64,000 nt of DNA from Blastococcus mobilis (GTDB taxonomy: Bacteria; Actinomycetota; Actinomycetes; Mycobacteriales; Geodermatophilaceae): positions 186,001-250,000 of the forward strand of contig NZ_FZNO01000001.1 of the NCBI RefSeq assembly GCF_900188025.1, given 5' to 3'. A program made the translations under genes and the position numbers. This document shows, piece after piece, positions 1 through 64,000 of this stretch. How positions within the stretch are numbered: position 1 is the first letter of the stretch; each line of letters opens with the position of its first letter. The notes beneath the pieces are model-generated. The model did not search any database and was not told the origin of the DNA. It worked only from the letters and a program-made list of their open reading frames with translations.

Positions 1-507
1 TGGGGGGTCGACCTGAACCCGGAGGACCGGCCGTCGGTGCCCAAACTGCAGTTCCGCGACGACCTGTCCGGAGCGCACTGGGAGTTCCCCGAGCGCCAGC
101 CGGAGAAGTGGCCACGGGAACGCTCCATCGAGCACAAGTTCCTCACCCCTGTCTTCGGTACGGCCCAGCCGCCGAGGGGCCTGTCCGGCGCGATCCGCAG
201 GTTCTCCTACGCCACGTACAGCGAGGGCCGGGCGGCACATTGGCTGCTGCTGATCGCCGCAGATCGGGTGGACGCCTGGGAGAACCACCTGAAGTCCTTC
301 CTGACACGGCGCCCGGACAACCCGATCACCCAGACCGGTGTCCGCAGCGAGTTCACCCACCACGGCCTGAAGTCCCGGCTCGGCACCACGCGGACCGATC
401 GGGTGCACCAGGTTCTCGACCCGGTCATCGTCGCCGGGCCGTGGGTGGTCGCGGCCGCGCTGGCGTTCTCCGGCGTCGGGAAGCTGGTCAGGTCCCTGCG
501 GTCCTGA
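1..507 (+). CDS. Unidentified protein, C-terminal part (gene enters from the left edge)
   Basis: The frame is open from base 1 to a TGA at 505-507, so this is the last 168 residues of a gene that starts outside the window; a GTG at 37 is available but nothing suggests it is the true start. The fragment is mostly soluble, rich in Arg, Trp and aromatic residues, and ends with a hydrophobic segment (about residues 141-160, with the core VIVAGPWVVAAALAFSGVG) followed by a short basic tail, as in a C-terminally anchored membrane protein. I do not recognise the family and assign no function. It is co-directional with the P-type ATPase that starts 180 bases downstream, but nothing shows that they are linked. 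Confidence 0.6.
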   Translation, partial: WGVDLNPEDRPSVPKLQFRDDLSGAHWEFPERQPEKWPRERSIEHKFLTPVFGTAQPPRGLSGAIRRFSYATYSEGRAAHWLLLIAADRVDAWENHLKSFLTRRPDNPITQTGVRSEFTHHGLKSRLGTTRTDRVHQVLDPVIVAGPWVVAAALAFSGVGKLVRSLRS

Positions 508-686
508 GCCGCTGCGGACGCGCCCGTACCCCGGCCGGGCCGGACGGCAGTGGCGCGGGGACGTCCGCGCACCCGGGGTCGGCCCGCCGCCGCCGACCCC
601 GGGGAAGAACCGGCGTGCGACGACGCCGGGCCAGGGGCGCTCGGGCGGCGTAACGTCCCGGGCAACGTCGTTTCCAGGGGACGCCG

Positions 687-3600
687 ATGGCACTGCTCCG
701 CCGGATCGAGGCCGCGCGAGCCGCGGCCGGGGCAGGTGTGCGCCTGGCCGTCTCCGGGGCTGCGCTGGCCGCGACGCCGGCTCTCGCGACCGCGGGGCTG
801 CTGGCGGAGCCCACCCGGGCCGCGGGCCGGCTCGCCCGGGCCGGGATGGACGTCACGGCGGCGGTCGCCGGCGGCTCCCTCCAGCTCGCGAGGTCGGCGG
901 CCGAGACCGGCACCCGGGCGGTCGGCACGCTGGTGACCGGCGCCAACCCGATCCCGGATGGGCACGTCCGGAGCATCGGGCGGATCGCGCGCGGGATGTT
1001 CGAACCCCCCGAGGCGCGGCAGACGCGCCGGGTGTACGCCGACCGGCGGCACGTCCAGATCGAGGTCGCCGCGCCCGCGGCGGGCGACCAGGCGGAGGTC
1101 CGTCACGCGCTGCGGCGTCACCTCGAGCGGCTCGAAGGTGTCCAGTGGGCCACGGTCAACGACGTGGTCGGCCGGGTGCTCGTGGGTATCGACGACCGGC
1201 GGGTCTCCGTCGACGAGGTCGTCGGCGTCGTCACGGCCATCGAGCAGGGCCGGGGCGCCAAGCAGGTGTTCCCGAGTCGCCAGGACCATCCGGCCGACCT
1301 CGAGCCGCTGCTGGCGGCGGTCCTGGACGCCGCGATCGACACTGCGGCCGTCGGGGTGGCGTTCTTCGCGAAGGTCCTCCCGATCCCTGCGCTGACCCGG
1401 CACGCCACGCTCACCATCGCCCTCCTCGACTCCCAGAAGTGGATCAAGGACGGGCTCGAGGCGCGGATCGGACCGATCGGTACCGACCTGGTGTTCACCG
1501 GGACCAGCGCACTGCTGCACGCCCTGACCCAGAGCCCGACCGTCCCGGCCATCAATGCGGCGGCCGCGCTGCAGCAGGCGCTGGAGGTCCGGGCCCGGCG
1601 ACAGGTGTGGCGGCGCCGGGAGGCCGAACTGTGCCGGCCGGAGCCGGAGGAGGACGTCTCCGAGCCGCTCCCGCCCCCCGGCGGGCGTCCCGTGCCGCTG
1701 CCGCGCGGACCGATCGAGTCGTACCAGGCTCGGCTCGGCCCGACCGCTCTCGGCGGCGCGGTGGGTCTGCTGCCTCTCACCCGGAGTCCGGGCAGGTCGG
1801 CCGACCTGCTCAAGGCGCTGACCCCCAAGGCCGCCGCTCTCGGGCGCGAGTCCTTCGCCGCCGTCGTCGACCTGCTCATGTGCCGGCGGGGCGTCCTGCC
1901 GATGGACGGGTCCGCCTACCGCCGCCTCGATCGCGTCGACACCGTCGTCGTGGACGCCGACGCCCTGTGCACGGGCCCGCCGGTGGTGATCGACGCCAGT
2001 GCCGACGCGAAGGGCTGGGACTCGGCCGCGGTGTGGACCGCGGCGGCCCGGCTGCTGGGCGCCGTCGGGTCGAGCGCGGGGAACGACGGGGACGGGACAC
2101 GACTGCGGCTGGGACCGGCCCGGGAGGCCCCGGACACCCCCGGCGGAGAGGTGCGCACGCTGCTGCAGGGCCGTCGCCGGGTGGGGCAGGTGACCGTCGC
2201 GCCCGAGCTCGACCCGCACGCCGAGGCCCTGCTGACGGCGGCCGGCGAGGCGGGCCACCGGCTGGTGCTCTCACCGCACGTCGGGACGCGGGAGATCGCC
2301 GGGGCCGCCGACGAGGTGACGCCGGCGGACGAGTCGCTCGTGGACACGGTGCGCCGGCTGCAGTCGGAGGGGCGTGGGGTGCTGGTCGTGTCGGTGACCG
2401 ACGGCCCGGCCCTGCTGGCCGCCGACGTCGGCGTCGCGCCGGTGCGGAAGGGGCGCTCCCCGGCGTGGGGCGCCGACCTGGTGACGCCGCCCGGGCTCGT
2501 GGACGCGTGCCGACTCGTCGCGGCCACCACCGTCGCCCGGGCCGTCAGCCGGCGAGTGGCCGGCACGGCGCTGACCGGGAACGTGCTCGGGGCACTGCTG
2601 GCGGCGGTGGGGAGTGCGCGATACGGCCAGGCGAAGGCCACGGCACCCGGCAAGACCGCGACCCCCTACGCCATGGTCGACGGTGCGGTCTCGGCCGTCC
2701 GCCTGGCCCGGCGGCCCGCCCCGCCGCCGTCGGTGCACACACCGTGGCACGCGTTGGATCCCGACGACGTGCTGCGCCGGGTCTCCGATCTGCCTGCCCA
2801 GACCGAGCACGGGCGGCACCGGCTGCCCAAGCCGGTCCGGGCGGTCGCGGCACTACCGGTGGTCCGTGGCCCGGCCCGCTTCGCCCGGACGGTCGCCGCG
2901 GAGCTCGCCGATCCGCTGACGCCGATCCTCGGCACGGGCGCGGCCGCGACGGCGGTGCTGGGCGAGTCCACCGACGCGATTCTCGTGGGCAGCGTGACCG
3001 TCGGGAACGCGCTCATCAGCGGCCTGCAGCGGCTGCGGGCCGAGACGGCGCTGGAGTCGCTGCTGCTCGAGCAGGACGTCACCGTGCACCGGGAGACCGA
3101 CGGCGGGCGCGAGGACGTGCCCGGCGGCGCGCTGCGCGTCGGTGACGTCGTGCTGGTCGAGGCGGGCGACGTCGTGGCCGCCGACGCCCGGCTGCTCGAG
3201 GTGGTCGACCTCGAGGTCGACGAGTCCAACTTGACCGGCGAGTCCCTCGCCGTCTGCAAGGCCGTGGAGGCCACGCCCGGCGCCGACGTCGGCGACCGCA
3301 CCTGCATGCTCTTCGACGGGACCACCGTGGTGGCCGGCCGGGGCCGCGCCGTCGTCGTCGCCGTCGGCCAGGCCACCCAGGCCGGGCGGGCCGCGCGCGC
3401 CGCCGGCGGAGCCGCGCCCCCGGCCGGTGTCCAGGCCCGCCTGGGCGAGCTCACCCGCGCGGTGCTGCCGCTCACCCTGGCCGGCGGCGCCGCGGTCGCG
3501 CTGCTCGGCGTGCTGTGGGGGCGGCCGCTGCGCGAGGCCGTCGGCTCAGGGCTGGCCATCGCCGTGGCCGCCGTGCCGGAGGGACTGCCGCTGGTGGCCA

Positions 3601-5240
3601 CGGTCGCCCAGCAGTCCGCGGCCCGGCGGCTGTCGCGGCGGGGGGCCGTCGTCCGCAGCGCCCGGGTGCTGGAGGCGCTCGGCCGGGTGGACACCGCCTG
3701 CTTCGACAAGACCGGGACGCTCACGGAGAACCGGCTGCGGGTGGTCCGGCTCGTGTCGGTCGACGGCGACGGCGACGGGGCGCAGAGCGACGTGCTGCGG
3801 CTGGCGGCCGGCGCCGCCGCCGAGGGCGACGACAAGGCGCACGAGACCGACCGGGCCGTGGCCGAGGCGGCCGGCGAGCGAGACGTGGCCGCGGCCGACG
3901 ACCCGGACTGCGCTCTGCCCTTCGCCGCCGAGCGCGGGTTCTCCGCGGCGCTCCGGGACGGCCGCCTGGTGGTCAAGGGCGCGCCCGAGGTGGTGCTGGA
4001 CCGCTGCTCCGCCGTCGAGGGGGTGCAGGAGCGCATCCAGGAGCTGACGGGGGAGGGGCTGCGGGTCCTCGCCGTCGCCGACCGTGCGGTGGACGGCCGA
4101 CCCGACGACCTCGACGAGGCGGCGCGCGACCTGACCCTGCGTGGCTTCATCGGCCTGGCCGACGCGCTGCGGGAGTCCTCGGTCGCGGCTGTCGAGCAGT
4201 TGTGCGCCGCGGGCGTGCGGGTGGTGGTGGCCACCGGCGACCACCCCGAGACGGCCGGCGCCATCGCCGCGAAGGCCGGCATCCCGCACGCCGACCGTGT
4301 CGTGACCGGCGCGGAGCTGGCCCGGGCGTCGGACACCGAGCGCGCGGAGCTCGTCCGCACGGCCGGTGTGTTCGCCCGGCTGTCCCCGGAGCAGAAGGTC
4401 ACCCTGGTGGCGGCCCTGCGGCGGGCCGGTGCGACGCTGGCCATGACCGGCGACGGTGTCAACGACGCCGCTGCCATCCGGCTGGCCGACGTCGGCGTCG
4501 GCGTCTCGGGGGCGGAGTCGCCCGCCGCCCGCACCGCCGCCGACCTGGTGCTCACCGACCTGGACCTCACCCGGCTGGTGGACGCGATCGCCGAGGGCCG
4601 GGCCATGTGGTCGCGGGTGCGCGACGCCGTGTCCGTGCTGGTCGGCGGCAACGCCGGCGAGGTCGCGTTCACCGTCCTCGGGACGATCTTCGGCGGGCGG
4701 GCGCCCGTCGGGACGAGGCAGCTGCTGCTGGTCAACCTGCTCACCGACATGTTCCCGGCGCTGGCCGTCGCCGTCTCGACGCCGCGGGCCGCCGCCGTCG
4801 AGGATGCCGACGGGCCGTTCGCCGGACACCCGCTCGCGGGGGTCCTGCTGGCCGGGCCGCAGCGGGGGTTCACCGACACGGTCCGGCGGATGGTGCTGGT
4901 CCGGGGTGCCGCGACCACCGTCGGCGCGACGGGCGCGTGGACGACCGGCCGGCTCACCGGGACCTTCGCCCGGGCCAGCACGATGGGCCTCGCGGCGCTC
5001 ATCGCCACGCAGCTCGGCCAGACCGCCTGGGCCGGACGCCGGAGCCCGCTGGTCCTCGCCACGGCCGCCGGTTCCCTGGCGGTGCTGTTCGCCGTCGTCC
5101 AGACGCCCGGGGTCAGCCGGTTCTTCGGCTGCCGGCCGCTGGACCCGGTGTCCTGGCTGATCGTGCTGGGCTGGGCCGTCGTCGGGACGACGACGGGGGA
5201 GATCGCTCCACGGGTGATCGACCGGTTCCAGCGGGCATGA
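687..5240 (+). CDS. ctpI: Giant cation-transporting P-type ATPase, CtpI-like
   Basis: Integral-membrane ATP-driven ion pump of 1517 residues, about twice the size of an ordinary P-type ATPase. The hallmark motifs are in order: TGES (actuator domain, about 849-852), PEGLP in the membrane helix (about 962-966), the phosphorylated DKTGT with Asp1007, and GDGVND (about 1255). PEGLP rather than CPx argues against a P1B heavy-metal pump and puts it nearer the P2-like group. The N-terminal ~600 residues are an extension typical of mycobacterial CtpI, containing an HMA-like alpha/beta segment at about 110-190 and scattered hydrophobic stretches. The substrate of CtpI proteins is not established, so I give none. 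The ATG at 687 is chosen because the extension is continuous from there. The gene is monocistronic and convergent with the hut operon. Confidence 0.85.
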   Translation: MALLRRIEAARAAAGAGVRLAVSGAALAATPALATAGLLAEPTRAAGRLARAGMDVTAAVAGGSLQLARSAAETGTRAVGTLVTGANPIPDGHVRSIGRIARGMFEPPEARQTRRVYADRRHVQIEVAAPAAGDQAEVRHALRRHLERLEGVQWATVNDVVGRVLVGIDDRRVSVDEVVGVVTAIEQGRGAKQVFPSRQDHPADLEPLLAAVLDAAIDTAAVGVAFFAKVLPIPALTRHATLTIALLDSQKWIKDGLEARIGPIGTDLVFTGTSALLHALTQSPTVPAINAAAALQQALEVRARRQVWRRREAELCRPEPEEDVSEPLPPPGGRPVPLPRGPIESYQARLGPTALGGAVGLLPLTRSPGRSADLLKALTPKAAALGRESFAAVVDLLMCRRGVLPMDGSAYRRLDRVDTVVVDADALCTGPPVVIDASADAKGWDSAAVWTAAARLLGAVGSSAGNDGDGTRLRLGPAREAPDTPGGEVRTLLQGRRRVGQVTVAPELDPHAEALLTAAGEAGHRLVLSPHVGTREIAGAADEVTPADESLVDTVRRLQSEGRGVLVVSVTDGPALLAADVGVAPVRKGRSPAWGADLVTPPGLVDACRLVAATTVARAVSRRVAGTALTGNVLGALLAAVGSARYGQAKATAPGKTATPYAMVDGAVSAVRLARRPAPPPSVHTPWHALDPDDVLRRVSDLPAQTEHGRHRLPKPVRAVAALPVVRGPARFARTVAAELADPLTPILGTGAAATAVLGESTDAILVGSVTVGNALISGLQRLRAETALESLLLEQDVTVHRETDGGREDVPGGALRVGDVVLVEAGDVVAADARLLEVVDLEVDESNLTGESLAVCKAVEATPGADVGDRTCMLFDGTTVVAGRGRAVVVAVGQATQAGRAARAAGGAAPPAGVQARLGELTRAVLPLTLAGGAAVALLGVLWGRPLREAVGSGLAIAVAAVPEGLPLVATVAQQSAARRLSRRGAVVRSARVLEALGRVDTACFDKTGTLTENRLRVVRLVSVDGDGDGAQSDVLRLAAGAAAEGDDKAHETDRAVAEAAGERDVAAADDPDCALPFAAERGFSAALRDGRLVVKGAPEVVLDRCSAVEGVQERIQELTGEGLRVLAVADRAVDGRPDDLDEAARDLTLRGFIGLADALRESSVAAVEQLCAAGVRVVVATGDHPETAGAIAAKAGIPHADRVVTGAELARASDTERAELVRTAGVFARLSPEQKVTLVAALRRAGATLAMTGDGVNDAAAIRLADVGVGVSGAESPAARTAADLVLTDLDLTRLVDAIAEGRAMWSRVRDAVSVLVGGNAGEVAFTVLGTIFGGRAPVGTRQLLLVNLLTDMFPALAVAVSTPRAAAVEDADGPFAGHPLAGVLLAGPQRGFTDTVRRMVLVRGAATTVGATGAWTTGRLTGTFARASTMGLAALIATQLGQTAWAGRRSPLVLATAAGSLAVLFAVVQTPGVSRFFGCRPLDPVSWLIVLGWAVVGTTTGEIAPRVIDRFQRA

Positions 5241-5346
5241 CGGTCTCCCGGATGCCGGGGGCCTGGCACCGCTGACCGGCAGCTGGACCGTCGAGGCGGA
5301 GTTCGCCATGCTGGGCTGCCCTCAGTGCGGACGGGCAGTCGAACCC

Positions 5347-6510
5347 TCAGCCCGGCAGCTCCAGCGCCCGGACGAGGGGAACGCCGGGGCGGTAGGCCAG
5401 GTGCCGGTAGGACGGCGCATCGAGGACGGCGAGGTCCGCCCGCGCACCGGGGGCCAGATGGCCGACGTCGGTCCGGCGCAGCGCGGCCGCGCCCCCGGCG
5501 GTCGCCGCCCACACCGCCTCGGCCGGCGTCATCCGCATCTCGCGGACCGCCAGCGCGATGCAGAACGCCATCGACGAGGTGAAGCAGCTCCCCGGGTTGC
5601 AGTCGGTGGCCAGCGCCACCGGAACCCCGGCGTCCAGGAGTCGGCGCGCGTCCGGGTAGGGCGACCGGGTGGAGAACTCCACGCCCGGCAGCAGGGTGGC
5701 GACCGTCGTCCCGCCGGCCAGCGCGTCGACGTCGGCCGCGCCGAGGTGGGTGCAGTGGTCGGCGCTCGCGGCGCCGAGCTCCACCGCGAGCCGCACCCCG
5801 GGCCCGTTCCCGAGCTGGTTGGCGTGCACCCGCAGGCCCAGTCCCGCGGCCCGACCGGCCTCCAGCACGGCCCGCGCCTGGTCGCCGTCGAAGGCGTGCG
5901 CGGAGCCCGGCTCGCAGAAGACGTCCACCCACCGGGCGTGCGGTGTGCACGCGGCGAGCATCGGTCCGGTGACGAGATCCACGTACTCGTCGGACCGTCC
6001 GCGGTACTCGTCCGGCACGACGTGGGCGCCGAGGAACGTCGTCTCGGCGGTGACCTCGGCGGCCAGCCGGAGGGACCGGACCTCGTCCGCGACGGTGAGC
6101 CCGTAGCCGCTCTTCACCTCCACCGTCGTGGTGCCCTGGCGGCGCATCTCGGCCACCAGACCTCGCAGCCGGCCGCGCAGCTCCTCGTCGGAGGCCATCC
6201 GGGTCGCGGCGACGGTGGTGCCGATCCCGCCGCCGTCGTACCGGGCACCCGACATCCGGGCCTCGAACTCCTGGGCCCGGTCGCCGGCGAAGACCAGGTG
6301 GGCATGGCTGTCGACGAAGCCGGGGACTACCGCCCGGCCGCCGAGGTCGATCCGCGCGTCGGCGTCGGGCGCCGCCGTCGCAGGGCCGGTCCAGGCGACC
6401 ACGCCGTCGGCCACCACCACGGCGGCGTCGGTCAGCAGCCCCAGGGGCCCGTGTCCCAGGGCGGGGTCGTTCGTGACCAGCTCGCCGATGCCGGTGACCA
6501 GCAGGCTCAC
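5347..6510 (-). CDS. hutI: Imidazolonepropionase
   Basis: Third enzyme of histidine degradation: hydrolyses 4-imidazolone-5-propionate to N-formimino-L-glutamate in the cytoplasm. The 387-residue protein is of normal family length. It has the amidohydrolase-superfamily metal motif HAHLVFAG near residue 65, the family's ARYDGGGI and VEVKSGYGL segments, and the downstream [10 protein letters not shown] segment near the C terminus. The GTG start (6508-6510) is set by the 4-base GTGA overlap with the hutF stop, so translation is probably coupled. It is the last gene of the iclR-hutH-hutU-M20-hutF-hutI series, and it ends 106 bases from the convergent ctpI. Confidence 0.95.
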
Positions 6511-7832
6511 CGGTCCTCCTCGAGCGCGCCGATCGCCGCGACGAGCAGGCGGCCGACGTCCCCGAGGACGTGCTGCCCCTCGGACACGACGACGCGGCCG
6601 TCGACGATCACGGTGTGCACGTCGGCGCTGCCGGCGGCCGTCACCACCTGGCCCGGTGCGCACCCGGCCGTGCGCGGAGAGTCCAGCCGGACGGCCACCA
6701 GGTCCGCCCGCATGCCCACGGCCAGCCGGCCGGCGTCCGGCCAGCCCAGTGCGCGGTGCCCGGCGACGGTCAGCGCGTCGACCAGTTCGGCCGGCCGGAA
6801 CCGGCCGCGCTCCCCGGTGACCAGCCGCTCGGCCGCCTCCAGCAGGCGGGCCTCGGCGAACAGGTCGGTGACGACGTGCTGGTCGCTGCCCAGGCACAGC
6901 GGTGACCCGGCGTCCCGCAGCCTGCGGAAGGGGCCGACGCCGTCGGCGAGGTCGGCCTCGGTGCTGGGGCAGCCGCAGACGCCCGTCCGGGTCCTGCCCA
7001 GCGTCGTGATGTCCTCCTCGGTCAGGTGGGTGGCGTGCACGGCGGTGGCCCGCGGGCCGAGCACCCCGTGCTCCTCCAGCAGCCGGGTGGGGGTGCAGCC
7101 GTGGAACGCCCGGCAGGCCTCGTTCTCGGCGGGCTGCTCCGACAGGTGGACGTGCAGCGGTCGCCCGGCCGCGGCGTCGGCGACCGTGGTCAGCGCCGGC
7201 GTGGGCACGGCGCGCACCGAGTGCACCGCGGCACCCACCCGGACCCCGGGTGCCTCCGGCAGCAGCGCGACGCGGGCCGCCCACGCGTCGGCGTCCCCGT
7301 CGGAGAACCGGGTCTGCACGGCGTCGAGCGGCAGGTGCCCGTTCCCGTCGAGCCCGCCGGCCAGGTAGCAGGTGTCGAGCAGGGTCAGCCGGATCCCCGC
7401 GTCCGCCGCGGCCTGCACCAGGGCCGTGGCCATGGCGTTCGGGTCGCCGTACCGGCTCCCGCCGGGCGGGTGGTGCAGGTAGTGGAACTCGCCCACGCAC
7501 GTGATGCCCGCCAGCGCCATCTCCGCGTAGGCCGCCCGGGCCAGGGCCAGGTAGCCGTCGGGGTCGAGACGCCCGGCGACGGCGTACATCCGCTCCCGCC
7601 AGGTCCAGAACGTGCCGCCGCCGTCGTGGGTCCGCCCCCGCAGCGCGCGGTGGAAGGCGTGCGAGTGCGCGTTGGCGAGGCCGGGGAGCACGAGTCCGGC
7701 CAGCCGGACGTCGCCGGTGGCCGGCACAGCGCCCGTCTCCACGGCGATGATGCGGCCGGCGTCCACGACGACGCGGACACCGGGCACGGGCCGCTCGTCC
7801 AGCCAGGCGTGCTCGCACCAGTAGGCGGTCAC
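6507..7832 (-). CDS. hutF: Formimidoylglutamate deiminase
   Basis: Deaminates N-formimino-L-glutamate to N-formyl-L-glutamate plus ammonia. This is the five-step (Pseudomonas/Streptomyces-like) branch of histidine use, as opposed to direct HutG formiminoglutamase cleavage. The 441-residue protein carries the zinc-binding [13 protein letters not shown] segment near residue 57 and a later HVHLSEQP segment, as expected for HutF. It starts with GTG inside a 4-base overlap with the preceding M20 gene and ends with a 4-base overlap with hutI, so the three are tightly coupled. The HutF product needs a deformylase; no HutG homologue is present, and the neighbouring M20 enzyme is the candidate. Confidence 0.93.
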
Positions 7833-9043
7833 GTCAACGCGTCGATCGCGCGGGCGAGGGCCGCCACGCCCGCCGAGCAGTCATCGGGTTCGGCGTGCTC
7901 GGCGGGGGAGTGCGAGACCCCGGTCGGGTTCCGGACGAACAGCATGGCCGTCGGGATCCCGGCCGCGGCGAGGATCCCGGCGTCGTGGCCGGCCCCCGTC
8001 GGAAGGATCGGCGCCGGGACGCCGCCGGCGTCCCCGAGCAGGACGGCGAGCCGGTCCCGGAGGTCGGCGTCGAAGGTGGTCGGCGGCGTCCAGGACTCCT
8101 CGACCGGCGTCGTCCCCGCGACGCGGCCGACGTCGGCGACCACCCCCCGGACCCCGTCCTCGACCGGGCCGCGGGCGTCGAGCCAGGCGGTGACCGCCGA
8201 GGGGATGGCGTTGACGCCGTTGGGCTCGACCCGGACCTTGCCCACGGTGGCCAGCACACCGCGGCGGCCGGCCGACGCCCGCGCCTCCAGGATGGCGCCG
8301 GCCAGGGCCGGCATCGGGTCCTCCCGGTCGGCCAGGCGGGTGGTGCCCGCGTGGTCGGCCCGGCCCCGCAGGTCCAGCCGCCAGCGTCCGTGCGGCCAGA
8401 TCGCCGAGGCGACGCCGACGGCCGCGTCACGTCCGTCGGCCGCGGCCAGCGCCCGCCCCTGCTCGACGTGCAGCTCGAGGAAGGTGCCGATCCGGCGCAG
8501 CGCCTCGTCGTCGCGCCCCAGCAGGCGGGGGGCGTGCCCGGAGGCGGCCATCGCCTCGGCCATGGTCGTGCCGTCGTCGTCGGACAGCGACCGGGCGCGG
8601 TCGGCGTCGAGCACGCCGGTCAGCAGCCGGGACCCCGCGCAGGCGACGCCGAAGCGCGCGCCCTCCTCGTCGGCGAAGCAGGCGATGCCCACCGGACGCC
8701 GCGGCGACCAGCCCCGCGCGGTCAGGTCGTCGAGCGCGGCGAAAGCGGAGACGATGCCGAGCGGTCCGTCGAAGGCACCGCCGTCGGGGACCGAGTCCAG
8801 GTGGCTGCCGACGACGAGCCCGGGCCGCCCGGCCGCGGCGGCCGCGTCGGGATCGCCGGTCCATGCCCAGAGGTTGCCGGCCCGGTCGGTGGTGACGTCG
8901 AGGCCGCGCCGGCCGGCCTCCCCGGTGAACCAGTCGCGGAGGGTGGCGTCGGTCGCCGTCCAGGCGTAGCGCCGGTACCCGCCGGTCGCGGGATGCCGGC
9001 CGACGGGGAGCAGGTCGGCCCACAGGGAATCGAACGAGCTCAC
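7829..9043 (-). CDS. M20-family amidohydrolase (allantoate/carbamoyl-amino-acid hydrolase type), probable N-formylglutamate deformylase
   Basis: A 404-residue M20 metallohydrolase resembling allantoate amidohydrolase and N-carbamoyl-amino-acid hydrolase. Visible motifs are [15 protein letters not shown] with its metal His and Asp (about residues 80-94), the catalytic and metal-binding DEEGARFG (about 125-132), a HVEQG near residue 192 and a C-terminal GHDAGI. Automatic annotation would call it an allantoate amidohydrolase, but no other purine-catabolism gene is near, while it lies between hutU and hutF with a 4-base overlap to hutF. The same arrangement is known to me from Streptomyces hut loci. 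I infer that it removes the formyl group from N-formylglutamate, completing the pathway to glutamate. The GTG start has a GGAGGGGG ribosome-binding site. Confidence 0.85.
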
Positions 9044-9080
9044 GTGCCCCCTCCGACGGCCGAAGTGGCCACGGTGGCCG

Positions 9081-10739
9081 TCACGCGAGCTCCTGCATGG
9101 GGATGCGGATGCCGCGCTCCTCGGCGACCAGTGCCGCCCGGTCGTACCCGGCGTCCATGTGCCGGATCACGCCCGTGGCCGGATCGTTGCGGAGGACGCG
9201 CTCCAGCTTCTGCGCCGCGAGGTCCGTGCCGTCGGCGACGCTGACCTGCCCGGCGTGGATCGAGCGGCCGATGCCGACGCCGCCGCCGTGGTGGATCGAC
9301 ACCCAGGTGGCCCCGGAGGAGGCGTTGACCAGCGCGTTGAGCAGGGGCCAGTCGGCGATGGCGTCGGAGCCGTCGGCCATCGACTCGGTCTCGCGGTAAG
9401 GGGAGGCGACCGATCCGGAGTCGAGGTGGTCGCGGCCGATCACGATCGGCGCGGTGATCTCCCCGGAGGCCACCATCTCGTTGAACCGCAGCCCGGCGGC
9501 GTCGCGCTCGCCGTGGCCGAGCCAGCAGATCCGCGCCGGCAGTCCCTGGAACGCCACCTTGTCCTGGGCGGCGCGGATCCAGCGGTGCAGGTGGTCGTCG
9601 TCGGGGAACAGGTCGAGGACGGCGCGGTCGGTGGCGGCGATGTCCTTCGGGTCGCCCGAGAGGGCGGCCCAGCGGAACGGGCCCTTGCCCTCGCAGAAGA
9701 GGGGCCGGATGTAGGCGGGCACGAAGCCGGGGAAGGCGAACGCCCGCTCGTACCCGCCGAGCCGGGCCTCGTCGCGGATGGAGTTGCCGTAGTCGAACAC
9801 CTCGGCGCCGGCGTCCAGGAACCCGACCATCGCCTCGACGTGCTTCGCCATCGAGGCGCGGGCGCGGTCGGTGAACTCCTCGGGCTTCTTCTCGGCGTAG
9901 TCGTGCCAGTCGCCGGGACCGACGCCCTCCGGCAGGTAGCTGAGCGGGTCGTGCGCCGAGGTCTGGTCGGTGACGACGTCGATCTCCACGCCGCGGCGCA
10001 GCAGCTCGGGGAACACGGTGGCGGCATTGCCCACCAGCCCGACGCTCAGCGCCCGCCGGTCCCGCTTGGCGGCCAGGCAGCGCCGGATCGCGTCGTCGAT
10101 GTCGTCGGCCACCTCGTCGAGGTAGCGCTGCGCGACGCGGCGGCGCAGCCGGCCCTCGTCGGCGTCGACCACCAGGCAGACCCCGCCGTTGAGCGTCACG
10201 GCGAGGGGCTGTGCCCCGCCCATGCCCCCGCAGCCGCCGGTCAGCGTGAGGGTGCCGGCCAGGGTGCCGCCGAAGCGTTTCGCCGCGACGGCGGCGAAGG
10301 TCTCGTAGGTGCCCTGCAGGATGCCCTGGGTCCCGATGTAGATCCACGAACCGGCCGTCATCTGGCCGTACATGGTCAGGCCCAGGTGCTCCAGGCGGCG
10401 GAACTCCGGCCAGGTCGCCCAGTCGCCCACGAGGTTGGAGTTGGCGATCAGGACCCGGGGCGCCCACTCGTGGGTGCGCAGCACGCCGACCGGGCGGCCG
10501 GACTGCACGAGCATGGTCTCGTCGTCGGCCAGCGTGGTGAGCGTCCGCACCATCGCGTCGAAGCTGCGCCAGTCGCGCGCGGCCCGGCCCGTGCCGCCGT
10601 AGACGACGAGGTCGTCCGGGCGCTCGGCGACCTCGGGGTCGAGGTTGTTCTGCAGCATGCGCAGCGGTGCCTCGGTCTGCCAGCTGCGCGCGGTCAGCGT
10701 CGTGCCGCGCGGGGACCGTACGGGTCGTGCTCCGTCCAT
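9081..10739 (-). CDS. hutU: Urocanate hydratase
   Basis: Adds water to urocanate to give 4-imidazolone-5-propionate using tightly bound NAD+. The 552-residue protein matches the family's usual length and starts [12 protein letters not shown]; family hallmarks such as [24 protein letters not shown] and [18 protein letters not shown] are present. The ATG at 10739 was chosen over the longer frame because an AAGGAG site lies just upstream and because the extra N-terminal sequence belongs to the spacer after hutH. It lies 31 bases downstream of hutH and 37 bases upstream of the M20 gene, consistent with one transcript. Confidence 0.96.
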
Positions 10740-10770
10740 GGCGGGCTCCTTCGAGGGCGGGTCGGGTGGG

Positions 10771-12309
10771 TCAGGAGAGGCTGATGCCGGTGGCGGTGAG
10801 CAGCGCGCCGCTGCCCACCAGGTCGACGACGGTCTCGATCTCCGGCGCGAGGTGCCGGTCGGGTCCCGGTCCGGCCACACCCGCGGCGCGCACGGCGGCG
10901 CGCACGGCGGCGGTGGGACCGGCGGGTTCGAGCGGGGCGCGGAGGTCGAGTGCGCGGGCGGCGGTGACGATCTCGACGGCGAGCACCCGGGTGAGGCCGT
11001 CCAGCGCGCGGCGGAGCTTGCGGGCCGCGGCCCAGCCCATCGAGACGTGGTCCTCCTGCATCGCGGAGGAGGGGATCGAGTCGACGCTGGCCGGCACCGC
11101 CAGGCGCTTGAGCTCGCTGACGATCCCCGCGGCCGTGTAGTGGGCGATCATGTGCCCGGAGTCGACGCCGGGGTCGGCTGCCAGGAACGGCGGCAGGCCG
11201 TTGCTGCGCGCCACGTCCAGGAACCGGTCGGTGCGGCGCTCGCTCATGCCGGCGACGTCGGCGACGGCGATGGCGAGGAAGTCGAGCACGTACCCGACCG
11301 GGGCGCCGTGGAAGTTGCCGTTGGACTCCACCCGGCCGTCGAGGGTGATGACCGGGTTGTCGACGGCAGCGGCCAGCTCCCGGCCGGCGACGGCGGAGGC
11401 GTGCGCCGCCGTGTCCCGTGCGGCACCGTGCACCTGGGGCGCGCACCGCAGGGAGTAGGCGTCCTGCACGCGGGTGCACTCGGGCCCGCGGTGGCTGGCC
11501 ATGATCCCGCTGCCGGCCAGCAGGGCCCGCAGGTTGGCCGCGGACGCCGCCTGCCCCGGGTGCGGCCGCAGGCGGTGCAGGTCGTCGGCGAACACCGCGT
11601 CCGTGCCCAGCAGCGCCTCGACGCTCATCGCCGCGGCGACGTCGGCCGTGGCCAGGAGGAGCCGCAGATCGGCGAGGGCGAGCAGGAGCATGCCGAGCAT
11701 GCCGTCCGTGCCGTTGACGAGCGCCAGCCCCTCCTTCTCGGCGAGTTCCACCGGCTCGATACCGCAGGAGCGCAGCGCCTCGGCCGCCGCGCGGAGCGTC
11801 CCCGCTCCGTCGCGCACGGCGCCCTCGCCCATGAGGGCGAGCGCCACCGAGGAGAGCGGGGCCAGGTCACCGGAGCAGCCCAGCGAGCCGTACTCGTGCA
11901 CCACCGGCGTCAGGCCGGCGTCGAGCATCGCGGCGTAGGCCTGCGCGGTCTCCACCCGGACGCCGGTGCGCCCGGTGGCCAGGGTCGAGAGCCGGAGGAG
12001 CATGAGCGCGCGCACGACCTCGCGCTCCACCTCGGGGCCCGATCCGGCCGCGTGCGAGCGGATCAGGCTGCGCTGGAGCTGGGTCCGCCGCTCCGCCGGG
12101 ATGTGCGTGGTGGCCAGCGCGCCGAACCCGGTGGAGATCCCGTAGTGCGGCCGGTCGTCCTTGGCGAGGGAGTCCACGACGTCGCGGCTGCGCGCCATCT
12201 CGGCCAGCGCCTCGTCGGCCAGCCGCACTCCGGCCCCGTCGCGGGCGACGCGGACGACGGCCTCCGGGGCCACCGGGCCGATCCCCACGACTACCTGATC
12301 ACTGCGCAT
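10771..12309 (-). CDS. hutH: Histidine ammonia-lyase with a Cys-Ser-Gly MIO triad
   Basis: First step of histidine degradation: eliminates ammonia from L-histidine to give urocanate, using the autocatalytic methylidene-imidazolone (MIO) cofactor. With the ATG at 12309 the protein has 512 residues, the normal size. HYGISTGFG (about 55-63) is the active-site Tyr loop and [13 protein letters not shown] (about 141-153) is the MIO loop. The triad reads Cys145-Ser146-Gly147 rather than the textbook Ala-Ser-Gly. A start at 12381 in the same frame would add 24 residues that look like leader sequence, so I prefer 12309. It is preceded by the co-directional IclR regulator gene and followed closely by hutU. 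Confidence 0.94.
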
Positions 12310-12391
12310 GGCCCCATCGCACACCGAGGTCAGGGCCTCGCCCAGCTCTCGTCCCCCGGTCGTGTCCCGTATCCCAGACATTTGCCCGGCG

Positions 12392-13192
12392 TCACGGGCC
12401 GGGCGGCCGCCCGGCGATCCGGCGGGTCAGCTCGGCCGCGGCGCGGGTGACCCGCCGGGCGAGCTCCTCCCTCGTCGCAGCGTCGACCTCGTCGGCGGGA
12501 AACGTGACGGCGACGCTCGCGGCCGGCCGGCCCGCGTGGTCGTGGACGGCCGCCGCCACCGAGGCGAAGCCCGGCGTCACCTCGCCGTCCTCGGAGGCGT
12601 GACCATCCCGGCGGACCGACAGCAGCAGCCGGCGCAGGTCCGCGAGCCGACGCGGACCGGTGCCGTGCCGGTCGACGAACGCGCTCGCGTCGGGGAAGAG
12701 GGCCCGGACGTGCGGGCCGGGCAGGTCGGCCAGCATCGCCCTCCCGCTGGCGGTCAGCTGCGCCGGCAGCCGCACGCCGACGTCGGTCACCAGTGGTGGG
12801 CGGCCCGGCGCCCGTTGCTCGACGACGTACAGCACCTCGCGGCCGTGCAGCACGGCCAGGTGTGCGGTGTGGCCGACGGTGTCGACCAACCGCGACAGCA
12901 CCGGGCGGGCCAGCCGGGCCAGGGGCTCCTGGCGGGAGTAGGCGCTGCCGATCTCGAAGGCGCTCACGCCCAGGCCGTAGCGGCGCTCCTCGGGCAGGTG
13001 GACGACGAAGCCGGCGGCGATGAGCTCGGCGAGGAGGTGGTACGTCGTGGAGCGGGGCAGCCCGAGGTCCCGGGCCAGCGCGGCGGCCGGGACCGGGCCT
13101 GGCTGCCGGGCGAGTGCCTGCAGCAGGGCGAGCGTGTGCCGGGCCGCGGGAACGCCGCCCGGTGAGCGGCCCTCGTGCGCCGTCGCCGTCAT
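12392..13192 (-). CDS. IclR-family regulator, probable hut operon regulator
   Basis: A 266-residue DNA-binding regulator. Residues about 14-75 form the N-terminal winged helix-turn-helix (ALARDLGLPRSTTYHLLAEL), followed by the IclR effector-binding domain with the GYGLG-like RYGLGVSAFEIG junction, HLAVLHGREVLYVVEQ and a final FASVAAAVHDHAGRPAASVA segment. The ATG at 13192 is preferred to the longer frame beginning at 13252 because the extra residues look non-native. It is the first gene before hutH, 82 bases away, and co-directional, so it most likely senses a histidine-pathway intermediate such as urocanate. The effector is inference. Confidence 0.88.
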   Translation of the reverse strand: MTATAHEGRSPGGVPAARHTLALLQALARQPGPVPAAALARDLGLPRSTTYHLLAELIAAGFVVHLPEERRYGLGVSAFEIGSAYSRQEPLARLARPVLSRLVDTVGHTAHLAVLHGREVLYVVEQRAPGRPPLVTDVGVRLPAQLTASGRAMLADLPGPHVRALFPDASAFVDRHGTGPRRLADLRRLLLSVRRDGHASEDGEVTPGFASVAAAVHDHAGRPAASVAVTFPADEVDAATREELARRVTRAAAELTRRIAGRPPGP

Positions 13193-13342
13193 CCGGTCAG
13201 GGTAGGAGGCGGGGGTCGCCGGCAGCTGACCACGTGGGACTGGTCCGTCCACCCACCTGCGGGACGTGGCCGAGCGGGTCGGTGAGGCCGCCGGCGCAGG
13301 TGGTCGCGTCGTCCCGGGCGGGCATCGAGCGCGACGTGGGCT

Positions 13343-13969
13343 CTAGCCGTCCACGAGGACGACGAGCAACGTGCGCGGACCGTGCACGCCCTCCACCCGC
13401 TGCAGCTCGATGTCGCTGGTCGCCGACGGCCCGCTGATCATGGTCAGCGGCGCGAGCGGATCCAACCGCGCCAGGCCCTCCGGGACACCACCCACCACCT
13501 GCTCCGCGGGAACCACGCAGATCAGGCAGTCCGGCAGCAGCGACAGCGCGCGCCGACCGCAGACGGGGCTCCCGTCGAGGACGAGCGTGCCGGTCTCCGC
13601 GATGGCGACCGACACCCCGGCGACGGTGGCGGCGTAGTCGGCGAGCGCGACGGCGGGACGGCCGTCGTCCTGCGCGGCGCCGTCCGGCCGCCAGTCCGCG
13701 GGGACCCCGGGAGCGACGACGACGTCGCCCGGTGCGTGCTCTCCGAGCGCCGTCCGGAGGGCGCCGGCAACGGTCGCGGCGACGTCGGACGGGGCGCAGC
13801 GCACCACTGTGGCCTTGTAGTCCTCGAGCCGGTCGGTCAGGACGTCGAGCAGTTCGGCCGGGGTGCGGCCGTCGGTGAGCCGGTAGTCCCGCGGGATCGC
13901 GGCGGGCTCCGGACGGTCGGCACCCAGCGCCGTCCGGATCCGGCCGAGGATCTCCTCCCGGGCACTCAT
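13343..13969 (-). CDS. lutC: Lactate utilization protein C (LUD domain)
   Basis: A 208-residue LUD/YkgG-domain protein, a subunit of the LutABC complex that oxidises L-lactate to pyruvate. The family core is visible as VAIAETGTLVLDG followed by CGRRALSLLPD and a C-terminal GVHGPRTLLVVLVDG. The ATG at 13969 lies in the 4-base ATGA overlap with the lutB stop, which fixes the start and suggests coupled translation. It is the last gene of lutABC; 150 bases separate it from the iclR-hut operon on the same strand, so read-through is possible, but a separate iclR promoter there is more likely. Confidence 0.93.
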   Translation of the reverse strand: MSAREEILGRIRTALGADRPEPAAIPRDYRLTDGRTPAELLDVLTDRLEDYKATVVRCAPSDVAATVAGALRTALGEHAPGDVVVAPGVPADWRPDGAAQDDGRPAVALADYAATVAGVSVAIAETGTLVLDGSPVCGRRALSLLPDCLICVVPAEQVVGGVPEGLARLDPLAPLTMISGPSATSDIELQRVEGVHGPRTLLVVLVDG

Positions 13970-15495
13970 CGGCGGTGTTCCCGGGCCCAGGCCTGCGTGA
14001 AGGTCTCCTGCGGGGGCGTGGGCAGGTCGCGGGTGCGGGTCCAGTGCGACGCCGGCGGGGGAAGGGTGGCCGGCAGCGTGGCCCTGCCGCGGGCGAGCAG
14101 CCGGCCGAGGCCGGCCGCGCGCTGCGCGAGATGCCAGAGCCGGGGACTGGACATGGCTTTCGACAGGGCCCGGAAGGCCATCGATTCGGGCGTCGTTCGG
14201 GTCTGCGCCTCGACGTGCTCGCCGCGCAGGTGGACGAGGATCGACGGGATGTCGATCGCCACGGGGCAGACGTCGTAGCAGGCGCCGCACAGCGAGGAGG
14301 CGTACGGGAGGGAGGCGTTGTCTTCGACCCCGGTCAGCTGCGGCGAGAGGACGGCCCCGATGGGGCCGGGGTACACCGAGCCGTACGCGTGCCCGCCGGC
14401 GCGCTCGTAGACCGGGCACACGTTGAGGCAGGCCGAGCAGCGGATGCAGTGCAGCGCCTCGCGCCCGAGCTCGTCGGCGAGCACCGCCGTCCGCCCGTTG
14501 TCGAGCAGGACGAGGTGGAACTCCTGCGGCCCGTCGCCGGGGGTCACGCCGGCCCACAGCGAGGTGTAGGGGTTCATCCGCTCGCCGGTGGAGGAGCGGG
14601 GGAGCAGCTGCAGGAACACCTCCAGGTCGCGCCACGTGGGCACCACCTTCTCGATGCCCATGACCGTGATCAGCGTCCGGGGCAGCGTCAGGCACATCCG
14701 GCCGTTGCCCTCGGACTCGACGACCGCGAGCGTCCCCGTCTCGGCGACGGCGAAGTTGGCCCCACTGATGGCCACGCGCGCCCGGAGGAAGCGCTCGCGC
14801 AGGTGCGACCGCGCCGCCATCGCCAGCCTGCGGGGCTCGTCGGTCAGCGCCGGATCGACCGCGGGCATGGTGCGCAGGAAGATCTCGCGGATCTCGGCCC
14901 GGTTCTTGTGGATCGCCGGCACCAGGATGTGGCTGGGCTTGTCCTCGCCGAGCTGCACGATGAGCTCGGCGAGGTCGGTCTCGTGCGCGGTGATGCCCGC
15001 GGCCTCCAGGGCCTCGTTGAGGGCGATCTCCTGGGTTGCCATTGACTTGACCTTCACGACCTCGTCGGCGCCGGCGGCCTGGACGAGCCGGGTGACGATC
15101 GCGTTGGCCTCCGTGGCGTCCCGGGCCCAGTGCACCGTGCCGCCCCGGGCGGTGACCTGCTCCTCCAGCGCGATCAGGTGCTCGTCGAGGCGGGCCATGG
15201 TGGCGGCCTTGATCGCCCGGCCGGCCTCGCGCAGCTGCGCCCAATCGGGCACCTCGCCGACGACCTTGGCCCGCTTCGCGCGGATGGTCGCCGTCGCGTG
15301 GCCGAGGTTGGCCCGCAGCTGCCCGTCGCGCAGGGAGTCGCGTGCGGCGTCGGGGAAGGAGCGGTCGCCCCGCAGGTGCCCGACTCCACGCGGCGCCGTC
15401 GGCAGCCCCAGGAACGTCGGCTGGGACTTTCTGTACCGAGAGTCCCCGGGGGTGTCGGGACTTCCTGTACCGAGAGTCCCGGAGGTGGGGGTCAT
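13966..15495 (-). CDS. lutB: Lactate utilization iron-sulfur protein B, with a repeat-encoded N-terminal extension
   Basis: A 509-residue iron-sulfur subunit of lactate oxidation. A LUD domain covers about residues 80-300, with AVAETGTLAVVESEGNGR. Two 4Fe-4S clusters follow in HCIRCSACLNVCPVYE and SLCGACYDVCPVAID, then a C-terminal tail. The conserved family sequence begins only at about residue 26 (PTFLGLPTAPRGVGHLRGD). The first ~25 residues are encoded by two copies of a palindromic repeat (15423-15480) and resemble no LutB I know. No alternative start codon lies between the repeats and the conserved part, and the ATG at 15495 overlaps the lutA stop as ATGA, so the extension is probably translated. 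Confidence 0.92.
   Translation of the reverse strand: MTPTSGTLGTGSPDTPGDSRYRKSQPTFLGLPTAPRGVGHLRGDRSFPDAARDSLRDGQLRANLGHATATIRAKRAKVVGEVPDWAQLREAGRAIKAATMARLDEHLIALEEQVTARGGTVHWARDATEANAIVTRLVQAAGADEVVKVKSMATQEIALNEALEAAGITAHETDLAELIVQLGEDKPSHILVPAIHKNRAEIREIFLRTMPAVDPALTDEPRRLAMAARSHLRERFLRARVAISGANFAVAETGTLAVVESEGNGRMCLTLPRTLITVMGIEKVVPTWRDLEVFLQLLPRSSTGERMNPYTSLWAGVTPGDGPQEFHLVLLDNGRTAVLADELGREALHCIRCSACLNVCPVYERAGGHAYGSVYPGPIGAVLSPQLTGVEDNASLPYASSLCGACYDVCPVAIDIPSILVHLRGEHVEAQTRTTPESMAFRALSKAMSSPRLWHLAQRAAGLGRLLARGRATLPATLPPPASHWTRTRDLPTPPQETFTQAWAREHRR
15423..15480. repeat. Two near-identical 24-bp palindromic repeats inside the 5' end of lutB
   Basis: Copies at 15423-15446 and 15457-15480 differ at one base. 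Each has perfect 6-bp inverted arms (GGGACT and AGTCCC) around a 12-base centre containing TGTACC, and 10 bases separate the copies. They fall in the first 25 codons of lutB. They could be a short mobile palindrome (REP-like) pair captured by the gene or an operator pair; with only this window I cannot tell which. Confidence 0.7.
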
Positions 15496-16265
15496 GCCCG
15501 TACCGCCGGGCGGGTGGACTGGCCGGGGGAGACCGCGTCCTCCGTGGAGGCGAGGATCTCGGCCAGGTGGACCGTCCGCGTGCCCGACCGGAGGCGGGAG
15601 AGCCCACCGCCGATGTGCATGAGGCACGACGCGTCCCCGGCGGTGCAGACCTCGGCGTGCGTGGACAGCACGTTGGCCATCTTGTCGGTGAGCATCGCGG
15701 TGGAGGTCTCCGCGTTCTTGACCGCGAAGGTCCCGCCGAACCCGCAGCACTGCTCGGCCGCGGGGAGTTCTACCAGGTCCAGGCCGCGGACGGTGCGCAG
15801 CAGCTGCAGCGGGCGGTCACCCACCTTCAGCATGCGCAGCGAGTGGCACGTCGGGTGGTAGGTGACGCGGTGCGGGTAGTAGGCCCCGACGTCGGTGACG
15901 CCGAGGACGTCGACCAGAAACTGCGACAGCTCCCAGGTCCGCTCGGCCAGCGCCGCGGCCTCGTGGGCCAGCGCGTGCTCGCCGGCCCGCCGGGCGACCG
16001 CGGCCTGCTGGTGGTGGATCGACGCCACGCACGAACCGGACGGCGCCACGACGGCCTCGGCGCCGGCGAAGGCGCGGACGTGGTTGGCCACGATGGGCAC
16101 GGCCTCGCGGCGGTAGCCGGTGTTGACGTGCATCTGACCGCAGCAGCTCTGGCCCCGCGGGACGACGACCTCATGACCGAGCCGTTCCAGCAGCACGGCG
16201 GTCGCCCGCGCCACCTGGGGCACCATGGTGTCCACCAGGCAGGTGGCGAACAGCGCGACCTTCAC
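15492..16265 (-). CDS. lutA: Lactate utilization protein A (CCG-domain Fe-S oxidoreductase)
   Basis: A 257-residue protein with two cysteine-rich CCG domains, the electron-carrying subunit of the LutABC L-lactate oxidase. The first domain carries SCCGQMHVNTGY and the second YHPTCHSLRM with QCCGFGGTFAVKNAETS; these bind the iron-sulfur cluster. MKVALFATCLVDTMVPQV is the usual start of the family. It is the first gene of lutABC (minus strand), with its ATG at 16265, and its stop overlaps the lutB start by four bases. The 180 bases upstream, before the terminator of the MFS gene, should hold the promoter. Confidence 0.94.
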   Translation of the reverse strand: MKVALFATCLVDTMVPQVARATAVLLERLGHEVVVPRGQSCCGQMHVNTGYRREAVPIVANHVRAFAGAEAVVAPSGSCVASIHHQQAAVARRAGEHALAHEAAALAERTWELSQFLVDVLGVTDVGAYYPHRVTYHPTCHSLRMLKVGDRPLQLLRTVRGLDLVELPAAEQCCGFGGTFAVKNAETSTAMLTDKMANVLSTHAEVCTAGDASCLMHIGGGLSRLRSGTRTVHLAEILASTEDAVSPGQSTRPAVRA

Positions 16266-16445
16266 GTCGGCCTCAACTCCCGTCGGCGGTGCGTCGGCTC
16301 CCGGACCACCCGCCGCGGCTGGACGAGAAGTTGCTGGTCACGGTGCTCCTCGCCGCGCGCCTCGTCCAGTAGGAACGCAACCGCACGCCGATCTGTCTGC
16401 CGGCTGCGGTGACGTGCGCGGTGTGGCGTGCGCACCCACGACCCG

Positions 16446-16483
16446 GCCCCTGGACGACGACGCCGGCGTCGTCGTCCAGGGGC
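16446..16483 (-). terminator. 38-base perfect palindrome directly after the MFS gene
   Basis: The sequence is a perfect inverted repeat centred between 16464 and 16465, with 19-base arms containing GGACGACGACGCC. It begins one base after the stop codon of the minus-strand MFS gene (16484-16486) and has no T-run. This is typical of the hairpin-only terminators seen in actinobacteria. It would insulate lutABC from MFS transcription. Confidence 0.75.
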
Positions 16484-17716
16484 TCAGCCGGCCGACACCG
16501 GGCGGCGGTCGTCCCCGGGCAGGCCGAGGGCAGCGGCCAGCGCCAGGGCGACGACCGCGGTGGTGACGGCGAACGCGGCCTGGAACGACGCCACGTCGGT
16601 GAGCCACCCGGCGATCAGTGGGCCGGCGATCGCCCCCAGGTCGGCCGACATCTGGAAGACCGCCACCACCCGTCCGCCGCGCGCGGGGCTGATGTCGCCG
16701 ACCAGGGCGGCCGGCACGCTGCCCAGCAGGGAGGCGGCCAGACCGTAGACCGCCATCGACACGAGGAACGACCAGAGCGCCGGCGGCAGCACGAGGATGG
16801 CCATGGCGGCGGTGGCCAGTGCCGCGCCGAGGACGAGCGAGGGGCGGCGGCCCCAGCCGTCGGTCAGCCGGCCCGACCGCAGCAGCCCGACGGCCTGCGC
16901 GGCCGAGCCGGCCAGCAGGCCCGCGCCGGCCCACGCGACCGTGCGGCCGAGCTCCTCGGTGACGTAGAGGGGGACCAGCGAATTGCGGACCCCGAACAGC
17001 ACCCAGCCCACTCCGAGGTTGGCGACGAGCGCGGTGAGGTAGATCCGCGACCCCAGCGCGCGGCGCAGGCCCACGGGGTCCGGCCCCGGATCGGGCGTTG
17101 CGGCGCTCGCTGCGCCCACCGCCGATCGGGACGGAGGGGGCCGCAGCAGCAGGAGCGCGACGCCGCTGGCGACGATCAGGAACCCGGCATACAGCAGGAA
17201 CGGCAACCGCGGGGACAGCTCGGCCAGCAGGCCCCCGGCCGCCGGCCCGGCGACGCCGCCGAGCATGAAGCCGCCCTGCCACGTCGCCGCCGCACGGCCC
17301 CGGTGGGTCGGCGGGGCGACCCGAAGGAGCAGGGACAGCGCGGACACGGTGAACATCGCGCTGCCCACGCCACCAGCGGCGCGCAGGAGCAGGAAGGCCG
17401 GGAAGGAGCTCGCCAGGCCGGCCAGCCCCGTGGTGACCGCGACCAGGAGCAGCCCGGCGGTGAGCACCGCGCGCTCGCCGAACCGCTCGACCAGCGAGCC
17501 GCCGCCGAAGGCCGAGACGAACCGGAAGAAGGCGAAGGCGCTCACGGCCAGCCCGACGGCGGTCGTCCCCACGCCGAACGAGGAGGCGAAGATGGGGATG
17601 GCGGGGGCCACGATCCCGAAGCCCAGCGCGACCACGAACGCGATGACGGCGAGGATTGCGACCTCGCGAGGTAGTTCGCTCTGTCCCGGTCTCCGCACGA
17701 GGACGGATCGTCGCAC
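16484..17716 (-). CDS. Major facilitator superfamily exporter
   Basis: A 410-residue membrane protein with about 12 hydrophobic segments in two halves. Typical MFS loop signatures are seen: SLVERFGERAVLTAG between helices 2 and 3, a basic RGRAAA segment near helix 5, and GRLTDGWGRRPSLVLG between helices 8 and 9. A hydrophilic central loop (about residues 195-220) separates the halves. It looks like a drug/metabolite efflux permease of the DHA1 type, but the substrate cannot be read from sequence. It starts 28 bases downstream of the remnant regulator gene on the same strand and is closed by a 38-base terminator palindrome. Confidence 0.85.
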   Translation of the reverse strand: MRRSVLVRRPGQSELPREVAILAVIAFVVALGFGIVAPAIPIFASSFGVGTTAVGLAVSAFAFFRFVSAFGGGSLVERFGERAVLTAGLLLVAVTTGLAGLASSFPAFLLLRAAGGVGSAMFTVSALSLLLRVAPPTHRGRAAATWQGGFMLGGVAGPAAGGLLAELSPRLPFLLYAGFLIVASGVALLLLRPPPSRSAVGAASAATPDPGPDPVGLRRALGSRIYLTALVANLGVGWVLFGVRNSLVPLYVTEELGRTVAWAGAGLLAGSAAQAVGLLRSGRLTDGWGRRPSLVLGAALATAAMAILVLPPALWSFLVSMAVYGLAASLLGSVPAALVGDISPARGGRVVAVFQMSADLGAIAGPLIAGWLTDVASFQAAFAVTTAVVALALAAALGLPGDDRRPVSAG

Positions 17717-17744
17717 GCCGGCGGAGGGCGACCGGCGGGGCGGA

Positions 17745-17940
17745 TCAGTGCGGCGCGTCCCCCGAGCGGGACGGCAGCACGATGTCGTACTGCGCGATCT
17801 TGCGGTAGAGGGTCGCCCGGGCGATGCCCAGCTCCTCGGCCGCCCTGGTGACCGTGATCGCGGGGCCGGTGAGGCAGCGGATGATCTCGTCCCGCTCCAG
17901 TCGTTCCAGCCGGGTCAGCGGTCGCCGGCCACCGTCGAGG
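17745..17940 (-). pseudogene. Remnant of a Fis-type (sigma-54-activator-like) regulator, C-terminal helix-turn-helix only
   Basis: The minus-strand frame ending at TGA 17745-17747 encodes the C-terminal DNA-binding part of an AcoR/MimR-type activator. LTRLERLERDEIIRCL is followed by the Fis helix-turn-helix RAAEELGIARATLYRKIAQY and a short tail. Upstream the frame continues without homology I can name and hits a stop at 18018-18020, so the GAF and AAA+ domains are missing. The left part of the gene is intact and the break lies next to an alcohol dehydrogenase remnant on the other strand. No start codon would give a working regulator. Confidence 0.75.
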
Positions 17941-18325
17941 ATCTCGGGCGCGAGGTGGTGGACGTCGATGACGTCGGGGAGGTCCTCGAGCTCACCGGGG
18001 GAACGGCGCGGAACAGGTCATCGACTTCGTGGGCGAGGGTGGCTCGACCGCGGAGGGCATCCGGATGACCCGCCGGGCCGGTGACTACCACGTCGTCGGC
18101 TACGGCGAGGACATCCGCGTGCCGACGATCGACATCATCTCGACCGAGATCAACATCATCGGCAACCTCGTCGGGTCCTACACCGACCTGGTCGAGCTGA
18201 TGGCCCTCGCCGCCCAGCAGAGGGTCAGGCTGCACACGGCGAAGTACGCGCTGGAGAGCTTCCAGGACGCCCTCGACGACCTGGACGCCGGCCGGGTCCG
18301 CGGTCGGGCCATCCTCGTCCCGTGA
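17941..18325 (+). pseudogene. Remnant of a zinc-type NAD(P) alcohol dehydrogenase, C-terminal third with a frameshift
   Basis: From 18005 the plus strand reads GAEQVIDFVGEGG, later GDYHVVGYGE, DIISTEINIIGNLVGSY and the terminal GRVRGRAILVP followed by TGA. This is the C-terminal third of a medium-chain alcohol dehydrogenase. Just upstream, EVLELTGG continues the same homology in another frame; one base is missing at about 18001, where GGN-AAC is reduced to GG-AAC. The zinc-binding N-terminal two thirds are absent. ADH genes of this type often accompany Fis-type activators in alkane/alcohol oxidation loci, so both fragments probably survive from one deleted cluster. Confidence 0.8.
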
Positions 18326-18398
18326 AGAAGGACCCCGTCCCGCTCGCCGCTCGCGAGCTGGCAGCCGGCCTCCGGACGGGGCGAGAGGAAGGAACCCG

Positions 18399-18731
18399 AT
18401 GATCTTCATCACCGCCAAGTTCCGTATCCGTCCCGAGGATGCCGACGCCTGGCCCGAGATCAGCCGCTCGTTCACCGAGGCCACCCGCGCCGAGCCCGGG
18501 TGCCTGTGGTTCGACTGGTCCCGGAGCCTCGACGACCCGGCCGAATACGTGCTGGTGGAGGCCTTCCGGGACGACGACGCGGCGTCGGCGCACGTCACGT
18601 CGGACCACTTCCACGCCGCCCAGAAGGAGCTGCCGCCGCACCTGGCGGAGACGCCGCGGATCGTCAACGCCACCGTTCCCCAGGACGACTGGTCCGAGCT
18701 CGGCGAGCTGGCGGTCCGGGCGCGCAGCTGA
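18399..18731 (+). CDS. Antibiotic-biosynthesis monooxygenase (ABM) domain protein
   Basis: A 110-residue dimeric alpha+beta-barrel type protein with the ABM pattern: MIFITAKFRIRPED start, TRAEPGCLWFDWSRSLDDP and YVLVEAFRDDDAASAHVTSDHF. Members act as quinol or polyketide monooxygenases without cofactor, or as small stress-related enzymes; the substrate here is unknown. The start is well supported by GAGGAAGGAA eight bases upstream of the ATG. It lies 73 bases after the alcohol dehydrogenase remnant and, unlike it, is intact. Downstream is a set of three hairpins. Confidence 0.82.
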   Translation: MIFITAKFRIRPEDADAWPEISRSFTEATRAEPGCLWFDWSRSLDDPAEYVLVEAFRDDDAASAHVTSDHFHAAQKELPPHLAETPRIVNATVPQDDWSELGELAVRARS

Positions 18732-19034
18732 TCGGCGGCCCGGCTCGGTGAGGTCACCCGCCGTACGGGCGGGTGGGGGCCGCCCCGAGCGCTCGGGGCG
18801 GCCGTCGCCCGGTCACCCGCCGTACGGGCGGGTGACCGGTCGTCCCCGTCCGGGTCCGGCCGGTAGCCGCCGCGTCCGCCGTCGTGGGTGTCGATATCAC
18901 CGGGGTGGCCCTGGAAGAGGTCGGCCCAGGAGTCGAGTCCGTCGCCCGGTGGGTGAGCGAAGCACGACGGGGACGGCCCCGAACGGAACTCGGTCGTGCC
19001 ACGATCGGGCGTCGCGACGGCGAGGGGCGATCCG
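18732..19034. other. Intergenic region between the ABM gene and the tyrosinase
   Basis: No coding sequence is evident. The first 110 bases carry the triple-hairpin terminator. The rest (18840-19034) should contain the tyrosinase promoter, but I see no convincing -35/-10 pair. Confidence 0.5.
18755..18839. terminator. Three consecutive GC hairpins after the ABM gene
   Basis: Three hairpins follow each other. 18755-18775 has 8-base arms (CACCCGCC/GGCGGGTG) and loop GTACG. 18778-18803 is a perfect 26-base palindrome centred on GAGCGCTC. 18809-18839 has 13-base arms and the same GTACG loop and stem core as the first. The first and third are copies of each other flanking the second. They follow the ABM stop by 20 bases and probably terminate its transcript; there is no T-run. 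Confidence 0.65.
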
Positions 19035-20633
19035 ATGGTCATGACGACGCGACGAGCGGCCTGGCGGGAGGGCTCCGCGGGCGGCTGGGATGACGATCTC
19101 GTCTGGTACGCCGCCGGGATGCACCGGATGAGGGCGCTCACCCCGGGCCTCGACGACTTCTTCGAGCACCTGCGGACCCTCCTGACGGGCGTGGGGACGA
19201 GCAGCGATCCGGTCGGGGACATGATCGCCATCGCCCGGCAGTGGGAGGACCCGATGAGCCTGGGCTACCAGTCCCAGGTGCACGGCACCTTCGCGCCGAA
19301 GGCGGCCTGGCCGAGCACGGCGCTGTGGCAGGAGTGCGCGCACAACCACTGGTTCTTCCTGCCGTGGCACCGGGCCTACCTGCTGGAGTTCGAAGCCGTG
19401 GTGCGGGAGCACATCCGGCAGCTGGACGGTCCCGCCGACGACTGGGCACTGCCGTACTGGAACTACTCCGACCATGCCGCGGATCCCCGCCGTCTCGGCC
19501 TGCCCGTGCCGCTGCGGGGTGACACGCTGCCCGACGGCGTCGAGGTGCCGGGTGTGGAACCACTCGCCGACGGCTCGTTCCCGAACCCCCTGTTCATCCC
19601 GGTCCGGCTCGGGCCCGACGAGCCGGCCCCCGGGGACAGCGTCGCGTGGGCTTCCGCGACGAGGGCGCTGCTCCGCCCGCACTACGCCAATCAGCAGGAC
19701 ACCGCTCGGGTGTCGTTCGGCGGCGGGGTGATCGAGGACCCCACCAACGCGGCGCAGTGGCACGGCGAATCGCCCGAGATCGGTCAGCTGGACATGCAGC
19801 CGCACGGGTCGGTGCACAACCAGGTGAGCGGCGCGATGGCGCTGTTCCAGACGGCGGGCCTCGATCCCGCCTTCTGGCTCCACCACTGCAACGTCGACCG
19901 CCTCTGGGAGACCTACGCCCACGATCTCGGGCACGGCTACCCGTTCCGGAACGGCGTGGGTACGGGCACGGCCGCCCATGCGTCGTGGATCGACCGGCAG
20001 TTCCGGTTCCGCCGTCCCGACGGCAGCACGGGTACGTGGACCGCGCCGAAGCTCCTGGACGTCGGTGCGTTGGGCTACACCTACGAGACGACGGCTCCGC
20101 CGCCACTCCCCGCAGTGCCGCCGCCACCGCCACCGGGATCGGGTGAGGACCCGTTCGGGCTCGGTGAGCCGGTCCCGGTCCCCGTCGCGGAGGCCGGCCC
20201 GCTGTCCCTGGTGGGGGAGCAGGACGTCGTCGTCTCCGGAGGGGAGCCCGCCGACCAGGGTATGGGCGTCGATGCGTTCCCGGCGGCCGCCCGCTGGCTG
20301 CTCCGGTTCGAGGGCATCCGGTCCACCCGCCCCGCTCCGACGTCGTACGAGGTGTTCCTCGGTCTGGAGCCCGGCGCGGACGCCGCTCCGGAGGACGACG
20401 GGCACTACGTGGGCCTGCTGTCGCTGTTCGGCGTGTACGAGGCCAGCAGGGACGACGGGACGTCGTCCGGCAGCGGTCAGCGCCGGCGGCTGGACGTGAC
20501 CGCGCAGGTGTCGGCCCAAGCGGGGGACCTCAGGCCGCTGGCCACCTCGGTCCGGTTGCGGCCGGTGAACCCGGGCCGCGATCTGGCCGGCGCGCAGATG
20601 TCGATCGACCGCATCACCCTGGAGTTCGGGTGA
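19035..20633 (+). CDS. Tyrosinase / polyphenol oxidase with C-terminal PPO-like domain
   Basis: A binuclear type-3 copper oxidase of 532 residues that would hydroxylate monophenols and oxidise o-diphenols to quinones. The CuA region is HNHWFFLPWHRAYLLEFE (about residues 103-120). CuB is PHGSVHNQVSG with FWLHHCNVDRLWETY (about 254-300). A proline-rich linker (PPPLPAVPPPPPPG, near 355-370) leads into a C-terminal domain resembling the plant polyphenol-oxidase KFDV-type domain (SYEVFLGLEPG), which in plants shields the copper site. No signal peptide is seen. The ATG at 19035 has GAGGGGCG upstream; the ATG two codons later is equally possible. Its stop overlaps the start of a DUF2182-like membrane protein by four bases, suggesting a paired function. 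Confidence 0.88.
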   Translation: MVMTTRRAAWREGSAGGWDDDLVWYAAGMHRMRALTPGLDDFFEHLRTLLTGVGTSSDPVGDMIAIARQWEDPMSLGYQSQVHGTFAPKAAWPSTALWQECAHNHWFFLPWHRAYLLEFEAVVREHIRQLDGPADDWALPYWNYSDHAADPRRLGLPVPLRGDTLPDGVEVPGVEPLADGSFPNPLFIPVRLGPDEPAPGDSVAWASATRALLRPHYANQQDTARVSFGGGVIEDPTNAAQWHGESPEIGQLDMQPHGSVHNQVSGAMALFQTAGLDPAFWLHHCNVDRLWETYAHDLGHGYPFRNGVGTGTAAHASWIDRQFRFRRPDGSTGTWTAPKLLDVGALGYTYETTAPPPLPAVPPPPPPGSGEDPFGLGEPVPVPVAEAGPLSLVGEQDVVVSGGEPADQGMGVDAFPAAARWLLRFEGIRSTRPAPTSYEVFLGLEPGADAAPEDDGHYVGLLSLFGVYEASRDDGTSSGSGQRRRLDVTAQVSAQAGDLRPLATSVRLRPVNPGRDLAGAQMSIDRITLEFG

Positions 20634-21409
20634 CCGGTCCGGCGCCACCGTGGGTGGAGCCACGCCGGACGCCGGTCGCCGGGCGCCTCGACCCGGAACG
20701 CCACCCGGAGTGGTGGCTGTGGGCCGTCGCCGGAGCCGGCGGGCTGGTCCTCGTAGCGCTCGTCCTCCGCGGCTGGCTCCCGAGCCCGGGGGCGGCGCCG
20801 GTGGCGGGACACTCCGGCCACCACGCGGCAGGTGGCTCGGGCCTGGCCCCACATGCCGTCGCGTGGGCAGCCATGATCGCGGTGATGGCTCCGCTGATCA
20901 CGGCCAACGTGCGTCACGCGGCGCTGCGCAGCCCCCGTCGGGCCCGCGCGGCCGTCATGGGCGACGTCGTCGCCGGGTGGGCGGGCATGTGGGCCGGCGC
21001 GGCGGTCCTCCTCGGCCTGATCGCCTGGCTGCTGACGAGCACGGCCGGCGAGCTCGGAGCCATCGCCCTGCTGACCGCGACCGCGATCGGATGGCAGTGC
21101 TCCGCGCTCAAGCGGCGCAGCGTCGCCCGCTGCCACCGCCTCCTCGCCCCGCCCCTGGACCGGGCTCGGTCACGTCGGGCATGCCGTCGGTACGGCGTCG
21201 GCCTGGGGCGGGACTGCGTGGTCAGCTGCTGGCCCCTCATGGCGCTGATGGCCGTCGCGGCCCACGACCCGGTCGTGGTCCTCTCGTCGGTGGGGGTGGC
21301 CTGGTACGAGCGGCGCCGGCGTCCCCACCACGACCCGGCGACGAGGGGGGCCTGCCTGGTCCTCGCCGCCACCGGTGCGACGGCCGCGGCGGTCGCGTTC
21401 CTGACTTAG
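20630..21409 (+). CDS. DUF2182-like predicted metal-binding membrane protein coupled to tyrosinase
   Basis: A 259-residue polytopic membrane protein with about five to six hydrophobic helices. It resembles the DUF2182 family: WAAMIAVMAPLITANVRHA in an early helix and the Cys-containing GLGRDCVVSCWPLMALMAV in a late one correspond to the family's two conserved helix motifs. The first periplasmic-side loop has a His cluster (GHSGHHA). The GTG start lies in a 4-base GTGA overlap with the tyrosinase stop. The gene pair and the His/Cys motifs suggest that it supplies copper to or membrane-tethers the tyrosinase, replacing a MelC1-type chaperone, which is absent; this is inference. It overlaps the 3' end of the convergent metalloprotease gene by four bases. 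Confidence 0.7.
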   Translation: MTGPAPPWVEPRRTPVAGRLDPERHPEWWLWAVAGAGGLVLVALVLRGWLPSPGAAPVAGHSGHHAAGGSGLAPHAVAWAAMIAVMAPLITANVRHAALRSPRRARAAVMGDVVAGWAGMWAGAAVLLGLIAWLLTSTAGELGAIALLTATAIGWQCSALKRRSVARCHRLLAPPLDRARSRRACRRYGVGLGRDCVVSCWPLMALMAVAAHDPVVVLSSVGVAWYERRRRPHHDPATRGACLVLAATGATAAAVAFLT

Positions 21410-23436
21410 GTGTACTGACCAGAGACGTTGGTCGTCGTGCGAACGGCGGCCCTGCGGCTCGGGTGCAGCAACGCCAACCGCCGGTCCTCGCCGAGACCGT
21501 CGGAGGAGCCCCATGCGCCGTCCTGACCGCGCAGGCCCCGGTCGACCAGGTACTGCAGGCGGCGGGTCTGACGGTCGGGGTCCAGCAGCGGCTGGCGCTG
21601 GTGCAGCCGGAACCGGCCGAACTGGTCGAAGACGAGCACTCCTCCGCCCCAGAGCTCCACCCGGTCCTCCGGTGCCATCCCGTCGGGGGCGCGGATGCCG
21701 GGCGGCAGGTCCCGGACCGCCGTGCGCAGCCGCTGGGTGTAGTCGGCGAGGATCTCCGTGACGACGAGGCCGTCGGGCCCCACCCGGGTGCTGCTCAGCA
21801 CCCGCTCCACCCTGGTCGGGAACCGCACGTCGACCTGCAGGACCGCGGCGTTGTTCCAGATGAACTCGTAGACCGCTTCGGGTGACGTCCGGAGGGCGAC
21901 CAGGTTGAGGTGCTCGTACCGCAGCCCGAGGGCGGTGTCGGCATCGGGGTCGGGTGGACAGACGGCCGGGGCAGGTTCCTCGCGTGCACCGTCGGGCGTC
22001 CCGTCGCCGGCCGGCGCCGCCATGCCGTCCGCGTCGACCATGGGGTGCCGCGGGGACGTGATGCCGAAGCCGGCGAACGCGTGCTCGAGCGCTGTCCGGT
22101 AGTCGTGCTCGTCCTCGGGGGCCAGCCGACGATCGGCTGTGAGGACCGCGTCGATCACGTCGGCGAGCCCCAGGTCCACCGGGGGCAGGTAGTCCAGTCC
22201 GCGGAGGAGCATGGCCAGCAGGTGCCGTGCGGACTTGACGCCCTCTTCGGCGACCCGGTCGGCGTCCAGGCCGTCGTCCTCCACGCGGAGGGGCTCCAGC
22301 CTGCCGGCCCACATCGTCACGAGCGTCTGCATGAACGCCGCGACCAGGACCTCGGCGCGGCGATGGGGCTCGGCGAACTGCGGGTCGGACTTCCACCGGT
22401 CGCCGGCCTCCAGGACGACCGACCAGCGCAGGGCCGGGAACCGGCCCGAGGTGTCGTCCCCGACGCTCGGGCGCTGGGCCCGGCCGCCCACCTCCTCGGC
22501 CAGGCGTGCCAGCGGGAGATGCATCAGCAGGACCGCCCGGCCGGCCAGCAGCGCCGCGGCCCGCTCCTCGCGGTCGGGCATCCGGAGGGCGTCCGCGTCG
22601 GACGGGAACAGGATGTGGTCGGAGTTCCCCGGGACCAGCAGACGCCGGGCGACCCCCGGCACGGTGAACACCGACAGCAGGGCCACGAGGTCGGCGAGAG
22701 CCTCGTGGAAGGCCAGCTGGTCGGGGAGGCCCGGCTCGGTGAACCGCGGTCGCAGCCCGTCGAGGATCGCGTGGCTGACCTCGTGGGCGATGACGTCATG
22801 GGACAGCGCCGTGTACAGCGCCGGCCGGCCACCGAGCGCCGGCAGCCAGCCGAAGAGCACGCCGTTGTGCTCGCGCGAGTAGAAGGCGTTGGCCTCCACC
22901 AGGGCCTGGGGGATGAGGTACAGCTGCGGAGAGCCCGAGCGCCACGGTATGGGCCGGCCCAGATGCTGCTCGAACAGCGCCAGGGTGCGGGCCGCGACCG
23001 CGTACACGTTCTGGGCCCGGAACTCGCGGTCCCCGCTCAGGGTCGTGGCGTCCGGGTGCCGTTCGACCGACCAGCGGTCGCGGTAGGTCCAGGCGTCGTC
23101 GGCGTGCAGTAGGACCGGCGGGGTGGCCTGGCCGGTGCCGACGTTCAGGTGGACGACGTGGAACCGGTGCCCACGCGGCCCCCGCTGGAGCCGCTCGGCG
23201 GGGACCGGGATCTGAGCCCGTACCGGGCCGTGCTCGTCGACGACGGAGGGATCCTGGGCCAGCACCGTCATCGGCACCGCCTCCTGCCGGAGGAGGTTGT
23301 GGCGGGCGCCTCCCGGGTCGGGGTGCTGGGCGGCTGCGCGCGCCTGGGGGCCGGGATCGTGCTCGTCGTCCGACAGGGGACCGCTCACGTGCTCGATGAG
23401 GTCGAGCACCCGCGTCCGGGCCGTGGGTCCACTCAT
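21406..23436 (-). CDS. Gluzincin-type zinc metalloprotease
   Basis: A 676-residue protein with the zinc-protease signature HEVSH (His218, Glu219, His222) in SHDVIAHEVSHAILDGL. Downstream, FHEALADLVALL supplies a probable third zinc ligand, Glu245, the spacing expected of the gluzincin clan. Sequence before and after the catalytic core (residues 90-210 and 260-676) has no family I can name; it lacks a signal peptide and membrane helices, so it is probably cytoplasmic. The ATG at 23436 is chosen because upstream codons back to 23568 are an Arg/Ser-rich non-native stretch. It converges on the tyrosinase pair with a 4-base overlap and is divergent from a luciferase-like gene 176 bases away. Confidence 0.75.
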   Translation of the reverse strand: MSGPTARTRVLDLIEHVSGPLSDDEHDPGPQARAAAQHPDPGGARHNLLRQEAVPMTVLAQDPSVVDEHGPVRAQIPVPAERLQRGPRGHRFHVVHLNVGTGQATPPVLLHADDAWTYRDRWSVERHPDATTLSGDREFRAQNVYAVAARTLALFEQHLGRPIPWRSGSPQLYLIPQALVEANAFYSREHNGVLFGWLPALGGRPALYTALSHDVIAHEVSHAILDGLRPRFTEPGLPDQLAFHEALADLVALLSVFTVPGVARRLLVPGNSDHILFPSDADALRMPDREERAAALLAGRAVLLMHLPLARLAEEVGGRAQRPSVGDDTSGRFPALRWSVVLEAGDRWKSDPQFAEPHRRAEVLVAAFMQTLVTMWAGRLEPLRVEDDGLDADRVAEEGVKSARHLLAMLLRGLDYLPPVDLGLADVIDAVLTADRRLAPEDEHDYRTALEHAFAGFGITSPRHPMVDADGMAAPAGDGTPDGAREEPAPAVCPPDPDADTALGLRYEHLNLVALRTSPEAVYEFIWNNAAVLQVDVRFPTRVERVLSSTRVGPDGLVVTEILADYTQRLRTAVRDLPPGIRAPDGMAPEDRVELWGGGVLVFDQFGRFRLHQRQPLLDPDRQTRRLQYLVDRGLRGQDGAWGSSDGLGEDRRLALLHPSRRAAVRTTTNVSGQYT

Positions 23437-23612
23437 GCGCCACCCCAGGAACAGGCCGGGCCGACAGGGGCACGCTACCGGGGAACCGGGCCTTTCCGAT
23501 CGGCTCGCCGCGCGCGACACCCGGGCGGAAGGGCACCTGGTTGACTGTCGTTGAGCGCTTGACCGCATGTGGTCGCCGGCGCCGACACGAACCCCCGCAC
23601 CGGAGGACGGCC

Positions 23613-24641
23613 ATGCAGCTCGGCGTCGACAGTTTCGTCTCGGCGGTGACCGATCCCTCGACCGGGCGCGTCATCGGGCCGGCGGAGCGGATGGAGCACC
23701 TGCTCGAGGAGATCGCACTCGCCGACCAGGTGGGGCTGCACTCGTTCGGCATCGGTGAGCACCACCGCAGGGAGTACTACGACTCGGCCCCCCCGGTGAT
23801 CCTGGCGGCCGCGGCGGCGCGGACCTCCCGCATCCGGCTCGGCAGCGCCGTGGCGGTGCTCAGCGCCGCCGACCCGGTCCGGGTGTTCCAGCAGTTCGCC
23901 ACCCTGGACCTGATCGCCAAGGGACGGATCGATCTGGTCGTCGGTCGCGGCTCGTTCACCGAGGCCTTCCCGCTGTTCGGGTTGAGCCTGGCCGACTACG
24001 ACTCGCTGTTCGAGGAGAAGCTGGACCTGCTGCTGCGCATCCGCGAGTCGGAGCAGATCACCTGGTCCGGGCGGCACCGGCCGGCGCTGACCGGACAGGG
24101 CGTCTACCCGCGGCCACTGCAGGACCCGCTGCCCATCTGGGTCGGCGTCGGGGGGACGCCCGAGTCCTTCGTGCGGGCCGGGCTGCTCGGCCTGCCGCTC
24201 ATGGTGGCCGTCATCGGCGGGGAACCGCGGCAGTTCGCCCCCCTCGTCGACCTGTACCGCCGGGCCGGGGCGCAGGCCGGGCACGCCCCCGAGCAGCTGA
24301 AGGTCGGTCTGCACGTGTTCGGCTTCGTCGCGGAGAGCACCCAGCTGGCAGCGGACACCATCTATCCCGGCTGGCACGAGATGTTCACCACGGTGTCCCG
24401 CGAGCGGGGCTTCGCGCCGCCGACCCGTGCCCGGTTCGACGCCACGAGCGGCCCGAACGGCGCCTTCTTCATGGGCGACCCCGACACCGTGGCCGACAAG
24501 CTCCTCCGGGTCTCCGAGCAGCTGGGCGGGGTGGACCGGATCTCGCTGCAGATGACCAACCCCCGACTCGCGCACACCGACCTGCTGCGGGGCATCGAAC
24601 TGCTCGGCACGGAGGTCGTTCCGCGGGTGGCTTCCGCCTGA
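23613..24641 (+). CDS. Luciferase-like (LLM) flavin-dependent oxidoreductase
   Basis: A 342-residue TIM-barrel oxidoreductase of the bacterial luciferase superfamily, using reduced flavin or F420. Family features are GLHSFGIGEHHRREYYDSAPP (as GIGEHHRREYYDSAP), RIRLGSAVAVLSAADPVRV and RIDLVVGRGSFTEAFPLFG, and the later PLPIWVGVGGTPESFVRAG. The actual cofactor and substrate cannot be decided. The ATG at 23613 has CGGAGGACG upstream. The 176 bases between it and the divergent protease gene should hold both promoters. It stands alone in its direction, followed by a very small gene 131 bases later. Confidence 0.85.
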   Translation: MQLGVDSFVSAVTDPSTGRVIGPAERMEHLLEEIALADQVGLHSFGIGEHHRREYYDSAPPVILAAAAARTSRIRLGSAVAVLSAADPVRVFQQFATLDLIAKGRIDLVVGRGSFTEAFPLFGLSLADYDSLFEEKLDLLLRIRESEQITWSGRHRPALTGQGVYPRPLQDPLPIWVGVGGTPESFVRAGLLGLPLMVAVIGGEPRQFAPLVDLYRRAGAQAGHAPEQLKVGLHVFGFVAESTQLAADTIYPGWHEMFTTVSRERGFAPPTRARFDATSGPNGAFFMGDPDTVADKLLRVSEQLGGVDRISLQMTNPRLAHTDLLRGIELLGTEVVPRVASA

Positions 24642-24772
24642 CCTCCACGGCGCCTGCGGGCAGCGGCGGGGTGCCCGGGATCCGACGGGCCCATCGAGCA
24701 GATGACGTGGGACCCGATGTTCTCGCGAGGCTGAGCGGGGAACCATCAGGACACATCCCGGAGGAGGACACC

Positions 24773-24931
24773 ATGACCGAGCAACCGGACACCCCGCTGC
24801 AGTCGGGCGACGAGGAGGACGGCTCCCACGCCAGCGTGGGGAAGGACGTCGGGCGGCCCGGCGGCGGCCGAACGGAAGGCGAGACCGCGGTCGACGACGC
24901 CATGGGGCAGGGCGCACCGCCCGAGGACTGA
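24773..24931 (+). CDS. Small acidic protein, 52 residues, unknown function
   Basis: ATG at 24773 is preceded by a near-perfect GGAGGAGG ribosome-binding site eight bases away, and the frame ends in TGA. The protein is highly acidic and Gly/Asp/Glu-rich, with no hydrophobic core; it looks intrinsically disordered (motifs LQSGDEEDGSHAS and GRPGGGRTEGE). No family is recognised. Its strong Shine-Dalgarno supports translation, and small acidic proteins of this kind are common next to stress genes in related actinobacteria, though I cannot prove this one is expressed. Confidence 0.55.
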   Translation: MTEQPDTPLQSGDEEDGSHASVGKDVGRPGGGRTEGETAVDDAMGQGAPPED

Positions 24932-25175
24932 TCGAACGGCCCCTGCATCCCGAGGAGCGTCGTCGGATCGTCGACGGCCGTCGTCGGTCCGGTTCTCGGA
25001 CCGGCGAGCCAGGAAGCGCGCCGGCGAACGCTGTCGGGGGAAGTCGGGGCCGACCCCGACCTCCCCGGACCTACGGTCGGACGGCCCTTGTCCCGACGAC
25101 GGTCGAGGACGATCCTCCTCGGTCGCCGAACGGAGCGCGGGTGCCGGCGACGAGACCAGCGCCGTGCCTGCCGAA

Positions 25176-25217
25176 CTACTTCCCGTCCGGGTACGGCTAC
25201 TTCCCGTCCGGGTACGG
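25176..25217. repeat. 21-bp tandem duplication across the stop codon of the YihY gene
   Basis: 25176-25196 and 25197-25217 are identical 21-base units. On the minus strand each reads the codons for PYPDGK plus a TAG stop. The second unit (25197-25217) is the true end of the gene, and the copy follows directly after the stop, in the same frame, so an occasional read-through would add the same six residues and stop again. Confidence 0.85.
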
Positions 25218-26225
25218 CGGCACGCTGTCCGCGACGACCGCTCCCCGCTCGCCCAACGGCCGCTCGGGCCCGACGGTCGAGTCCCGGAGGGTCTGACGCT
25301 CGGCCTCGGCGTTGATCGCCGCGCCCACGATGACGAGGAAGACGCTGATCCACAGCCAGACCATGCTGATGGCGACGCCGGCGAGCGAGCCGTAGGTGGA
25401 CTCGTAGGAACCGAGGCTCTGGACATAGGCGAAGAGTCCGACCGATGTGGCCAGCCACAGGGCCGTGGCCACGGCCGCGCCCCCGGTGATCCATCGCCAG
25501 CGGGCCTGCTTGCGGTCGGGCGCGAAGCGGTAGAGCAGCGCCAGGACGATCGCCATGAGGGCCGCGAGGGTCAGCCAGCCCACCACGGGCGCGAGCTCAC
25601 GGACGGGGCCGCGAACCCCGCCGAGCGCCCGCGACGCCGCACCCACCGCCGCGATCACCCCGCCCAGCAGCAGGGCGCCGCCGAGGACGAACATCAGCGC
25701 GAGACCGCTGCGCCGGAGGAAGCCGCGGGTCTCCGTCTCGTGGTAGGCCAGCGTCAGCGCGTCGATGAGGTAGGTGGCGGCGGTCGTCGCCGTCCAGAGG
25801 GCGACGACGAGGCCGCTGAGCCCCCGCACCGTGAGTACCTGCGTCGACGCCGCCGTGACCGTCGTCAGCTGGTCGGCCACGATCGGCTCGAGTTCCGGCG
25901 GCAGCACCCGGGCCACCGACGACAGCTGCTCGAGCGCCTGCTCGGGGGTGTTGACCGCGCCGTAGACCGAGACCGCCGTCACGAGGACCGGCGCGATCGA
26001 CAGGACGGCGAAGAAGGAGATCCCCGCCGCCAGCACCATGAGCCGGTCGCTGAGGACGTGCCGCCCGACGCGCCGGAGGATCGGCCGCCACGCCCTGAGC
26101 GGGATCCGGTGCGGCGAGACGGCGTCGGTCGCCGTGGCGGACTTCTTCGATGCCGGCGTGCGGGGCGCGGCTTCCTCTGCGCGGGCCTCGTCCGTGCGGG
26201 CCGCGTCTGTGCGGGCCTTGGCCAT
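25197..26225 (-). CDS. YihY/BrkB-family membrane protein
   Basis: A 342-residue inner-membrane protein of the YihY/virulence-factor-BrkB (UPF0761) family with about six transmembrane helices from residue 55 on. The family's GISFFAVLSIAPVLV in helix 1, the TYLIDALTLAYHE segment and a WLWISVFLVIVGAAINAE segment near the C terminus are present. The N-terminal 45 residues are a hydrophilic Ala/Arg/Glu tail. Function is not established for the family; proposed roles include transport. The ATG at 26225 is preferred over the one at 26258 because the extra residues are proline-rich and not family-like. The C-terminal coding end is tandemly duplicated (25176-25217). Confidence 0.88.
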   Translation of the reverse strand: MAKARTDAARTDEARAEEAAPRTPASKKSATATDAVSPHRIPLRAWRPILRRVGRHVLSDRLMVLAAGISFFAVLSIAPVLVTAVSVYGAVNTPEQALEQLSSVARVLPPELEPIVADQLTTVTAASTQVLTVRGLSGLVVALWTATTAATYLIDALTLAYHETETRGFLRRSGLALMFVLGGALLLGGVIAAVGAASRALGGVRGPVRELAPVVGWLTLAALMAIVLALLYRFAPDRKQARWRWITGGAAVATALWLATSVGLFAYVQSLGSYESTYGSLAGVAISMVWLWISVFLVIVGAAINAEAERQTLRDSTVGPERPLGERGAVVADSVPPYPDGK

Positions 26226-26332
26226 GGGCCATGTCTGCCCACCCGACGGCCCGGGCAAGCCGCACTTCGCCGGCGATCTTCCCGGGGTCGCCGCTGGGTG
26301 CGAACGGGGCCGTGCGCTGCCACAGTGGCGCG

Positions 26333-26971
26333 ATGACCGAGACGTCGATCAGCCGTTTCCCCGTCCGGCCGTCAGCGCAGCTGCCGGCCGACCTCGCCGA
26401 GCGCTACGCCGACGTGGCGGAGCGCTCCGGCTTCCTCCCGAACATCTTCGCCGCGCTGGCCTGGCGGCCCGAGGAGGCACGGGCGTTCTTCGCGATGCAC
26501 GACACCCTCATGGACAAGGAGACGCCCGGGCTGTCCAAGGCCGACCGCGAACTCATCGTGGTCGCCACCAGCGCCGCGAACGACTGCCTGTACTGCGTGA
26601 TCGCGCACGGGGCTGTCGCCCGGATCCGCACGCGCGACCCCTACCTGGCCGACCAGGTCGCCATCGACTGGCGCAAGGCCCCGCTCTCCCCACGCATGCA
26701 TGCCGTGCTCACCGTGGCCACGCGGCTGGCCGCCGATCCCGCCGCCGTCACGCAGCACGACCTCGCCGTCCTCACCGACCACGGCCTCACCGAGGACGAC
26801 GTCTGGGACGTCGGGATGATCACCTCGTTCTTCGCCCTGTCCAACCGGCTGGCGCACTTCGTGGCGCTCGCACCCAACCCCGAGTTCTTCCTCATGGGGC
26901 GCCTCCCACGAACCGACGCCGTCAGCGACGAGCCGGCCCCCGAGGAGCACGGGAGTCACGTGGCTTCGTAA
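26333..26971 (+). CDS. Peroxidase-related / AhpD-like carboxymuconolactone decarboxylase-fold protein
   Basis: A 212-residue protein of the AhpD-like superfamily, in the group annotated as uncharacterised peroxidase-related enzyme. The conserved core is TSAANDCLYCVIAHGAVAR, where CxxC plus a downstream His form the redox site; this fits thiol peroxidase or alkyl-hydroperoxide reducing activity. No signal peptide. ATG at 26333 with a weak upstream site. Its immediate partners are not known: it is divergent from the YihY gene (108 bases between the starts) and is followed by a long spacer before the SpoIIE gene. Confidence 0.85.
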   Translation: MTETSISRFPVRPSAQLPADLAERYADVAERSGFLPNIFAALAWRPEEARAFFAMHDTLMDKETPGLSKADRELIVVATSAANDCLYCVIAHGAVARIRTRDPYLADQVAIDWRKAPLSPRMHAVLTVATRLAADPAAVTQHDLAVLTDHGLTEDDVWDVGMITSFFALSNRLAHFVALAPNPEFFLMGRLPRTDAVSDEPAPEEHGSHVAS

Positions 26972-27350
26972 CGCCGTCCGACGACGTACGTGGACATGAA
27001 CGAGGTCTCCGACGGCCACGACGCCTGCCGGCCCCTCGCGTCCGCTGGGTGGGGCGCCGGCCGCGGAGGTGACCGGCCGGGTGCCACCTGGGAACCCCGG
27101 TGGGGATCCGGGTTCCCACGGTCGTCCGAGCCGCACGGGGGCTCGGCGCCCGGCCCCACCGCGGCATTCTCGGCGGCAGCGGGTTCTCCCGTGTCCGTGT
27201 CGAGAGCGCGCGACTCCACTGGGTAACGTGCTCGTACGGACCGAGCCGTTGCGGATCGTGCTGACCGACCCGAGGGGACCGAGCTGCTGCCGATCCACAG
27301 TCACGGACCACACATGTGCCCCGGCGCTGCCGGCCGGCACCGTCGCCGAA
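26972..27350. other. Intergenic region upstream of the HATPase-SpoIIE gene
   Basis: This 379-base stretch has no convincing gene, although the frame of the downstream protein is open back to 27069. The translation of that upstream part is Arg/Pro-rich and unlike a protein. A GGGTAAC motif near 27220 resembles the -10 of sigma-B/sigma-F type promoters, but I see no matching GTTT-like -35 at the correct distance. Confidence 0.35.
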
Positions 27351-29546
27351 ATGAGGCTCATGATCGAGGCGCCGTGGATGCACCGCCCGCGGCCGCACTT
27401 GGGCTCTCCGGTGGATGCGGTGCTGCACGGCGCTCCGACCACGCTCGCCGAGCTGCGCGCGCTCCGGATGCAACTGCGCACGGTGCTCGCCGACGGCGGC
27501 CGGCCGCCAGGTGCCCGCGACGACGACCTGGACCGGCTGCTGCTGGTCTTCGAGGAACTCGTGAGCAATGCGCTGCGGCACGGTCGAGGACCGGTGCGGG
27601 TGGCGGTGAGCGACGCGGGTTCCGGTTGGCTGGTGGAGGTCAGCGACGCGGCCGGGAACTCACCGCCCGTCCTGGCCCTCGACCGGGACGCCGCCCTCGG
27701 GGGCCTGGGTCTGCACCTCATCGCGAAGCTGTCCGGGGCCCACGGCTGGACGGCTGAGGACGACGGGCGCAAGGTCGTGTGGGCCCGCGTGGACGTCACC
27801 GAGGAGGCTGCCCGGTCGCGGAACTCGATCGGTGCCGCGGCCGGGCCGACGAGCCCACCGGCGCAGCCGACGGCGGTGGGGGCCTCCGGAAGGACCGCAG
27901 CCGGCACGGCTGCACGTGCGCGGCCGACCGGGTCCCGCCGCGAGTCGGCCGGCCCTGACCGTGCCGTGGCGGCCGGCAAGGGACGCCTGCGCGGGTTGCG
28001 GACCGCCCCCGGCCGGGTCAGCGTCATCGTCACCGCCGTGGTCCTGGTCATCACCGTGGTGCTGGCCTGGCTCGCGTCCGCGGTCAACGCGAACAACAAG
28101 CAGCGGCTGCTGGCTCAGCAGGTCGACCAGGCCGCGACCCTGCTCGCCACCCAGGTCGCGGTGATCCAGACGCAGATGCTCGACGCCGGCCAGGTCGCCG
28201 ACGCGACGAACGGCAGCCCGGAGCCGTTCACCCGCTTCGCGGCCGCGACGGCGATCTGGCCCGGCATGTCGTTCTCCCTGTGGCGGGTCAACGGGGACCA
28301 GGTCGAGCAGGTGGCCCTGCACGGTCCCGACCCGCAGGCGCCGGAGGAAGACCGGGACACGTTCCTCGCGGGGCTCGAGCCGACCGGGCAACTGGCCGTC
28401 GCCGGGATCGTGCAGCGCCCCGAGCCGCGACTGGCCTACGCGCTGATGCCCGCGGAGCAGACCGGGGACCTCGTCGTGTACGCGGAGGTACCGCTGGACC
28501 GCCAGGTCTCGGTGGAGGCGGGTGACGCCTTCGGCGGTCTGGACATGGCGGTGTTCCTCGGCCGAGGGACCGACGCCGACCAGCTGGTGCAGGCCACCGC
28601 TCCCCTCCCGATCCGAGGGGACACCGTCACCACGCGGGTGCCGTTCGGCGACACCACCTTCACCGTCGTCGCCGCGTCCCGCATCGGGTTGACCGGCCCG
28701 CTGTCGGCGACCCTGCCGTGGATCGTGCTCGGCGTCGGCGGCGTGCTGGCCGTTGCCGGCGGTATGACCGCGGGGAGCCTCGCCCGGCGTCGGACCACCG
28801 CCGAGCGGCTGGCTGCCGACAACGAGCAGCTCTACCGGCAGCAGCGCGGCATCGCAGGCACCCTGCAGCACGCCCTGCTGCCCGAGGTGGCCAGCGTGGA
28901 CGGCATCGAGGTCGCGGCCCGCTATGTCGCCGGCGTCGACGAGCTGGAGGTCGGCGGCGACTGGTACGACGTCATCCCCGGCCCGTCGGGGCGCTCGGTG
29001 TTCGTCGTCGGCGACGTCTCCGGCCAGGGGCTGGCCGCGGCGACGACGATGGCCGCGCTCCGCTTCGCCGTGCGCGCCTACGTCGCCCAGGGCGACGACG
29101 TCGCGACCGTCCTGACGAAGCTGCGCGGCCTGCTCGACGTCAGCGTCGACCACCAGTTCGCCACCGTGCTGCTCGGCGAGCTGGACCCGGTAGCGGGCCT
29201 GGTCCGGGTCGTGTCGGCCGGGCACTTCGGCCCGCTGCTCATGACCGGCGGTAGGGCGGAGTTCCTGGACTGCGCCGTCGCGCCGCCGGTCGGGGTGGCG
29301 ACCCCGGCCCCGCCAGCAGTGGCCGAGGCGCGGGTCTCCGGGCCGACGACGCTGCTGGCCTTCACCGACGGCGCGGTGGAACGCCGGGGCGAGGTGATCG
29401 ACGCCGGGCTGGAACGACTGCGGTCCACGGCCGCCGCCGCGAACGCGCAGCCACTGCCGACGGTCCTGGACCACCTGATGCAGATGCCGGACGTCGACGG
29501 CGGACGGGACGACACGGTGATCCTCGGGCTGCGCTGGACGAGCTGA
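27351..29546 (+). CDS. HATPase (RsbW-like) - sensor - SpoIIE/PP2C phosphatase fusion
   Basis: A 731-residue signalling protein. Residues about 30-150 are an RsbW-like GHKL ATPase of the anti-sigma kinase type, with N-box ELVSNALRHG (Asn73) and GGLGLHLIAKLSG as the G-box. A basic linker (150-220) is followed by a membrane helix at 223-244, an extracytoplasmic sensor of about 210 residues, and a second helix at 455-475. Residues 510-731 are a SpoIIE-type PP2C phosphatase with GGDWYDV, VGDVSGQGLAAA and LLAFTDGAVERR. Kinase and phosphatase, normally separate partner-switch proteins, are in one chain around one sensor. The start is uncertain: ATG 27351 is used, ATG 27360 would also fit. A regulated sigma factor is not in the window. 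Confidence 0.82.
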   Translation: MRLMIEAPWMHRPRPHLGSPVDAVLHGAPTTLAELRALRMQLRTVLADGGRPPGARDDDLDRLLLVFEELVSNALRHGRGPVRVAVSDAGSGWLVEVSDAAGNSPPVLALDRDAALGGLGLHLIAKLSGAHGWTAEDDGRKVVWARVDVTEEAARSRNSIGAAAGPTSPPAQPTAVGASGRTAAGTAARARPTGSRRESAGPDRAVAAGKGRLRGLRTAPGRVSVIVTAVVLVITVVLAWLASAVNANNKQRLLAQQVDQAATLLATQVAVIQTQMLDAGQVADATNGSPEPFTRFAAATAIWPGMSFSLWRVNGDQVEQVALHGPDPQAPEEDRDTFLAGLEPTGQLAVAGIVQRPEPRLAYALMPAEQTGDLVVYAEVPLDRQVSVEAGDAFGGLDMAVFLGRGTDADQLVQATAPLPIRGDTVTTRVPFGDTTFTVVAASRIGLTGPLSATLPWIVLGVGGVLAVAGGMTAGSLARRRTTAERLAADNEQLYRQQRGIAGTLQHALLPEVASVDGIEVAARYVAGVDELEVGGDWYDVIPGPSGRSVFVVGDVSGQGLAAATTMAALRFAVRAYVAQGDDVATVLTKLRGLLDVSVDHQFATVLLGELDPVAGLVRVVSAGHFGPLLMTGGRAEFLDCAVAPPVGVATPAPPAVAEARVSGPTTLLAFTDGAVERRGEVIDAGLERLRSTAAAANAQPLPTVLDHLMQMPDVDGGRDDTVILGLRWTS

Positions 29547-29634
29547 CCGAGGCCGGGTGTCCGACCGGCTGGCGCGACACGGCCCGCGGGTGTCCGATGT
29601 GTGCCTGCGCATCGACGACCCTCGAGGAGTCTCC

Positions 29635-31494
29635 ATGCCGCGTCGGCGTACCACGCTGCTGGCCCTGTCCGGGCTGACTGCAGGCGTTCTCGTGGCCGGC
29701 GCTCCTGCCACCGCCGCCGCAGGCGGCTCACCGCCGGGGAAGCAGCCCCTCGCGGTGGGTACCGGGGGCGCGGTCGCCACGGTCGATCCCGATGCCACCA
29801 GGGTCGGTCTGGACGTCCTGGCCGACGGCGGCAACGCGGCTGACGCGGCAGTCGCCGCGGCCGCCGCACTGGGCGTGACCGAGCCCTATTCCGCGGGAAT
29901 CGGTGGCGGAGGCTTCTTCGTCTACTTCGAGGCCGCGACCGGCAAGGTCTTCACGCTGGACGGGCGGGAGACCGCTCCTCTGGCGATGGGCGCCGGCGCC
30001 TTCCTCGACGACGAGGGCAACGCCCTGCCGTTCCAGGAAGCTGTCCGGAGTGGCCTGTCCGTGGGCACGCCGGGCACGCCGCTCACCTGGTCGCGGGCGC
30101 TCGAGGAGTTCGGCACCCTCTCGCTCGCCGAGGCCCTGCAGGGTGGGATCCGGCTGGCCGACGAGGGCTTCGTCGTCGACGAGACGTTCCGGCAGCAGAC
30201 CGCCGAGAACGAGGAGAAGTTCCGTCGCTTCCAGCCCACCGCCGAGCTCTTCCTCCCGAACGGTGCTCTCCCCGAGGTGGGTTCGGTGTTCCGGAATCCG
30301 GATCTGGCCCGCACCTACGAGCTGCTGGCCGGCAAGGGTGCGGAGACGGCCTACACGGGAGAGCTCGCCGAGGAGATCGTCCGGACGGCCCAGGACCCGC
30401 CGGAGGCCGCGGGCACCGGTGACGTGCGACCGGGACTGCTCGACACGGTGGACCTCGCCCGGTACGACGTCCCGTTCCGCGAGCCCACGAGGATCGACTA
30501 CCGCGGGCTCGAGATCTACGGGATGGCCCCGCCGTCGAGCGGGGGCTCGACCGTCGGTGAAGCCCTGAACATCCTCGAGCTGTTCCCCCTGAGCTCGATG
30601 CCCGACGTGCCCGCTCTGCATCACTACCTCGAGGCGAGCGCCCTGGCCTTCGCGGACCGGAACGTCTACGTGGGTGACCCCGCGTACACCCAGGTGCCCC
30701 TGGCCCAGCTGCTCTCCGACGGGTTCGCGGCCGAGCGGGCCTGCGCCATCGATCCGGGCACGGCATCGGTGACGCCGGTAGCCGCGGGCAGCCCGGACGG
30801 GCAGTACGGTCCGTGCCCGGCGGAGGACCGGCCGACCGCGGGGGCGGGCGCCGAGGGACCCTCCACCACGCATCTCACCGTCGCCGACGCGGCGGGGAAC
30901 GTCGCGAGCTACACGCTGACCATCGAGCAGACCGGCGGCAGCGGGATCACCGTCCCCGGCCGGGGATTCATCCTCAACAACGAGCTCACCGACTTCACGT
31001 TCAAGGCGGCGGACCCGACCCGGCCCGAGCCGAACCTGCCCGCCCCGGGCAAGCGTCCGCGCAGCAGCATGTCGCCGACCATCGTGCTGGACGACGGCAG
31101 GCCGGTGCTCGCCCTCGGCTCACCGGGTGGCAGCACGATCATCACGACCCTGCTCCAGACGCTGGTGAACCGCATCGACCGGAACATGAACCTCGCGGAG
31201 GCGATCGCGGCGCCCCGGGCCAGCCAGCGCAACACCGCGACGACCGATGCGGAGCCCGCCTTCATCGCGGCGTACGGCCCCGCGCTGGAGGCCCTCGGAC
31301 ACGAGTTCACGTCGGTCGCGGAGCTCGGCGCGGCAACGGGCATCGAGTACCTGCCGGGTGGACTCGTGCTGGCCGCCGCGGAAACGGAGCGGCGGGGCGG
31401 CGGGAGTGCCGGCGTTGTGCACGAGGTCCTGGACACCGCGGGGGGCCCCGGGACCGGCGACCCGCGGCTCGCGCCCGAGCTCGGGAACGGCTGA
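29635..31494 (+). CDS. ggt: Secreted gamma-glutamyltransferase
   Basis: A 619-residue N-terminal-nucleophile hydrolase that splits the gamma-glutamyl bond of glutathione-like compounds. Signal peptide MPRRRTTLLALSGLTAGVLVAG with Ala-rich cleavage region to about residue 33. The maturation site is visible as GPSTTHLTVADAAGN: Thr411, the first of the TT pair, is the expected nucleophile exposed by self-cleavage. The glutamate-binding PPSSGGSTVGEAL lies upstream and the small-subunit GSPGGSTIITTLLQ downstream. The start at ATG 29635 has CGAGGAG upstream. It lies 89 bases after the SpoIIE gene on the same strand and may be independent. It ends nine bases before the convergent cyclase gene's stop. 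Confidence 0.93.
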   Translation: MPRRRTTLLALSGLTAGVLVAGAPATAAAGGSPPGKQPLAVGTGGAVATVDPDATRVGLDVLADGGNAADAAVAAAAALGVTEPYSAGIGGGGFFVYFEAATGKVFTLDGRETAPLAMGAGAFLDDEGNALPFQEAVRSGLSVGTPGTPLTWSRALEEFGTLSLAEALQGGIRLADEGFVVDETFRQQTAENEEKFRRFQPTAELFLPNGALPEVGSVFRNPDLARTYELLAGKGAETAYTGELAEEIVRTAQDPPEAAGTGDVRPGLLDTVDLARYDVPFREPTRIDYRGLEIYGMAPPSSGGSTVGEALNILELFPLSSMPDVPALHHYLEASALAFADRNVYVGDPAYTQVPLAQLLSDGFAAERACAIDPGTASVTPVAAGSPDGQYGPCPAEDRPTAGAGAEGPSTTHLTVADAAGNVASYTLTIEQTGGSGITVPGRGFILNNELTDFTFKAADPTRPEPNLPAPGKRPRSSMSPTIVLDDGRPVLALGSPGGSTIITTLLQTLVNRIDRNMNLAEAIAAPRASQRNTATTDAEPAFIAAYGPALEALGHEFTSVAELGAATGIEYLPGGLVLAAAETERRGGGSAGVVHEVLDTAGGPGTGDPRLAPELGNG

Positions 31495-31503
31495 CGACCG
31501 AGG

Positions 31504-33129
31504 TCAGGCCTCGTCGCCGACGACCCGGTCACGTCCTGACCGCTTGGCCAGGTACAGGTGCCCGTCGGCCCGGCCGAGCACCTCCGCGGGTGTCGCGACG
31601 GTCAGTGCCGCCACGCTGGCCGCCCCGATGCTCACCGTGACGGGCAGACCGCCGGTCACCTCCGCCCAGGGGTGCGTGCGGATCGTCCGGCGGACGTCCT
31701 CCAGGTGCCCCGTCGCGGCCGACGGAGTGGCGCCGACCAGGACCAGCAGGAACTCCTCACCGCCCATGCGGGCGACGAAGGAACCGGCGTTCGGTCCGCC
31801 GAACGACGCACCGGCCTTCATCAGCAGCTCGGCGACCGTGCACAGGACCTGGTCGCCGACCTCGTGCGAGCACGTGTCGTTGATGCGCTTGAAGTGGTCC
31901 AGGTCCAGCAGGGCCACCGTGACCGGCTCGGCGACTCCAGCACGACCGCGCAGGAGCCGCGGGAGTACACCGTCCACGTAGCGGCGGTTGTAGAGACCCG
32001 TCAGCGGGTCCCGCAGTGAGAGCTCGCGGTACCGGCGGGTCTGCCGCCGCGCCTCCGTGGTCTCGTACATCGCCTGCAGCGCCCGGGCCCGGGCGTCCCG
32101 CTCCGCCGACTGCAGCTCCATGAGTTCGGCGCAGTACAGCTTGTGCTCCTCGAACGCCGAGCGGAAGGAACCGCTCGCGGCGTGCAGCTCGGCCTGCTCG
32201 CACCGGGCGCGTACGCGGATCGAGGTCAGCCCGTACTCGTCGCAGCGGCGCACGCACTCGTCCAGAGTCTCCTGGGCCTCTCCCAGATGGCCGCGCCGGC
32301 GCCTGATCTCGGCCAGGGTCAGGAGGAAGTCCGCACCGGCGTCGCCGTCCAGCGACGCCTGCAGGGCCTCCGGGCGCAGTCCGGGCAGCAGCGCGGCCTC
32401 GGCCTCCTCGAGGCGCCCCTGTCCCATCAGCGCCCGACCGATGGTGTCGAGCCGGCCGACGCTCATGGGCAGGCTGTGCCGGTCGGCCAGCTCCTGCAGC
32501 TTGGTGCTCCAGGCCAGCACCTCCTCGAACGACCCCGACAGGGTCTCGTAGTACGCGCGGTTGTTGAGCACCATGAGCTGGCGGTCGACGTCACCGAGCT
32601 CCTCGGCGAGCCGCAGGACGTGGTCGTAGCGGTCCCGCGCCGTGAGATCCCCGCTGAGGCCCAGGCAGTCGGCCAGGCGCGCAAGGTGGTCGATCCGTGC
32701 TGTGGGCGCCACGTCATCTGCCAGGAGTTCCACGGCGCGAACGGCGTGCTCGAGGGCGAGGGACACGTCACCGAGCTCCTGGAACACCGCCGTCAGGACG
32801 AAGTGACTGCGAGCCTGGAGCTGCGGGGAGTCGTGCGCGGTGGCCCACCGGTGGATCTTCTGGGCCTGGCGGGCGGCGTCCGCGACGTTCCCGCGGCGCC
32901 GGAGCAGGTCGGCCAGGACCAGCCGGGCGCGCTGCTCGAGCTCACCGAGGCCGAGCTCACGGGCGGCCGCCACCGCCTTCTCCGCGTCCTGGTCCAGGTC
33001 GCCGTGGTCGAAGCGCGAGAGGTTCTCCAGTTCGGCGACCGACGCCGACAGCTCGGCGGCGCGCACGCCATCGAGGGACGGCGCGGCAGCGGGGCTGCGC
33101 CTCCGATTCACCTCGGCGGTCCGGGTCAC
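31504..33129 (-). CDS. TPR-GGDEF diguanylate cyclase
   Basis: A 541-residue protein. Residues about 50-330 form TPR-like helical repeats with many A/L/E pairs (such as RARLVLADLLRRRGN), and a GGDEF domain follows after a short coiled linker. DPLTGLYNRRYVDGVLP begins it and the signature is MGGEEFLLVLVG, a standard active variant, with LDLDHFKRIND as the substrate loop. It should make cyclic di-GMP; the TPRs would sense protein partners. There is no membrane helix. The start is GTG at 33129. It is followed on the same strand (upstream) by a STAS protein 31 bases away, so the STAS gene precedes the cyclase and they may be co-transcribed. Confidence 0.88.
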   Translation of the reverse strand: MTRTAEVNRRRSPAAAPSLDGVRAAELSASVAELENLSRFDHGDLDQDAEKAVAAARELGLGELEQRARLVLADLLRRRGNVADAARQAQKIHRWATAHDSPQLQARSHFVLTAVFQELGDVSLALEHAVRAVELLADDVAPTARIDHLARLADCLGLSGDLTARDRYDHVLRLAEELGDVDRQLMVLNNRAYYETLSGSFEEVLAWSTKLQELADRHSLPMSVGRLDTIGRALMGQGRLEEAEAALLPGLRPEALQASLDGDAGADFLLTLAEIRRRRGHLGEAQETLDECVRRCDEYGLTSIRVRARCEQAELHAASGSFRSAFEEHKLYCAELMELQSAERDARARALQAMYETTEARRQTRRYRELSLRDPLTGLYNRRYVDGVLPRLLRGRAGVAEPVTVALLDLDHFKRINDTCSHEVGDQVLCTVAELLMKAGASFGGPNAGSFVARMGGEEFLLVLVGATPSAATGHLEDVRRTIRTHPWAEVTGGLPVTVSIGAASVAALTVATPAEVLGRADGHLYLAKRSGRDRVVGDEA

Positions 33130-33160
33130 ACCGCCTCATCGGCGCGTCTGACCTGCACCT

Positions 33161-33508
33161 TTAGCACTTTTCTCGCGAACCTCCGGCTGCTCGGCGTTGG
33201 GCGACCGACGACGCCCTCCTGAGCAGCCGCTCCACAGCGGGAGAGCTGGACAGCGCCACCGGCCGTCCTGCTCGCGCGGCAGCGTCCAGGTGGTCGAGCA
33301 CGAGCTCGAGCGCCGGCGCCGAGAACCCGGTCACCGAGCCCGCGTCGATGGCGTCGATCCGTACCGGTTCGCGGCCGTAGCGCCGCACGAAGGAGTCGAC
33401 CGCCACCCCGTCGACGTCGCCGGCGAGGCACAGCACCCGTCCGGCGGCGGTGTTGAGCAGGCGGACGATGCCGCGCGCCGCGGAGCGTTCGGGAGGCAGC
33501 GAGGTCAC
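33161..33508 (-). CDS. Small STAS-domain-like protein (anti-anti-sigma factor type)
   Basis: A 115-residue protein whose length and pattern fit a STAS domain, the fold of SpoIIAA-like anti-sigma antagonists. It runs RVLCLAGDVDGVAVDSFVRR, IDAIDAGSVTGFSAPALELV with the phosphorylatable Ser/Thr region, then the amphipathic ALELVLDHLDAAARAGRPV helix. The GTG at 33508 is the most likely start; it abuts the divergent DNA polymerase start at 33510. The cyclase gene follows 31 bases on. I read it as a signalling partner of that cyclase or of the phosphatase at 27351, which is inference. The family call is by pattern only. Confidence 0.6.
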   Translation of the reverse strand: MTSLPPERSAARGIVRLLNTAAGRVLCLAGDVDGVAVDSFVRRYGREPVRIDAIDAGSVTGFSAPALELVLDHLDAAARAGRPVALSSSPAVERLLRRASSVAQRRAAGGSREKC

Positions 33509-33509
33509 C

Positions 33510-35246
33510 GTGCCAGTGTGGCGCTCCGCTGCGGACGGCACGGGGCTGGAGGTCTCTGTCGGACCGGTCGGCGACACTGCGGAGATGAACCGGGTCCTCC
33601 TCGCGCGCCGCGGCGAGGCCACCGTCGAGGCGTCGGAGTGCCTCGACGACGACACGCCCGCGCGGGTCACCCGGTTCCCCTCCGCCGACCTCCCGGACTT
33701 CGTCCGGGAACGCGAGGCCTCGCCCGTCCGCTGGGTGTGGAACGACACCACCCGCTGGTACCCGGCGCTCCTGGAGGCCGGCGTCCGGGTCGAGCGCTGC
33801 GCCGACCTGCGGCTCGGCCACGCCGTCCTCCGGCGGTCCCCGCTGGTCGATCAGGCCGTGCTCGTCGGCGAGGAGACCCCGGGGTGGGACGCCCTCCAAC
33901 CGGTGACCGCAACCGATCCGGCCCTCTTCCCCCTCGACGACCCCGCCGACGGTCTCGACCCGGTAGCCGAGCACGCGCGTCACCAGGCCGCGCTGGCCGC
34001 CTCGCCGGGCCGGGGGCGCCTCGGTCTGCTGCTCGCCGCCGAGTCCTCCGGCGCGCTGGCGGCGGCGGAGATGACCCATACCGGGTTGCCGTGGCGGGCG
34101 GACGTGCACGAACGCCTGTTGACCGGGCTCCTGGGCCCCCGTCCGGCGCCGGGCCGGCGACCGCCGGCCCTCGAGCGACTGCTGGCCGAGATCCGCGCGG
34201 CCTTCGGGGCGCCCGGGCTGAACCCCGACTCGCCCGGCGGGTTGCTGCGCGCGCTCCAGACCTCGGGGTTGCCGGTGAGCGACACCCGTTCCTGGACGCT
34301 CGAGCAGCTCCGGCACCCCGGCATCCCGGCGCTCCTGGAGTACAAGAAGCTGTCGCGGCTGCTCCAGGCCAACGGGTGGAACTGGCTGGACGCCTGGGTG
34401 CGTGATGGGCGGTTCCGCTCGTACTTCCTGCCCGGCGGCGTGGTGACCGGGCGATGGGCCTCCAACGGCGGCGGCGCCCTCTCCGTCCCCGCACAGGTGC
34501 GCCCGGCGGCGGTCGCCGACGACGGCTGGCGTTTCGTCGTGGCCGACGTCGCTCAGTTGGAACCGCGCGTGCTCGCCGGCATGAGCATGGACGCGGCCAT
34601 GGCGGAGGCGGCGCGGTCGTCGGACCTGTACCAGGGCATGGTCGACACCGGCACCGTGGCGACCCGGGCCGAGGCCAAGGTGGGGATGCTCGGGGCGATG
34701 TACGGCGGCACGCGGGGCGAGAGCGGGCGCATGATGCCCCGGCTGGCCCGCAGCTACCCCCGGGCGATCGGGCTGGTCGAGGCGGCCGCTCGGGCCGGGG
34801 AGCGCGGCGAGGTCGTGCACACCCTGCTCGGCCGGGGGTCCCCGGCCCCCACGGGGGCATGGGCCGAGCGTCCGCTCGAGCTCGGGGAGCCGCCCGACGA
34901 GGACCGGTCCACCGAGGACCGGGACCGCCACCGCCGGGCGTGGGGCCGGTTCACCCGCAATTTCGTCGTCCAGGGCACCGGCGCCGAGTGGGCTCTGTGC
35001 TGGCTGGCCGACCTGCGCAACCGGCTGTGGCGGCTGTGCGGCACCGGGACGCTGAGCCGGCGTCCGCATCTGGTCTTCTTCCTCCACGACGAGGTGGTGG
35101 TGCACACGCCCGAACACCTGGCCGACGCCGTCGCCGAGGAGGTGCGCCGTGCTGCGGCGGAAGCCGGCCGGCTGCTCTTCGGGAGCTTCCCCGTCGACTT
35201 CCCGCTCGACGTCGCCGTCGTCGGCTCCTGGGCCGACGCGGACTGA
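33510..35246 (+). CDS. DNA polymerase I-like bifunctional exonuclease/polymerase
   Basis: A 578-residue protein of the actinobacterial bifunctional 3'-5' exonuclease/DNA polymerase group. It lacks the N-terminal 5' nuclease of PolA. Polymerase motifs are clear: motif A DVAQLEPRVLAG, the O-helix region EAKVGMLGAMYGGTRG with its invariant Lys, and motif C FFLHDEVVVH with the HDE metal residues. The first ~250 residues correspond to a poorly conserved exonuclease domain in which I cannot find intact DEDD residues, so proofreading is doubtful. The start is uncertain: GTG 33510 is taken because the usual N-terminal sequence (WxS...GPVG) follows it; ATG 33585 is possible. Its role is probably in repair synthesis. 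Confidence 0.85.
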   Translation: MPVWRSAADGTGLEVSVGPVGDTAEMNRVLLARRGEATVEASECLDDDTPARVTRFPSADLPDFVREREASPVRWVWNDTTRWYPALLEAGVRVERCADLRLGHAVLRRSPLVDQAVLVGEETPGWDALQPVTATDPALFPLDDPADGLDPVAEHARHQAALAASPGRGRLGLLLAAESSGALAAAEMTHTGLPWRADVHERLLTGLLGPRPAPGRRPPALERLLAEIRAAFGAPGLNPDSPGGLLRALQTSGLPVSDTRSWTLEQLRHPGIPALLEYKKLSRLLQANGWNWLDAWVRDGRFRSYFLPGGVVTGRWASNGGGALSVPAQVRPAAVADDGWRFVVADVAQLEPRVLAGMSMDAAMAEAARSSDLYQGMVDTGTVATRAEAKVGMLGAMYGGTRGESGRMMPRLARSYPRAIGLVEAAARAGERGEVVHTLLGRGSPAPTGAWAERPLELGEPPDEDRSTEDRDRHRRAWGRFTRNFVVQGTGAEWALCWLADLRNRLWRLCGTGTLSRRPHLVFFLHDEVVVHTPEHLADAVAEEVRRAAAEAGRLLFGSFPVDFPLDVAVVGSWADAD

Positions 35247-35302
35247 GCGCGCCGACCGCGGCAGGACCCGGGACCCGGCTCCGGGACGCCCGTCCGGCGC
35301 GA

Positions 35303-36934
35303 TCAGTCCTCGATGAGCCAGACCGCGGTGTCGGGGGGGAGGGCGAGGCCGCCACCGGAGCGGTGGAGGCGCGCGGTCGAGGCGAGCAGGACGGAGCCGG
35401 AGCAGCCGACGAGGGCCGTCTCGGTGCCCATGTTCACCACGCAGCGCACCGTCTCGTCCCCCCCGACGCAGCGCACGGTGAGGACGTCGCCGTCCGTGTC
35501 GACCGTCGCCGTACCGGAACCGAGCGCCGGGTGTGCCCCGCGCAGGGCCAGGGCTCGCCGGTACAGGGTCAGCATCGAGCCGCCGTCCCGGTGCTGACGG
35601 GAGACCGCGTACCGGTCCCACCCGGGTGGAACCGGCAGCCACGGCTCGGCGGCACCGGCAGGGGAGAAGCCCAGGCTCTCCGCGGTGTTCCACGGCATCG
35701 GCACGCGGCAGCCGTCACGGCCGGTCCGGGCACCGCCGCTCCGGAAGAAGATCGGGTCGCGCTTGGCCTCGTCGGGCACGTGGGCCTGCGGCAGCCCCAG
35801 CTCCTCGCCGGCGTAGAGGTAGGCGGAGCCGGGAAGAGCCAGCATCAGCAGCGCCGCGGCGCGCGCCCGTGCGGTGCCGAGCGCCCCGCCGCCGAACCGG
35901 CTGACCTGACGGTCCTTGTCGTGGTTGCCGAGCACCCAGGAGACCGGGGCGCCCACCTGGGCGAACGCCTCCAGGGCGGTGCGCACGCCGTCGGCGAAGG
36001 CCTCGGTCGACCACGGCGACTTGAGCAGCCGGAACGACAGGGACTGGTGCATCTCGTCGGGCCGGGAGTAGAGCGCCACCTGATCCAGGTCGGCCAGGCA
36101 GACCTCACCGACGAGCATGGTGTCCGGGTACTCGTCGCAGATGGATCGCCAGCGGCGCCACACGTCGTGCACCTCGGGCTGATTCCACGTCATGGCTTGC
36201 TCGGGGCCGTGACCGAACAAGGTGGGGGAGTAGCCGCCGGGGTTGTCCCGGAGTGCGGGGTCCTTGAAGAGGCCGTAGGCCACATCCACGCGGAAGCCGC
36301 TGACGCCCCGGTCCAGCCAGAAGCGCAGGGTCTTCTCGAAGTCGGCGGCCACCGCGGGGTCGCGCCAGTTCAGGTCCGGCTGCTCGGGGGCGAAGAGGTG
36401 CAGGTACCAGCGACCGTCCGGCGTCCGCGACCACGCCGGGCCACCGAACAACGACTGCCAGTTGTTCGGGGGCGCCTCGGAGGGGGGAGCGAAGTGGTAG
36501 CGGGACGCCTCGGGGGAGTCGGCATCGGCGAGAGCGGCCTGGAACCACGGGTGACGGTCCGAGGTGTGGTTGGGGACGACGTCGAGGACGACGCGCAGCC
36601 CCAGTCGACGGGCGTCGGCGACCAGGGCCTCGAGGTCGGCGACATCGCCGTAGTCGGGGTCGACCGCCCGGTAGTCGACGACGTCGTAACCGCCGTCCGC
36701 GCCGCCGGACGGGTAGTGCGGATTGATCCACAACGCGTCGACGCCGAGCCAGGCGAGGTAGGGCAGGCGGGAGCGGACGCCTGCCAGGTCCCCGATGCCG
36801 TCGCCGTTGCTGTCGGCGAAGCTGCGCAGGTACACCTGGTAGACCACGGCCGTCCGCCACCAGGCCGACGACGGCTCGGAGGCGACCTGTCGGTCCGCCC
36901 AGGTGGTCCCCGCAATGGAAAGCCGGCGTGACAT
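35303..36934 (-). CDS. GH13 alpha-glucosidase / oligo-1,6-glucosidase
   Basis: A 543-residue glycoside hydrolase family 13 enzyme that releases glucose from alpha-1,4 or alpha-1,6 oligosaccharides. The family regions are all visible: YQVYLRSFADSNGDGIGDL, DVVPNHTS, GFRVDVAYG with nucleophile Asp217, LVGEV with acid Glu277, and VLGNHDKD with transition-state Asp339. No signal peptide, so it acts on imported sugars. The ATG at 36934 begins the conserved sequence after about 20 residues. No sugar transporter is near. It is transcribed away from the carboxypeptidase gene, with a 343-base intergenic region that contains an inverted repeat. Confidence 0.9.
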   Translation of the reverse strand: MSRRLSIAGTTWADRQVASEPSSAWWRTAVVYQVYLRSFADSNGDGIGDLAGVRSRLPYLAWLGVDALWINPHYPSGGADGGYDVVDYRAVDPDYGDVADLEALVADARRLGLRVVLDVVPNHTSDRHPWFQAALADADSPEASRYHFAPPSEAPPNNWQSLFGGPAWSRTPDGRWYLHLFAPEQPDLNWRDPAVAADFEKTLRFWLDRGVSGFRVDVAYGLFKDPALRDNPGGYSPTLFGHGPEQAMTWNQPEVHDVWRRWRSICDEYPDTMLVGEVCLADLDQVALYSRPDEMHQSLSFRLLKSPWSTEAFADGVRTALEAFAQVGAPVSWVLGNHDKDRQVSRFGGGALGTARARAAALLMLALPGSAYLYAGEELGLPQAHVPDEAKRDPIFFRSGGARTGRDGCRVPMPWNTAESLGFSPAGAAEPWLPVPPGWDRYAVSRQHRDGGSMLTLYRRALALRGAHPALGSGTATVDTDGDVLTVRCVGGDETVRCVVNMGTETALVGCSGSVLLASTARLHRSGGGLALPPDTAVWLIED

Positions 36935-37277
36935 GTGCCCACCATCGGCCGTTCCGCGCCCCGACCCGGGGCACGTGAGTGACGAAACATCACGAGCAGA
37001 ACGTCACTTCTTGACGAGACTTCTCGAAACCCCTGGTCAGCTCCGAAGCGGAGTCCGGCCCCGGTGACGAATCCGTCGAGGGCGTCCCGAGGACGAGGGC
37101 CGATCGCGGCTCGTACGCAGCGCCACGTGCCCGGGACCCGCGCGACGACGACCCGGGGTTTCTCCTGCGGGCAGGCCTAGTCTCTCGCGCAACCACCTCG
37201 TGCGGCCGCGGTTCCACCGTCGGTCCAGGCCGCCGGTGGTCTCCTGCTGCAGGGACCGGCGGGAACGGGAGGTCACG
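36935..37277. other. Divergent intergenic region of the glucosidase and carboxypeptidase genes
   Basis: No gene is seen. An inverted repeat AGTGACG (36978-36984) ... CGTCACT (37002-37008) with a 17-base spacer lies 44 bases upstream of the glucosidase start, well placed for an operator or promoter element. Just beyond it, GACGAGACTTCTCG contains a second, smaller palindrome. I cannot assign a regulator. Confidence 0.45.
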
Positions 37278-38420
37278 ATGGCGAGCCTGATCGCCAGGGT
37301 CACGTCCACGACTGCCCGGGCACCGCTCGCCCGACTCGCCGGCGCTCCTCTCGGCCTGGACGTGTGGGAGGTCACACCCGACTTCGTCGTCCTGCAGGCC
37401 GACGAGTACCAGGCCGGCCGGCTGGAGGCGATGGGATACGGCGTCGAGCAGCTGCAGATGGTCGAGCCGTACCTGTCGACGTTCGCGACGGCGGCGGCGC
37501 TGTCGGGCTACCACACGGTGGCGACCCTGGAGGAGGACCTCCGGCGCCTCGCCGAGTCGCACCCGGAGATCGCGGAGCTGCACGAGATCGGGCGCAGTAT
37601 CGAGGGGCGGCCGCTGTGGGCGCTGCGCATCGGAGAGCGCCGGGGCGGCGCGCGCAAGGTGGCGTTCTTCGGCTGCCACCACGCGCGGGAGTGGATCTCG
37701 GTGGAGGTCCCGTACCGGCTGGCCGAGCACCTGCTCGACAACTCCTCGTCCCAGCCCGTCGAGCGGTGGCTGCAGCAGGGGGAAGTGTGGGTCGCCCCGA
37801 TGGTGAACCCGGACGGGCACGAGCACACGCGCACCGCGAACCGGCTCTGGCGCAAGAACCGGCGCCGGAACCTGGGCGGCAGCATCGGCGTCGACCCCAA
37901 CCGCAACTACGGCTACATGTGGGGCACGCTGGACATCAGCACCTCCAGCCACGTTCCCTCGGACGAGACGTACGTCGGCCCGCGGGCGTTCTCCGAGCCG
38001 GAGGTGCGCGCGGTCCGTGACCTCTTCGCGCGGGAGCTCTTCGACGGCGTCCTGAGTTACCACAGCTACTCCCAGCTGATCCTGTTCCCCTGGGGCTACA
38101 CGCTCGAGCCGGTCCAGGACGACGCAGATCGCAGCGAGATGCGGAGTCTGGCCGAGGAGATGGAGCGGCTGATCCGGGCAGCGCACGGGGAGATCTACAC
38201 CGCGCAGCAGGCCTCGCAGCTCTACCCGACGGCGGGGGACACCGTCGACTGGGCCTACGGCGTCTACGACGTCCCGTCCTTCACGATCGAGCTGCGCCCG
38301 GTGTCCGCGCTGGACGGTGGGTTCATCCTGCCGGCGGACCAGATCGAGCCCTGCTGGGAGGAGAATCGTCCCGCCGCACTCGAGTTCATCCGGCACGTGT
38401 TCGGAGAGCCGGAGCGCTGA
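37278..38420 (+). CDS. M14-family zinc carboxypeptidase
   Basis: A 380-residue carboxypeptidase of the carboxypeptidase A/T type. Zinc ligands His135 and Glu138 lie in HHAREWISVE; the third His is His262 in YHSYSQLILF; the general base Glu339 is in FTIELRP. SVEVPYRLAEHLL and MVNPDGHEHTRT are other family segments. Residues 1-75 are a separate domain before the catalytic core. Residues 4-58 (IARVTSTTA...LGLDVWE) are repeated as a free-standing 83-residue protein in the next gene. No signal peptide. The ATG at 37278 has GGGAGG 8 bases upstream. Confidence 0.9.
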   Translation: MASLIARVTSTTARAPLARLAGAPLGLDVWEVTPDFVVLQADEYQAGRLEAMGYGVEQLQMVEPYLSTFATAAALSGYHTVATLEEDLRRLAESHPEIAELHEIGRSIEGRPLWALRIGERRGGARKVAFFGCHHAREWISVEVPYRLAEHLLDNSSSQPVERWLQQGEVWVAPMVNPDGHEHTRTANRLWRKNRRRNLGGSIGVDPNRNYGYMWGTLDISTSSHVPSDETYVGPRAFSEPEVRAVRDLFARELFDGVLSYHSYSQLILFPWGYTLEPVQDDADRSEMRSLAEEMERLIRAAHGEIYTAQQASQLYPTAGDTVDWAYGVYDVPSFTIELRPVSALDGGFILPADQIEPCWEENRPAALEFIRHVFGEPER

Positions 38421-38500
38421 ACGTCGAACCGGATCTGCCGCAGCCCGCGTTCACCGCGCACCAGCGGCGGGAGCGATTCGCTGCGCGGAAGGAGGTCGGC

Positions 38501-38752
38501 GTGGCCGACAGTGAGCAGACGTGGATCGCCCGCCTGACGCCGACCACCGGAGGAAGCGTCGCGGCCCTGCTGAACCTGCCGCTCGGTCTCGACGTCTGGG
38601 AGCGGCATGCCGGATTCCTTGTGGTGGCAGCGCCCGAAAGCCGCCTCGCTGAGCTCGAACGGCGGCGGCTGGCCGAGGTCGACCGCTGGGCCACGCAGCG
38701 GCAGTACGAAGCGCAGATGGCGAACCGGCCGGCGACCGGCGAGGAGACCTGA
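38501..38752 (+). CDS. Free-standing homologue of the carboxypeptidase N-terminal domain
   Basis: An 83-residue protein with a GTG start (38501) and a near-perfect GGAAGGAGG ribosome-binding site. Its residues 9-50 match residues 4-48 of the M14 carboxypeptidase encoded upstream: IARLTPTTG versus IARVTSTTA, then PLGLDVWE in both, and FLVVAA versus FVVLQA. It then has a charged helical tail (ELERRRLAEVDRWATQRQYE) and no catalytic sequence. The gap after the carboxypeptidase stop is 80 bases, on the same strand. It may be a trans-acting propeptide or inhibitor, or a partner in a complex with the protease's own N-terminal domain. I do not know a named family. Confidence 0.75.
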   Translation: MADSEQTWIARLTPTTGGSVAALLNLPLGLDVWERHAGFLVVAAPESRLAELERRRLAEVDRWATQRQYEAQMANRPATGEET

Positions 38753-38840
38753 CGACGACCTCGGCCGCCGATGACCAGCGACCCTGCATCCCACGGGCTC
38801 GCCGTTCGCCGGTGGCGGGACGGCGATATGGTCGGACGTC

Positions 38841-39488
38841 ATGCCGAAGAGGTCGCCCGAGGACGTGCGCGCAGGATCGATCGGTGACCTGGGCCTGCCC
38901 GGGCGGGCCGTGACCGCGCTGACCCGCGCCGGGGTCGCCAGCATCGGCGACCTGGCGGCGCTCACCCGACGGGATCTGGCCGCCGTCAACGGCCTGGGCC
39001 CCGGCATGATCGCCGCGATCCGGCTCGTCGTGCCGGAACCGTCCACGAGCGCCGGCCGGGGCGAAGCCTCGCCCGGAGTCGGGCACCGGGAACTCGCCCG
39101 CCCGGCGAGCGATCCGGAGCCCGAACCGGCCGAGGAGGAGTCGCGGGCCGCGCCGGCGATCCCGTCGTTCGACTCGTTGCGGAACCCGCGACGCCACACG
39201 CCGGTCGACCTCTTGATGCAGGGGCCGCCGGCTGCGTCGTCAGTGGCCGGGCCCCGCTCCACCGGAGGAGCGAGGCCTCCGGAGTACGCCACCGGAAAGA
39301 CGAGGCCTCCGGAGTACGCCGACCTGCTGCGCCTGGGGGTGCGCGTCGTCCGTGCCGCGGCCGGCGTGCCGGGGCGGGTGGGGCTGTGGTCGGTCCTGAC
39401 GCCGGCGCGCTGCCTGCGATGGCTGCTGGGCGAGCAGGCCGCCTCCCGCGCCCGTGCGGGCGGCGCCGCCGGTTCCGCGCGGGGCTGA
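38841..39488 (+). CDS. Helix-hairpin-helix protein with a repeat-encoded linker
   Basis: A 215-residue protein. Residues about 13-62 form a helix-hairpin-helix/RNA-polymerase-alpha-CTD-like DNA-binding unit (LPGRAVTALTRAGVASIGDL, ending VNGLGPGMIAAIRL). The rest is low-complexity Pro/Ala/Glu/Arg sequence with a tandem repeat of RPPEYA, from two 20-base identical copies (39271-39290 and 39301-39320), and a C-terminal amphipathic stretch with LLRLGVRVVRAAAG. It is preceded by the 83-residue gene 88 bases away and has a GTC...ATG start without a strong ribosome-binding site. The function beyond probable nucleic-acid binding is unknown. Confidence 0.65.
   Translation: MPKRSPEDVRAGSIGDLGLPGRAVTALTRAGVASIGDLAALTRRDLAAVNGLGPGMIAAIRLVVPEPSTSAGRGEASPGVGHRELARPASDPEPEPAEEESRAAPAIPSFDSLRNPRRHTPVDLLMQGPPAASSVAGPRSTGGARPPEYATGKTRPPEYADLLRLGVRVVRAAAGVPGRVGLWSVLTPARCLRWLLGEQAASRARAGGAAGSARG
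39271..39320. repeat. Two identical 20-bp repeats, 30-bp period, in the HhH gene
   Basis: 39271-39290 and 39301-39320 are identical 20-base units separated by 10 bases, within a coding sequence where they translate as RPPEYA and a conserved neighbour. Each contains the palindrome GAGGCCTC, and CCGGAGG/CCTCCGG arms flank the first copy. The unit is in frame (30 bases). Confidence 0.75.
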
Positions 39489-39797
39489 CACCGGCCACCT
39501 GCACACGTCCGGTCCTGGACGGCTGTTGCACGCCCCTTCCGTCGGCCGCATGCTGGCGACGGGCGGGGCCCCGGGGCCTCCCCGGGTGCGCCCCGCTCGC
39601 CAGCTCTCGGCGGCGTGGGTGGGTCGTCCCCAGCCCGGCCACCGTGCCGCCGCGGCGTGACGGCGAGCCCGTGCCTATGGATTCCTGGCGCGTCCCTCAC
39701 CGGTTCGTCGTCGACGACCCTCGACCGCGACGCCCCCGCGCTCGGGGCGCGCGGGTCCGTCCATAACGGTTGAGGACATTCGCAGCGGATCGCCTTG
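39489..39797. other. Intergenic region before a predicted membrane protein
   Basis: No gene I can support. It has no obvious promoter, repeat or terminator beyond weak stems. Confidence 0.4.
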
Positions 39798-40499
39798 ATG
39801 ACCCGTCCTGTTGGCGGGATCGTCGTCTCACTGCTGCGGACGACCGAGAGCCGGAACATGCGCGGCCGTATCGGGGGTGTCGTCGTGTCATCGCTGACGT
39901 TGACCGCCGTCGGGTTCGTCGCGGTGACGGCCCTGGTGATCGCACTGGCTCGCACGTCCACCGCTCGCTGGGAACGCGAGAAGAGACTGGCGCGCGCGCC
40001 CAGGCGCCCGGCGACCCCTCCACGCACACCGCTCGCCGGCATGGCCGCCCGGCTCTCCGGCGTGATGGCGCGGAGGGTGGTCGCCGTGCTGCGCAACCCC
40101 GCTTCGCTCCGTGCCCCTCTGCGGGGCGCCGCCGGCGCCCTGGCCACGGCCCCGAAGCAGGTGGCGTCCCACGTGCCGTCGGCCCCCCGGTGGTGGGGGA
40201 ACGCCCGCTCGCTCGTCGGCGAACGGGTCCGCAGGGCGACCCGGGCAACGGGTCGCACGGCGTCGTCACCCGTCGGCGACGACGGAGCCGAGACGCCCGA
40301 TCCCCTCGCCCCGGAACGATCACCAGGTGCGCGAGCCGTTCGGAGGGCCGGGATGGCCACCGCTGCCGGCCCGAGGTTCTTCCGTCGGATTCCACGTCAC
40401 CCGCGCCGACCGGCGCTCGGCTTCCTGCACCGGCACCACCGCACCGGGAATGAGCGCGTGCTGCACGGTGACAGTGAGGAGGGACCGACTCCCGGGTGA
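39798..40499 (+). CDS. Hypothetical protein with one N-terminal membrane helix
   Basis: 233 residues from the ATG at 39798. A single hydrophobic segment (SSLTLTAVGFVAVTALVIAL, about 32-51) is followed by a strongly basic, Arg/Pro/Ala-rich tail that looks disordered, in keeping with a membrane-anchored cytoplasmic or extracytoplasmic protein. I do not recognise a family. A second ATG at 39858 is also possible. Codon bias and length support a gene but the call is weak; it ends 141 bases before the convergent RpiR stop. Confidence 0.4.
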   Translation: MTRPVGGIVVSLLRTTESRNMRGRIGGVVVSSLTLTAVGFVAVTALVIALARTSTARWEREKRLARAPRRPATPPRTPLAGMAARLSGVMARRVVAVLRNPASLRAPLRGAAGALATAPKQVASHVPSAPRWWGNARSLVGERVRRATRATGRTASSPVGDDGAETPDPLAPERSPGARAVRRAGMATAAGPRFFRRIPRHPRRPALGFLHRHHRTGNERVLHGDSEEGPTPG

Positions 40500-40639
40500 C
40501 CGGCCCCGAGCACGACGACGCGTCGCGGGGCGCGTCGTCACCGGGAGGACGGCGGCGGGCGCCAGATGCAAGCCCTTCCCGAGCGCGCGGCGGAGGGGGC
40601 GGGCGGCGGCTACCTGGCCGCCGGAGACCGACCGGGTGG

Positions 40640-41485
40640 TCAGTCCAGCACCTCGTTGGCGCTGGCCTCCTCCCACCTGACCATGCGTTCGATCGCGGTC
40701 GGTCCGAGCCGGTCGAGGACCGCGTCGACCAGGAGTTCGGTCAGCAGAAAGGCGGCCGCGGCGGAGTCGAAGGCGCCGGACGACCGCACCGAGGTGGGGA
40801 GGACGACCGTGGCCACCTGGGCGGCGGGGGAGAGCCATTCGTCGGTGATGCAGATGATCTGCGCCCCGGCGTCGGCGAGCTGGGTGACCTGCTCCACGGT
40901 CCTCGCCTGGTAGCGCCTGAAGTCGTAGACGACGAAGACGTTCCTGCGGTCGGCGTCGATCACGTCCGCCGCGTCGATCGTCTGCCCGTCGCCGGGTGCC
41001 GAGACGTTGGGTCGGATCTGCCGCAGATGGCGGGCGAGGTAGCCCGCGAGGTAACCGGAGAACCGCCCGCCCACGGCCGTCACCCGCATCCGGGGATCGG
41101 CCAGCAGGGTCACCGCGGCATCGAGCTCGGCCTTGGGGATGGACGTCAGGGACCGCGCGATCGAGTCCGTCGCGAGCTGTACCCCACGCTCGAGCCAGTG
41201 CCCCTCGGCGCGGTTGGCCCGGCTGTCCTCGTAGAGCGACAGCGGCGACGCGACGCGCTCGGAGAGCTCGTCGAGCAACGCCTGCTGCAGGGCCGGGAAG
41301 CCGGTGTGACCCAGGCTGCGGGCGAAGCGGACGACCGTCGGTGGGCTGACGCCGGCTGCCGTCGCGAGCTCCGCGCTGGTCCCGAGCCCTGCTCGGGGAT
41401 AGTCGGCGAGCAGCACGCGGGCGACCCGCCGCTCCTGGGGGCTGAACGTCGACAGGTCGGCCTTCAGGGCGTCGCGGATGGACAC
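40640..41485 (-). CDS. RpiR-family transcriptional regulator (HTH + SIS)
   Basis: A 281-residue regulator. The N-terminal RpiR helix-turn-helix (about 1-78) carries LGTSAELATAAGVSPPTVVR and FARSLGHTGFPALQ; residues 115-270 are a SIS domain (VTAVGGRFSGYLAGYLARH, VVLPTSVRSSGAFDS) that normally binds a phosphosugar or, in this context, another ligand. The GTG at 41485 starts five bases after the amidotransferase stop, making the two co-transcribed; an upstream in-frame start at 41521 would overlap that gene. With the RpiR-type palindrome at 42355-42372 upstream of both operons, it very likely controls this locus, including itself. Confidence 0.88.
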   Translation of the reverse strand: MSIRDALKADLSTFSPQERRVARVLLADYPRAGLGTSAELATAAGVSPPTVVRFARSLGHTGFPALQQALLDELSERVASPLSLYEDSRANRAEGHWLERGVQLATDSIARSLTSIPKAELDAAVTLLADPRMRVTAVGGRFSGYLAGYLARHLRQIRPNVSAPGDGQTIDAADVIDADRRNVFVVYDFRRYQARTVEQVTQLADAGAQIICITDEWLSPAAQVATVVLPTSVRSSGAFDSAAAAFLLTELLVDAVLDRLGPTAIERMVRWEEASANEVLD

Positions 41486-41489
41486 GGGG

Positions 41490-42302
41490 TCACTGTGCAG
41501 AGGGCAGCGCCAGGGGATCAAGGACCTCGGTCTCGCGGGTGCTCAGGTCGATGGCCAGGATGCTGTCGGCCGGCACCGGCGTCCATCCCTCGTCCGGAAG
41601 GCCGCTGGAGATGACGTGCACCGCAGTGGGGCTGACCTTGTACGCCATGTCGAAGTACGCGGTGGCGTGCCCGTGGGGCATGGCGTCGTCGGAGCCCACG
41701 AGCTCCCGGAGGTCGTCCAGAGGAGTGGCGGCCCCACTGTTGACGTGCACCGCGTACAGCCGGGTGGGGGTCAGGAAGAGGGCGTTGAGGCTGGCCTCGG
41801 GGAAGTGCTCGTGCAGCAGCCCGACCGCGCGGGCGAGGCCGGTCCGTTCAGCCCCGGTCTCCTCGATGCATTGCAGGACGAGGCGGAAGTACCGCTCGCT
41901 GTCGGTGGTGCCCTTCAGCGCCGCCCGGCTGCGCTCCGACAGCAGGGACTCCAGCACGGCGATCGGCGAGATGCTGCCGTTGTGCGCGAGCGCGTAGGCC
42001 CCGTCGATGAACGGGTGCGTGTTCATCGAGTGGACGACGAGTCCGTCCGTGGCCCAGCGGAGGTGGACCAGCCCGGCGGAGCCGAGGGCCTGCCCGGCCA
42101 GTTCGAAGTAGGACGGGTCGTCAGCCGCCGACACCGGTGAGGTCGCCCCCTCCACCCGCGTGCTCCCCGGTCGGGCCCAGGCCATTCCCCAGCCGTCGCC
42201 GTGCACGGCGGACAACGACGTGAAGGTCTGGAACTCCGTGGGGCCCAGGCCCTCGACGGCGGACAAGGGCCTCTCGGACACGTATCCCAGCAACCGACAC
42301 AA
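41490..42302 (-). CDS. Class II glutamine amidotransferase-like protein with N-terminal Cys
   Basis: A 270-residue N-terminal-nucleophile hydrolase of the GATase-2 (YafJ/EgtC) type. The nucleophile Cys must be residue 2; the only fit is a TTG start at 42302 (codons TTG TGT CGG) giving M-C-R-LLGYVSE, as in EgtC. Family features HGDGWGMAW, HLRWATDG, HNTHPF-like MNTHPFIDG and AHNGSI follow. No ammonia-using partner domain is fused, so it may hydrolyse a gamma-glutamyl amide, as EgtC does in ergothioneine synthesis. It shares an operon with the RpiR gene and is divergent from the glutamine-synthetase-like gene. An AGAAGGG sits about ten bases before the TTG. Confidence 0.85.
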   Translation of the reverse strand: MCRLLGYVSERPLSAVEGLGPTEFQTFTSLSAVHGDGWGMAWARPGSTRVEGATSPVSAADDPSYFELAGQALGSAGLVHLRWATDGLVVHSMNTHPFIDGAYALAHNGSISPIAVLESLLSERSRAALKGTTDSERYFRLVLQCIEETGAERTGLARAVGLLHEHFPEASLNALFLTPTRLYAVHVNSGAATPLDDLRELVGSDDAMPHGHATAYFDMAYKVSPTAVHVISSGLPDEGWTPVPADSILAIDLSTRETEVLDPLALPSAQ

Positions 42303-42354
42303 GTCGACAACACCCTTCTCAAGGCGGATCCCTGACCGGTATAAAGACCCCGCC

Positions 42355-42372
42355 ATGTAACAAACGTTACAT
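42355..42372. promoter_or_regulatory. 18-bp palindromic operator of RpiR/HexR type between the divergent operons
   Basis: The sequence ATGTAACAAACGTTACAT has perfect 7-base arms around an AAAC centre. RpiR-family regulators such as HexR bind sites of the form TGTAAT-N3-ATTACA, which this resembles closely. It lies about 53 bases upstream of the amidotransferase start and 39 bases upstream of the glutamine-synthetase-like start, between the two gene arms. A possible TATAC -10 lies near it on the minus strand. It fits control of both arms by the encoded RpiR. Confidence 0.75.
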
Positions 42373-42410
42373 CGGGTCCGAGAATCGCTTTCACGAAACG
42401 GACGCGTCAA

Positions 42411-43790
42411 GTGCCACCAGCCCCACCGAGCGACTCCTCTGCCCAGCTCCGTGTCGAGGGGCAGGTCGAGCGGCATGCCCGACGTCTCCGGGAAGCGGGC
42501 GTCCGGACGCTCACCGGCGTCATCAGCGACTCGGGCGGGGTCATCCGCGCCAAGACCGTCCCGGCGCGGCGGATCGAGTCCTTCGCCCGGTCCGGCATGG
42601 GCGCCTCACTGACGTGGCCGGTCTTCTGCGTCGACAACGGGATCGCCATGACCCCCGAGCTGGGCGTCGTCGGCGATCTCCGGCTCACCGCCGACCTCGA
42701 GCGGGCGGTCGTCCTCGACCACGGGTTCGGCTGGGCCCCTGCCGACGTCCGGGACCAGACCGGGGAGCTGTCGCCGTACTGCTGGCGCAGCGTGACCCGC
42801 CGCCAGGTCGAGCGGCTGGCGGCGCTCGGCATCGAGGCGCTGGTCGGCAACGAGCTCGAGTTCGGGCTGCTGGACGAGGCCGGGCGCCCGTTGGGCGAGC
42901 GCGACGGCTGGCCCTGCTACGGCGCGGGGGTGTACAGCGAGCTGAGCCAGTTCGCCGCTGACCTGTGCGAGCGGCTGGACACCGCCGGGACCCCGGTGGA
43001 GCAGATCCATGCCGAGTACGGGATGGGGCAGTTCGAGATCTCGTTGCCACCGCGAGAACCGGTCGCAGCCGCCGACGACGTGCTGCTCGCCCGGGCGGTC
43101 ATCGGCCGGGCCGCCCGGGACCACGGACTGCGCGTCACCTTCTCCCCGGTGCCCTTCTCGGGCGGCTCCGGCAACGGCGCTCACATGCACGTCTCGTTCA
43201 CCCGGGGTGGCGTTCCGCTCCTGACCGGCGGCTCGCTCCCCGAGGGCCTGACGGAGGACGGCGCCTCGGCGATCGCGGGCATCGTCCGCTGTCTGCCCGG
43301 CGGGATCGCGGTCCTGGCCGGCACCGTCGTCTCCGACGAGCGGATGCAGCCCGGCCACTGGTCCGGCGCGTCGTCCTGCTGGGGTGTGGAGAACCGCGAG
43401 GCCGCCGTCCGCCTCCTGCTGGCCACCAACGGGAACCCGCACGGGGCCAACGTCGAGGTCAAGTGCGTCGACGCGGGCGCCAACACCTACCTCGCGACCG
43501 GTCTGGTCCTCGGCTTCGCGGCCCTCGGCATCGAGGAGAACCTGGAGCTGCCGGCCGCCGTCGAGGCCGATCCCACCCAGCTGACCCCGGAGCAGGCCCG
43601 GGCCGCGGCCGTCGTCCCACTCCCGAACGACGCGGCCGGTCGCATCGCGCACTTCCGGGACAGCGGTGCGGCTCGCGCGGTCCTCGGCCCGGAACTGCAC
43701 GACGCCGTGCTCGCCGTGCGCCAGTACGAGTCCTCCCTCTACGCGGACCAGGACGCCCACGCACTCACCAGGTTCGCCTGGTCCTCCTGA
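42411..43790 (+). CDS. Glutamine synthetase-like gamma-glutamyl-amine ligase
   Basis: A 459-residue GS-fold enzyme. Core motifs are seen: ALVGNELEFGL with metal-binding Glu, EYGMGQFEISL, GSGNGAHMHVSF, and NREAAVRLLLATNG; the usual Arg-x-Glu motif before the C-terminal segment reads NVEVK, with its first Arg replaced by Asn. GS-like proteins of this type (PuuA, GlnA4, IpuC) couple L-glutamate to small amines, and the altered substrate region fits something other than ammonia. The neighbours (permease, class III aminotransferase, amidohydrolase, amidotransferase) suggest catabolism of an unknown amine through gamma-glutamylation. GTG start at 42411, about 39 bases from the operator. Confidence 0.85.
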   Translation: MPPAPPSDSSAQLRVEGQVERHARRLREAGVRTLTGVISDSGGVIRAKTVPARRIESFARSGMGASLTWPVFCVDNGIAMTPELGVVGDLRLTADLERAVVLDHGFGWAPADVRDQTGELSPYCWRSVTRRQVERLAALGIEALVGNELEFGLLDEAGRPLGERDGWPCYGAGVYSELSQFAADLCERLDTAGTPVEQIHAEYGMGQFEISLPPREPVAAADDVLLARAVIGRAARDHGLRVTFSPVPFSGGSGNGAHMHVSFTRGGVPLLTGGSLPEGLTEDGASAIAGIVRCLPGGIAVLAGTVVSDERMQPGHWSGASSCWGVENREAAVRLLLATNGNPHGANVEVKCVDAGANTYLATGLVLGFAALGIEENLELPAAVEADPTQLTPEQARAAAVVPLPNDAAGRIAHFRDSGAARAVLGPELHDAVLAVRQYESSLYADQDAHALTRFAWSS

Positions 43791-43829
43791 ATCACGTCGT
43801 GCTCCACCCATCCGAGACCGAGGAGTGAC

Positions 43830-45272
43830 ATGGCAAAGCGGAAGCTTCGACTGTGGGAGGCGCTCGCGCTCTCACTCGGCCTCATGGGTCCGACGCTCGC
43901 CATGGCCGGCAACGGCCAGGGCATCATCGGAACGGTCGGCAAGGCCGTGCCGCTGGTCTTCCTCCTGGGCTTCATGGGCGTGGCCCTCGTGGCCTACGGG
44001 TTCATCCGGCTGACCCAGCGGTACAACCACGCAGGCAGCGCCTACGCCCTCGTCGGCGCGACGCTCGGCCCGCGCGCCGGCTTCGTCGCGGGCTTCGCCC
44101 TCTTCGGCACGTACCTGTTCTTCACCATCTGCACCGCCGCGGTGTTCGGGGCCTTCCTGAACGCGCTCCTCGGATCCCTCTTCGACGCCGGCACGAGTCT
44201 CGGCTACGGGATCGCGGCCGTCGCCTGCCTGCTGGTCACGGGTTACATGAACACCCGCGACACCACCACCGTGTCGCGGTCGCTGCTGGCGATCGAGGGC
44301 GTGGGCATCGCCGCGATGCTCGTCCTCGTCGTGGCGGTCTTCGGCCAGGGTGGTGCGGACTCCACCGGCGTGGACTTCTCCACCTTCACGCCCGACGGCG
44401 TGGGCCTGAGCGCGGTGCTCGCGGCAGTGGTCGCGGCGTTCCTGTCCTGGGCCGGCTTCGAAGCCTGCGCCGCGCTGGGCGAGGAGACCGACGACCCGCG
44501 GCGGAACATCCCGCGCGCGCTCTTCGGCTCCGTCCTGCTCACCGGCGTCCTGTTCGTCGTGGTCATGTTCGCCCAGACGATCGGCTTCGGCACCGACGAG
44601 TCCGGACTCGCCGCCTTCCAGGGCTCCGGGAACACCCTGGGCGACCTCGGCGAGGGCTATGTCGGCCACTGGTTCGGGCTGCTGCTGCTGATCACGGCCG
44701 TGCTGTCGGCGTTCGCCTCCAACCTCTCATCGGTCATGGCCTCGGCCCGGCTCGCGATGGCGCTCGCCCGTCACGGGTTCGGCCCACGGCAGTTCGCCGC
44801 CATCGACCCGGCGCACCGGACCCCCCGCAATGCCGTCCTCGCCATGGCCGCCGTCGGCATCGTCGTCAACCTGGTGACCTGGTTGACCGGTTGGCCGGTC
44901 ATGGGCACCGGTGACGCGGCGATCGACGCCTACTTCTTCTTCGCCGTCGTCGGCGCCACGTGCCTGCTCTTCGCCTACCTGCTCGTCGAGGTGGCGGTCT
45001 TCGCTGCCTGGCGCAGGGGCCAGGTCACCGTCCGTACCGTCGAACTCGTGCTCCCGGCGCTCGGAGGCCTGTTCATCCTGGTCGTGATCTTCTACAGCGT
45101 GAAGGACGCCAGTGGCCTGTCGCCGGCCTTCGTCGCCATCGGCTGGGTCGTGTTCGGCCTGCTCGTCGCCCTCTTCGCCGGCGGTCTGGCCGACCGGATC
45201 GGCGCATCCCTCACGCAGGAGCTCGACGACGTCGACAAGGACCACACCTTCATCGACTCCGAGGTCCGCTGA
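43830..45272 (+). CDS. APC-family amino acid/amine permease
   Basis: A 480-residue membrane transporter with 12 predicted helices. It has APC features: LSLGLMGPTLAMAGNGQG in helix 1, RYNHAGSAYALVG, LSWAGFEACAALGEETDDPRR with the family's EET-like motif, and MASARLAMALARHG. It should import the amine or amino acid processed by this locus. ATG at 43830, preceded by GAGGAGTG, 39 bases after the GS stop. Its stop shares one base with the ATG of the aminotransferase (TGATG), so the operon continues. No substrate can be assigned from sequence. Confidence 0.88.
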   Translation: MAKRKLRLWEALALSLGLMGPTLAMAGNGQGIIGTVGKAVPLVFLLGFMGVALVAYGFIRLTQRYNHAGSAYALVGATLGPRAGFVAGFALFGTYLFFTICTAAVFGAFLNALLGSLFDAGTSLGYGIAAVACLLVTGYMNTRDTTTVSRSLLAIEGVGIAAMLVLVVAVFGQGGADSTGVDFSTFTPDGVGLSAVLAAVVAAFLSWAGFEACAALGEETDDPRRNIPRALFGSVLLTGVLFVVVMFAQTIGFGTDESGLAAFQGSGNTLGDLGEGYVGHWFGLLLLITAVLSAFASNLSSVMASARLAMALARHGFGPRQFAAIDPAHRTPRNAVLAMAAVGIVVNLVTWLTGWPVMGTGDAAIDAYFFFAVVGATCLLFAYLLVEVAVFAAWRRGQVTVRTVELVLPALGGLFILVVIFYSVKDASGLSPAFVAIGWVVFGLLVALFAGGLADRIGASLTQELDDVDKDHTFIDSEVR

Positions 45273-46573
45273 TGCACGAGGCCGCAGAGCGCCTGTACGA
45301 CCGTGATCGGATCATCGCCGGCGTCGAGAAGCTCCGGTTCTTCCCGCTGGCGCTCGAGTCGGGCCAGGGATCCTGGCTCGTGGAGGCCGGCGGTCGCCGG
45401 TTGCTCGACATGTCCGCGACGTGGACGGCCTGCTGTCTCGGGCACGGCCACCCGGCCGTGCGTGAGGCCCTGCTCCGGGCGGCGGCCGCGCCGCCCGGAG
45501 CAGGGGCGCTCAGCGCCGTGCACGAGGACGCCGTCGCGCTGGCCGAGGAGCTCCTGAAGCTCACGCCCGGCTCCGGCGACCGCCGCGTCTATCTCGGCCA
45601 TGCCGGAACGGACGCCAACGACGTCGCCGTCCGGTGCGCCGTCCACGCGACCGGCCGCCCGAAAGTGCTCGCCTTCGAGCACAGCTACCACGGTGGCATC
45701 GGGGTCGCGATGAAGGCGTCCGGTGTGCACGTCGAGGCCGGCAGCGTCGCCCCGGACGAACAGGTGCTGTTCACGCCGTACCCCGACCCCTACCGGAACC
45801 GGGAGGGGTACACCGAGGTCCTCACTGCCCTCGACGAGGCCCTGGCCGGCCAGGACGTCGCCTGCCTGCTCGTGGAGCCGATCCTCTCCGACGGCGGCCT
45901 GGTCGTGCCGCCCGACGGCTTCCTCGCCGACGTGGCCGCCCGGTGCGCGGCGACCGGCACGCTGCTGATCTGCGACGAGGTGAAGGTCGGCCTCGGCCGA
46001 CCGGGGAGCTGGCACGCGTTCACCCACGACGGGATCACCCCGGACATCGTCACCTTCGGGAAGTCGCTGGGAGCGGGCGTGCCGATCTCGGCGGCGGTCG
46101 GCCCCGCCGGGGTCTTCGACGAGCCGGGCGCGTCGGCGTTGCTGACGCAGGCGGGTAACCCGTACAGCGCCGCCACTGCCAGGGCCGTCCTCGCGACGAT
46201 GACGAAGGAGGGGCTGGTCGAGCGGGCGGCCGCAGCCGGCCGCCGGCTCCGGCACGGCCTGCGGCAGGCCACCGCGCACCTCGACGTCGTCGGTGAGGTG
46301 CGTGGTCGGGGCCTCGCGATCGGCGTGGATCTCGTGACGGACCGGGCCAGCCGCGGCAAGGATCCACGACTGGTCGCCAAGACCGTGTACCGCGTGTGGG
46401 AGCTCGGCGGCGTGGTCTTCTACGTGGGCGGCAACGTCCTCGAGGTGACCCCGCCCCTGGTGATCACCGACGAGGAGGTCGACCGGGCCGTGGAACTGCT
46501 CGCGCAGGGCATCGAGGAGGCGGCCGCCGGCAAGGTCAGCGACGCCCAGGTCGCGCCGTTCGCGGGGTGGTGA
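45272..46573 (+). CDS. Class III pyridoxal-phosphate aminotransferase
   Basis: A 433-residue PLP-dependent aminotransferase of the omega-amino-acid group (as used for GABA, beta-alanine, or polyamine breakdown). The PLP Lys is in VTFGKSLGAGVPISA, with the Asp of ICDEVKVGLGRPG upstream and RNREGYTEVLTAL and AFEHSYHGG, which binds phosphate. The active-site arrangement fits transfer from an amine carbon to 2-oxoglutarate or pyruvate. The ATG at 45272 overlaps the permease stop by a base and the stop overlaps the next start by four. In this operon it would act on the amine end of the gamma-glutamylated substrate. Confidence 0.87.
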   Translation: MHEAAERLYDRDRIIAGVEKLRFFPLALESGQGSWLVEAGGRRLLDMSATWTACCLGHGHPAVREALLRAAAAPPGAGALSAVHEDAVALAEELLKLTPGSGDRRVYLGHAGTDANDVAVRCAVHATGRPKVLAFEHSYHGGIGVAMKASGVHVEAGSVAPDEQVLFTPYPDPYRNREGYTEVLTALDEALAGQDVACLLVEPILSDGGLVVPPDGFLADVAARCAATGTLLICDEVKVGLGRPGSWHAFTHDGITPDIVTFGKSLGAGVPISAAVGPAGVFDEPGASALLTQAGNPYSAATARAVLATMTKEGLVERAAAAGRRLRHGLRQATAHLDVVGEVRGRGLAIGVDLVTDRASRGKDPRLVAKTVYRVWELGGVVFYVGGNVLEVTPPLVITDEEVDRAVELLAQGIEEAAAGKVSDAQVAPFAGW

Positions 46574-47715
46574 CGGTGGATCTGCAGGCGTACCCCGGGC
46601 CACTGGGGGAGACGGTCGCGAGCCTCCCGCTCGTCGACCACCACGTGCACGGCGCGCTGCGGGCGTCGGTCGACCGGCCGACGTTCGAGTCGATGATCAG
46701 CGAGGGACCGAAGGCGCCCTCGGCGGGGACCCAGTTCGACTCGCAGATCGGCTTCGCCATCCGACGTTGGTGCGCACCCCTCCTCGATCTGGACCCGCAC
46801 GCGTCCGCCGACGACTACTGGGAGCGCCGGTGCGCGCTGGGGGAGGACGAGGTGAACCGGCGCCTGCTGCGGGCGGCGGGCACCGCGAACTACCTCATCG
46901 AGACCGGCTACCTCGGGGACGCCGTCCTGACGCCCGCGGAGCACGCTGAGGTGGCGGCTGCCGACGCCCGCGAGGTCGTCCGGCTCGAGACGGTGGCCGA
47001 GGGGCTCCTCCAGCGGGTGGCGTCGGGGCGCGCGTTCGTTGCCGACTACCCGTCGGTGCTCGCGGAGGCGACACGGTCGGCGGTCGGGACCAAGAGCATC
47101 ATCGCCTACCGCGCGGGTTTCGACGTCGACCCCGGACGCCCGTCCGACGACGACGTCGCGGCGGCCGCCGAACGCCTGCTGCGGTCGCTCGGTGACGAGA
47201 TCCGGCTCGACGACCCGGTGCTGCTGCGGTACCTGCTCTGGTGCGGCGTCGACCGTGGTCTGCCGCTGCAGTTGCACAGCGGGTACGGGGATCCGGACCT
47301 CGATCTGCACCGGGCCAATCCACTGCTCCTCATGCCCTGGCTGCGCCAGGTGGAGTCGACCGCGGTCCCGGTCATGCTGCTGCACAACTACCCGTACCAC
47401 CGTGAGGCCGGCTACCTGGCGCAGATGTTCGACAACGTCTACTTCGACATCGGCCTGGGGCTGAACTACGCCGGCAGCCAGAGCCCCCAGCTCATCGCCG
47501 AGTCCCTCGAGGTGGCTCCGTTCACCAAGCAGCTGTACTCGTCGGACGCCTGGGGACCGAGCGAACTGCACTTCCTGGGTTCCTTGCTGTGGCGGCGCGG
47601 GATGAGCCGGATCGTCGGGATGTGGGTGCGGGACGGGGACTGGTCCCGCGGCGACGCCGAGCGCGTCCTTCGTCTCGTCGGTCACCAGAACGCCGAGCGC
47701 GTCTACCGCCTCTGA
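46570..47715 (+). CDS. Amidohydrolase-superfamily protein (FluG N-terminal type)
   Basis: A 381-residue metal-dependent amidohydrolase. The first metal motif is LVDHHVHGALR, and later LQLHSGYGDPD, LLHNYPYHREAGYLAQM and YSSDAWGPSELHFLG fill the expected metal and substrate positions. This subgroup is related to the nodulin-like N-terminal domain of fungal FluG, whose C-terminal half is a GS-like domain; here the two are separate genes of one operon. The GTG (46570) overlaps the aminotransferase stop by four bases, so it is coupled. It would hydrolyse an amide in the pathway; the actual substrate is unknown. Confidence 0.82.
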   Translation: MTVDLQAYPGPLGETVASLPLVDHHVHGALRASVDRPTFESMISEGPKAPSAGTQFDSQIGFAIRRWCAPLLDLDPHASADDYWERRCALGEDEVNRRLLRAAGTANYLIETGYLGDAVLTPAEHAEVAAADAREVVRLETVAEGLLQRVASGRAFVADYPSVLAEATRSAVGTKSIIAYRAGFDVDPGRPSDDDVAAAAERLLRSLGDEIRLDDPVLLRYLLWCGVDRGLPLQLHSGYGDPDLDLHRANPLLLMPWLRQVESTAVPVMLLHNYPYHREAGYLAQMFDNVYFDIGLGLNYAGSQSPQLIAESLEVAPFTKQLYSSDAWGPSELHFLGSLLWRRGMSRIVGMWVRDGDWSRGDAERVLRLVGHQNAERVYRL

Positions 47716-47722
47716 GACCGCT

Positions 47723-47739
47723 CGCCTGACCGGCAGGCG
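47723..47739 (+). terminator. Short hairpin after the amidohydrolase gene
   Basis: CGCCTG (47723-47728) and CAGGCG (47734-47739) form a 6-base stem with a 5-base loop, eight bases after the stop. It is weak but fits the end of the GS operon. Confidence 0.4.
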
Positions 47740-47764
47740 GGTTCGATGCGGGCAGCTGCCGTGC

Positions 47765-48091
47765 TCAGGCGGCGATCGGGTGGCGGTGGCAGCGCCCACC
47801 GGTGGTCGCCCGGGCCGCGCACGGGACACCCGCCTTCGTCCGGCCTCCGCTGTCCCCGCAGCGGGCCGGCGCCGCCGGCTGCTCGGTGGCCGGTGCCGGC
47901 ACGACCGGACGGAGGAAGGGGAGGACGACGGCCTCGCGGACGGCGACCGGCTCTCCCGGCTCCACGGGAGCGAGGGGAGAGGGAGCCGTCGTCGTCGCGA
48001 CGAGGCGACGGCCGGCACGTCGGCGCAGAGCGACCGCGACGGTCACGCCGGCGGCGACGGCAGCGAAGGTGGCGACAGGGCTGGGACGCAT
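47765..48091 (-). CDS. Small membrane-anchored protein with a C-terminal Cys/His zinc-type motif
   Basis: A 108-residue protein from ATG 48091. A short N-terminal hydrophobic segment (SPVATFAAVAAGVTVAVAL, residues about 4-22) is followed by a basic stretch. The end, about residues 80-105, has RCGDSGGRTKAGVPCAAR followed by GGRCHRHP: a C-x10-C-x9-C-x-H pattern like small zinc ribbons of the DUF5763 kind. It may anchor at the membrane with a zinc module in the cytoplasm. The function is unknown and the call rests on spacing alone. It is convergent with the GS operon. Confidence 0.6.
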   Translation of the reverse strand: MRPSPVATFAAVAAGVTVAVALRRRAGRRLVATTTAPSPLAPVEPGEPVAVREAVVLPFLRPVVPAPATEQPAAPARCGDSGGRTKAGVPCAARATTGGRCHRHPIAA

Positions 48092-48165
48092 GCCTGTGTC
48101 ATCGGCACTCCCCGTCACGGACGGAACGCTCGACACCCGGGGAAAGGCCGACGGCCGCACCGGCC

Positions 48166-49629
48166 TCAGGTGCCGCAGAACGTCCGATAGGCGCCGAAGT
48201 CCTGCGGTGCGGGGGCGGCGTAGCGCTCGAGACCGGGGCGCTCGTCGTAGGGAGCGGCCACCGCCTCCAGAAGGCGGTCGAGCGGACTCAGGTCGCCCTC
48301 GCCGGCGGCCGTGAGGGCCTCCTCGACGAGGTGGTTGCGCGGGATGTAGACGGGGTTGACCCGGTCCATCCCGTCGGCCTCCGGACCGAGGTCGCGCCAG
48401 CGCGCCACCCAGCGGTCGAATCCGGCGAGATCGAGGAACAGGAGGCGCGCCGGCTCGACGTCGCCGCGTGCGGCCGCGCCCAGGAGGCGGAAGAACGACG
48501 TGTGGTCGACATGGTTGCCCTGGAGCAGGGCGAGCAGCTCGTCGACCAGCGGGGACACGACCGCGTCGTCGAGGCCTGCGGGAAGGCCCACCTTCGCGCG
48601 CATGCCGGTCGACCAGGCTGCGTCGTACTGCGGACGGAACGTGCCGAGGGACTCGACCGCGAGTGCGACCGCCTCCTCCCGGTCCGCGGAGAGGAGGGGG
48701 AGCAGGGCCTCGGCGAGCCGGGCGAGGTTCCACTCGGCCGCCAGCGGCTGGTTGCCGTAGGCGTAGCGCCCGCCGTGGTCGATGGAGCTGTAGACCGTGG
48801 TCGGGTCGAAGGCCTCCAGGAAGGCGCACGGCCCGTAGTCGATCGTCTCGCCCGAGATCGTCATGTTGTCGGTGTTCATGACCCCGTGGACGAAGCCGAC
48901 GAGCATCCACTGCGCCACCAGCGACGCCTGCGCGGCGACGACCGCCTCGAACAGCGCCAGGTGCGGGTGCCCGGCCTGCGCGGCGGCGGGGTGGTGGCGG
49001 GTGATCGCCTGGTCGGCGAGGCGACGCAGCAGCTCGACGTCGCCGGTGGCCGCCGCGTACTGGAAGCTCCCGACGCGCAGATGGCTGCTGGCCACCCGGG
49101 CGAGCACGGCTCCGGGTAGCAGGGTTTCCCGCCGCACCTGCCGTCCCGTTGCCACCACGGCGAGGGAGCGGGTGGTGGGGATGCCGAGCGCGTGCATCCC
49201 CTCGCTGACGACGTACTCGCGGAGCATCGGGCCGACCGCGGCGAGGCCGTCGCCGCCCCGCGCGAACGGCGTGCGCCCGGAGCCCTTGAGGTGGAGATCG
49301 CGCAGCCGGCCCTCGCCGTCGGACAGCTCGCCGAGCAGCAGCGCGCGCCCGTCCCCGAGGCGCGGGACGAAGCCGCCGAACTGGTGCCCGGCGTAGGCCT
49401 GCGCCACCGGGGTGGCACCGTCGGGAACGAGATTGCCGACGAGCAGGCGCAGGCCTGCGCGGCTGCGCAGCCAGGCGGGGTCGAGTCCGAGGTCATCGGC
49501 CAGCGGCTCGTTGAGCACGAGCAGCCGGGGGTCGGGAGCCTCCTCGGCCTGCCAGCGAAGGGCCATCTCCGGAAGCTCGCGGGCGAAGCGGTCGTCGAGG
49601 CTGACGGTCGGTGGCGGGGCGACGCTCAC
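48166..49629 (-). CDS. selO: Protein adenylyltransferase SelO (YdiU)
   Basis: A 487-residue pseudokinase-fold enzyme that transfers AMP to Ser/Thr/Tyr of target proteins, for redox control. The family sequence is clear: [70 protein letters not shown] (ending in the Asn/Asp active-site loop) and the C-terminal end TFCGT. The near-terminal residue is Cys, where animal SelO has selenocysteine. GTG start at 49629. It is between the small zinc-motif gene and the divergent propeller, without evidence of an operon. Confidence 0.92.
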
Positions 49630-49823
49630 CCGACCGAGACTACGTGGACAACCGGACCGGGGAGCCGCCCCGGCGTCCGGACCTCGGGACGTGCGCGGAA
49701 AGCCGTCGCCATGGGTCCGTCTGCGTCCGAACGGCGCATCACTCCCTTGCGACCGGTGCCGCGCCGCTCGACCATGCAACTCCACGGGCATGCATCTCCA
49801 CGAGCGTCGGATGGAGATCTTCC

Positions 49824-50996
49824 ATGAACCGCAACGACCCGGTCGTCCATGGAAGGCACCGACGGCGGCCGAGCGGGAGCCAGGCCGCCCTCACCGTCGT
49901 GGTCCTGGCGGTGCTCGCAGGTGTGCTCGTCGTCGTGGTGCTGGCGGGGGGCCGGGTCGACATGCCCTCGGAGGGCCGCGCGGAGGCCTCGGCTCCCCGC
50001 CCCGTAGGGGAGAGTTCGAGCCGGGCGCACCAGCACGCGCCGGCGACGTCGACGGGCACTCCTCCGCCGGCGGCGAGCGGGGCCAGCCCTGCGGTCGGGA
50101 CGGCGATGACCGTCGGACGGGCGCCGCACCACGTCGCGGTCTCACCCGACGGCACGTTCGCCTATGTCGCTGATCCGGCCGCCGGCGCCGTCATCCGGCT
50201 CAGCACGAGGGCGGACGAGCCCATGGTCGTCATCCCGATCCCGCACGGTCCCCCGCAGATGGTCACCTTCGCACCCGACGGATCGCGGGCCTACGTCTCG
50301 ATCTACGGCGACGACTTCACCGGGAACCACGTCGTCTTCCTCGACACGCGCACCGAGACCGTGGTCAAGGCCGTCCCGGTGGGGAGGGGCCCGTACGCGG
50401 CGGCGACCACTCCGGACGGGCGACTGCTCTACGTGCCCTACTACGACGAGGACTACCTGGACGTGATCGACACCGGCTCCGGCGACCTGGTGGCCCGCAT
50501 CCCGACGGCGCCCAGCCCACACTGGATCGCCGTGACCGCGGACGGCCGGACGGGATACGTCACCAACCACTTCTCCGACGTGGTGACGGTCGTGGATCTC
50601 CGGAACAACGTCGTGGTGACGACGATCCCGGTGGGCGACGGTCCACACAGCATCGAGCTGTCCCCGGACGGGACCCGGGTCTCGGTCGTCAACTACATCA
50701 GCGACGACGTCTCGGTGATCGACACGGCCACCAACAGGGTCGTCAGCACCGTGCCGGAGGTGGGCGCCGGACCGCAGGACATCACCTACGCCCCGGACGG
50801 CCGGCACTTCTACACGGCGAACGTCGACGAGGGGACCGTGGCCGTGGTCGATGCCGAGAGCGGTGTCGTGACCGCTCGGCTCGCCACCGGTGACAGCCCG
50901 ACCAGCGTGTCGGTGCTGCCCGACGGGCGGCAGGCGCTCGTCTCGAACTTCGAGGACGGCACCGTGCGCCTGATCGACACAGCCGCTGCCGGCTAG
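49824..50996 (+). CDS. Membrane-anchored YVTN-type beta-propeller protein
   Basis: A 390-residue protein with an N-terminal signal/anchor helix ([22 protein letters not shown], as [20 protein letters not shown]) and a Ser/Pro-rich linker (50-95) before seven YVTN-like blades. Blade repeats include [35 protein letters not shown] and [19 protein letters not shown]. Such propellers are extracytoplasmic and often bind other surface proteins or cofactors; no enzyme motif is present. ATG at 49824 has a GGAGATCTTCC upstream, and it stands alone. A long empty region of 509 bases follows. Confidence 0.85.
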
Positions 50997-51505
50997 CGGA
51001 CGAGGGACCGGCGAGGACCTCGGACGAGGCGGGGTCGGGCAGGACATCGCGCGGGGCAGCCCCCCACCGCCGCCGATGGGATCAGCGCGAGGGCGGAGGC
51101 GACCCTCGCCCAGTTCTCTTCCGGCCCGCCGGACAGTTCCCGCGACGCACGGCAGCGACCGACACCCGGCCCCGGAGCCGCCCTGGACGACGGAGCCCCG
51201 GGCCGGTCGGTCGCAGTTCTGCCGGTGTTCGGAGGGAGACGGGCTGTTCGCACACGCCGTCGAACGTCTCGTGGATCGGCTGCCGAGGCCGCAGGTGTGT
51301 GACTCCGCGTGGCCGGCCGGCTGTGCCGCGTGGGGACCCACCGTCGGGTGGTGATCCACCGCCGAAGGCGTCCACCGGGCCCCGTTTGCTAGGGCGTTGT
51401 CGCCGCAGGATGCTGCCCGTACCGGCGCCTGAGCGGAGGGCCTCGTCCGCCACCCGGCTCCGGACCTGGATCGAGGCGGCGATGCCCGCCTCCGAGGAGG
51501 ACCCG
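50997..51505. other. Non-coding region upstream of the phaB-acc-KAS genes
   Basis: 509 bases with no gene that I can support, although the phaB frame is open back to 51299. The last 120 bases before the GTG (from about 51390, TTTGCTAGGG) probably hold the promoter of the operon. No clear -35/-10 pair is seen. Confidence 0.4.
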
Positions 51506-52321
51506 GTGACAGCAACGCAGGCGAGCACGACGAGGACCGGCGACAAGCTGCTCGGCAGGGTGGCCTTCGTGACGGGCGGTACCCGGGGGATCGGCGCCGC
51601 CATCTGCCGGAGCATGGCCAGGCAGGGCGCCGACGTCGCGGCCGGCTACAGCGGCAACCAGGAGCGGGCCGAGATGTTCGCCCAGGACTTCGCCGGCGCC
51701 TACCCGGAGAGCCACATGAGCGTCCACCGCGGAGACATCGCGAACCCGGACGACTGCCGCCGCACCGTCGCGGAGGTCATCGAGCGGCACGGCCGGTTGG
51801 ACATCCTCGTCAACAACGCCGGCATCACCGCGGATCGCACCGTGCTCAAGATGACCGACGACGACTGGCGTCGGGTGATCGACGTCAACCTGTCCGGCGC
51901 CTTCTACCTCTCCCAGGCCGCGCTCAGGCACATGCTCGAGCGCGGCAGCGGGCGGATCGTGATGATCTCCTCGGTCATCGGCGAGACCGGCGGCATCGGG
52001 CAGGTCAACTACGCGTCGGCCAAGGCGGGGCTGTTCGGGCTGACCAAGACCCTCGCTCGGGAGGCCGCGATGCAGGTGCAGCGCATGGGCGCCACCGACG
52101 GGCTCGGGATCACGGTCAACGCAGTCACCCCGGGCTACACCTCGACGGAGATGCTCGAGAGCGTTCCGGACAAGGTCCTGGACGCGCTCAGGTCGAAGAT
52201 CCCGCTCGGCCGGCTGGGGGAGCCGGAGGAGGTCGCCCGCGTCGTGCACTTCCTGGCCGCGGACGCCTCCGCGTACATCACCGGACAGGTCTGGGGCGTC
52301 AACGGCGGCCTGGACATGTAG
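51506..52321 (+). CDS. phaB: Acetoacetyl-CoA reductase / 3-oxoacyl-ACP reductase
   Basis: A 271-residue short-chain dehydrogenase that reduces acetoacetyl-CoA to (R)-3-hydroxybutyryl-CoA with NADPH. Rossmann glycines GGTRGIGAAI at residues about 22-31, NNAGITAD, and the catalytic Ser-Tyr-Lys in MISSVIGETGGIGQVNYASAK. Length and the AYSGNQERAE-like segment (AAGYSGNQERAE) agree with PhaB more than with FabG. The GTG at 51506 has a GAGGAGG site six bases upstream, better than the ATG at 51482. It is followed after 68 bases by the carboxylase gene, on the same strand, so an operon with the KAS III gene is likely. Its place next to PhaC supports the PhaB call. Confidence 0.85.
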   Translation: MTATQASTTRTGDKLLGRVAFVTGGTRGIGAAICRSMARQGADVAAGYSGNQERAEMFAQDFAGAYPESHMSVHRGDIANPDDCRRTVAEVIERHGRLDILVNNAGITADRTVLKMTDDDWRRVIDVNLSGAFYLSQAALRHMLERGSGRIVMISSVIGETGGIGQVNYASAKAGLFGLTKTLAREAAMQVQRMGATDGLGITVNAVTPGYTSTEMLESVPDKVLDALRSKIPLGRLGEPEEVARVVHFLAADASAYITGQVWGVNGGLDM

Positions 52322-52389
52322 TTGGACAGGTAGCAAAGGCACGGCCCACCGGCGTCGACGTGGACTGACCACAAGGGAGAGGTGCACGG

Positions 52390-55300
52390 GTGTTCGGCCG
52401 AATCGCAGTGATCAATCGGGGCGAGCCTGCCGTTCGGCTCATCCGCGCCGTGCGCGAGCTCAACGCAGAGCACGGCGGCGGGACACGTGTCATCGCACTG
52501 CACACCGAGGCCGAGCGCCGGGCGACCTTCGTGCGCGCCGCGGACGAGGCCGTCGTCCTCCGCGAGACCGGTGCGGGCAACCCCTACCTCGACCACGACG
52601 AGCTGGCTCGTGCCCTGCGCACGAGCCGCGCCGATGCGGCGTGGGTCGGCTGGGGATTCGTCGCGGAGGACCCCGCCTTCGCCGAGCTGTGCGCCGATCT
52701 CGGCGTGGTGTTCATCGGGCCGCCACCGGAGGCCATGCGCCTCCTCGGCGCCAAGATCGAGGCGAAGGTGCTCGCCGAGCAGACCGGGGTGCCCGTCGCG
52801 CCGTGGAGCGGTGGGCCCGTGGACGGCCTCGAGGACGGCCGCCTGCACGCGGCCGCGATCGGCTATCCGCTCATCGTCAAGTCCAGGAGCGGCGGCGGCG
52901 GGCGCGGCATCCGCATCGTCCGTTCCGAGGGCGAGCTGGGGGAGGCGCTCACCCGGACCCAGGCCGAGGCGGAGCGCACCTTCGGCGATCCGGTCATCTT
53001 CATGGAGCGGCTGGTCGAGGGAGGCCGGCACGTCGAGGTCCAGGTCATCGCCGACCAGCACGGCACGGTGTGGGCCCTCGGCGTCCGCGACTGCTCGGTG
53101 CAGCGGCGCAACCAGAAGGTGCTGGAGGAGTCGAGCTCTCCCGCGCTGACCCCCGAGCAGGACAGGTCGCTGCGGGAATCCTCCGTCGCGCTGGTGAAGG
53201 CCGCCGGTTACGTCGGGGCCGGGACCGTCGAGTTCCTCTACCAGCCGGACGAGAAGCTCTTCACCTTCCTCGAGGTGAACACCCGGCTGCAGGTCGAGCA
53301 CCCGGTCACCGAGGAGACGACCGGCCTCGACATCGTGAAGCTGCAGCTGCACGTGGCCGAAGGTGGCCGGCTCACCGGCGAGCCACCTGCGCAGTCCGGC
53401 CATGCCGTGGAGGCGCGGCTCAACGCCGAGGACGCCGAGCAGGGGTTCGCCCCCGCTCCGGGCCGGGTCGAGCTCATGCGGCTGCCTACCGGACCGGGAG
53501 TGCGGGTGGACACGGGGATGGGCGTCGCCGACGTCATCCCCCCGCAGTACGACTCGATGATCGCCAAGGTCATCGCCTGGGGGCGGGACCGTCCCGAGGC
53601 GCTGGCCCGCCTGCGCTGCGCACTGCGTGAGACCACCGTGGTGCTGCGTGGTGGGACCACGACGAAGTCGTTCCTGATCGATCTCCTCGACCGGCCGGAG
53701 GTGGTGGCCGGCACCGCGGACACCGGCTGGCTGGACCGCACCGGGATCGACGGCGGAGACCGTCCCGTGGGTCAGGCCTGGGTGGCGCTGGTCCAGGTCG
53801 CGATCGACGTGTCGGACCAGGAGGAGGCGCGGGAGCGTGCGGCGTTCCTCGCCTCGGCCCGCGGCGGTCGACCCCGCGCGCCGCACGAGGCGGGGCGTGT
53901 CCTGGAGCTCGGCTACCGAGGGCAGCCCTATCGCCTGGGCGTGGCCAAGGTGGGGCGCGACCGCTACCGGGTGGAGCTCGACGGCCGGTACGTCGACGTC
54001 GAGATGGACCGCCTCAGCCCCCTGGAGAGCCGGCTCACGGTGGGGGAGGACCGGTTCTCCGTCGTATCCGTCGAGGCGACCGGATCGCACCTGGTCGAGG
54101 TCGACGGCGTGACCCACCGCGTGTCACGCGACGTGGGCGGTCTGGTGCGGGCCCCGGCGCCCGCGGTCGTCGTCGCGGTGCGGGCGTCCGTCGGCCAGGA
54201 GGTCGAGGCGGGCCAGACGGTCGTCGTGCTGGAGAGCATGAAGATGGAGACAGCGGTCCGCGCGCCGGTCGCGGGCCGGGTCCGTGAGGTGCTCGCCGGA
54301 CCCAACACCCAGGTCGACGCCGGTGCCGCACTGCTGAGGATCGAGCCCGCCGGAGACGACGTGGAGGAGGCGACCGGCGAGCGGGCCGCGCTCCCGGACG
54401 ACGAGGACGTGCAGCCGCGCGCCGCCCGCGACGCCGCCGTGCCGCTCCTGGGCGCACTGCAGGCGCTCATCATGGGATACGACGTCAGCGCCGACTACGG
54501 GCGGCAACTCGTGGCCGAGTACGGCACCGCGCGTCGCGAGCTCCCGGAGGACGTTCCGGAGTTGCTGGACGCCGAGCTCGCCGTCCTCACCACGTTCGCC
54601 GACCTCTGCGACCTGTCGCGCAACCGCCCGGCCAGCGAGGAGGAGGAGGCCGACCAGCAGGTCCACAGCCCGCGGGAGTACTTCCACGCCTACCTGCACT
54701 CCCTGGACGTCGAGCGCGAGGCCCTTCCGGAGAGCTTCCGTGACCGGCTCGCCAGGGCGCTGACCCACTACGGCGTCGAGGACCTCGAGCCCGGGCTCGC
54801 CCTCCAGGAGGCGGTGCACCGGATGTTCCTGGCCCAGCAGCGCGTCGGTGACCAGCTGCCGGCCGTGCTCGCGTTGCTGGACCGCTGGCTCACCGCAGAA
54901 CGGCCACCCACCGGCTCCGCGCGCGCCGACGTGGCGGAGGTGCTGGACCGGCTCGTCGTCGCCACCCAGCTCCGCTACCCGACCGTGGGCGACCTCGCCC
55001 GCGCGGTCCGGTACCGCTTCTTCGAGGAGCCCGTGCTCCGCCAGGCCCGGCAGGGGGTCCTCGACGAGGCGCAACGGCTGCTGGACGAGCTCGATGCCGC
55101 CGGCGCCCGTGGCGACACCGCCGAGAGCGTGGCGCGCATCGAGGCGCTGGTCGCGAGCCCTGAACCGCTGATCCGGCTGCTGGCGCAGCGGTTCCGGCGT
55201 CCGACGCCGGAGCCCGACCCCATCCTCGAGGTCCTCACCCGGCGCTACTACCGCAGCCGCGACCTGCAGAACGTGCGGTCCTTCCTGCTCGGCGGGCAGT

Positions 55301-57897
55301 CGTCGGTCTCGGCCGACTACGAGCTGGAGGGCAGGCGGCTGCACCTGATCTGCCTGATGGCCGAGGCCGCTGCACTCCCCGACGCCCTCACGTCCCTGTC
55401 GGCAGCGGTCGCGGACGTCGACGACCCGTCGCACCTGCTCGTGGACCTCTACCTGTCCTGGCCGGACCGTCCCGCCGACGCCGACACCATGGCGGCGCAG
55501 CTGCACGAACGGCTGGCCGCTTTCCCGGCGCTGCAGAGCGTCCGTCGGGTGACGGTGACGGTCTCCACCCTCGACGGCGACGTGGAGGTGGTGACCTTCC
55601 GGCCGTCGGAGGGCGACTCGGAGCCGGGTGGTCTGGCCGAGGACCGGCTCATCCGGGGCCTGCACCCGCTGACCGGGCAGCGACTCAACCTGTGGCGGCT
55701 GAAGCACTTCGACGGGGTGCGGCTGCCGTCGGCCGAGGACACCTACCTGTTCCACCTCACCGGCAAGGAGAACCCGAACGACGAGCGGCTCGTCGCCATG
55801 GCGGAGATCCGCGACCTGACGCCGCTGCGGGACGAGGCCGGCGAGATCGTCACCCTCCCGACGCTGGAGCGGCAACTGACGGCCTGTCTCGACAGCCTGC
55901 GGCGGGGACAGTCGCAACGGAGGTCCCGGCGGCCGCTGCAGCACAACCGCATCTACCTGTATGCCTGGCCGTCCATCGAGCTCCCGCTGTCCGAGGTGGC
56001 GACCTTCGCGCAGACCGCCGCACCCCTGACGGTCGGCGCTGGTCTCGACCAGATCGTGCTGCTGGCGCGGCTGCAACAGGAGAGCGGCGCGCCCCAGGAC
56101 GTGGCGCTGCGCTTCTCCTACCGGCCGGGCACCGGTGTCGGCATGGAGGTGACCGAGCGGCCGACCGAACCGATGCGCCCGCTCGACGAGTACGCCGAGA
56201 AGGTGTTGAGCTCGCGGGCCCGCGGCGCCGTCTACCCCTACGAACTGACGCCGCTGCTCGCCGGTCCCGACGGGACGTTCGTCGAGTACGACCTGGACGA
56301 GCAGGGCCGGTTGGCACCGGTGCAGCGCGCCCCTGGTCACAACCAGGCGGGCATCGTCGTCGGGGTCGTGAGCACGCCGACGAAGCGCTATCCGGAGGGC
56401 ATGACCCGGGTGGTCCTCTTCGGCGACCCCACCAAGGCACTCGGCACCGTGGCCGAGCCCGAGTGCGCGCGCATCAACGCCGCACTGGACCTCGCCGAGG
56501 AGCGGGGGATCCCCGTCGAGTGGTTCGCGTTGTCCTCCGGGGCCCGCATCTCGATGGACAGCGGCACCGAGAACATGGACTGGGTGGCGCGCACACTGCG
56601 CCGGATCATCGAGTTCACCCAGGCCGGCGGGGAGATCAACGTCGTCGTCGCCGGGATCAACGTCGGTGCGCAGCCGTACTGGAACGCCGAGGCGACGATG
56701 CTCATGCACACCAAGGGCATCCTCGTCATGACGCCGGACAGCGCGATGGTGCTCACCGGCAAGCACTCCCTCGACTACTCCGGCGGTGTGTCGGCCGAGG
56801 ACAACTTCGGGATCGGGGGCTATGACCGCGTCATGGGTCCCAACGGCCAGGCGCAGTACTGGGCGCCGAACCTGACGGCAGCGACCGAACTGCTGGTGCG
56901 GCACTACGAGCACACCTACACCGCGCCCGGTGAGCGCTGGCCGCGGCCGGCCGACACGGACGATCCGCGCGACCGCGACGTCCGCACCTTCCCGCACAGC
57001 CACCCGTCGAGCGACTTCACCACGGTGGGCGACATCTTCTCCGCCGACGCCAACCCCGAGCGCAAGAAGCCGTTCGACATCCGCACGGTCATGCAGGCCG
57101 TCGCCGACCAGGATCACGAGGTCCTGGAGCGGTGGGCCGGGATGGCCGACGCCGACACGGCCGTCGTCTACGACGCCCACCTGGGCGGCCACCCGGTCGA
57201 GGTCATCGGCATCGAGTCCCGGCCGATCCCGCGCCGGGGCAGCTTCCCAGCCGACGGCCCGGACCAGTGGACGGCCGGCACGCTGTTCCCGCGCTCGTCG
57301 AAGAAGACCGCTCGGGCCATCAACGCGGCCAGCGGCAACCGGCCGCTGGTCGTGCTGGCCAACCTGTCCGGGTTCGACGGCTCACCGGAGTCGTTGCGGA
57401 ACCTGCAACTGGAGCTGGGCGCCGAGATCGGCCGGGCGATCACCAACTTCGACGGCCCGATCGTGTTCTGCGTCATCTCCCGCTACCACGGGGGCGCCTT
57501 CGTCGTCTTCGCCGGCGTCCTCAACGACAACATGGAGGTCCTGGCCGTCGAGGGCTCCTACGCGTCGGTCCTCGGCGGCGCCCCTGCTGCCGCCGTCGTC
57601 TTCACGCGCGAGGTCGACAAGCGCACCGCGGCCGACAGCCGGGTGCGTGACCTCGAGGCCGCGATCGCGTCGGCCCAGGGGGCCGAGCAGGCGCACCTGA
57701 GGGCCGAGCTGGCGAGCCTTCGCGCCACCGTCCGCTCGGAGAAGCTCGGCGAGGTCGCCGACGAGTTCGAGTCGATCCACGACATCGAGCGCGCCCGTCG
57801 CGTGGGCTCGGTGCACGCCATCATCCCCGCCGCCGAGCTGCGGCCCCGCCTCATCGCCGCCGTCGAGCGGGGGATGGAACGCGCCGGCCGGAGTTGA
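52390..57897 (+). CDS. Single-chain acyl-CoA (acetyl-CoA) carboxylase, eukaryote-like domain order
   Basis: An 1835-residue biotin enzyme with all activities in one chain. Biotin carboxylase covers about 1-450 (VINRGEPAVRLIRAV, KSRSGGGGRGIRIV, EVNTRLQVEHPVTEE). BCCP follows with biotinyl Lys618 in VLESMKMETAV (about 590-650). A ~600-residue central region resembles the ACC central domain. The carboxyltransferase comprises about 1270-1835 (LFGDPTKALGT, RISMDSGTENMDWV, GGVSAEDNFGIGGYD, NPLVVLANLSGFDGS as RPLVVLANLSGFDGS). This order is that of eukaryotic ACC and rare in bacteria, where the subunits are usually separate. The product, malonyl-CoA (or another acyl-malonyl-CoA), would feed the KAS III gene 35 bases downstream. 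GTG start at 52390. Confidence 0.88.
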   Translation: MFGRIAVINRGEPAVRLIRAVRELNAEHGGGTRVIALHTEAERRATFVRAADEAVVLRETGAGNPYLDHDELARALRTSRADAAWVGWGFVAEDPAFAELCADLGVVFIGPPPEAMRLLGAKIEAKVLAEQTGVPVAPWSGGPVDGLEDGRLHAAAIGYPLIVKSRSGGGGRGIRIVRSEGELGEALTRTQAEAERTFGDPVIFMERLVEGGRHVEVQVIADQHGTVWALGVRDCSVQRRNQKVLEESSSPALTPEQDRSLRESSVALVKAAGYVGAGTVEFLYQPDEKLFTFLEVNTRLQVEHPVTEETTGLDIVKLQLHVAEGGRLTGEPPAQSGHAVEARLNAEDAEQGFAPAPGRVELMRLPTGPGVRVDTGMGVADVIPPQYDSMIAKVIAWGRDRPEALARLRCALRETTVVLRGGTTTKSFLIDLLDRPEVVAGTADTGWLDRTGIDGGDRPVGQAWVALVQVAIDVSDQEEARERAAFLASARGGRPRAPHEAGRVLELGYRGQPYRLGVAKVGRDRYRVELDGRYVDVEMDRLSPLESRLTVGEDRFSVVSVEATGSHLVEVDGVTHRVSRDVGGLVRAPAPAVVVAVRASVGQEVEAGQTVVVLESMKMETAVRAPVAGRVREVLAGPNTQVDAGAALLRIEPAGDDVEEATGERAALPDDEDVQPRAARDAAVPLLGALQALIMGYDVSADYGRQLVAEYGTARRELPEDVPELLDAELAVLTTFADLCDLSRNRPASEEEEADQQVHSPREYFHAYLHSLDVEREALPESFRDRLARALTHYGVEDLEPGLALQEAVHRMFLAQQRVGDQLPAVLALLDRWLTAERPPTGSARADVAEVLDRLVVATQLRYPTVGDLARAVRYRFFEEPVLRQARQGVLDEAQRLLDELDAAGARGDTAESVARIEALVASPEPLIRLLAQRFRRPTPEPDPILEVLTRRYYRSRDLQNVRSFLLGGQSSVSADYELEGRRLHLICLMAEAAALPDALTSLSAAVADVDDPSHLLVDLYLSWPDRPADADTMAAQLHERLAAFPALQSVRRVTVTVSTLDGDVEVVTFRPSEGDSEPGGLAEDRLIRGLHPLTGQRLNLWRLKHFDGVRLPSAEDTYLFHLTGKENPNDERLVAMAEIRDLTPLRDEAGEIVTLPTLERQLTACLDSLRRGQSQRRSRRPLQHNRIYLYAWPSIELPLSEVATFAQTAAPLTVGAGLDQIVLLARLQQESGAPQDVALRFSYRPGTGVGMEVTERPTEPMRPLDEYAEKVLSSRARGAVYPYELTPLLAGPDGTFVEYDLDEQGRLAPVQRAPGHNQAGIVVGVVSTPTKRYPEGMTRVVLFGDPTKALGTVAEPECARINAALDLAEERGIPVEWFALSSGARISMDSGTENMDWVARTLRRIIEFTQAGGEINVVVAGINVGAQPYWNAEATMLMHTKGILVMTPDSAMVLTGKHSLDYSGGVSAEDNFGIGGYDRVMGPNGQAQYWAPNLTAATELLVRHYEHTYTAPGERWPRPADTDDPRDRDVRTFPHSHPSSDFTTVGDIFSADANPERKKPFDIRTVMQAVADQDHEVLERWAGMADADTAVVYDAHLGGHPVEVIGIESRPIPRRGSFPADGPDQWTAGTLFPRSSKKTARAINAASGNRPLVVLANLSGFDGSPESLRNLQLELGAEIGRAITNFDGPIVFCVISRYHGGAFVVFAGVLNDNMEVLAVEGSYASVLGGAPAAAVVFTREVDKRTAADSRVRDLEAAIASAQGAEQAHLRAELASLRATVRSEKLGEVADEFESIHDIERARRVGSVHAIIPAAELRPRLIAAVERGMERAGRS

Positions 57898-57932
57898 CCC
57901 GAGTCGTCCCTGTCGGACCGAAAGGACTTTCC

Positions 57933-59897
57933 GTGAACGCCTTCGTCCTGAACCGCCACGGTCATCTGGTGTTCCCCTCGAACATCATGCCCGAGCTGGA
58001 CTTCTCCACCATGGAGACCCTGGAACAGCTCGACAGCGTCATCCGCCGGGACTTCGAGACGAAGGCCCCGAGCGGCACGGACATCCTCGAGCGGGTCCGG
58101 ACGGGCGCCTACGAGACCCGCTACGACCTGATGCGTGACGTGGCGCTCAACCTGTTCTGGGCCAACCGTTTCTCGATCACCATGTACGACAAGCGGCCGA
58201 CCCGCTGGGCCGACGTCCCGCGAACCCGCCCCGATGTGTTCCTGCCGGTCCTGGAGCCCTGGGAGGACGGCGAGGCCAAGGTCACCGGTGTCCAGCAGGC
58301 CTATCCGCAGCTCCCGGCGCGGTGGAACGAGAGCTGCGAGGACCGCATCTTCGACATCCTGTTCGACGTCTTCGCCAACCGGCGGCACCACGCGTCGACG
58401 CTGCCGGCGCTCAAGCCGACCGTCGCGGAGTTCCTGCAGCAGCCGGGGAACCTCACCTTCCGGTTGCCGGACTACGACGCGGACTACCCGGTCTACGACT
58501 ACACCGACATCCTCGACGTCTCCGAGGACGTGCCGGAGCTCGAGGCGCTGCACCGCTGGGCGATGGTCCTGCACAACCAGTACCCCTGGGACCGGTCGAA
58601 GGTGGAGCTGGCGGAGGTCGGCGACCTCAAGGACGACGACTACGTGGTCGCCTTCCACCCACGGGACAAGGAGGTGCGGGCCTTCCTGCGCCGGCTGCGG
58701 GTCGGTGCCCAGCCCCGGCACGCCGCCGCGCCGCGGGAGTCCCGGCCGCCGGTGCGGCCGTACCCCGAGCTGGACGTGCGGCAACGCTTCTCGGTGCAGC
58801 CGCGGATCGAGGCACTGGCCGCGGTGCACGGCGACCAGGTGTGCAGCAACGACGACCTGATCCGCAACACGGCCTACAACTGGTCGCCCATGAGCGCCGA
58901 CGAGATCGCGTCGAAGACCGGCATCGAGCAGCGCGAGTACAGCACGCTCCCGGTGGAGGAGCTCGCCCTGCAGGCCGCCGAGGCGGCGCTGGACAAGGCG
59001 GGCCGGCAGCCGGAGGAGATCGGGGGCGTCCTGGTCTGCACCTGCACCACGTCCCGGCTCATCCCGTCGCTGGCCACCTACCTCTGCGGGCAGCTCGGGA
59101 TGCACCAGGTCTACGCCGCCTACGACATCATCGCCGCCTGCGCGGGCATGCCCTACGGCGTCGCCGACGCCGTGCGGATGCTGCAGGAGGTCGAGCGGCC
59201 GGTCCTCGTGGTCTGCGTCGAGAAGTTCTCCGACAAGATCGGCAACGTCCGCACCTCGCGGATGATCTTCGGCGACGGCGCGGCGGCGCTGGTCGTCGGC
59301 CCGGCACCCGAGGGCGCCGACGGCGACATCGACTACATGAAGACCTACGCCAGCGGCCCGGCCAGCGAGGTGAACTCGATCCTCTGGCCCAACCCCGAGT
59401 TCGACAACAACATCACGGTGTTCGGTCCCCAGGTGAAGGCGCTGGCCGGCCGTTACCTCGCCCAGATGATCGACGAGCTCGGGAAGCTGCCCGCCCCGGA
59501 AGGCCGGGACGGGTCGCTGATGGACGCCATCGACCTGATCGTGCCGCACCAGGCGAACAAGACGATGGTGATCCAGCTGGCCGAACGCGCCGGGCTGACC
59601 GCCGATCAGCTGTACTTCAACATCGAGCAGGTGGGCAACACCTCGTCGGCGAGCATCCCGCTGGCCATCCACGACGCCGTGCGCGACGGGGTGATCACCG
59701 AGCCGCTGCGGGTCTTCGCGCCGGGCTTCGGGGCGGGCGCCGTGGCCGGGTACACCGTGATGCGGGTCGACCCCGCGGTGGTCGCCGTCCAGGCGGCGCC
59801 CGCTCCGCACGAGGCCGGGACGACGGAGGCTCCCATGCCGGCGCCGACCGAGGAGCCGACGCCGGCCTCGGAGGAGATGCGGGAGGCCTTCGGCTGA
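57933..59897 (+). CDS. KAS III-type condensing enzyme with extra ~290-residue N-terminal domain
   Basis: A 654-residue protein. Residues about 300-635 are a FabH/KAS III-type thiolase-fold enzyme with the triad Cys403 (IIAACAGMPYG), His539 (VPHQANK) and Asn569 (QVGNTSSASIP), the spacing of FabH. The N-terminal 290 residues have no similarity I recognise and no signal peptide; they are rich in aromatic and acidic residues (DYDADYPVYDYTDILD). FabH condenses acetyl-CoA with malonyl-ACP, while NphT7-type members use malonyl-CoA and give acetoacetyl-CoA. Given the carboxylase, PhaB and PhaC around it, the latter use is favoured. GTG start has CGAAAGGAC upstream. A Pro/Ala/Glu-rich tail ends the protein. 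Confidence 0.87.
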   Translation: MNAFVLNRHGHLVFPSNIMPELDFSTMETLEQLDSVIRRDFETKAPSGTDILERVRTGAYETRYDLMRDVALNLFWANRFSITMYDKRPTRWADVPRTRPDVFLPVLEPWEDGEAKVTGVQQAYPQLPARWNESCEDRIFDILFDVFANRRHHASTLPALKPTVAEFLQQPGNLTFRLPDYDADYPVYDYTDILDVSEDVPELEALHRWAMVLHNQYPWDRSKVELAEVGDLKDDDYVVAFHPRDKEVRAFLRRLRVGAQPRHAAAPRESRPPVRPYPELDVRQRFSVQPRIEALAAVHGDQVCSNDDLIRNTAYNWSPMSADEIASKTGIEQREYSTLPVEELALQAAEAALDKAGRQPEEIGGVLVCTCTTSRLIPSLATYLCGQLGMHQVYAAYDIIAACAGMPYGVADAVRMLQEVERPVLVVCVEKFSDKIGNVRTSRMIFGDGAAALVVGPAPEGADGDIDYMKTYASGPASEVNSILWPNPEFDNNITVFGPQVKALAGRYLAQMIDELGKLPAPEGRDGSLMDAIDLIVPHQANKTMVIQLAERAGLTADQLYFNIEQVGNTSSASIPLAIHDAVRDGVITEPLRVFAPGFGAGAVAGYTVMRVDPAVVAVQAAPAPHEAGTTEAPMPAPTEEPTPASEEMREAFG

Positions 59898-59908
59898 GCC
59901 GCCGGCCG

Positions 59909-59937
59909 CCCTCCCCGCCCGCGATGGGCGGGGAGGG
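59909..59937. terminator. Bidirectional terminator between the KAS III and phaC genes
   Basis: A 12-base perfect stem (59909-59920 with 59926-59937, around CCCTCCCCGCCC) and a 5-base loop, between two convergent genes (stops at 59897 and 59945). It can serve both strands, with no T-run. Confidence 0.7.
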
Positions 59938-59944
59938 CTCGGGC

Positions 59945-61693
59945 TCAGCCGGCCCCGGGCCGGCGGTCGCGCACGTAGGAGCCGGGCGCCGGCTCCAGCG
60001 GTGGGTGCGCGGAGCTGCCCGATGCGGTGGGCGCCGGCACCTCGTCGCCCGAACGTTCGAGCATCCACTCGGCCCAGGGCTCCCACCAGCTGCCGGTGTG
60101 CTGCTCGGCCGAGGCGCGCCAGGCGTGCGGGTCCGGTCCGGGTTCGCCGCCCGTCCAGTAGCTGGCCTTGGGATTGCCCGGGGGATTGACCAGGCTCTGG
60201 ATGTGACCGCTGTGGCTCAGCACGAACGTGGTGGGCCCGGAGAGCAGCTGCGTCGTCCGATAGCACCCGTCCCACGGGGTGATGTGGTCGGTGACACCAC
60301 CGGTGACGAACGTGGGCAGCGTGATCCGGCTCAGGTGGACCGGGGTCCCCAGCACCCGCAGCGCCCCGGGGCGGACCAGGGCGTTCTTGCCGAAGATCTC
60401 GAGGAACTGCTCGTGCAGCCGGGCCGGCAGGTTCGTGCCGTCCGCGTTCCACGCGAGGATGTCGAACGCGGGCGGGTCCTCACCCATGAGCCATTCGCTG
60501 ACCAGGTAGTTGAAGATGAGGTCGTCGGGTCGCATCCAGGTGAACATCGACCCCATCTGCCGGGCGGTGATCACCCCGCCCCGACGTGAGTTGCGTCGTG
60601 CCACGTCGAGCAGGCGGGGAGCGGAGAACGCGCCGAGCGGCGCCCGGCTCGAGAAGTCGAGCAGGGTCACCGCGTAGCCGGCGGCGGACACGCGGTCGTC
60701 GCCGGTGGCGGCGAGGTGGTTGAGGGCCGTCGTCATGATCTGACCGCCGGCGCAGAAGCCGATCGTGGTGGCGTCGGGGGAGCCGGTGACCTCCCGCGCG
60801 ACGTCGACCGCGGTCAGGACGCCGCCGGCGTAGGTGTCCAGGTTCCAGTCCGCCTGCTCCTTGGTCGGGTTCCGCCAGCTGACCATGAAGACCTGGAGGC
60901 CCCGGCTGACCGCGTACTCGACGAAGCTCCGTCCCGGGGCCAGATCGAGGAAGTAGAAGCGCCCGATCGGGGGCGGCACGATGACCAGGGGCCGTTGGCG
61001 CACGCGCGCCGTGGACGGCGTGTACTGGATGACCTCGATGACTTCGTCACGGTGGACCACGGCCCCGGGGCTGACTCCGAGGTCCTTGCCCACGGTGAAT
61101 GCGCTGCGGTCGACCTGGGTGGGCAGCCCGCCGTTGTGCCGGATGTCGTGGAGCATGTGGCGCAGCCCGCGGACGACGCTGCGCCCGCCGGTGTCGAAGG
61201 CTCGCTTCAGCGCCGCCGGGTTGCCGAGGAGGGTGTTGGTGGGGGCCATCGCGCTGATGTAGGCGTTGAGGACGAAGCGTGCCTGCTCCACCTCGCGCCA
61301 GTCGGGGCCACCGGTCTCGTAGTCGTCGACGAGACGAGTCAGTGAGTCCGACAGTGCCAGGTAGTACTGCGCCAGGCGCCGGTAGGCCGGGTTCTGCGAC
61401 CAGGCGGGATCGGCGAACCGCTTGTCCTTCGGCGAGGGAGCGATCTCGTCGGTGCCGCGGAGGATGCGCACGGTGTCGCGCCCCAGGCGTGCCGCCTCGC
61501 GTGCCAGCGGTCTGGGCCGGGCGAAGGTGGCGAACAGTCCGCGGACGATCCCTCGGGATGTGGGCAGGGCGATCGGTTCGCCACTCTCCACGGAGGCGAG
61601 CGCTTCGGATTCGGTCTGCGGTGCCGGATCCTCCGCGGTACGCCTGCGGTGATCGGTCGAGGTCCGGCTCGGCACGGTCGTCGTGGTCGACAC
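59945..61693 (-). CDS. phaC: Polyhydroxyalkanoate synthase (class I type)
   Basis: A 582-residue alpha/beta-hydrolase-fold polymerase that joins (R)-3-hydroxyacyl-CoA into PHA granules. The lipase-like box is GFCAGG with nucleophile Cys314, followed by Asp469 in TDHITPWDG and His497 in SHSGHIQS. DPAWSQNPAYRRLAQ and the NPTKEQADW segment are typical of PhaC, and the length fits class I without a PhaE/PhaR subunit. The GTG at 61693 has AAGGGGGA just before. It converges on the KAS III gene with a bidirectional terminator between them. PhaB is in the facing operon, so the polymer route is all here except a thiolase. Confidence 0.92.
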   Translation of the reverse strand: MSTTTTVPSRTSTDHRRRTAEDPAPQTESEALASVESGEPIALPTSRGIVRGLFATFARPRPLAREAARLGRDTVRILRGTDEIAPSPKDKRFADPAWSQNPAYRRLAQYYLALSDSLTRLVDDYETGGPDWREVEQARFVLNAYISAMAPTNTLLGNPAALKRAFDTGGRSVVRGLRHMLHDIRHNGGLPTQVDRSAFTVGKDLGVSPGAVVHRDEVIEVIQYTPSTARVRQRPLVIVPPPIGRFYFLDLAPGRSFVEYAVSRGLQVFMVSWRNPTKEQADWNLDTYAGGVLTAVDVAREVTGSPDATTIGFCAGGQIMTTALNHLAATGDDRVSAAGYAVTLLDFSSRAPLGAFSAPRLLDVARRNSRRGGVITARQMGSMFTWMRPDDLIFNYLVSEWLMGEDPPAFDILAWNADGTNLPARLHEQFLEIFGKNALVRPGALRVLGTPVHLSRITLPTFVTGGVTDHITPWDGCYRTTQLLSGPTTFVLSHSGHIQSLVNPPGNPKASYWTGGEPGPDPHAWRASAEQHTGSWWEPWAEWMLERSGDEVPAPTASGSSAHPPLEPAPGSYVRDRRPGAG

Positions 61694-61714
61694 GGGTCCC
61701 CCTTGTGACGTGGG

Positions 61715-62091
61715 TCACTGGACTCGACGACGGTAACCGCCCGCGGCGGTCCTGTGCGTTCTTCGGGCGCGGCCGGGGTAGCGGGGGTGCGGCCCGTCGG
61801 GAGCGGCGCCCGGCCAGGCACGGGCCGGTGCCCTCACCCACGCCCTTGGTCGTGTAGCAGGGGTCGAAGGCGTGTTCCTGGGTCTCCGGCGACATCCCGT
61901 CGCCGGTGTCGGCGATCTCCAGGACCACCGTGCCCCGGTCGACGTGCGTCGAGACGCGGAGCGTCCCGCGGCCGTCCATCGCATCGAGGGGCGTTGTCGA
62001 TGAGGTTGGTCCACACGTGCACGCCGGGACCGCGGTGAGGTGAGGTCCGCTGAGCCACTGCTGCGTGCTGAATGACGGACGTGGCCGACAC
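61715..62091 (-). pseudogene. Remnant of a histidine-kinase ATPase domain, frameshifted
   Basis: The minus strand reads HVWTNLIDNA (N-box of a HATPase domain), then after a one-base insertion (near 61990, CCC for CC) continues in another frame as LDAMDGRGTLRVSTHVDRG, VLEIADTGDGMSPETQEHAF and YTTKGVGEGTG. Typical kinases then continue GLGL, which is missing: the frame goes on into unrelated sequence. No dimerisation or sensor part is found upstream. It is a decayed fragment of a sensor kinase. Confidence 0.75.
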
Positions 62092-62290
62092 GCCGTGCCG
62101 GCCGGCGTCACCGTCACCGTCACCGGCTCCGGGGACCGGCAGGCGTCGAGGGATGGTGGCGCCATCGAAGCACGATCCGGACGGCGGGACGGCTGTCTCG
62201 CGCGCGGGTGCGGCGTCCGGCCCCTGCTCGCGCCGGTCGCAACCACGGCCGGGACGACGGGGCAGGTTGTCGCAGTGGCACCCGCACCCG
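62092..62290. other. Unassigned DNA between the kinase remnant and zwf
   Basis: No gene is supported. GTCACC occurs three times in tandem near 62107. I see no terminator of clear strength. Confidence 0.35.
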
Positions 62291-63781
62291 TCAGGCCGAG
62301 TGGCGCCAGCTCCGACCGTCCCGGGCGATCAGCGAGCCCGCCTCCGGAGGGCCCCACGTGGCCGCCTGGTACAGCGGGATGGGCCGCGCGTCGCCGGCCC
62401 AGTACCGCATCACCGGGTCGACGATTCGCCAGGAGCGGCCGACCTCGTCGGCGCGGATGAAGAGCGTCGGGTCGCCGATCAGTGCGTCCAGGATGACCCG
62501 CTCGTAGGCGTCCGGGGACTGCTCCTCGAAGCTCTCGTACGAGAAGTCCATGGACGCCTTCTGCACCCGGAAGGCGTGCCCGGGCACCTTCGCCCCGAAC
62601 CGGAGGCTCAGCCCCTCGTCGGGCTGCACGCGCACGATCAGGGCGTCGGGCTCCAGCCGCTCCGCCGTACCGGGGAACAGCGGAAGCTGCGGGGGGCGGC
62701 GGAACTCCATGGCGACCTCGGTGAGCCGCGCGGGCAGCCGCTTGCCGGTACGCACGTAGACGGGTACGCCCGTCCAGCGCCAGTTCTGGACCTCGAGTCG
62801 CATCGCCACGAAGGTCTCGGTTGAGCTCAGCGGGTCGACACCCGGCTCGTCCCGGTACCCGGGCATGAGGTCTTCGCGGGTGCCCCCGCGCGTGTACTGC
62901 CCGCGGACCGCGTTCGCCGCGATCTCCGCCTCCTCGTCCAACGGCCGGATGGCGCGCAGCAGCTTCACCTTCTCGTCGCGGATCGCCTCCGGGTGGAAGG
63001 AGGTGGGCGGTTCCATGAGGAAGAGCGAGAGCACCTGCAGGACGTGGTTCTGGACGATGTCGCGCATCGCGCCGGTGGTCTCGTAGAAGCCTCCCCGCTC
63101 GCCGACGCCCAGGGTCTCGGCCACCGTGATCTGCACGTTGTCGACCCATGTCCGGTTCCAGATCGGCTCGAAGATCGAGTTCGCGAAGCGCAGCGCGAGC
63201 AGGTTCTGCACCGTCTCCTTCGCCAGGTAGTGGTCGATCCGGAAGATCTGCTCCTCGACGAACGCCGAGGAGAGGTCCGCGTAGAGCTCTCGGGCGCTGG
63301 CCTCGTCCCAGCCGAACGGCTTCTCGACGACGACGCGGACGAAGCTGTCACCGTCCGGCACGGACAATCCGGCCTTGCCCAGGCTCACCGCGATCGGACC
63401 GAACAGGCGGGGTGGTGTGGCGAAGTAGTAGACCCGGTTGCCCGCGGTCCCGTGCCGGGAATCGCTCTCGGCCAGGACGTCGGCCAGCCGCTGGTAGGTG
63501 GCCGGATCGTCGTAGCCACCGCTGACGTACCGGGCCGTCGCCGTCAGGTCCTTCCATCGCGGGTGACCCTCACCGGACACGCTGCGACGGCAGCGGTCCG
63601 CGAACTCGTCGTCGGTCATGGGCGTGCGGGCGACGCCGATCAGCGCCACCTCCGGCGGGAGGGCCCCGTAGCCCGCCAGCCGCGCGAGAGCGGGCAGGAG
63701 CTTGCGTTCGGTGAGGTCCCCGGAGGCGCCGAAGATGACCAGGGCACACGGCGGGGAGCGACGACCCGCGTCCACGTTCAT
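62291..63781 (-). CDS. zwf: Glucose-6-phosphate dehydrogenase
   Basis: Oxidises glucose-6-phosphate to 6-phosphogluconolactone and makes NADPH, the first oxidative pentose-phosphate step. The 496-residue protein has the nucleotide-binding GASGDLTERKLLPAL near residue 17, VVVEKPFGWDEASA, and the substrate-binding RIDHYLAKETVQNLL with the catalytic His. NADPH is also what PhaB would use, and the gene is transcribed toward phaC, with the kinase remnant in between. The ATG at 63781 gives the usual N terminus; a second start at 63850 overlaps the upstream stop as ATGA but adds 23 Arg-rich residues, so I leave it as the alternative. Confidence 0.94.
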   Translation of the reverse strand: MNVDAGRRSPPCALVIFGASGDLTERKLLPALARLAGYGALPPEVALIGVARTPMTDDEFADRCRRSVSGEGHPRWKDLTATARYVSGGYDDPATYQRLADVLAESDSRHGTAGNRVYYFATPPRLFGPIAVSLGKAGLSVPDGDSFVRVVVEKPFGWDEASARELYADLSSAFVEEQIFRIDHYLAKETVQNLLALRFANSIFEPIWNRTWVDNVQITVAETLGVGERGGFYETTGAMRDIVQNHVLQVLSLFLMEPPTSFHPEAIRDEKVKLLRAIRPLDEEAEIAANAVRGQYTRGGTREDLMPGYRDEPGVDPLSSTETFVAMRLEVQNWRWTGVPVYVRTGKRLPARLTEVAMEFRRPPQLPLFPGTAERLEPDALIVRVQPDEGLSLRFGAKVPGHAFRVQKASMDFSYESFEEQSPDAYERVILDALIGDPTLFIRADEVGRSWRIVDPVMRYWAGDARPIPLYQAATWGPPEAGSLIARDGRSWRHSA

Positions 63782-63846
63782 GTCCGGAAAGCATGCCCGT
63801 GTCGACCGACCACGGACAGGTGCCCGGCCCCGTGCTCCTGCCCCGG

Positions 63847-64000
63847 TCATGACCCGCCGGCCCGCGGAAGGCCGGTGACCGGCTCGGGCCAGCGGGCGGT
63901 GCCCACCGCGGCATCATGGGCCGAGCCGAGGAACCGGAGCAGATGCTCGTCGGGGTCGGCCGCGGCCCGGACATCGGCGTAGGGGAGGACGAACTCGCCC
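63847..64000 (-). CDS. DUF5996-like protein, C-terminal part (continues past the right edge)
   Basis: The minus frame is open from the window edge to a TGA at 63847-63849 and encodes 50 residues: GEFVLPYADVRAAADPDEHL, then LLRFLGSAHDAAVG. This resembles the end of DUF5996 proteins, which are usually about 300 residues and of unknown function. Its stop overlaps the alternative zwf start by four bases. Only the last part is visible, so the call is tentative. Confidence 0.5.
   Translation of the reverse strand, partial: GEFVLPYADVRAAADPDEHLLRFLGSAHDAAVGTARWPEPVTGLPRAGGS

Follow-up and report, generated by a model that had tools for sequence, protein, structure and literature searches.

A six-gene operon of Blastococcus mobilis combines a PLP enzyme of a racemase clade with a GS homologue that has lost both glutamine-forming residues, two hydrolases, a permease and a regulator (Table 1). 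It lies in the window, by which we mean the whole 64,000-nucleotide stretch of DNA that was analyzed. Reading this operon from its sequence, we put the chances at about even that it serves the RpiR-controlled catabolism of an alpha-amino amide or lactam. All six genes of the initial annotation were found where it had placed them, each with Pfam support, and they are closely spaced: 39 nt separate the GS and permease genes, the permease and PLP genes overlap by 1 nt, the PLP and amidohydrolase genes overlap by 4 nt, and the amidotransferase-like gene is 4 nt from the regulator gene, whose start codon reads as GTG at 41485 or TTG at 41521. The host is a soil-type actinobacterium.

Table 1. Features of the operon and of its divergent promoter region (positions in the window)
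Feature	Position	Strand	Evidence and remarks
RpiR/MurR-family regulator (HTH_6 + SIS)	40640..41485	-	Pfam HTH_6 7.8e-14, SIS 2e-13
Class-II glutamine amidotransferase-like N-terminal-Cys hydrolase (GAT2)	41490..42302	-	Pfam GATase_4/GATase_6; TTG-TGT start
Candidate RpiR operator: palindrome TGTAACAAACGTTACA	42356..42371	.	Within divergent promoter region
GS homologue, GTG start	42411..43790	+	Gln-synt_C 7.8e-65
APC-family permease, proposed importer	43830..45272	+	AA_permease_2 9.7e-34
Fold-I class-III PLP enzyme, ACLR / amino-acid-amide racemase clade	45272..46573	+	Pfam Aminotran_3; PDB matches
FluG N-terminal-type amidohydrolase (AH)	46570..47715	+	Amidohydro_2 1.3e-9; 2QPX 7.5e-38

The PLP gene, which had been described as that of a PLP aminotransferase, is nearest to the caprolactam racemase ACLR (2ZUK/3DXW) and to the racemase of amino acid amides solved as 6GIO. 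Against the PDB its product scored 389.6 bits with 2ZUK and 385.5 bits with 6GIO, with identities of 47.6% and 46.2% (424 columns), compared to 238 for the next class-III family. A tree built by a quick method, with all rows kept and a program warning of long branches meeting, joined 79 locus enzymes, the window PLP enzyme, 2ZUK and 6GIO in one group of 82 rows (SH-aLRT 98). All 17 other class-III enzymes fell outside this group, and 2ZUK and 6GIO, both named racemases, nested among the module enzymes. Residues W49, Y137, D210, K241 and K267 (2ZUK numbering, with an assumed offset), which we take to be the ACLR active-site residues, have counterparts in the window enzyme at W51, Y139, D207, K238 and K264. 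Asp at 207 is present in 80/80 racemase-clade rows versus 0/17 other class-III enzymes, in which the alignment near this position is loose and two have an Asp one column further on. D207, K238 and K264 are conserved and W51 is kept in only 72 of the 80 rows; Y139 and K264 are common to class-III enzymes in general. At the K238 position Lys occurs in just one of the 17 other enzymes, the majority having Gln, Met, Ile or Val, and the conservation of K238 is partly circular because DEVKVGLG served as a search pattern. Among the 25 of 69 matching NCBIfam families listed, none exceeded its cut-off, the best score being 299.8 bits versus a cut-off of 608. The bit scores, the residues and the tree led us to reject the aminotransferase assignment and to place the enzyme with ACLR and amino-acid-amide racemase. 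Characterized ACLR accepts alpha-amino lactams and amino acid amides, and homocysteine thiolactone as well (PMC11391342, PMC7431475).

The nearest PDB structure to the GS homologue is 4HPP (PA5508), and at the two glutamine-forming positions the protein has S66 and W317, as does Aspergillus FluG, in which these correspond to the S481 and W726 positions. Across 64 GS rows, including that of the window, none has Asp at 66 (one row has a gap) and Trp is present at 317 in 64/64. In glutamine synthetase, the Asp deprotonates ammonium and the Glu acts on the transition state (PMC6478659). Given that S66 and W317 replace these catalytic residues, we rejected a glutamine synthetase; without both residues the homologue should be a gamma-glutamyl-amine ligase, so that the original call of a gamma-glutamyl ligase is favored and the protein is predicted to act on an amine or amide. 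In a tree that left out rows below 350 aa and three of the four GS paralogues of the genome itself, the window GS lies nearer to the AH-linked GS of racemase-less genomes of the same order (L067, L097 and L104) than to the GS of loci with an isochorismatase-like hydrolase (ISO) and an N-formylglutamate-amidohydrolase-like protein (FGase). We believe that the group of these three includes mycobacterial GlnA3; if so, the window ligase may act on polyamines. PA5508 favors bulky amines (PMC6478659), a point against the amide or lactam reading. In the literature PA5506-PA5509 are jointly over-expressed in plasmid-carrying PAO1, while PA5507 and PA5509 were altered in an nrdR study.

The only strong PDB match of the amidohydrolase is 2QPX. 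None of the residues H25, H27, K175, Y180, H236, H272 and D326 is lost in more than one of 38 rows. They are the binuclear metal ligands, the carbamyl-Lys and the Tyr of 2QPX/FluG (residue list from PMC6478659), which the protein retains. 2QPX (LSEI_0440) and 4HPP are the pair that stood in for the halves of Aspergillus FluG (PMC6478659), which agrees well with the description of the operon as a FluG-like split locus. FluG is an amidohydrolase-GS fusion, whereas in the window the two parts are encoded separately, with two other genes in between, and are accompanied by the racemase, the permease and a second hydrolase. The neighborhood of a GS gene and an amidohydrolase gene is itself already known (PMC6478659, which cites Iyer et al. 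2009 on amidoligases for it).

GAT2 begins with MCRLLGY, its Cys codon directly following the TTG start as an N-terminal-Cys hydrolase requires. C2, R82, N108-G109 and D134 are present in 25/25 rows (window included); following the class-II motif, we take C2, R82 and D134 to be the glutamine site and N108-G109 the oxyanion hole. This conserved signature is consistent with the suggestion that the divergent N-terminal-Cys hydrolase could release glutamate, and we propose that it is a gamma-glutamyl hydrolase. The label EgtC-like is apt at the superfamily level only, where both have a class-II N-terminal-Cys amidotransferase domain with no synthase domain attached. As an EgtC equivalog GAT2 was rejected at 52.5 bits versus a cut-off of 218.65 (NCBIfam TIGR03442), and by Pfam names no ergothioneine synthesis gene is among the six operon genes.

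The initial annotation presented the locus as an isolated oddity, yet the module is widespread and the locus is one variant among several. From 215 racemase relatives, a scan using the DEVKVGLG pattern kept 80, representing 79 distinct loci. The counts merge two scans, the merge having restored nine matches of at least 60 bits (AH in L216 and L224, GS in L241, and APC in six loci), and some genomes are duplicated among the sets (G002 = L182, G005 = L183, G338 = L230, G354 = L229). A GS ligase is present in 63/79 loci. Several loci are short; of the 43 GS loci with full flanks, meaning 8 kb or more to either side, 42 carry exactly one hydrolase per slot, where slot one holds a FluG-type amidohydrolase or ISO and slot two a class-II amidotransferase, an M20 peptidase or FGase. 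Two hydrolases of the same slot occur in none of the 79 loci. The hydrolase pairs switched more than once along the racemase tree, where some label switches stem from rows with incomplete labels (short contigs). An RpiR regulator (49/79) and an importer are the usual companions, the latter being an APC permease in 36/79 loci (a count that omits one weak match in L244, 60 bits after rounding) or a branched-chain-type ABC binding protein in 26/79, and at 60 bits or more no locus has the two together. One locus, ordered RpiR, ISO, GS, FGase, racemase, carries a racemase with a 98.2% match to A. obae ACLR; compared to this sister module with ISO, FGase and an ABC importer, the window operon has AH, GAT2 and a permease.

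The racemase-GS module is spread over Actinomycetota, Pseudomonadota, Bacillota and Klebsiella plasmids. The whole six-gene set, whose co-conservation the initial annotation had named as its own refutation test, was seen again in Geodermatophilus, Blastococcus, Propionicicella, Janibacter and elsewhere, though patchily: of 15 other Blastococcus genomes, only 2 have close AH relatives (~80%). Neither GS nor any module hydrolase is present in 6 of 50 full-flank racemase loci. Conversely, 37 of the 40 AH loci fetched are without a racemase match (the exceptions being L065, L066 and L087), and four loci (L157, L158, L164 and L168) have GS, a remote AH (30-37%) and GAT2 without a racemase match, indicating that the racemase is not needed in every such set. 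In the B. mobilis genome a second GS lies near a class-III enzyme (C36), in a siderophore-type locus with IucA/IucC genes, which we rejected as unrelated to the operon. C36 is among the five other places of class-III enzymes in the genome, of which one is below the cut-off, and it shows that such proximity of GS to a class-III enzyme is in itself no rarity. Our literature search, which did not take in the amidoligase survey of Iyer et al. 2009, turned up no account of the racemase-ligase module; an earlier notice is possible.

The palindrome TGTAACAAACGTTACA has one match in the window and none in 100 shuffles. It is preserved in close relatives: its arms are kept and its spacer changed in L182, L183, L258 and L238, and a similar site lies upstream of the first operon gene in L222 and L225. 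Such sites were seen in 6 of 83 other loci scanned and in 3 of 19 AH + GAT2 loci, and we regard the palindrome as a putative RpiR operator.

From these assignments we infer a substrate and an ordered series of reactions. The substrate would have a free alpha-amine beside an amide, lactam or ester carbonyl, possibly a lysine or ornithine lactam, another amino acid amide or an amino lactone. The permease would import it, the ACLR-type enzyme would interconvert its D and L forms, and the GS homologue would add a gamma-glutamyl group onto the amine at the expense of ATP. The FluG-type amidohydrolase could then open the amide or lactam, and the N-terminal-Cys hydrolase would strip the glutamyl tag, leaving glutamate and a free amino acid. 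In 11/79 loci there is also a gene for a basic amino acid decarboxylase, a hint only, which fits Lys, Orn or Arg as the product. The cost of this scheme can be objected to, since an ATP-dependent tag is placed ahead of a hydrolysis that could proceed on an untagged substrate, and we have no firm reason for the tagging. In the E. coli Puu pathway a gamma-glutamyl tag is likewise added with ATP and then removed, with PuuB as oxidase, PuuC as aldehyde dehydrogenase and PuuD as class-I amidotransferase. By Pfam, none of these three enzyme types is among the six operon genes; we rejected Puu on this gene content, as the initial annotation had done. That annotation also set the operon apart from the Ipu and GlnA4 clusters, which the absence of an oxidase and an aldehyde dehydrogenase would suit; our feature-by-feature comparison covered Puu.

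The transamination step of the original scheme fits poorly with a PLP enzyme in a racemase clade and with an aldehyde dehydrogenase cluster in only 8/79 loci. It would return in a GlnA3-type polyamine route, with the ligase tagging a polyamine with glutamate, the class-III enzyme acting as transaminase on the free end, and the hydrolases releasing glutamate and an omega-amino acid. As in the window, a GS homologue stands beside an amidohydrolase-2 protein in S. coelicolor, where SCO6961 adjoins glnA3 (SCO6962); both genes are polyamine-induced and SCO6961 is the hydrolase of the route as predicted by the authors (PMC5403932). Mycobacterium GlnA3 prefers spermine, which it glutamylates (PMC11841054), and the grouping of the window GS with AH-linked GS of the same order and the decarboxylase genes point the same way. 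However, the PLP enzyme scores below the curated aminotransferase cut-offs among the families listed and has the clade and residues of ACLR instead, aldehyde dehydrogenase clusters are infrequent, and the many AH loci without a racemase match indicate that the plain AH-GS pair works without this enzyme. We consider the polyamine route unlikely. More improbable is that the PLP enzyme is a true aminotransferase, related to ACLR by descent and similar to it in pocket residues, which acts in a transaminating variant of the gamma-glutamyl amine route as initially proposed. Its Pfam family (Aminotran_3) and the database records, which annotate its relatives as aminotransferases, would suit this reading, but the characterized members of the tree are the two named racemases, nested among the module enzymes, and the enzyme has Lys where most of the other class-III enzymes differ, a point that is partly circular.

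The module might instead detoxify or scavenge reactive amino lactones such as homoserine lactone or homocysteine thiolactone, the racemase and hydrolases handling both enantiomers and the glutamyl tag blunting the reactive amine. Homocysteine thiolactone undergoes alpha-proton exchange with ACLR, and amino acid esters are racemized by an ACLR homologue (PMC11391342, PMC7431475); FluG-type amidohydrolases have been likened to cyclic amidohydrolases (PMC6478659). The module hydrolases, however, belong to amidase or peptidase families, no lactonase is among the recurrent clusters annotated (rarer clusters were annotated in part), and the dedicated importer points to an external substrate, making this reading very unlikely to our minds.

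Returning to the tagged catabolism of an amide or lactam, we tentatively suggest, at somewhat less than even chances, that the module represents a new class of gamma-glutamyl-tag pathway for alpha-amino lactams, amides or esters, in which an ACLR-family racemase and a GS-type ligase work with hydrolases from two slots whose members are interchangeable. ACLR has been used in amino acid production for decades, and to our knowledge it has no established natural role; among the matches listed in a search for literature naming ACLR, no title was about such a role. That the racemase recurs beside a gamma-glutamyl ligase and a pair of hydrolases opens its natural role to testing; if our reading is correct, the ACLR family would acquire a physiological function. 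That AH shares its slot with an isochorismatase-like amidase, with glutamyl removal read in the other slot, suggests what AH does: the FluG-type amidohydrolase would gain a defined step, the opening of an amide on a glutamyl-tagged substrate, and the swapping of slots would offer a testable lead on the FluG product.

The feature at 40640-47715 consists of two divergent arms. Neighbouring genes lie close together, with spacings of 39, -1 and -4 nt along the right arm and of 4 nt along the left, which argues that each arm is very likely transcribed as a single unit. The GAT2 gene starts with a TTG codon that is immediately followed by a Cys codon. Elsewhere in the window, inspection by eye found one open frame of 1835 aa, a candidate single-chain acyl-CoA carboxylase in which biotin carboxylase, biotin carrier and carboxyltransferase would be joined.

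Coordinates of the genes and of the candidate regulatory site
Feature	Coordinates	Strand	Place
RpiR/SIS regulator	40640-41485	-	left arm (leftward)
Class-II glutamine amidotransferase-like gene (GAT2)	41490-42302	-	left arm (leftward)
TGTAACAAACGTTACA, candidate RpiR operator	42356-42371		divergent promoter
GS homologue	42411-43790	+	right arm (rightward)
APC permease	43830-45272	+	right arm (rightward)
Class-III PLP enzyme (ACLR-type, putative racemase)	45272-46573	+	right arm (rightward)
Amidohydro_2 protein (AH)	46570-47715	+	right arm (rightward)
Candidate acyl-CoA carboxylase	52390-57897	+	

The initial annotation had taken the PLP enzyme for an aminotransferase. Against this enzyme, the alpha-amino-epsilon-caprolactam racemase (ACLR) of A. 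obae (2ZUK) and an amino acid amide racemase (6GIO) score 389.6 and 385.5 bits, and the families after the ACLR-type matches score 238 bits and less. Among the best 25 of 69 NCBIfam models, no aminotransferase model reaches its cut-off, the highest score being 299.8 vs 608. Searching 84,980 species genomes with five aligned racemase sequences yielded 79 named loci (best 80 of 215 matches). The ACLR catalytic residues Asp210 and Lys241 correspond to D207 and K238 of the window enzyme. Position 207 is Asp in all 80 rows, namely the window's and those of the 79 loci, and in 0/17 other class-III enzymes, including four from the window's own genome, although the alignment is loose near 207 in these 17 and two of them have Asp one column on. 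Lys 238 is likewise present in 80/80 rows, a partly circular result since one search pattern included this Lys; W51 is less constant (72/80). In a 99-row tree, built by a quick method and carrying a long-branch warning, one group (support 98, starred) unites both known racemases with the enzymes of the window and of the 79 loci, to the exclusion of the other 17; in it, 2ZUK is placed within a Rhizobiales group, mostly Ensifer (99, starred), and 6GIO beside Steroidobacter enzymes (93, not starred). ACLR-group membership, D207 and the NCBIfam scores set the window PLP enzyme apart from ordinary aminotransferases. Its gene is 88-89% identical to genes in Geodermatophilus siccatus, a Blastococcus MAG and Geodermatophilaceae bacterium URHB0062, which places the closest named relatives of the window's genome in the Geodermatophilaceae. 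According to PMC11391342 and PMC7431475, ACLR substrates include alpha-amino lactams and amino acid amides as well as, by proton exchange, homocysteine thiolactone.

The FluG-like split pair proposed in the initial annotation was borne out. Only 2QPX (7.5e-38) matches AH strongly among solved structures, and the top match of the GS homologue is 4HPP (6.1e-48); these proteins, LSEI_0440 and PA5508, were substituted for the Aspergillus FluG halves in PMC6478659. The FluG-type residues listed there have equivalents in the window AH: metal ligands H25, H27, H236, H272 and D326, carbamyl-lysine K175 and tyrosine Y180. For every one of these residues, 37 or all of the 38 AH rows, the window's among them, agree; the exceptional row has a gap or, in the case of H272, a Leu. 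The GS homologue carries Ser 66 at the position of the ammonium-activating Asp, as does FluG, and Trp 317 at that of the catalytic Glu, as do FluG and PA5508. Across 64 aligned GS rows including the window, position 66 is never Asp (one row has a gap there) and position 317 is Trp in all 64, which makes it very unlikely that the window protein would form glutamine. AH matches occur in 37/98 relatives and 81/296 class genomes. The AH-GS pair in itself is not new, because PMC6478659 already states that bacterial GS and amidohydrolase genes lie close together, PMC5403932 describes Streptomyces SCO6961 (amidohydrolase 2) as polyamine-induced and likely co-transcribed with glnA3, and a GS gene is located ≤6 kb away in 29/40 AH loci fetched from relatives and class genomes.

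The racemase is patchy, with a match at 1e-70 or better in 4/296 class genomes, own included. The gene content of the 79 loci was determined by tblastn, using several queries per family and merging two runs. Among these loci (best 80 of 215 matches) we found GS in 63 and RpiR in 49; a first hydrolase slot held by AH (39) or an isochorismatase-like hydrolase (ISO, 20); a second slot held by GAT2 (25), an M20 peptidase (15) or an N-formylglutamate-amidohydrolase-like protein (FGase, 24), three unrelated families; and as importers an APC permease (36) or a branched-chain-type ABC binding protein (26). Two members of the same slot were found together in 0/79 loci, as were both importer kinds at ≥60 bits. 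Fifty loci are flanked by 8 kb or more on each side; GS is present in 43 of them, and 42 of these 43 contain exactly one member of each slot: ISO + FGase in 18, AH + GAT2 in 12 and AH + M20 in 12, with GAT2 alone in one (L215). The other seven full-flank loci have no GS; six also lack any of the hydrolases, and one has AH + FGase. Overall, 55/63 GS loci have the full hydrolase pair, the remaining eight being four MAG loci with GAT2 and no AH found (L215, L218, L228, L230) and four short contigs (L195, L210, L238, L248). AH and FGase are combined in three loci, L253 with GS and L242 and L247 with no GS found.

GS adjacency alone is weak, because the window's own genome has five further class-III places and one of them, a siderophore-type locus, also lies <10 kb from a GS gene; the weight lies with the pairing of the hydrolases. 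FGase matched in 1/14 control genomes, the single FGase of the 1.9-Mb Shinella plasmid p1_Teo12 is the module copy, and the Oceanobacillus genome of L255 has three copies. The siderophore-type locus, G000:C36:1-15000 (L269, own genome), lies outside the window; besides its GS homologue and class-III aminotransferase it contains a pair of IucA/IucC-type synthetases, a siderophore-type binding protein and an Orn/DAP/Arg-type decarboxylase. Five Rhizobiales loci (L235, L237, L240, L243, L246) have a second, distant class-III enzyme downstream of the racemase on the opposite strand, which in L235 carries a fused APH-type kinase domain and has a match to NCBIfam PRK06149.

The known ACLR belongs in such a module. 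A close match to A. obae ACLR (98.2% identity over 2ZUK residues 6-439) is encoded on a replicon of Shinella zoogloeoides, where the gene order is RpiR-ISO-GS-FGase-racemase with an ABC importer alongside; by deposited annotation, the order is identical in another Shinella strain (84%). Klebsiella accounts for 44/67 plasmid records matching the window racemase, and two of its plasmids, NZ_LR890649.1 (L268) and NZ_CP029140.1 (L267), have the complete module as ISO-FGase-RpiR with divergent GS-APC-racemase (racemase 56% identity). In one of the two, a lac region and insertion sequences lie close to the module.

Hydrolase labels cluster on the racemase tree, as kinship predicts. Supported branches nevertheless force at least 8 changes for AH + GAT2, 5 for AH + M20 and 6 for ISO + FGase, some of which stem from rows with incomplete labels; a clear swap is L201 (AH + M20), nested in the AH + GAT2 group L193, L196 and L197 (99, starred). 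In the GS tree, the module is served by two deep lineages, the window's lying close to AH-linked GS from racemase-free genomes of the same order and the second including PA5508, whose exact place is weak (94/53). Two Acidimicrobiaceae MAGs (L200, L233) have one GS of each lineage in a single racemase module. To judge from these two lineages, the racemase-ligase partnership formed more than once or the ligase was replaced. In both MAGs an Orn/Lys/Arg-type decarboxylase lies between the two GS genes.

Racemase-free sets also occur: L157, L158, L164 and L168 have GS, a remote AH (30-37% identity) and GAT2 with no racemase match (APC in 3/4), and the racemase is absent from 37/40 closer AH loci. 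Ligase plus hydrolases is therefore the wider theme, of which the racemase marks one branch. The four sets may represent a related tag pathway without racemisation. In G148, a genome of another family, the window's full set is found at lower identity, split over two contig ends (L087, L155) whose continuity is assumed. In the same-family loci L068 and L074-L079, an APC permease and an M20 peptidase match lie close to AH and the racemase is absent; GS was found among them only in L074 and L077.

The palindrome pattern in the divergent promoter has a single match in the window and 0 in 100 shuffles. Its arms are conserved and its spacer is variable in three Geodermatophilaceae relatives and a Marmoricola MAG, and two Microbacteriaceae loci have TGTAAT..GTTACA ~130-155 bp upstream of the first operon gene. 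The pattern occurs in 6/83 other loci scanned, always at a comparable promoter place, and in 3/19 AH + GAT2 loci; it is absent from L184 and L206. As a candidate RpiR operator it is thus restricted to close relatives.

Prior descriptions exist for the gamma-glutamyl tag strategy, for ACLR and for the FluG-type pair. We found no paper in the open-access literature joining ACLR to a gamma-glutamyl ligase; PMC3149608 uses ACLR as a modelling template.

An ACLR-type enzyme needs a free alpha-amine beside an amide-like carbonyl, and a GS-type ligase needs an amine. First-slot occupants belong to families of amide and cyclic-amide hydrolases, and the second-slot families (EgtC, N-formylglutamate hydrolases, M20 aminoacylases) act on glutamyl or N-acyl-amino-acid amides. 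These properties point to a simplest, and most likely, tag-open-untag scheme in which the substrate would be imported, racemised and gamma-glutamylated on its amine, the first-slot hydrolase would open the amide or lactam, and the second-slot hydrolase would remove the glutamyl group, an order of steps that we infer. The window's six genes include no Orn/Lys/Arg-family decarboxylase; one is present in 11/79 loci (best 80 of 215 matches), mostly near the regulator, which hints that the product of the pathway can be a basic amino acid, fitting a lysine or ornithine lactam.
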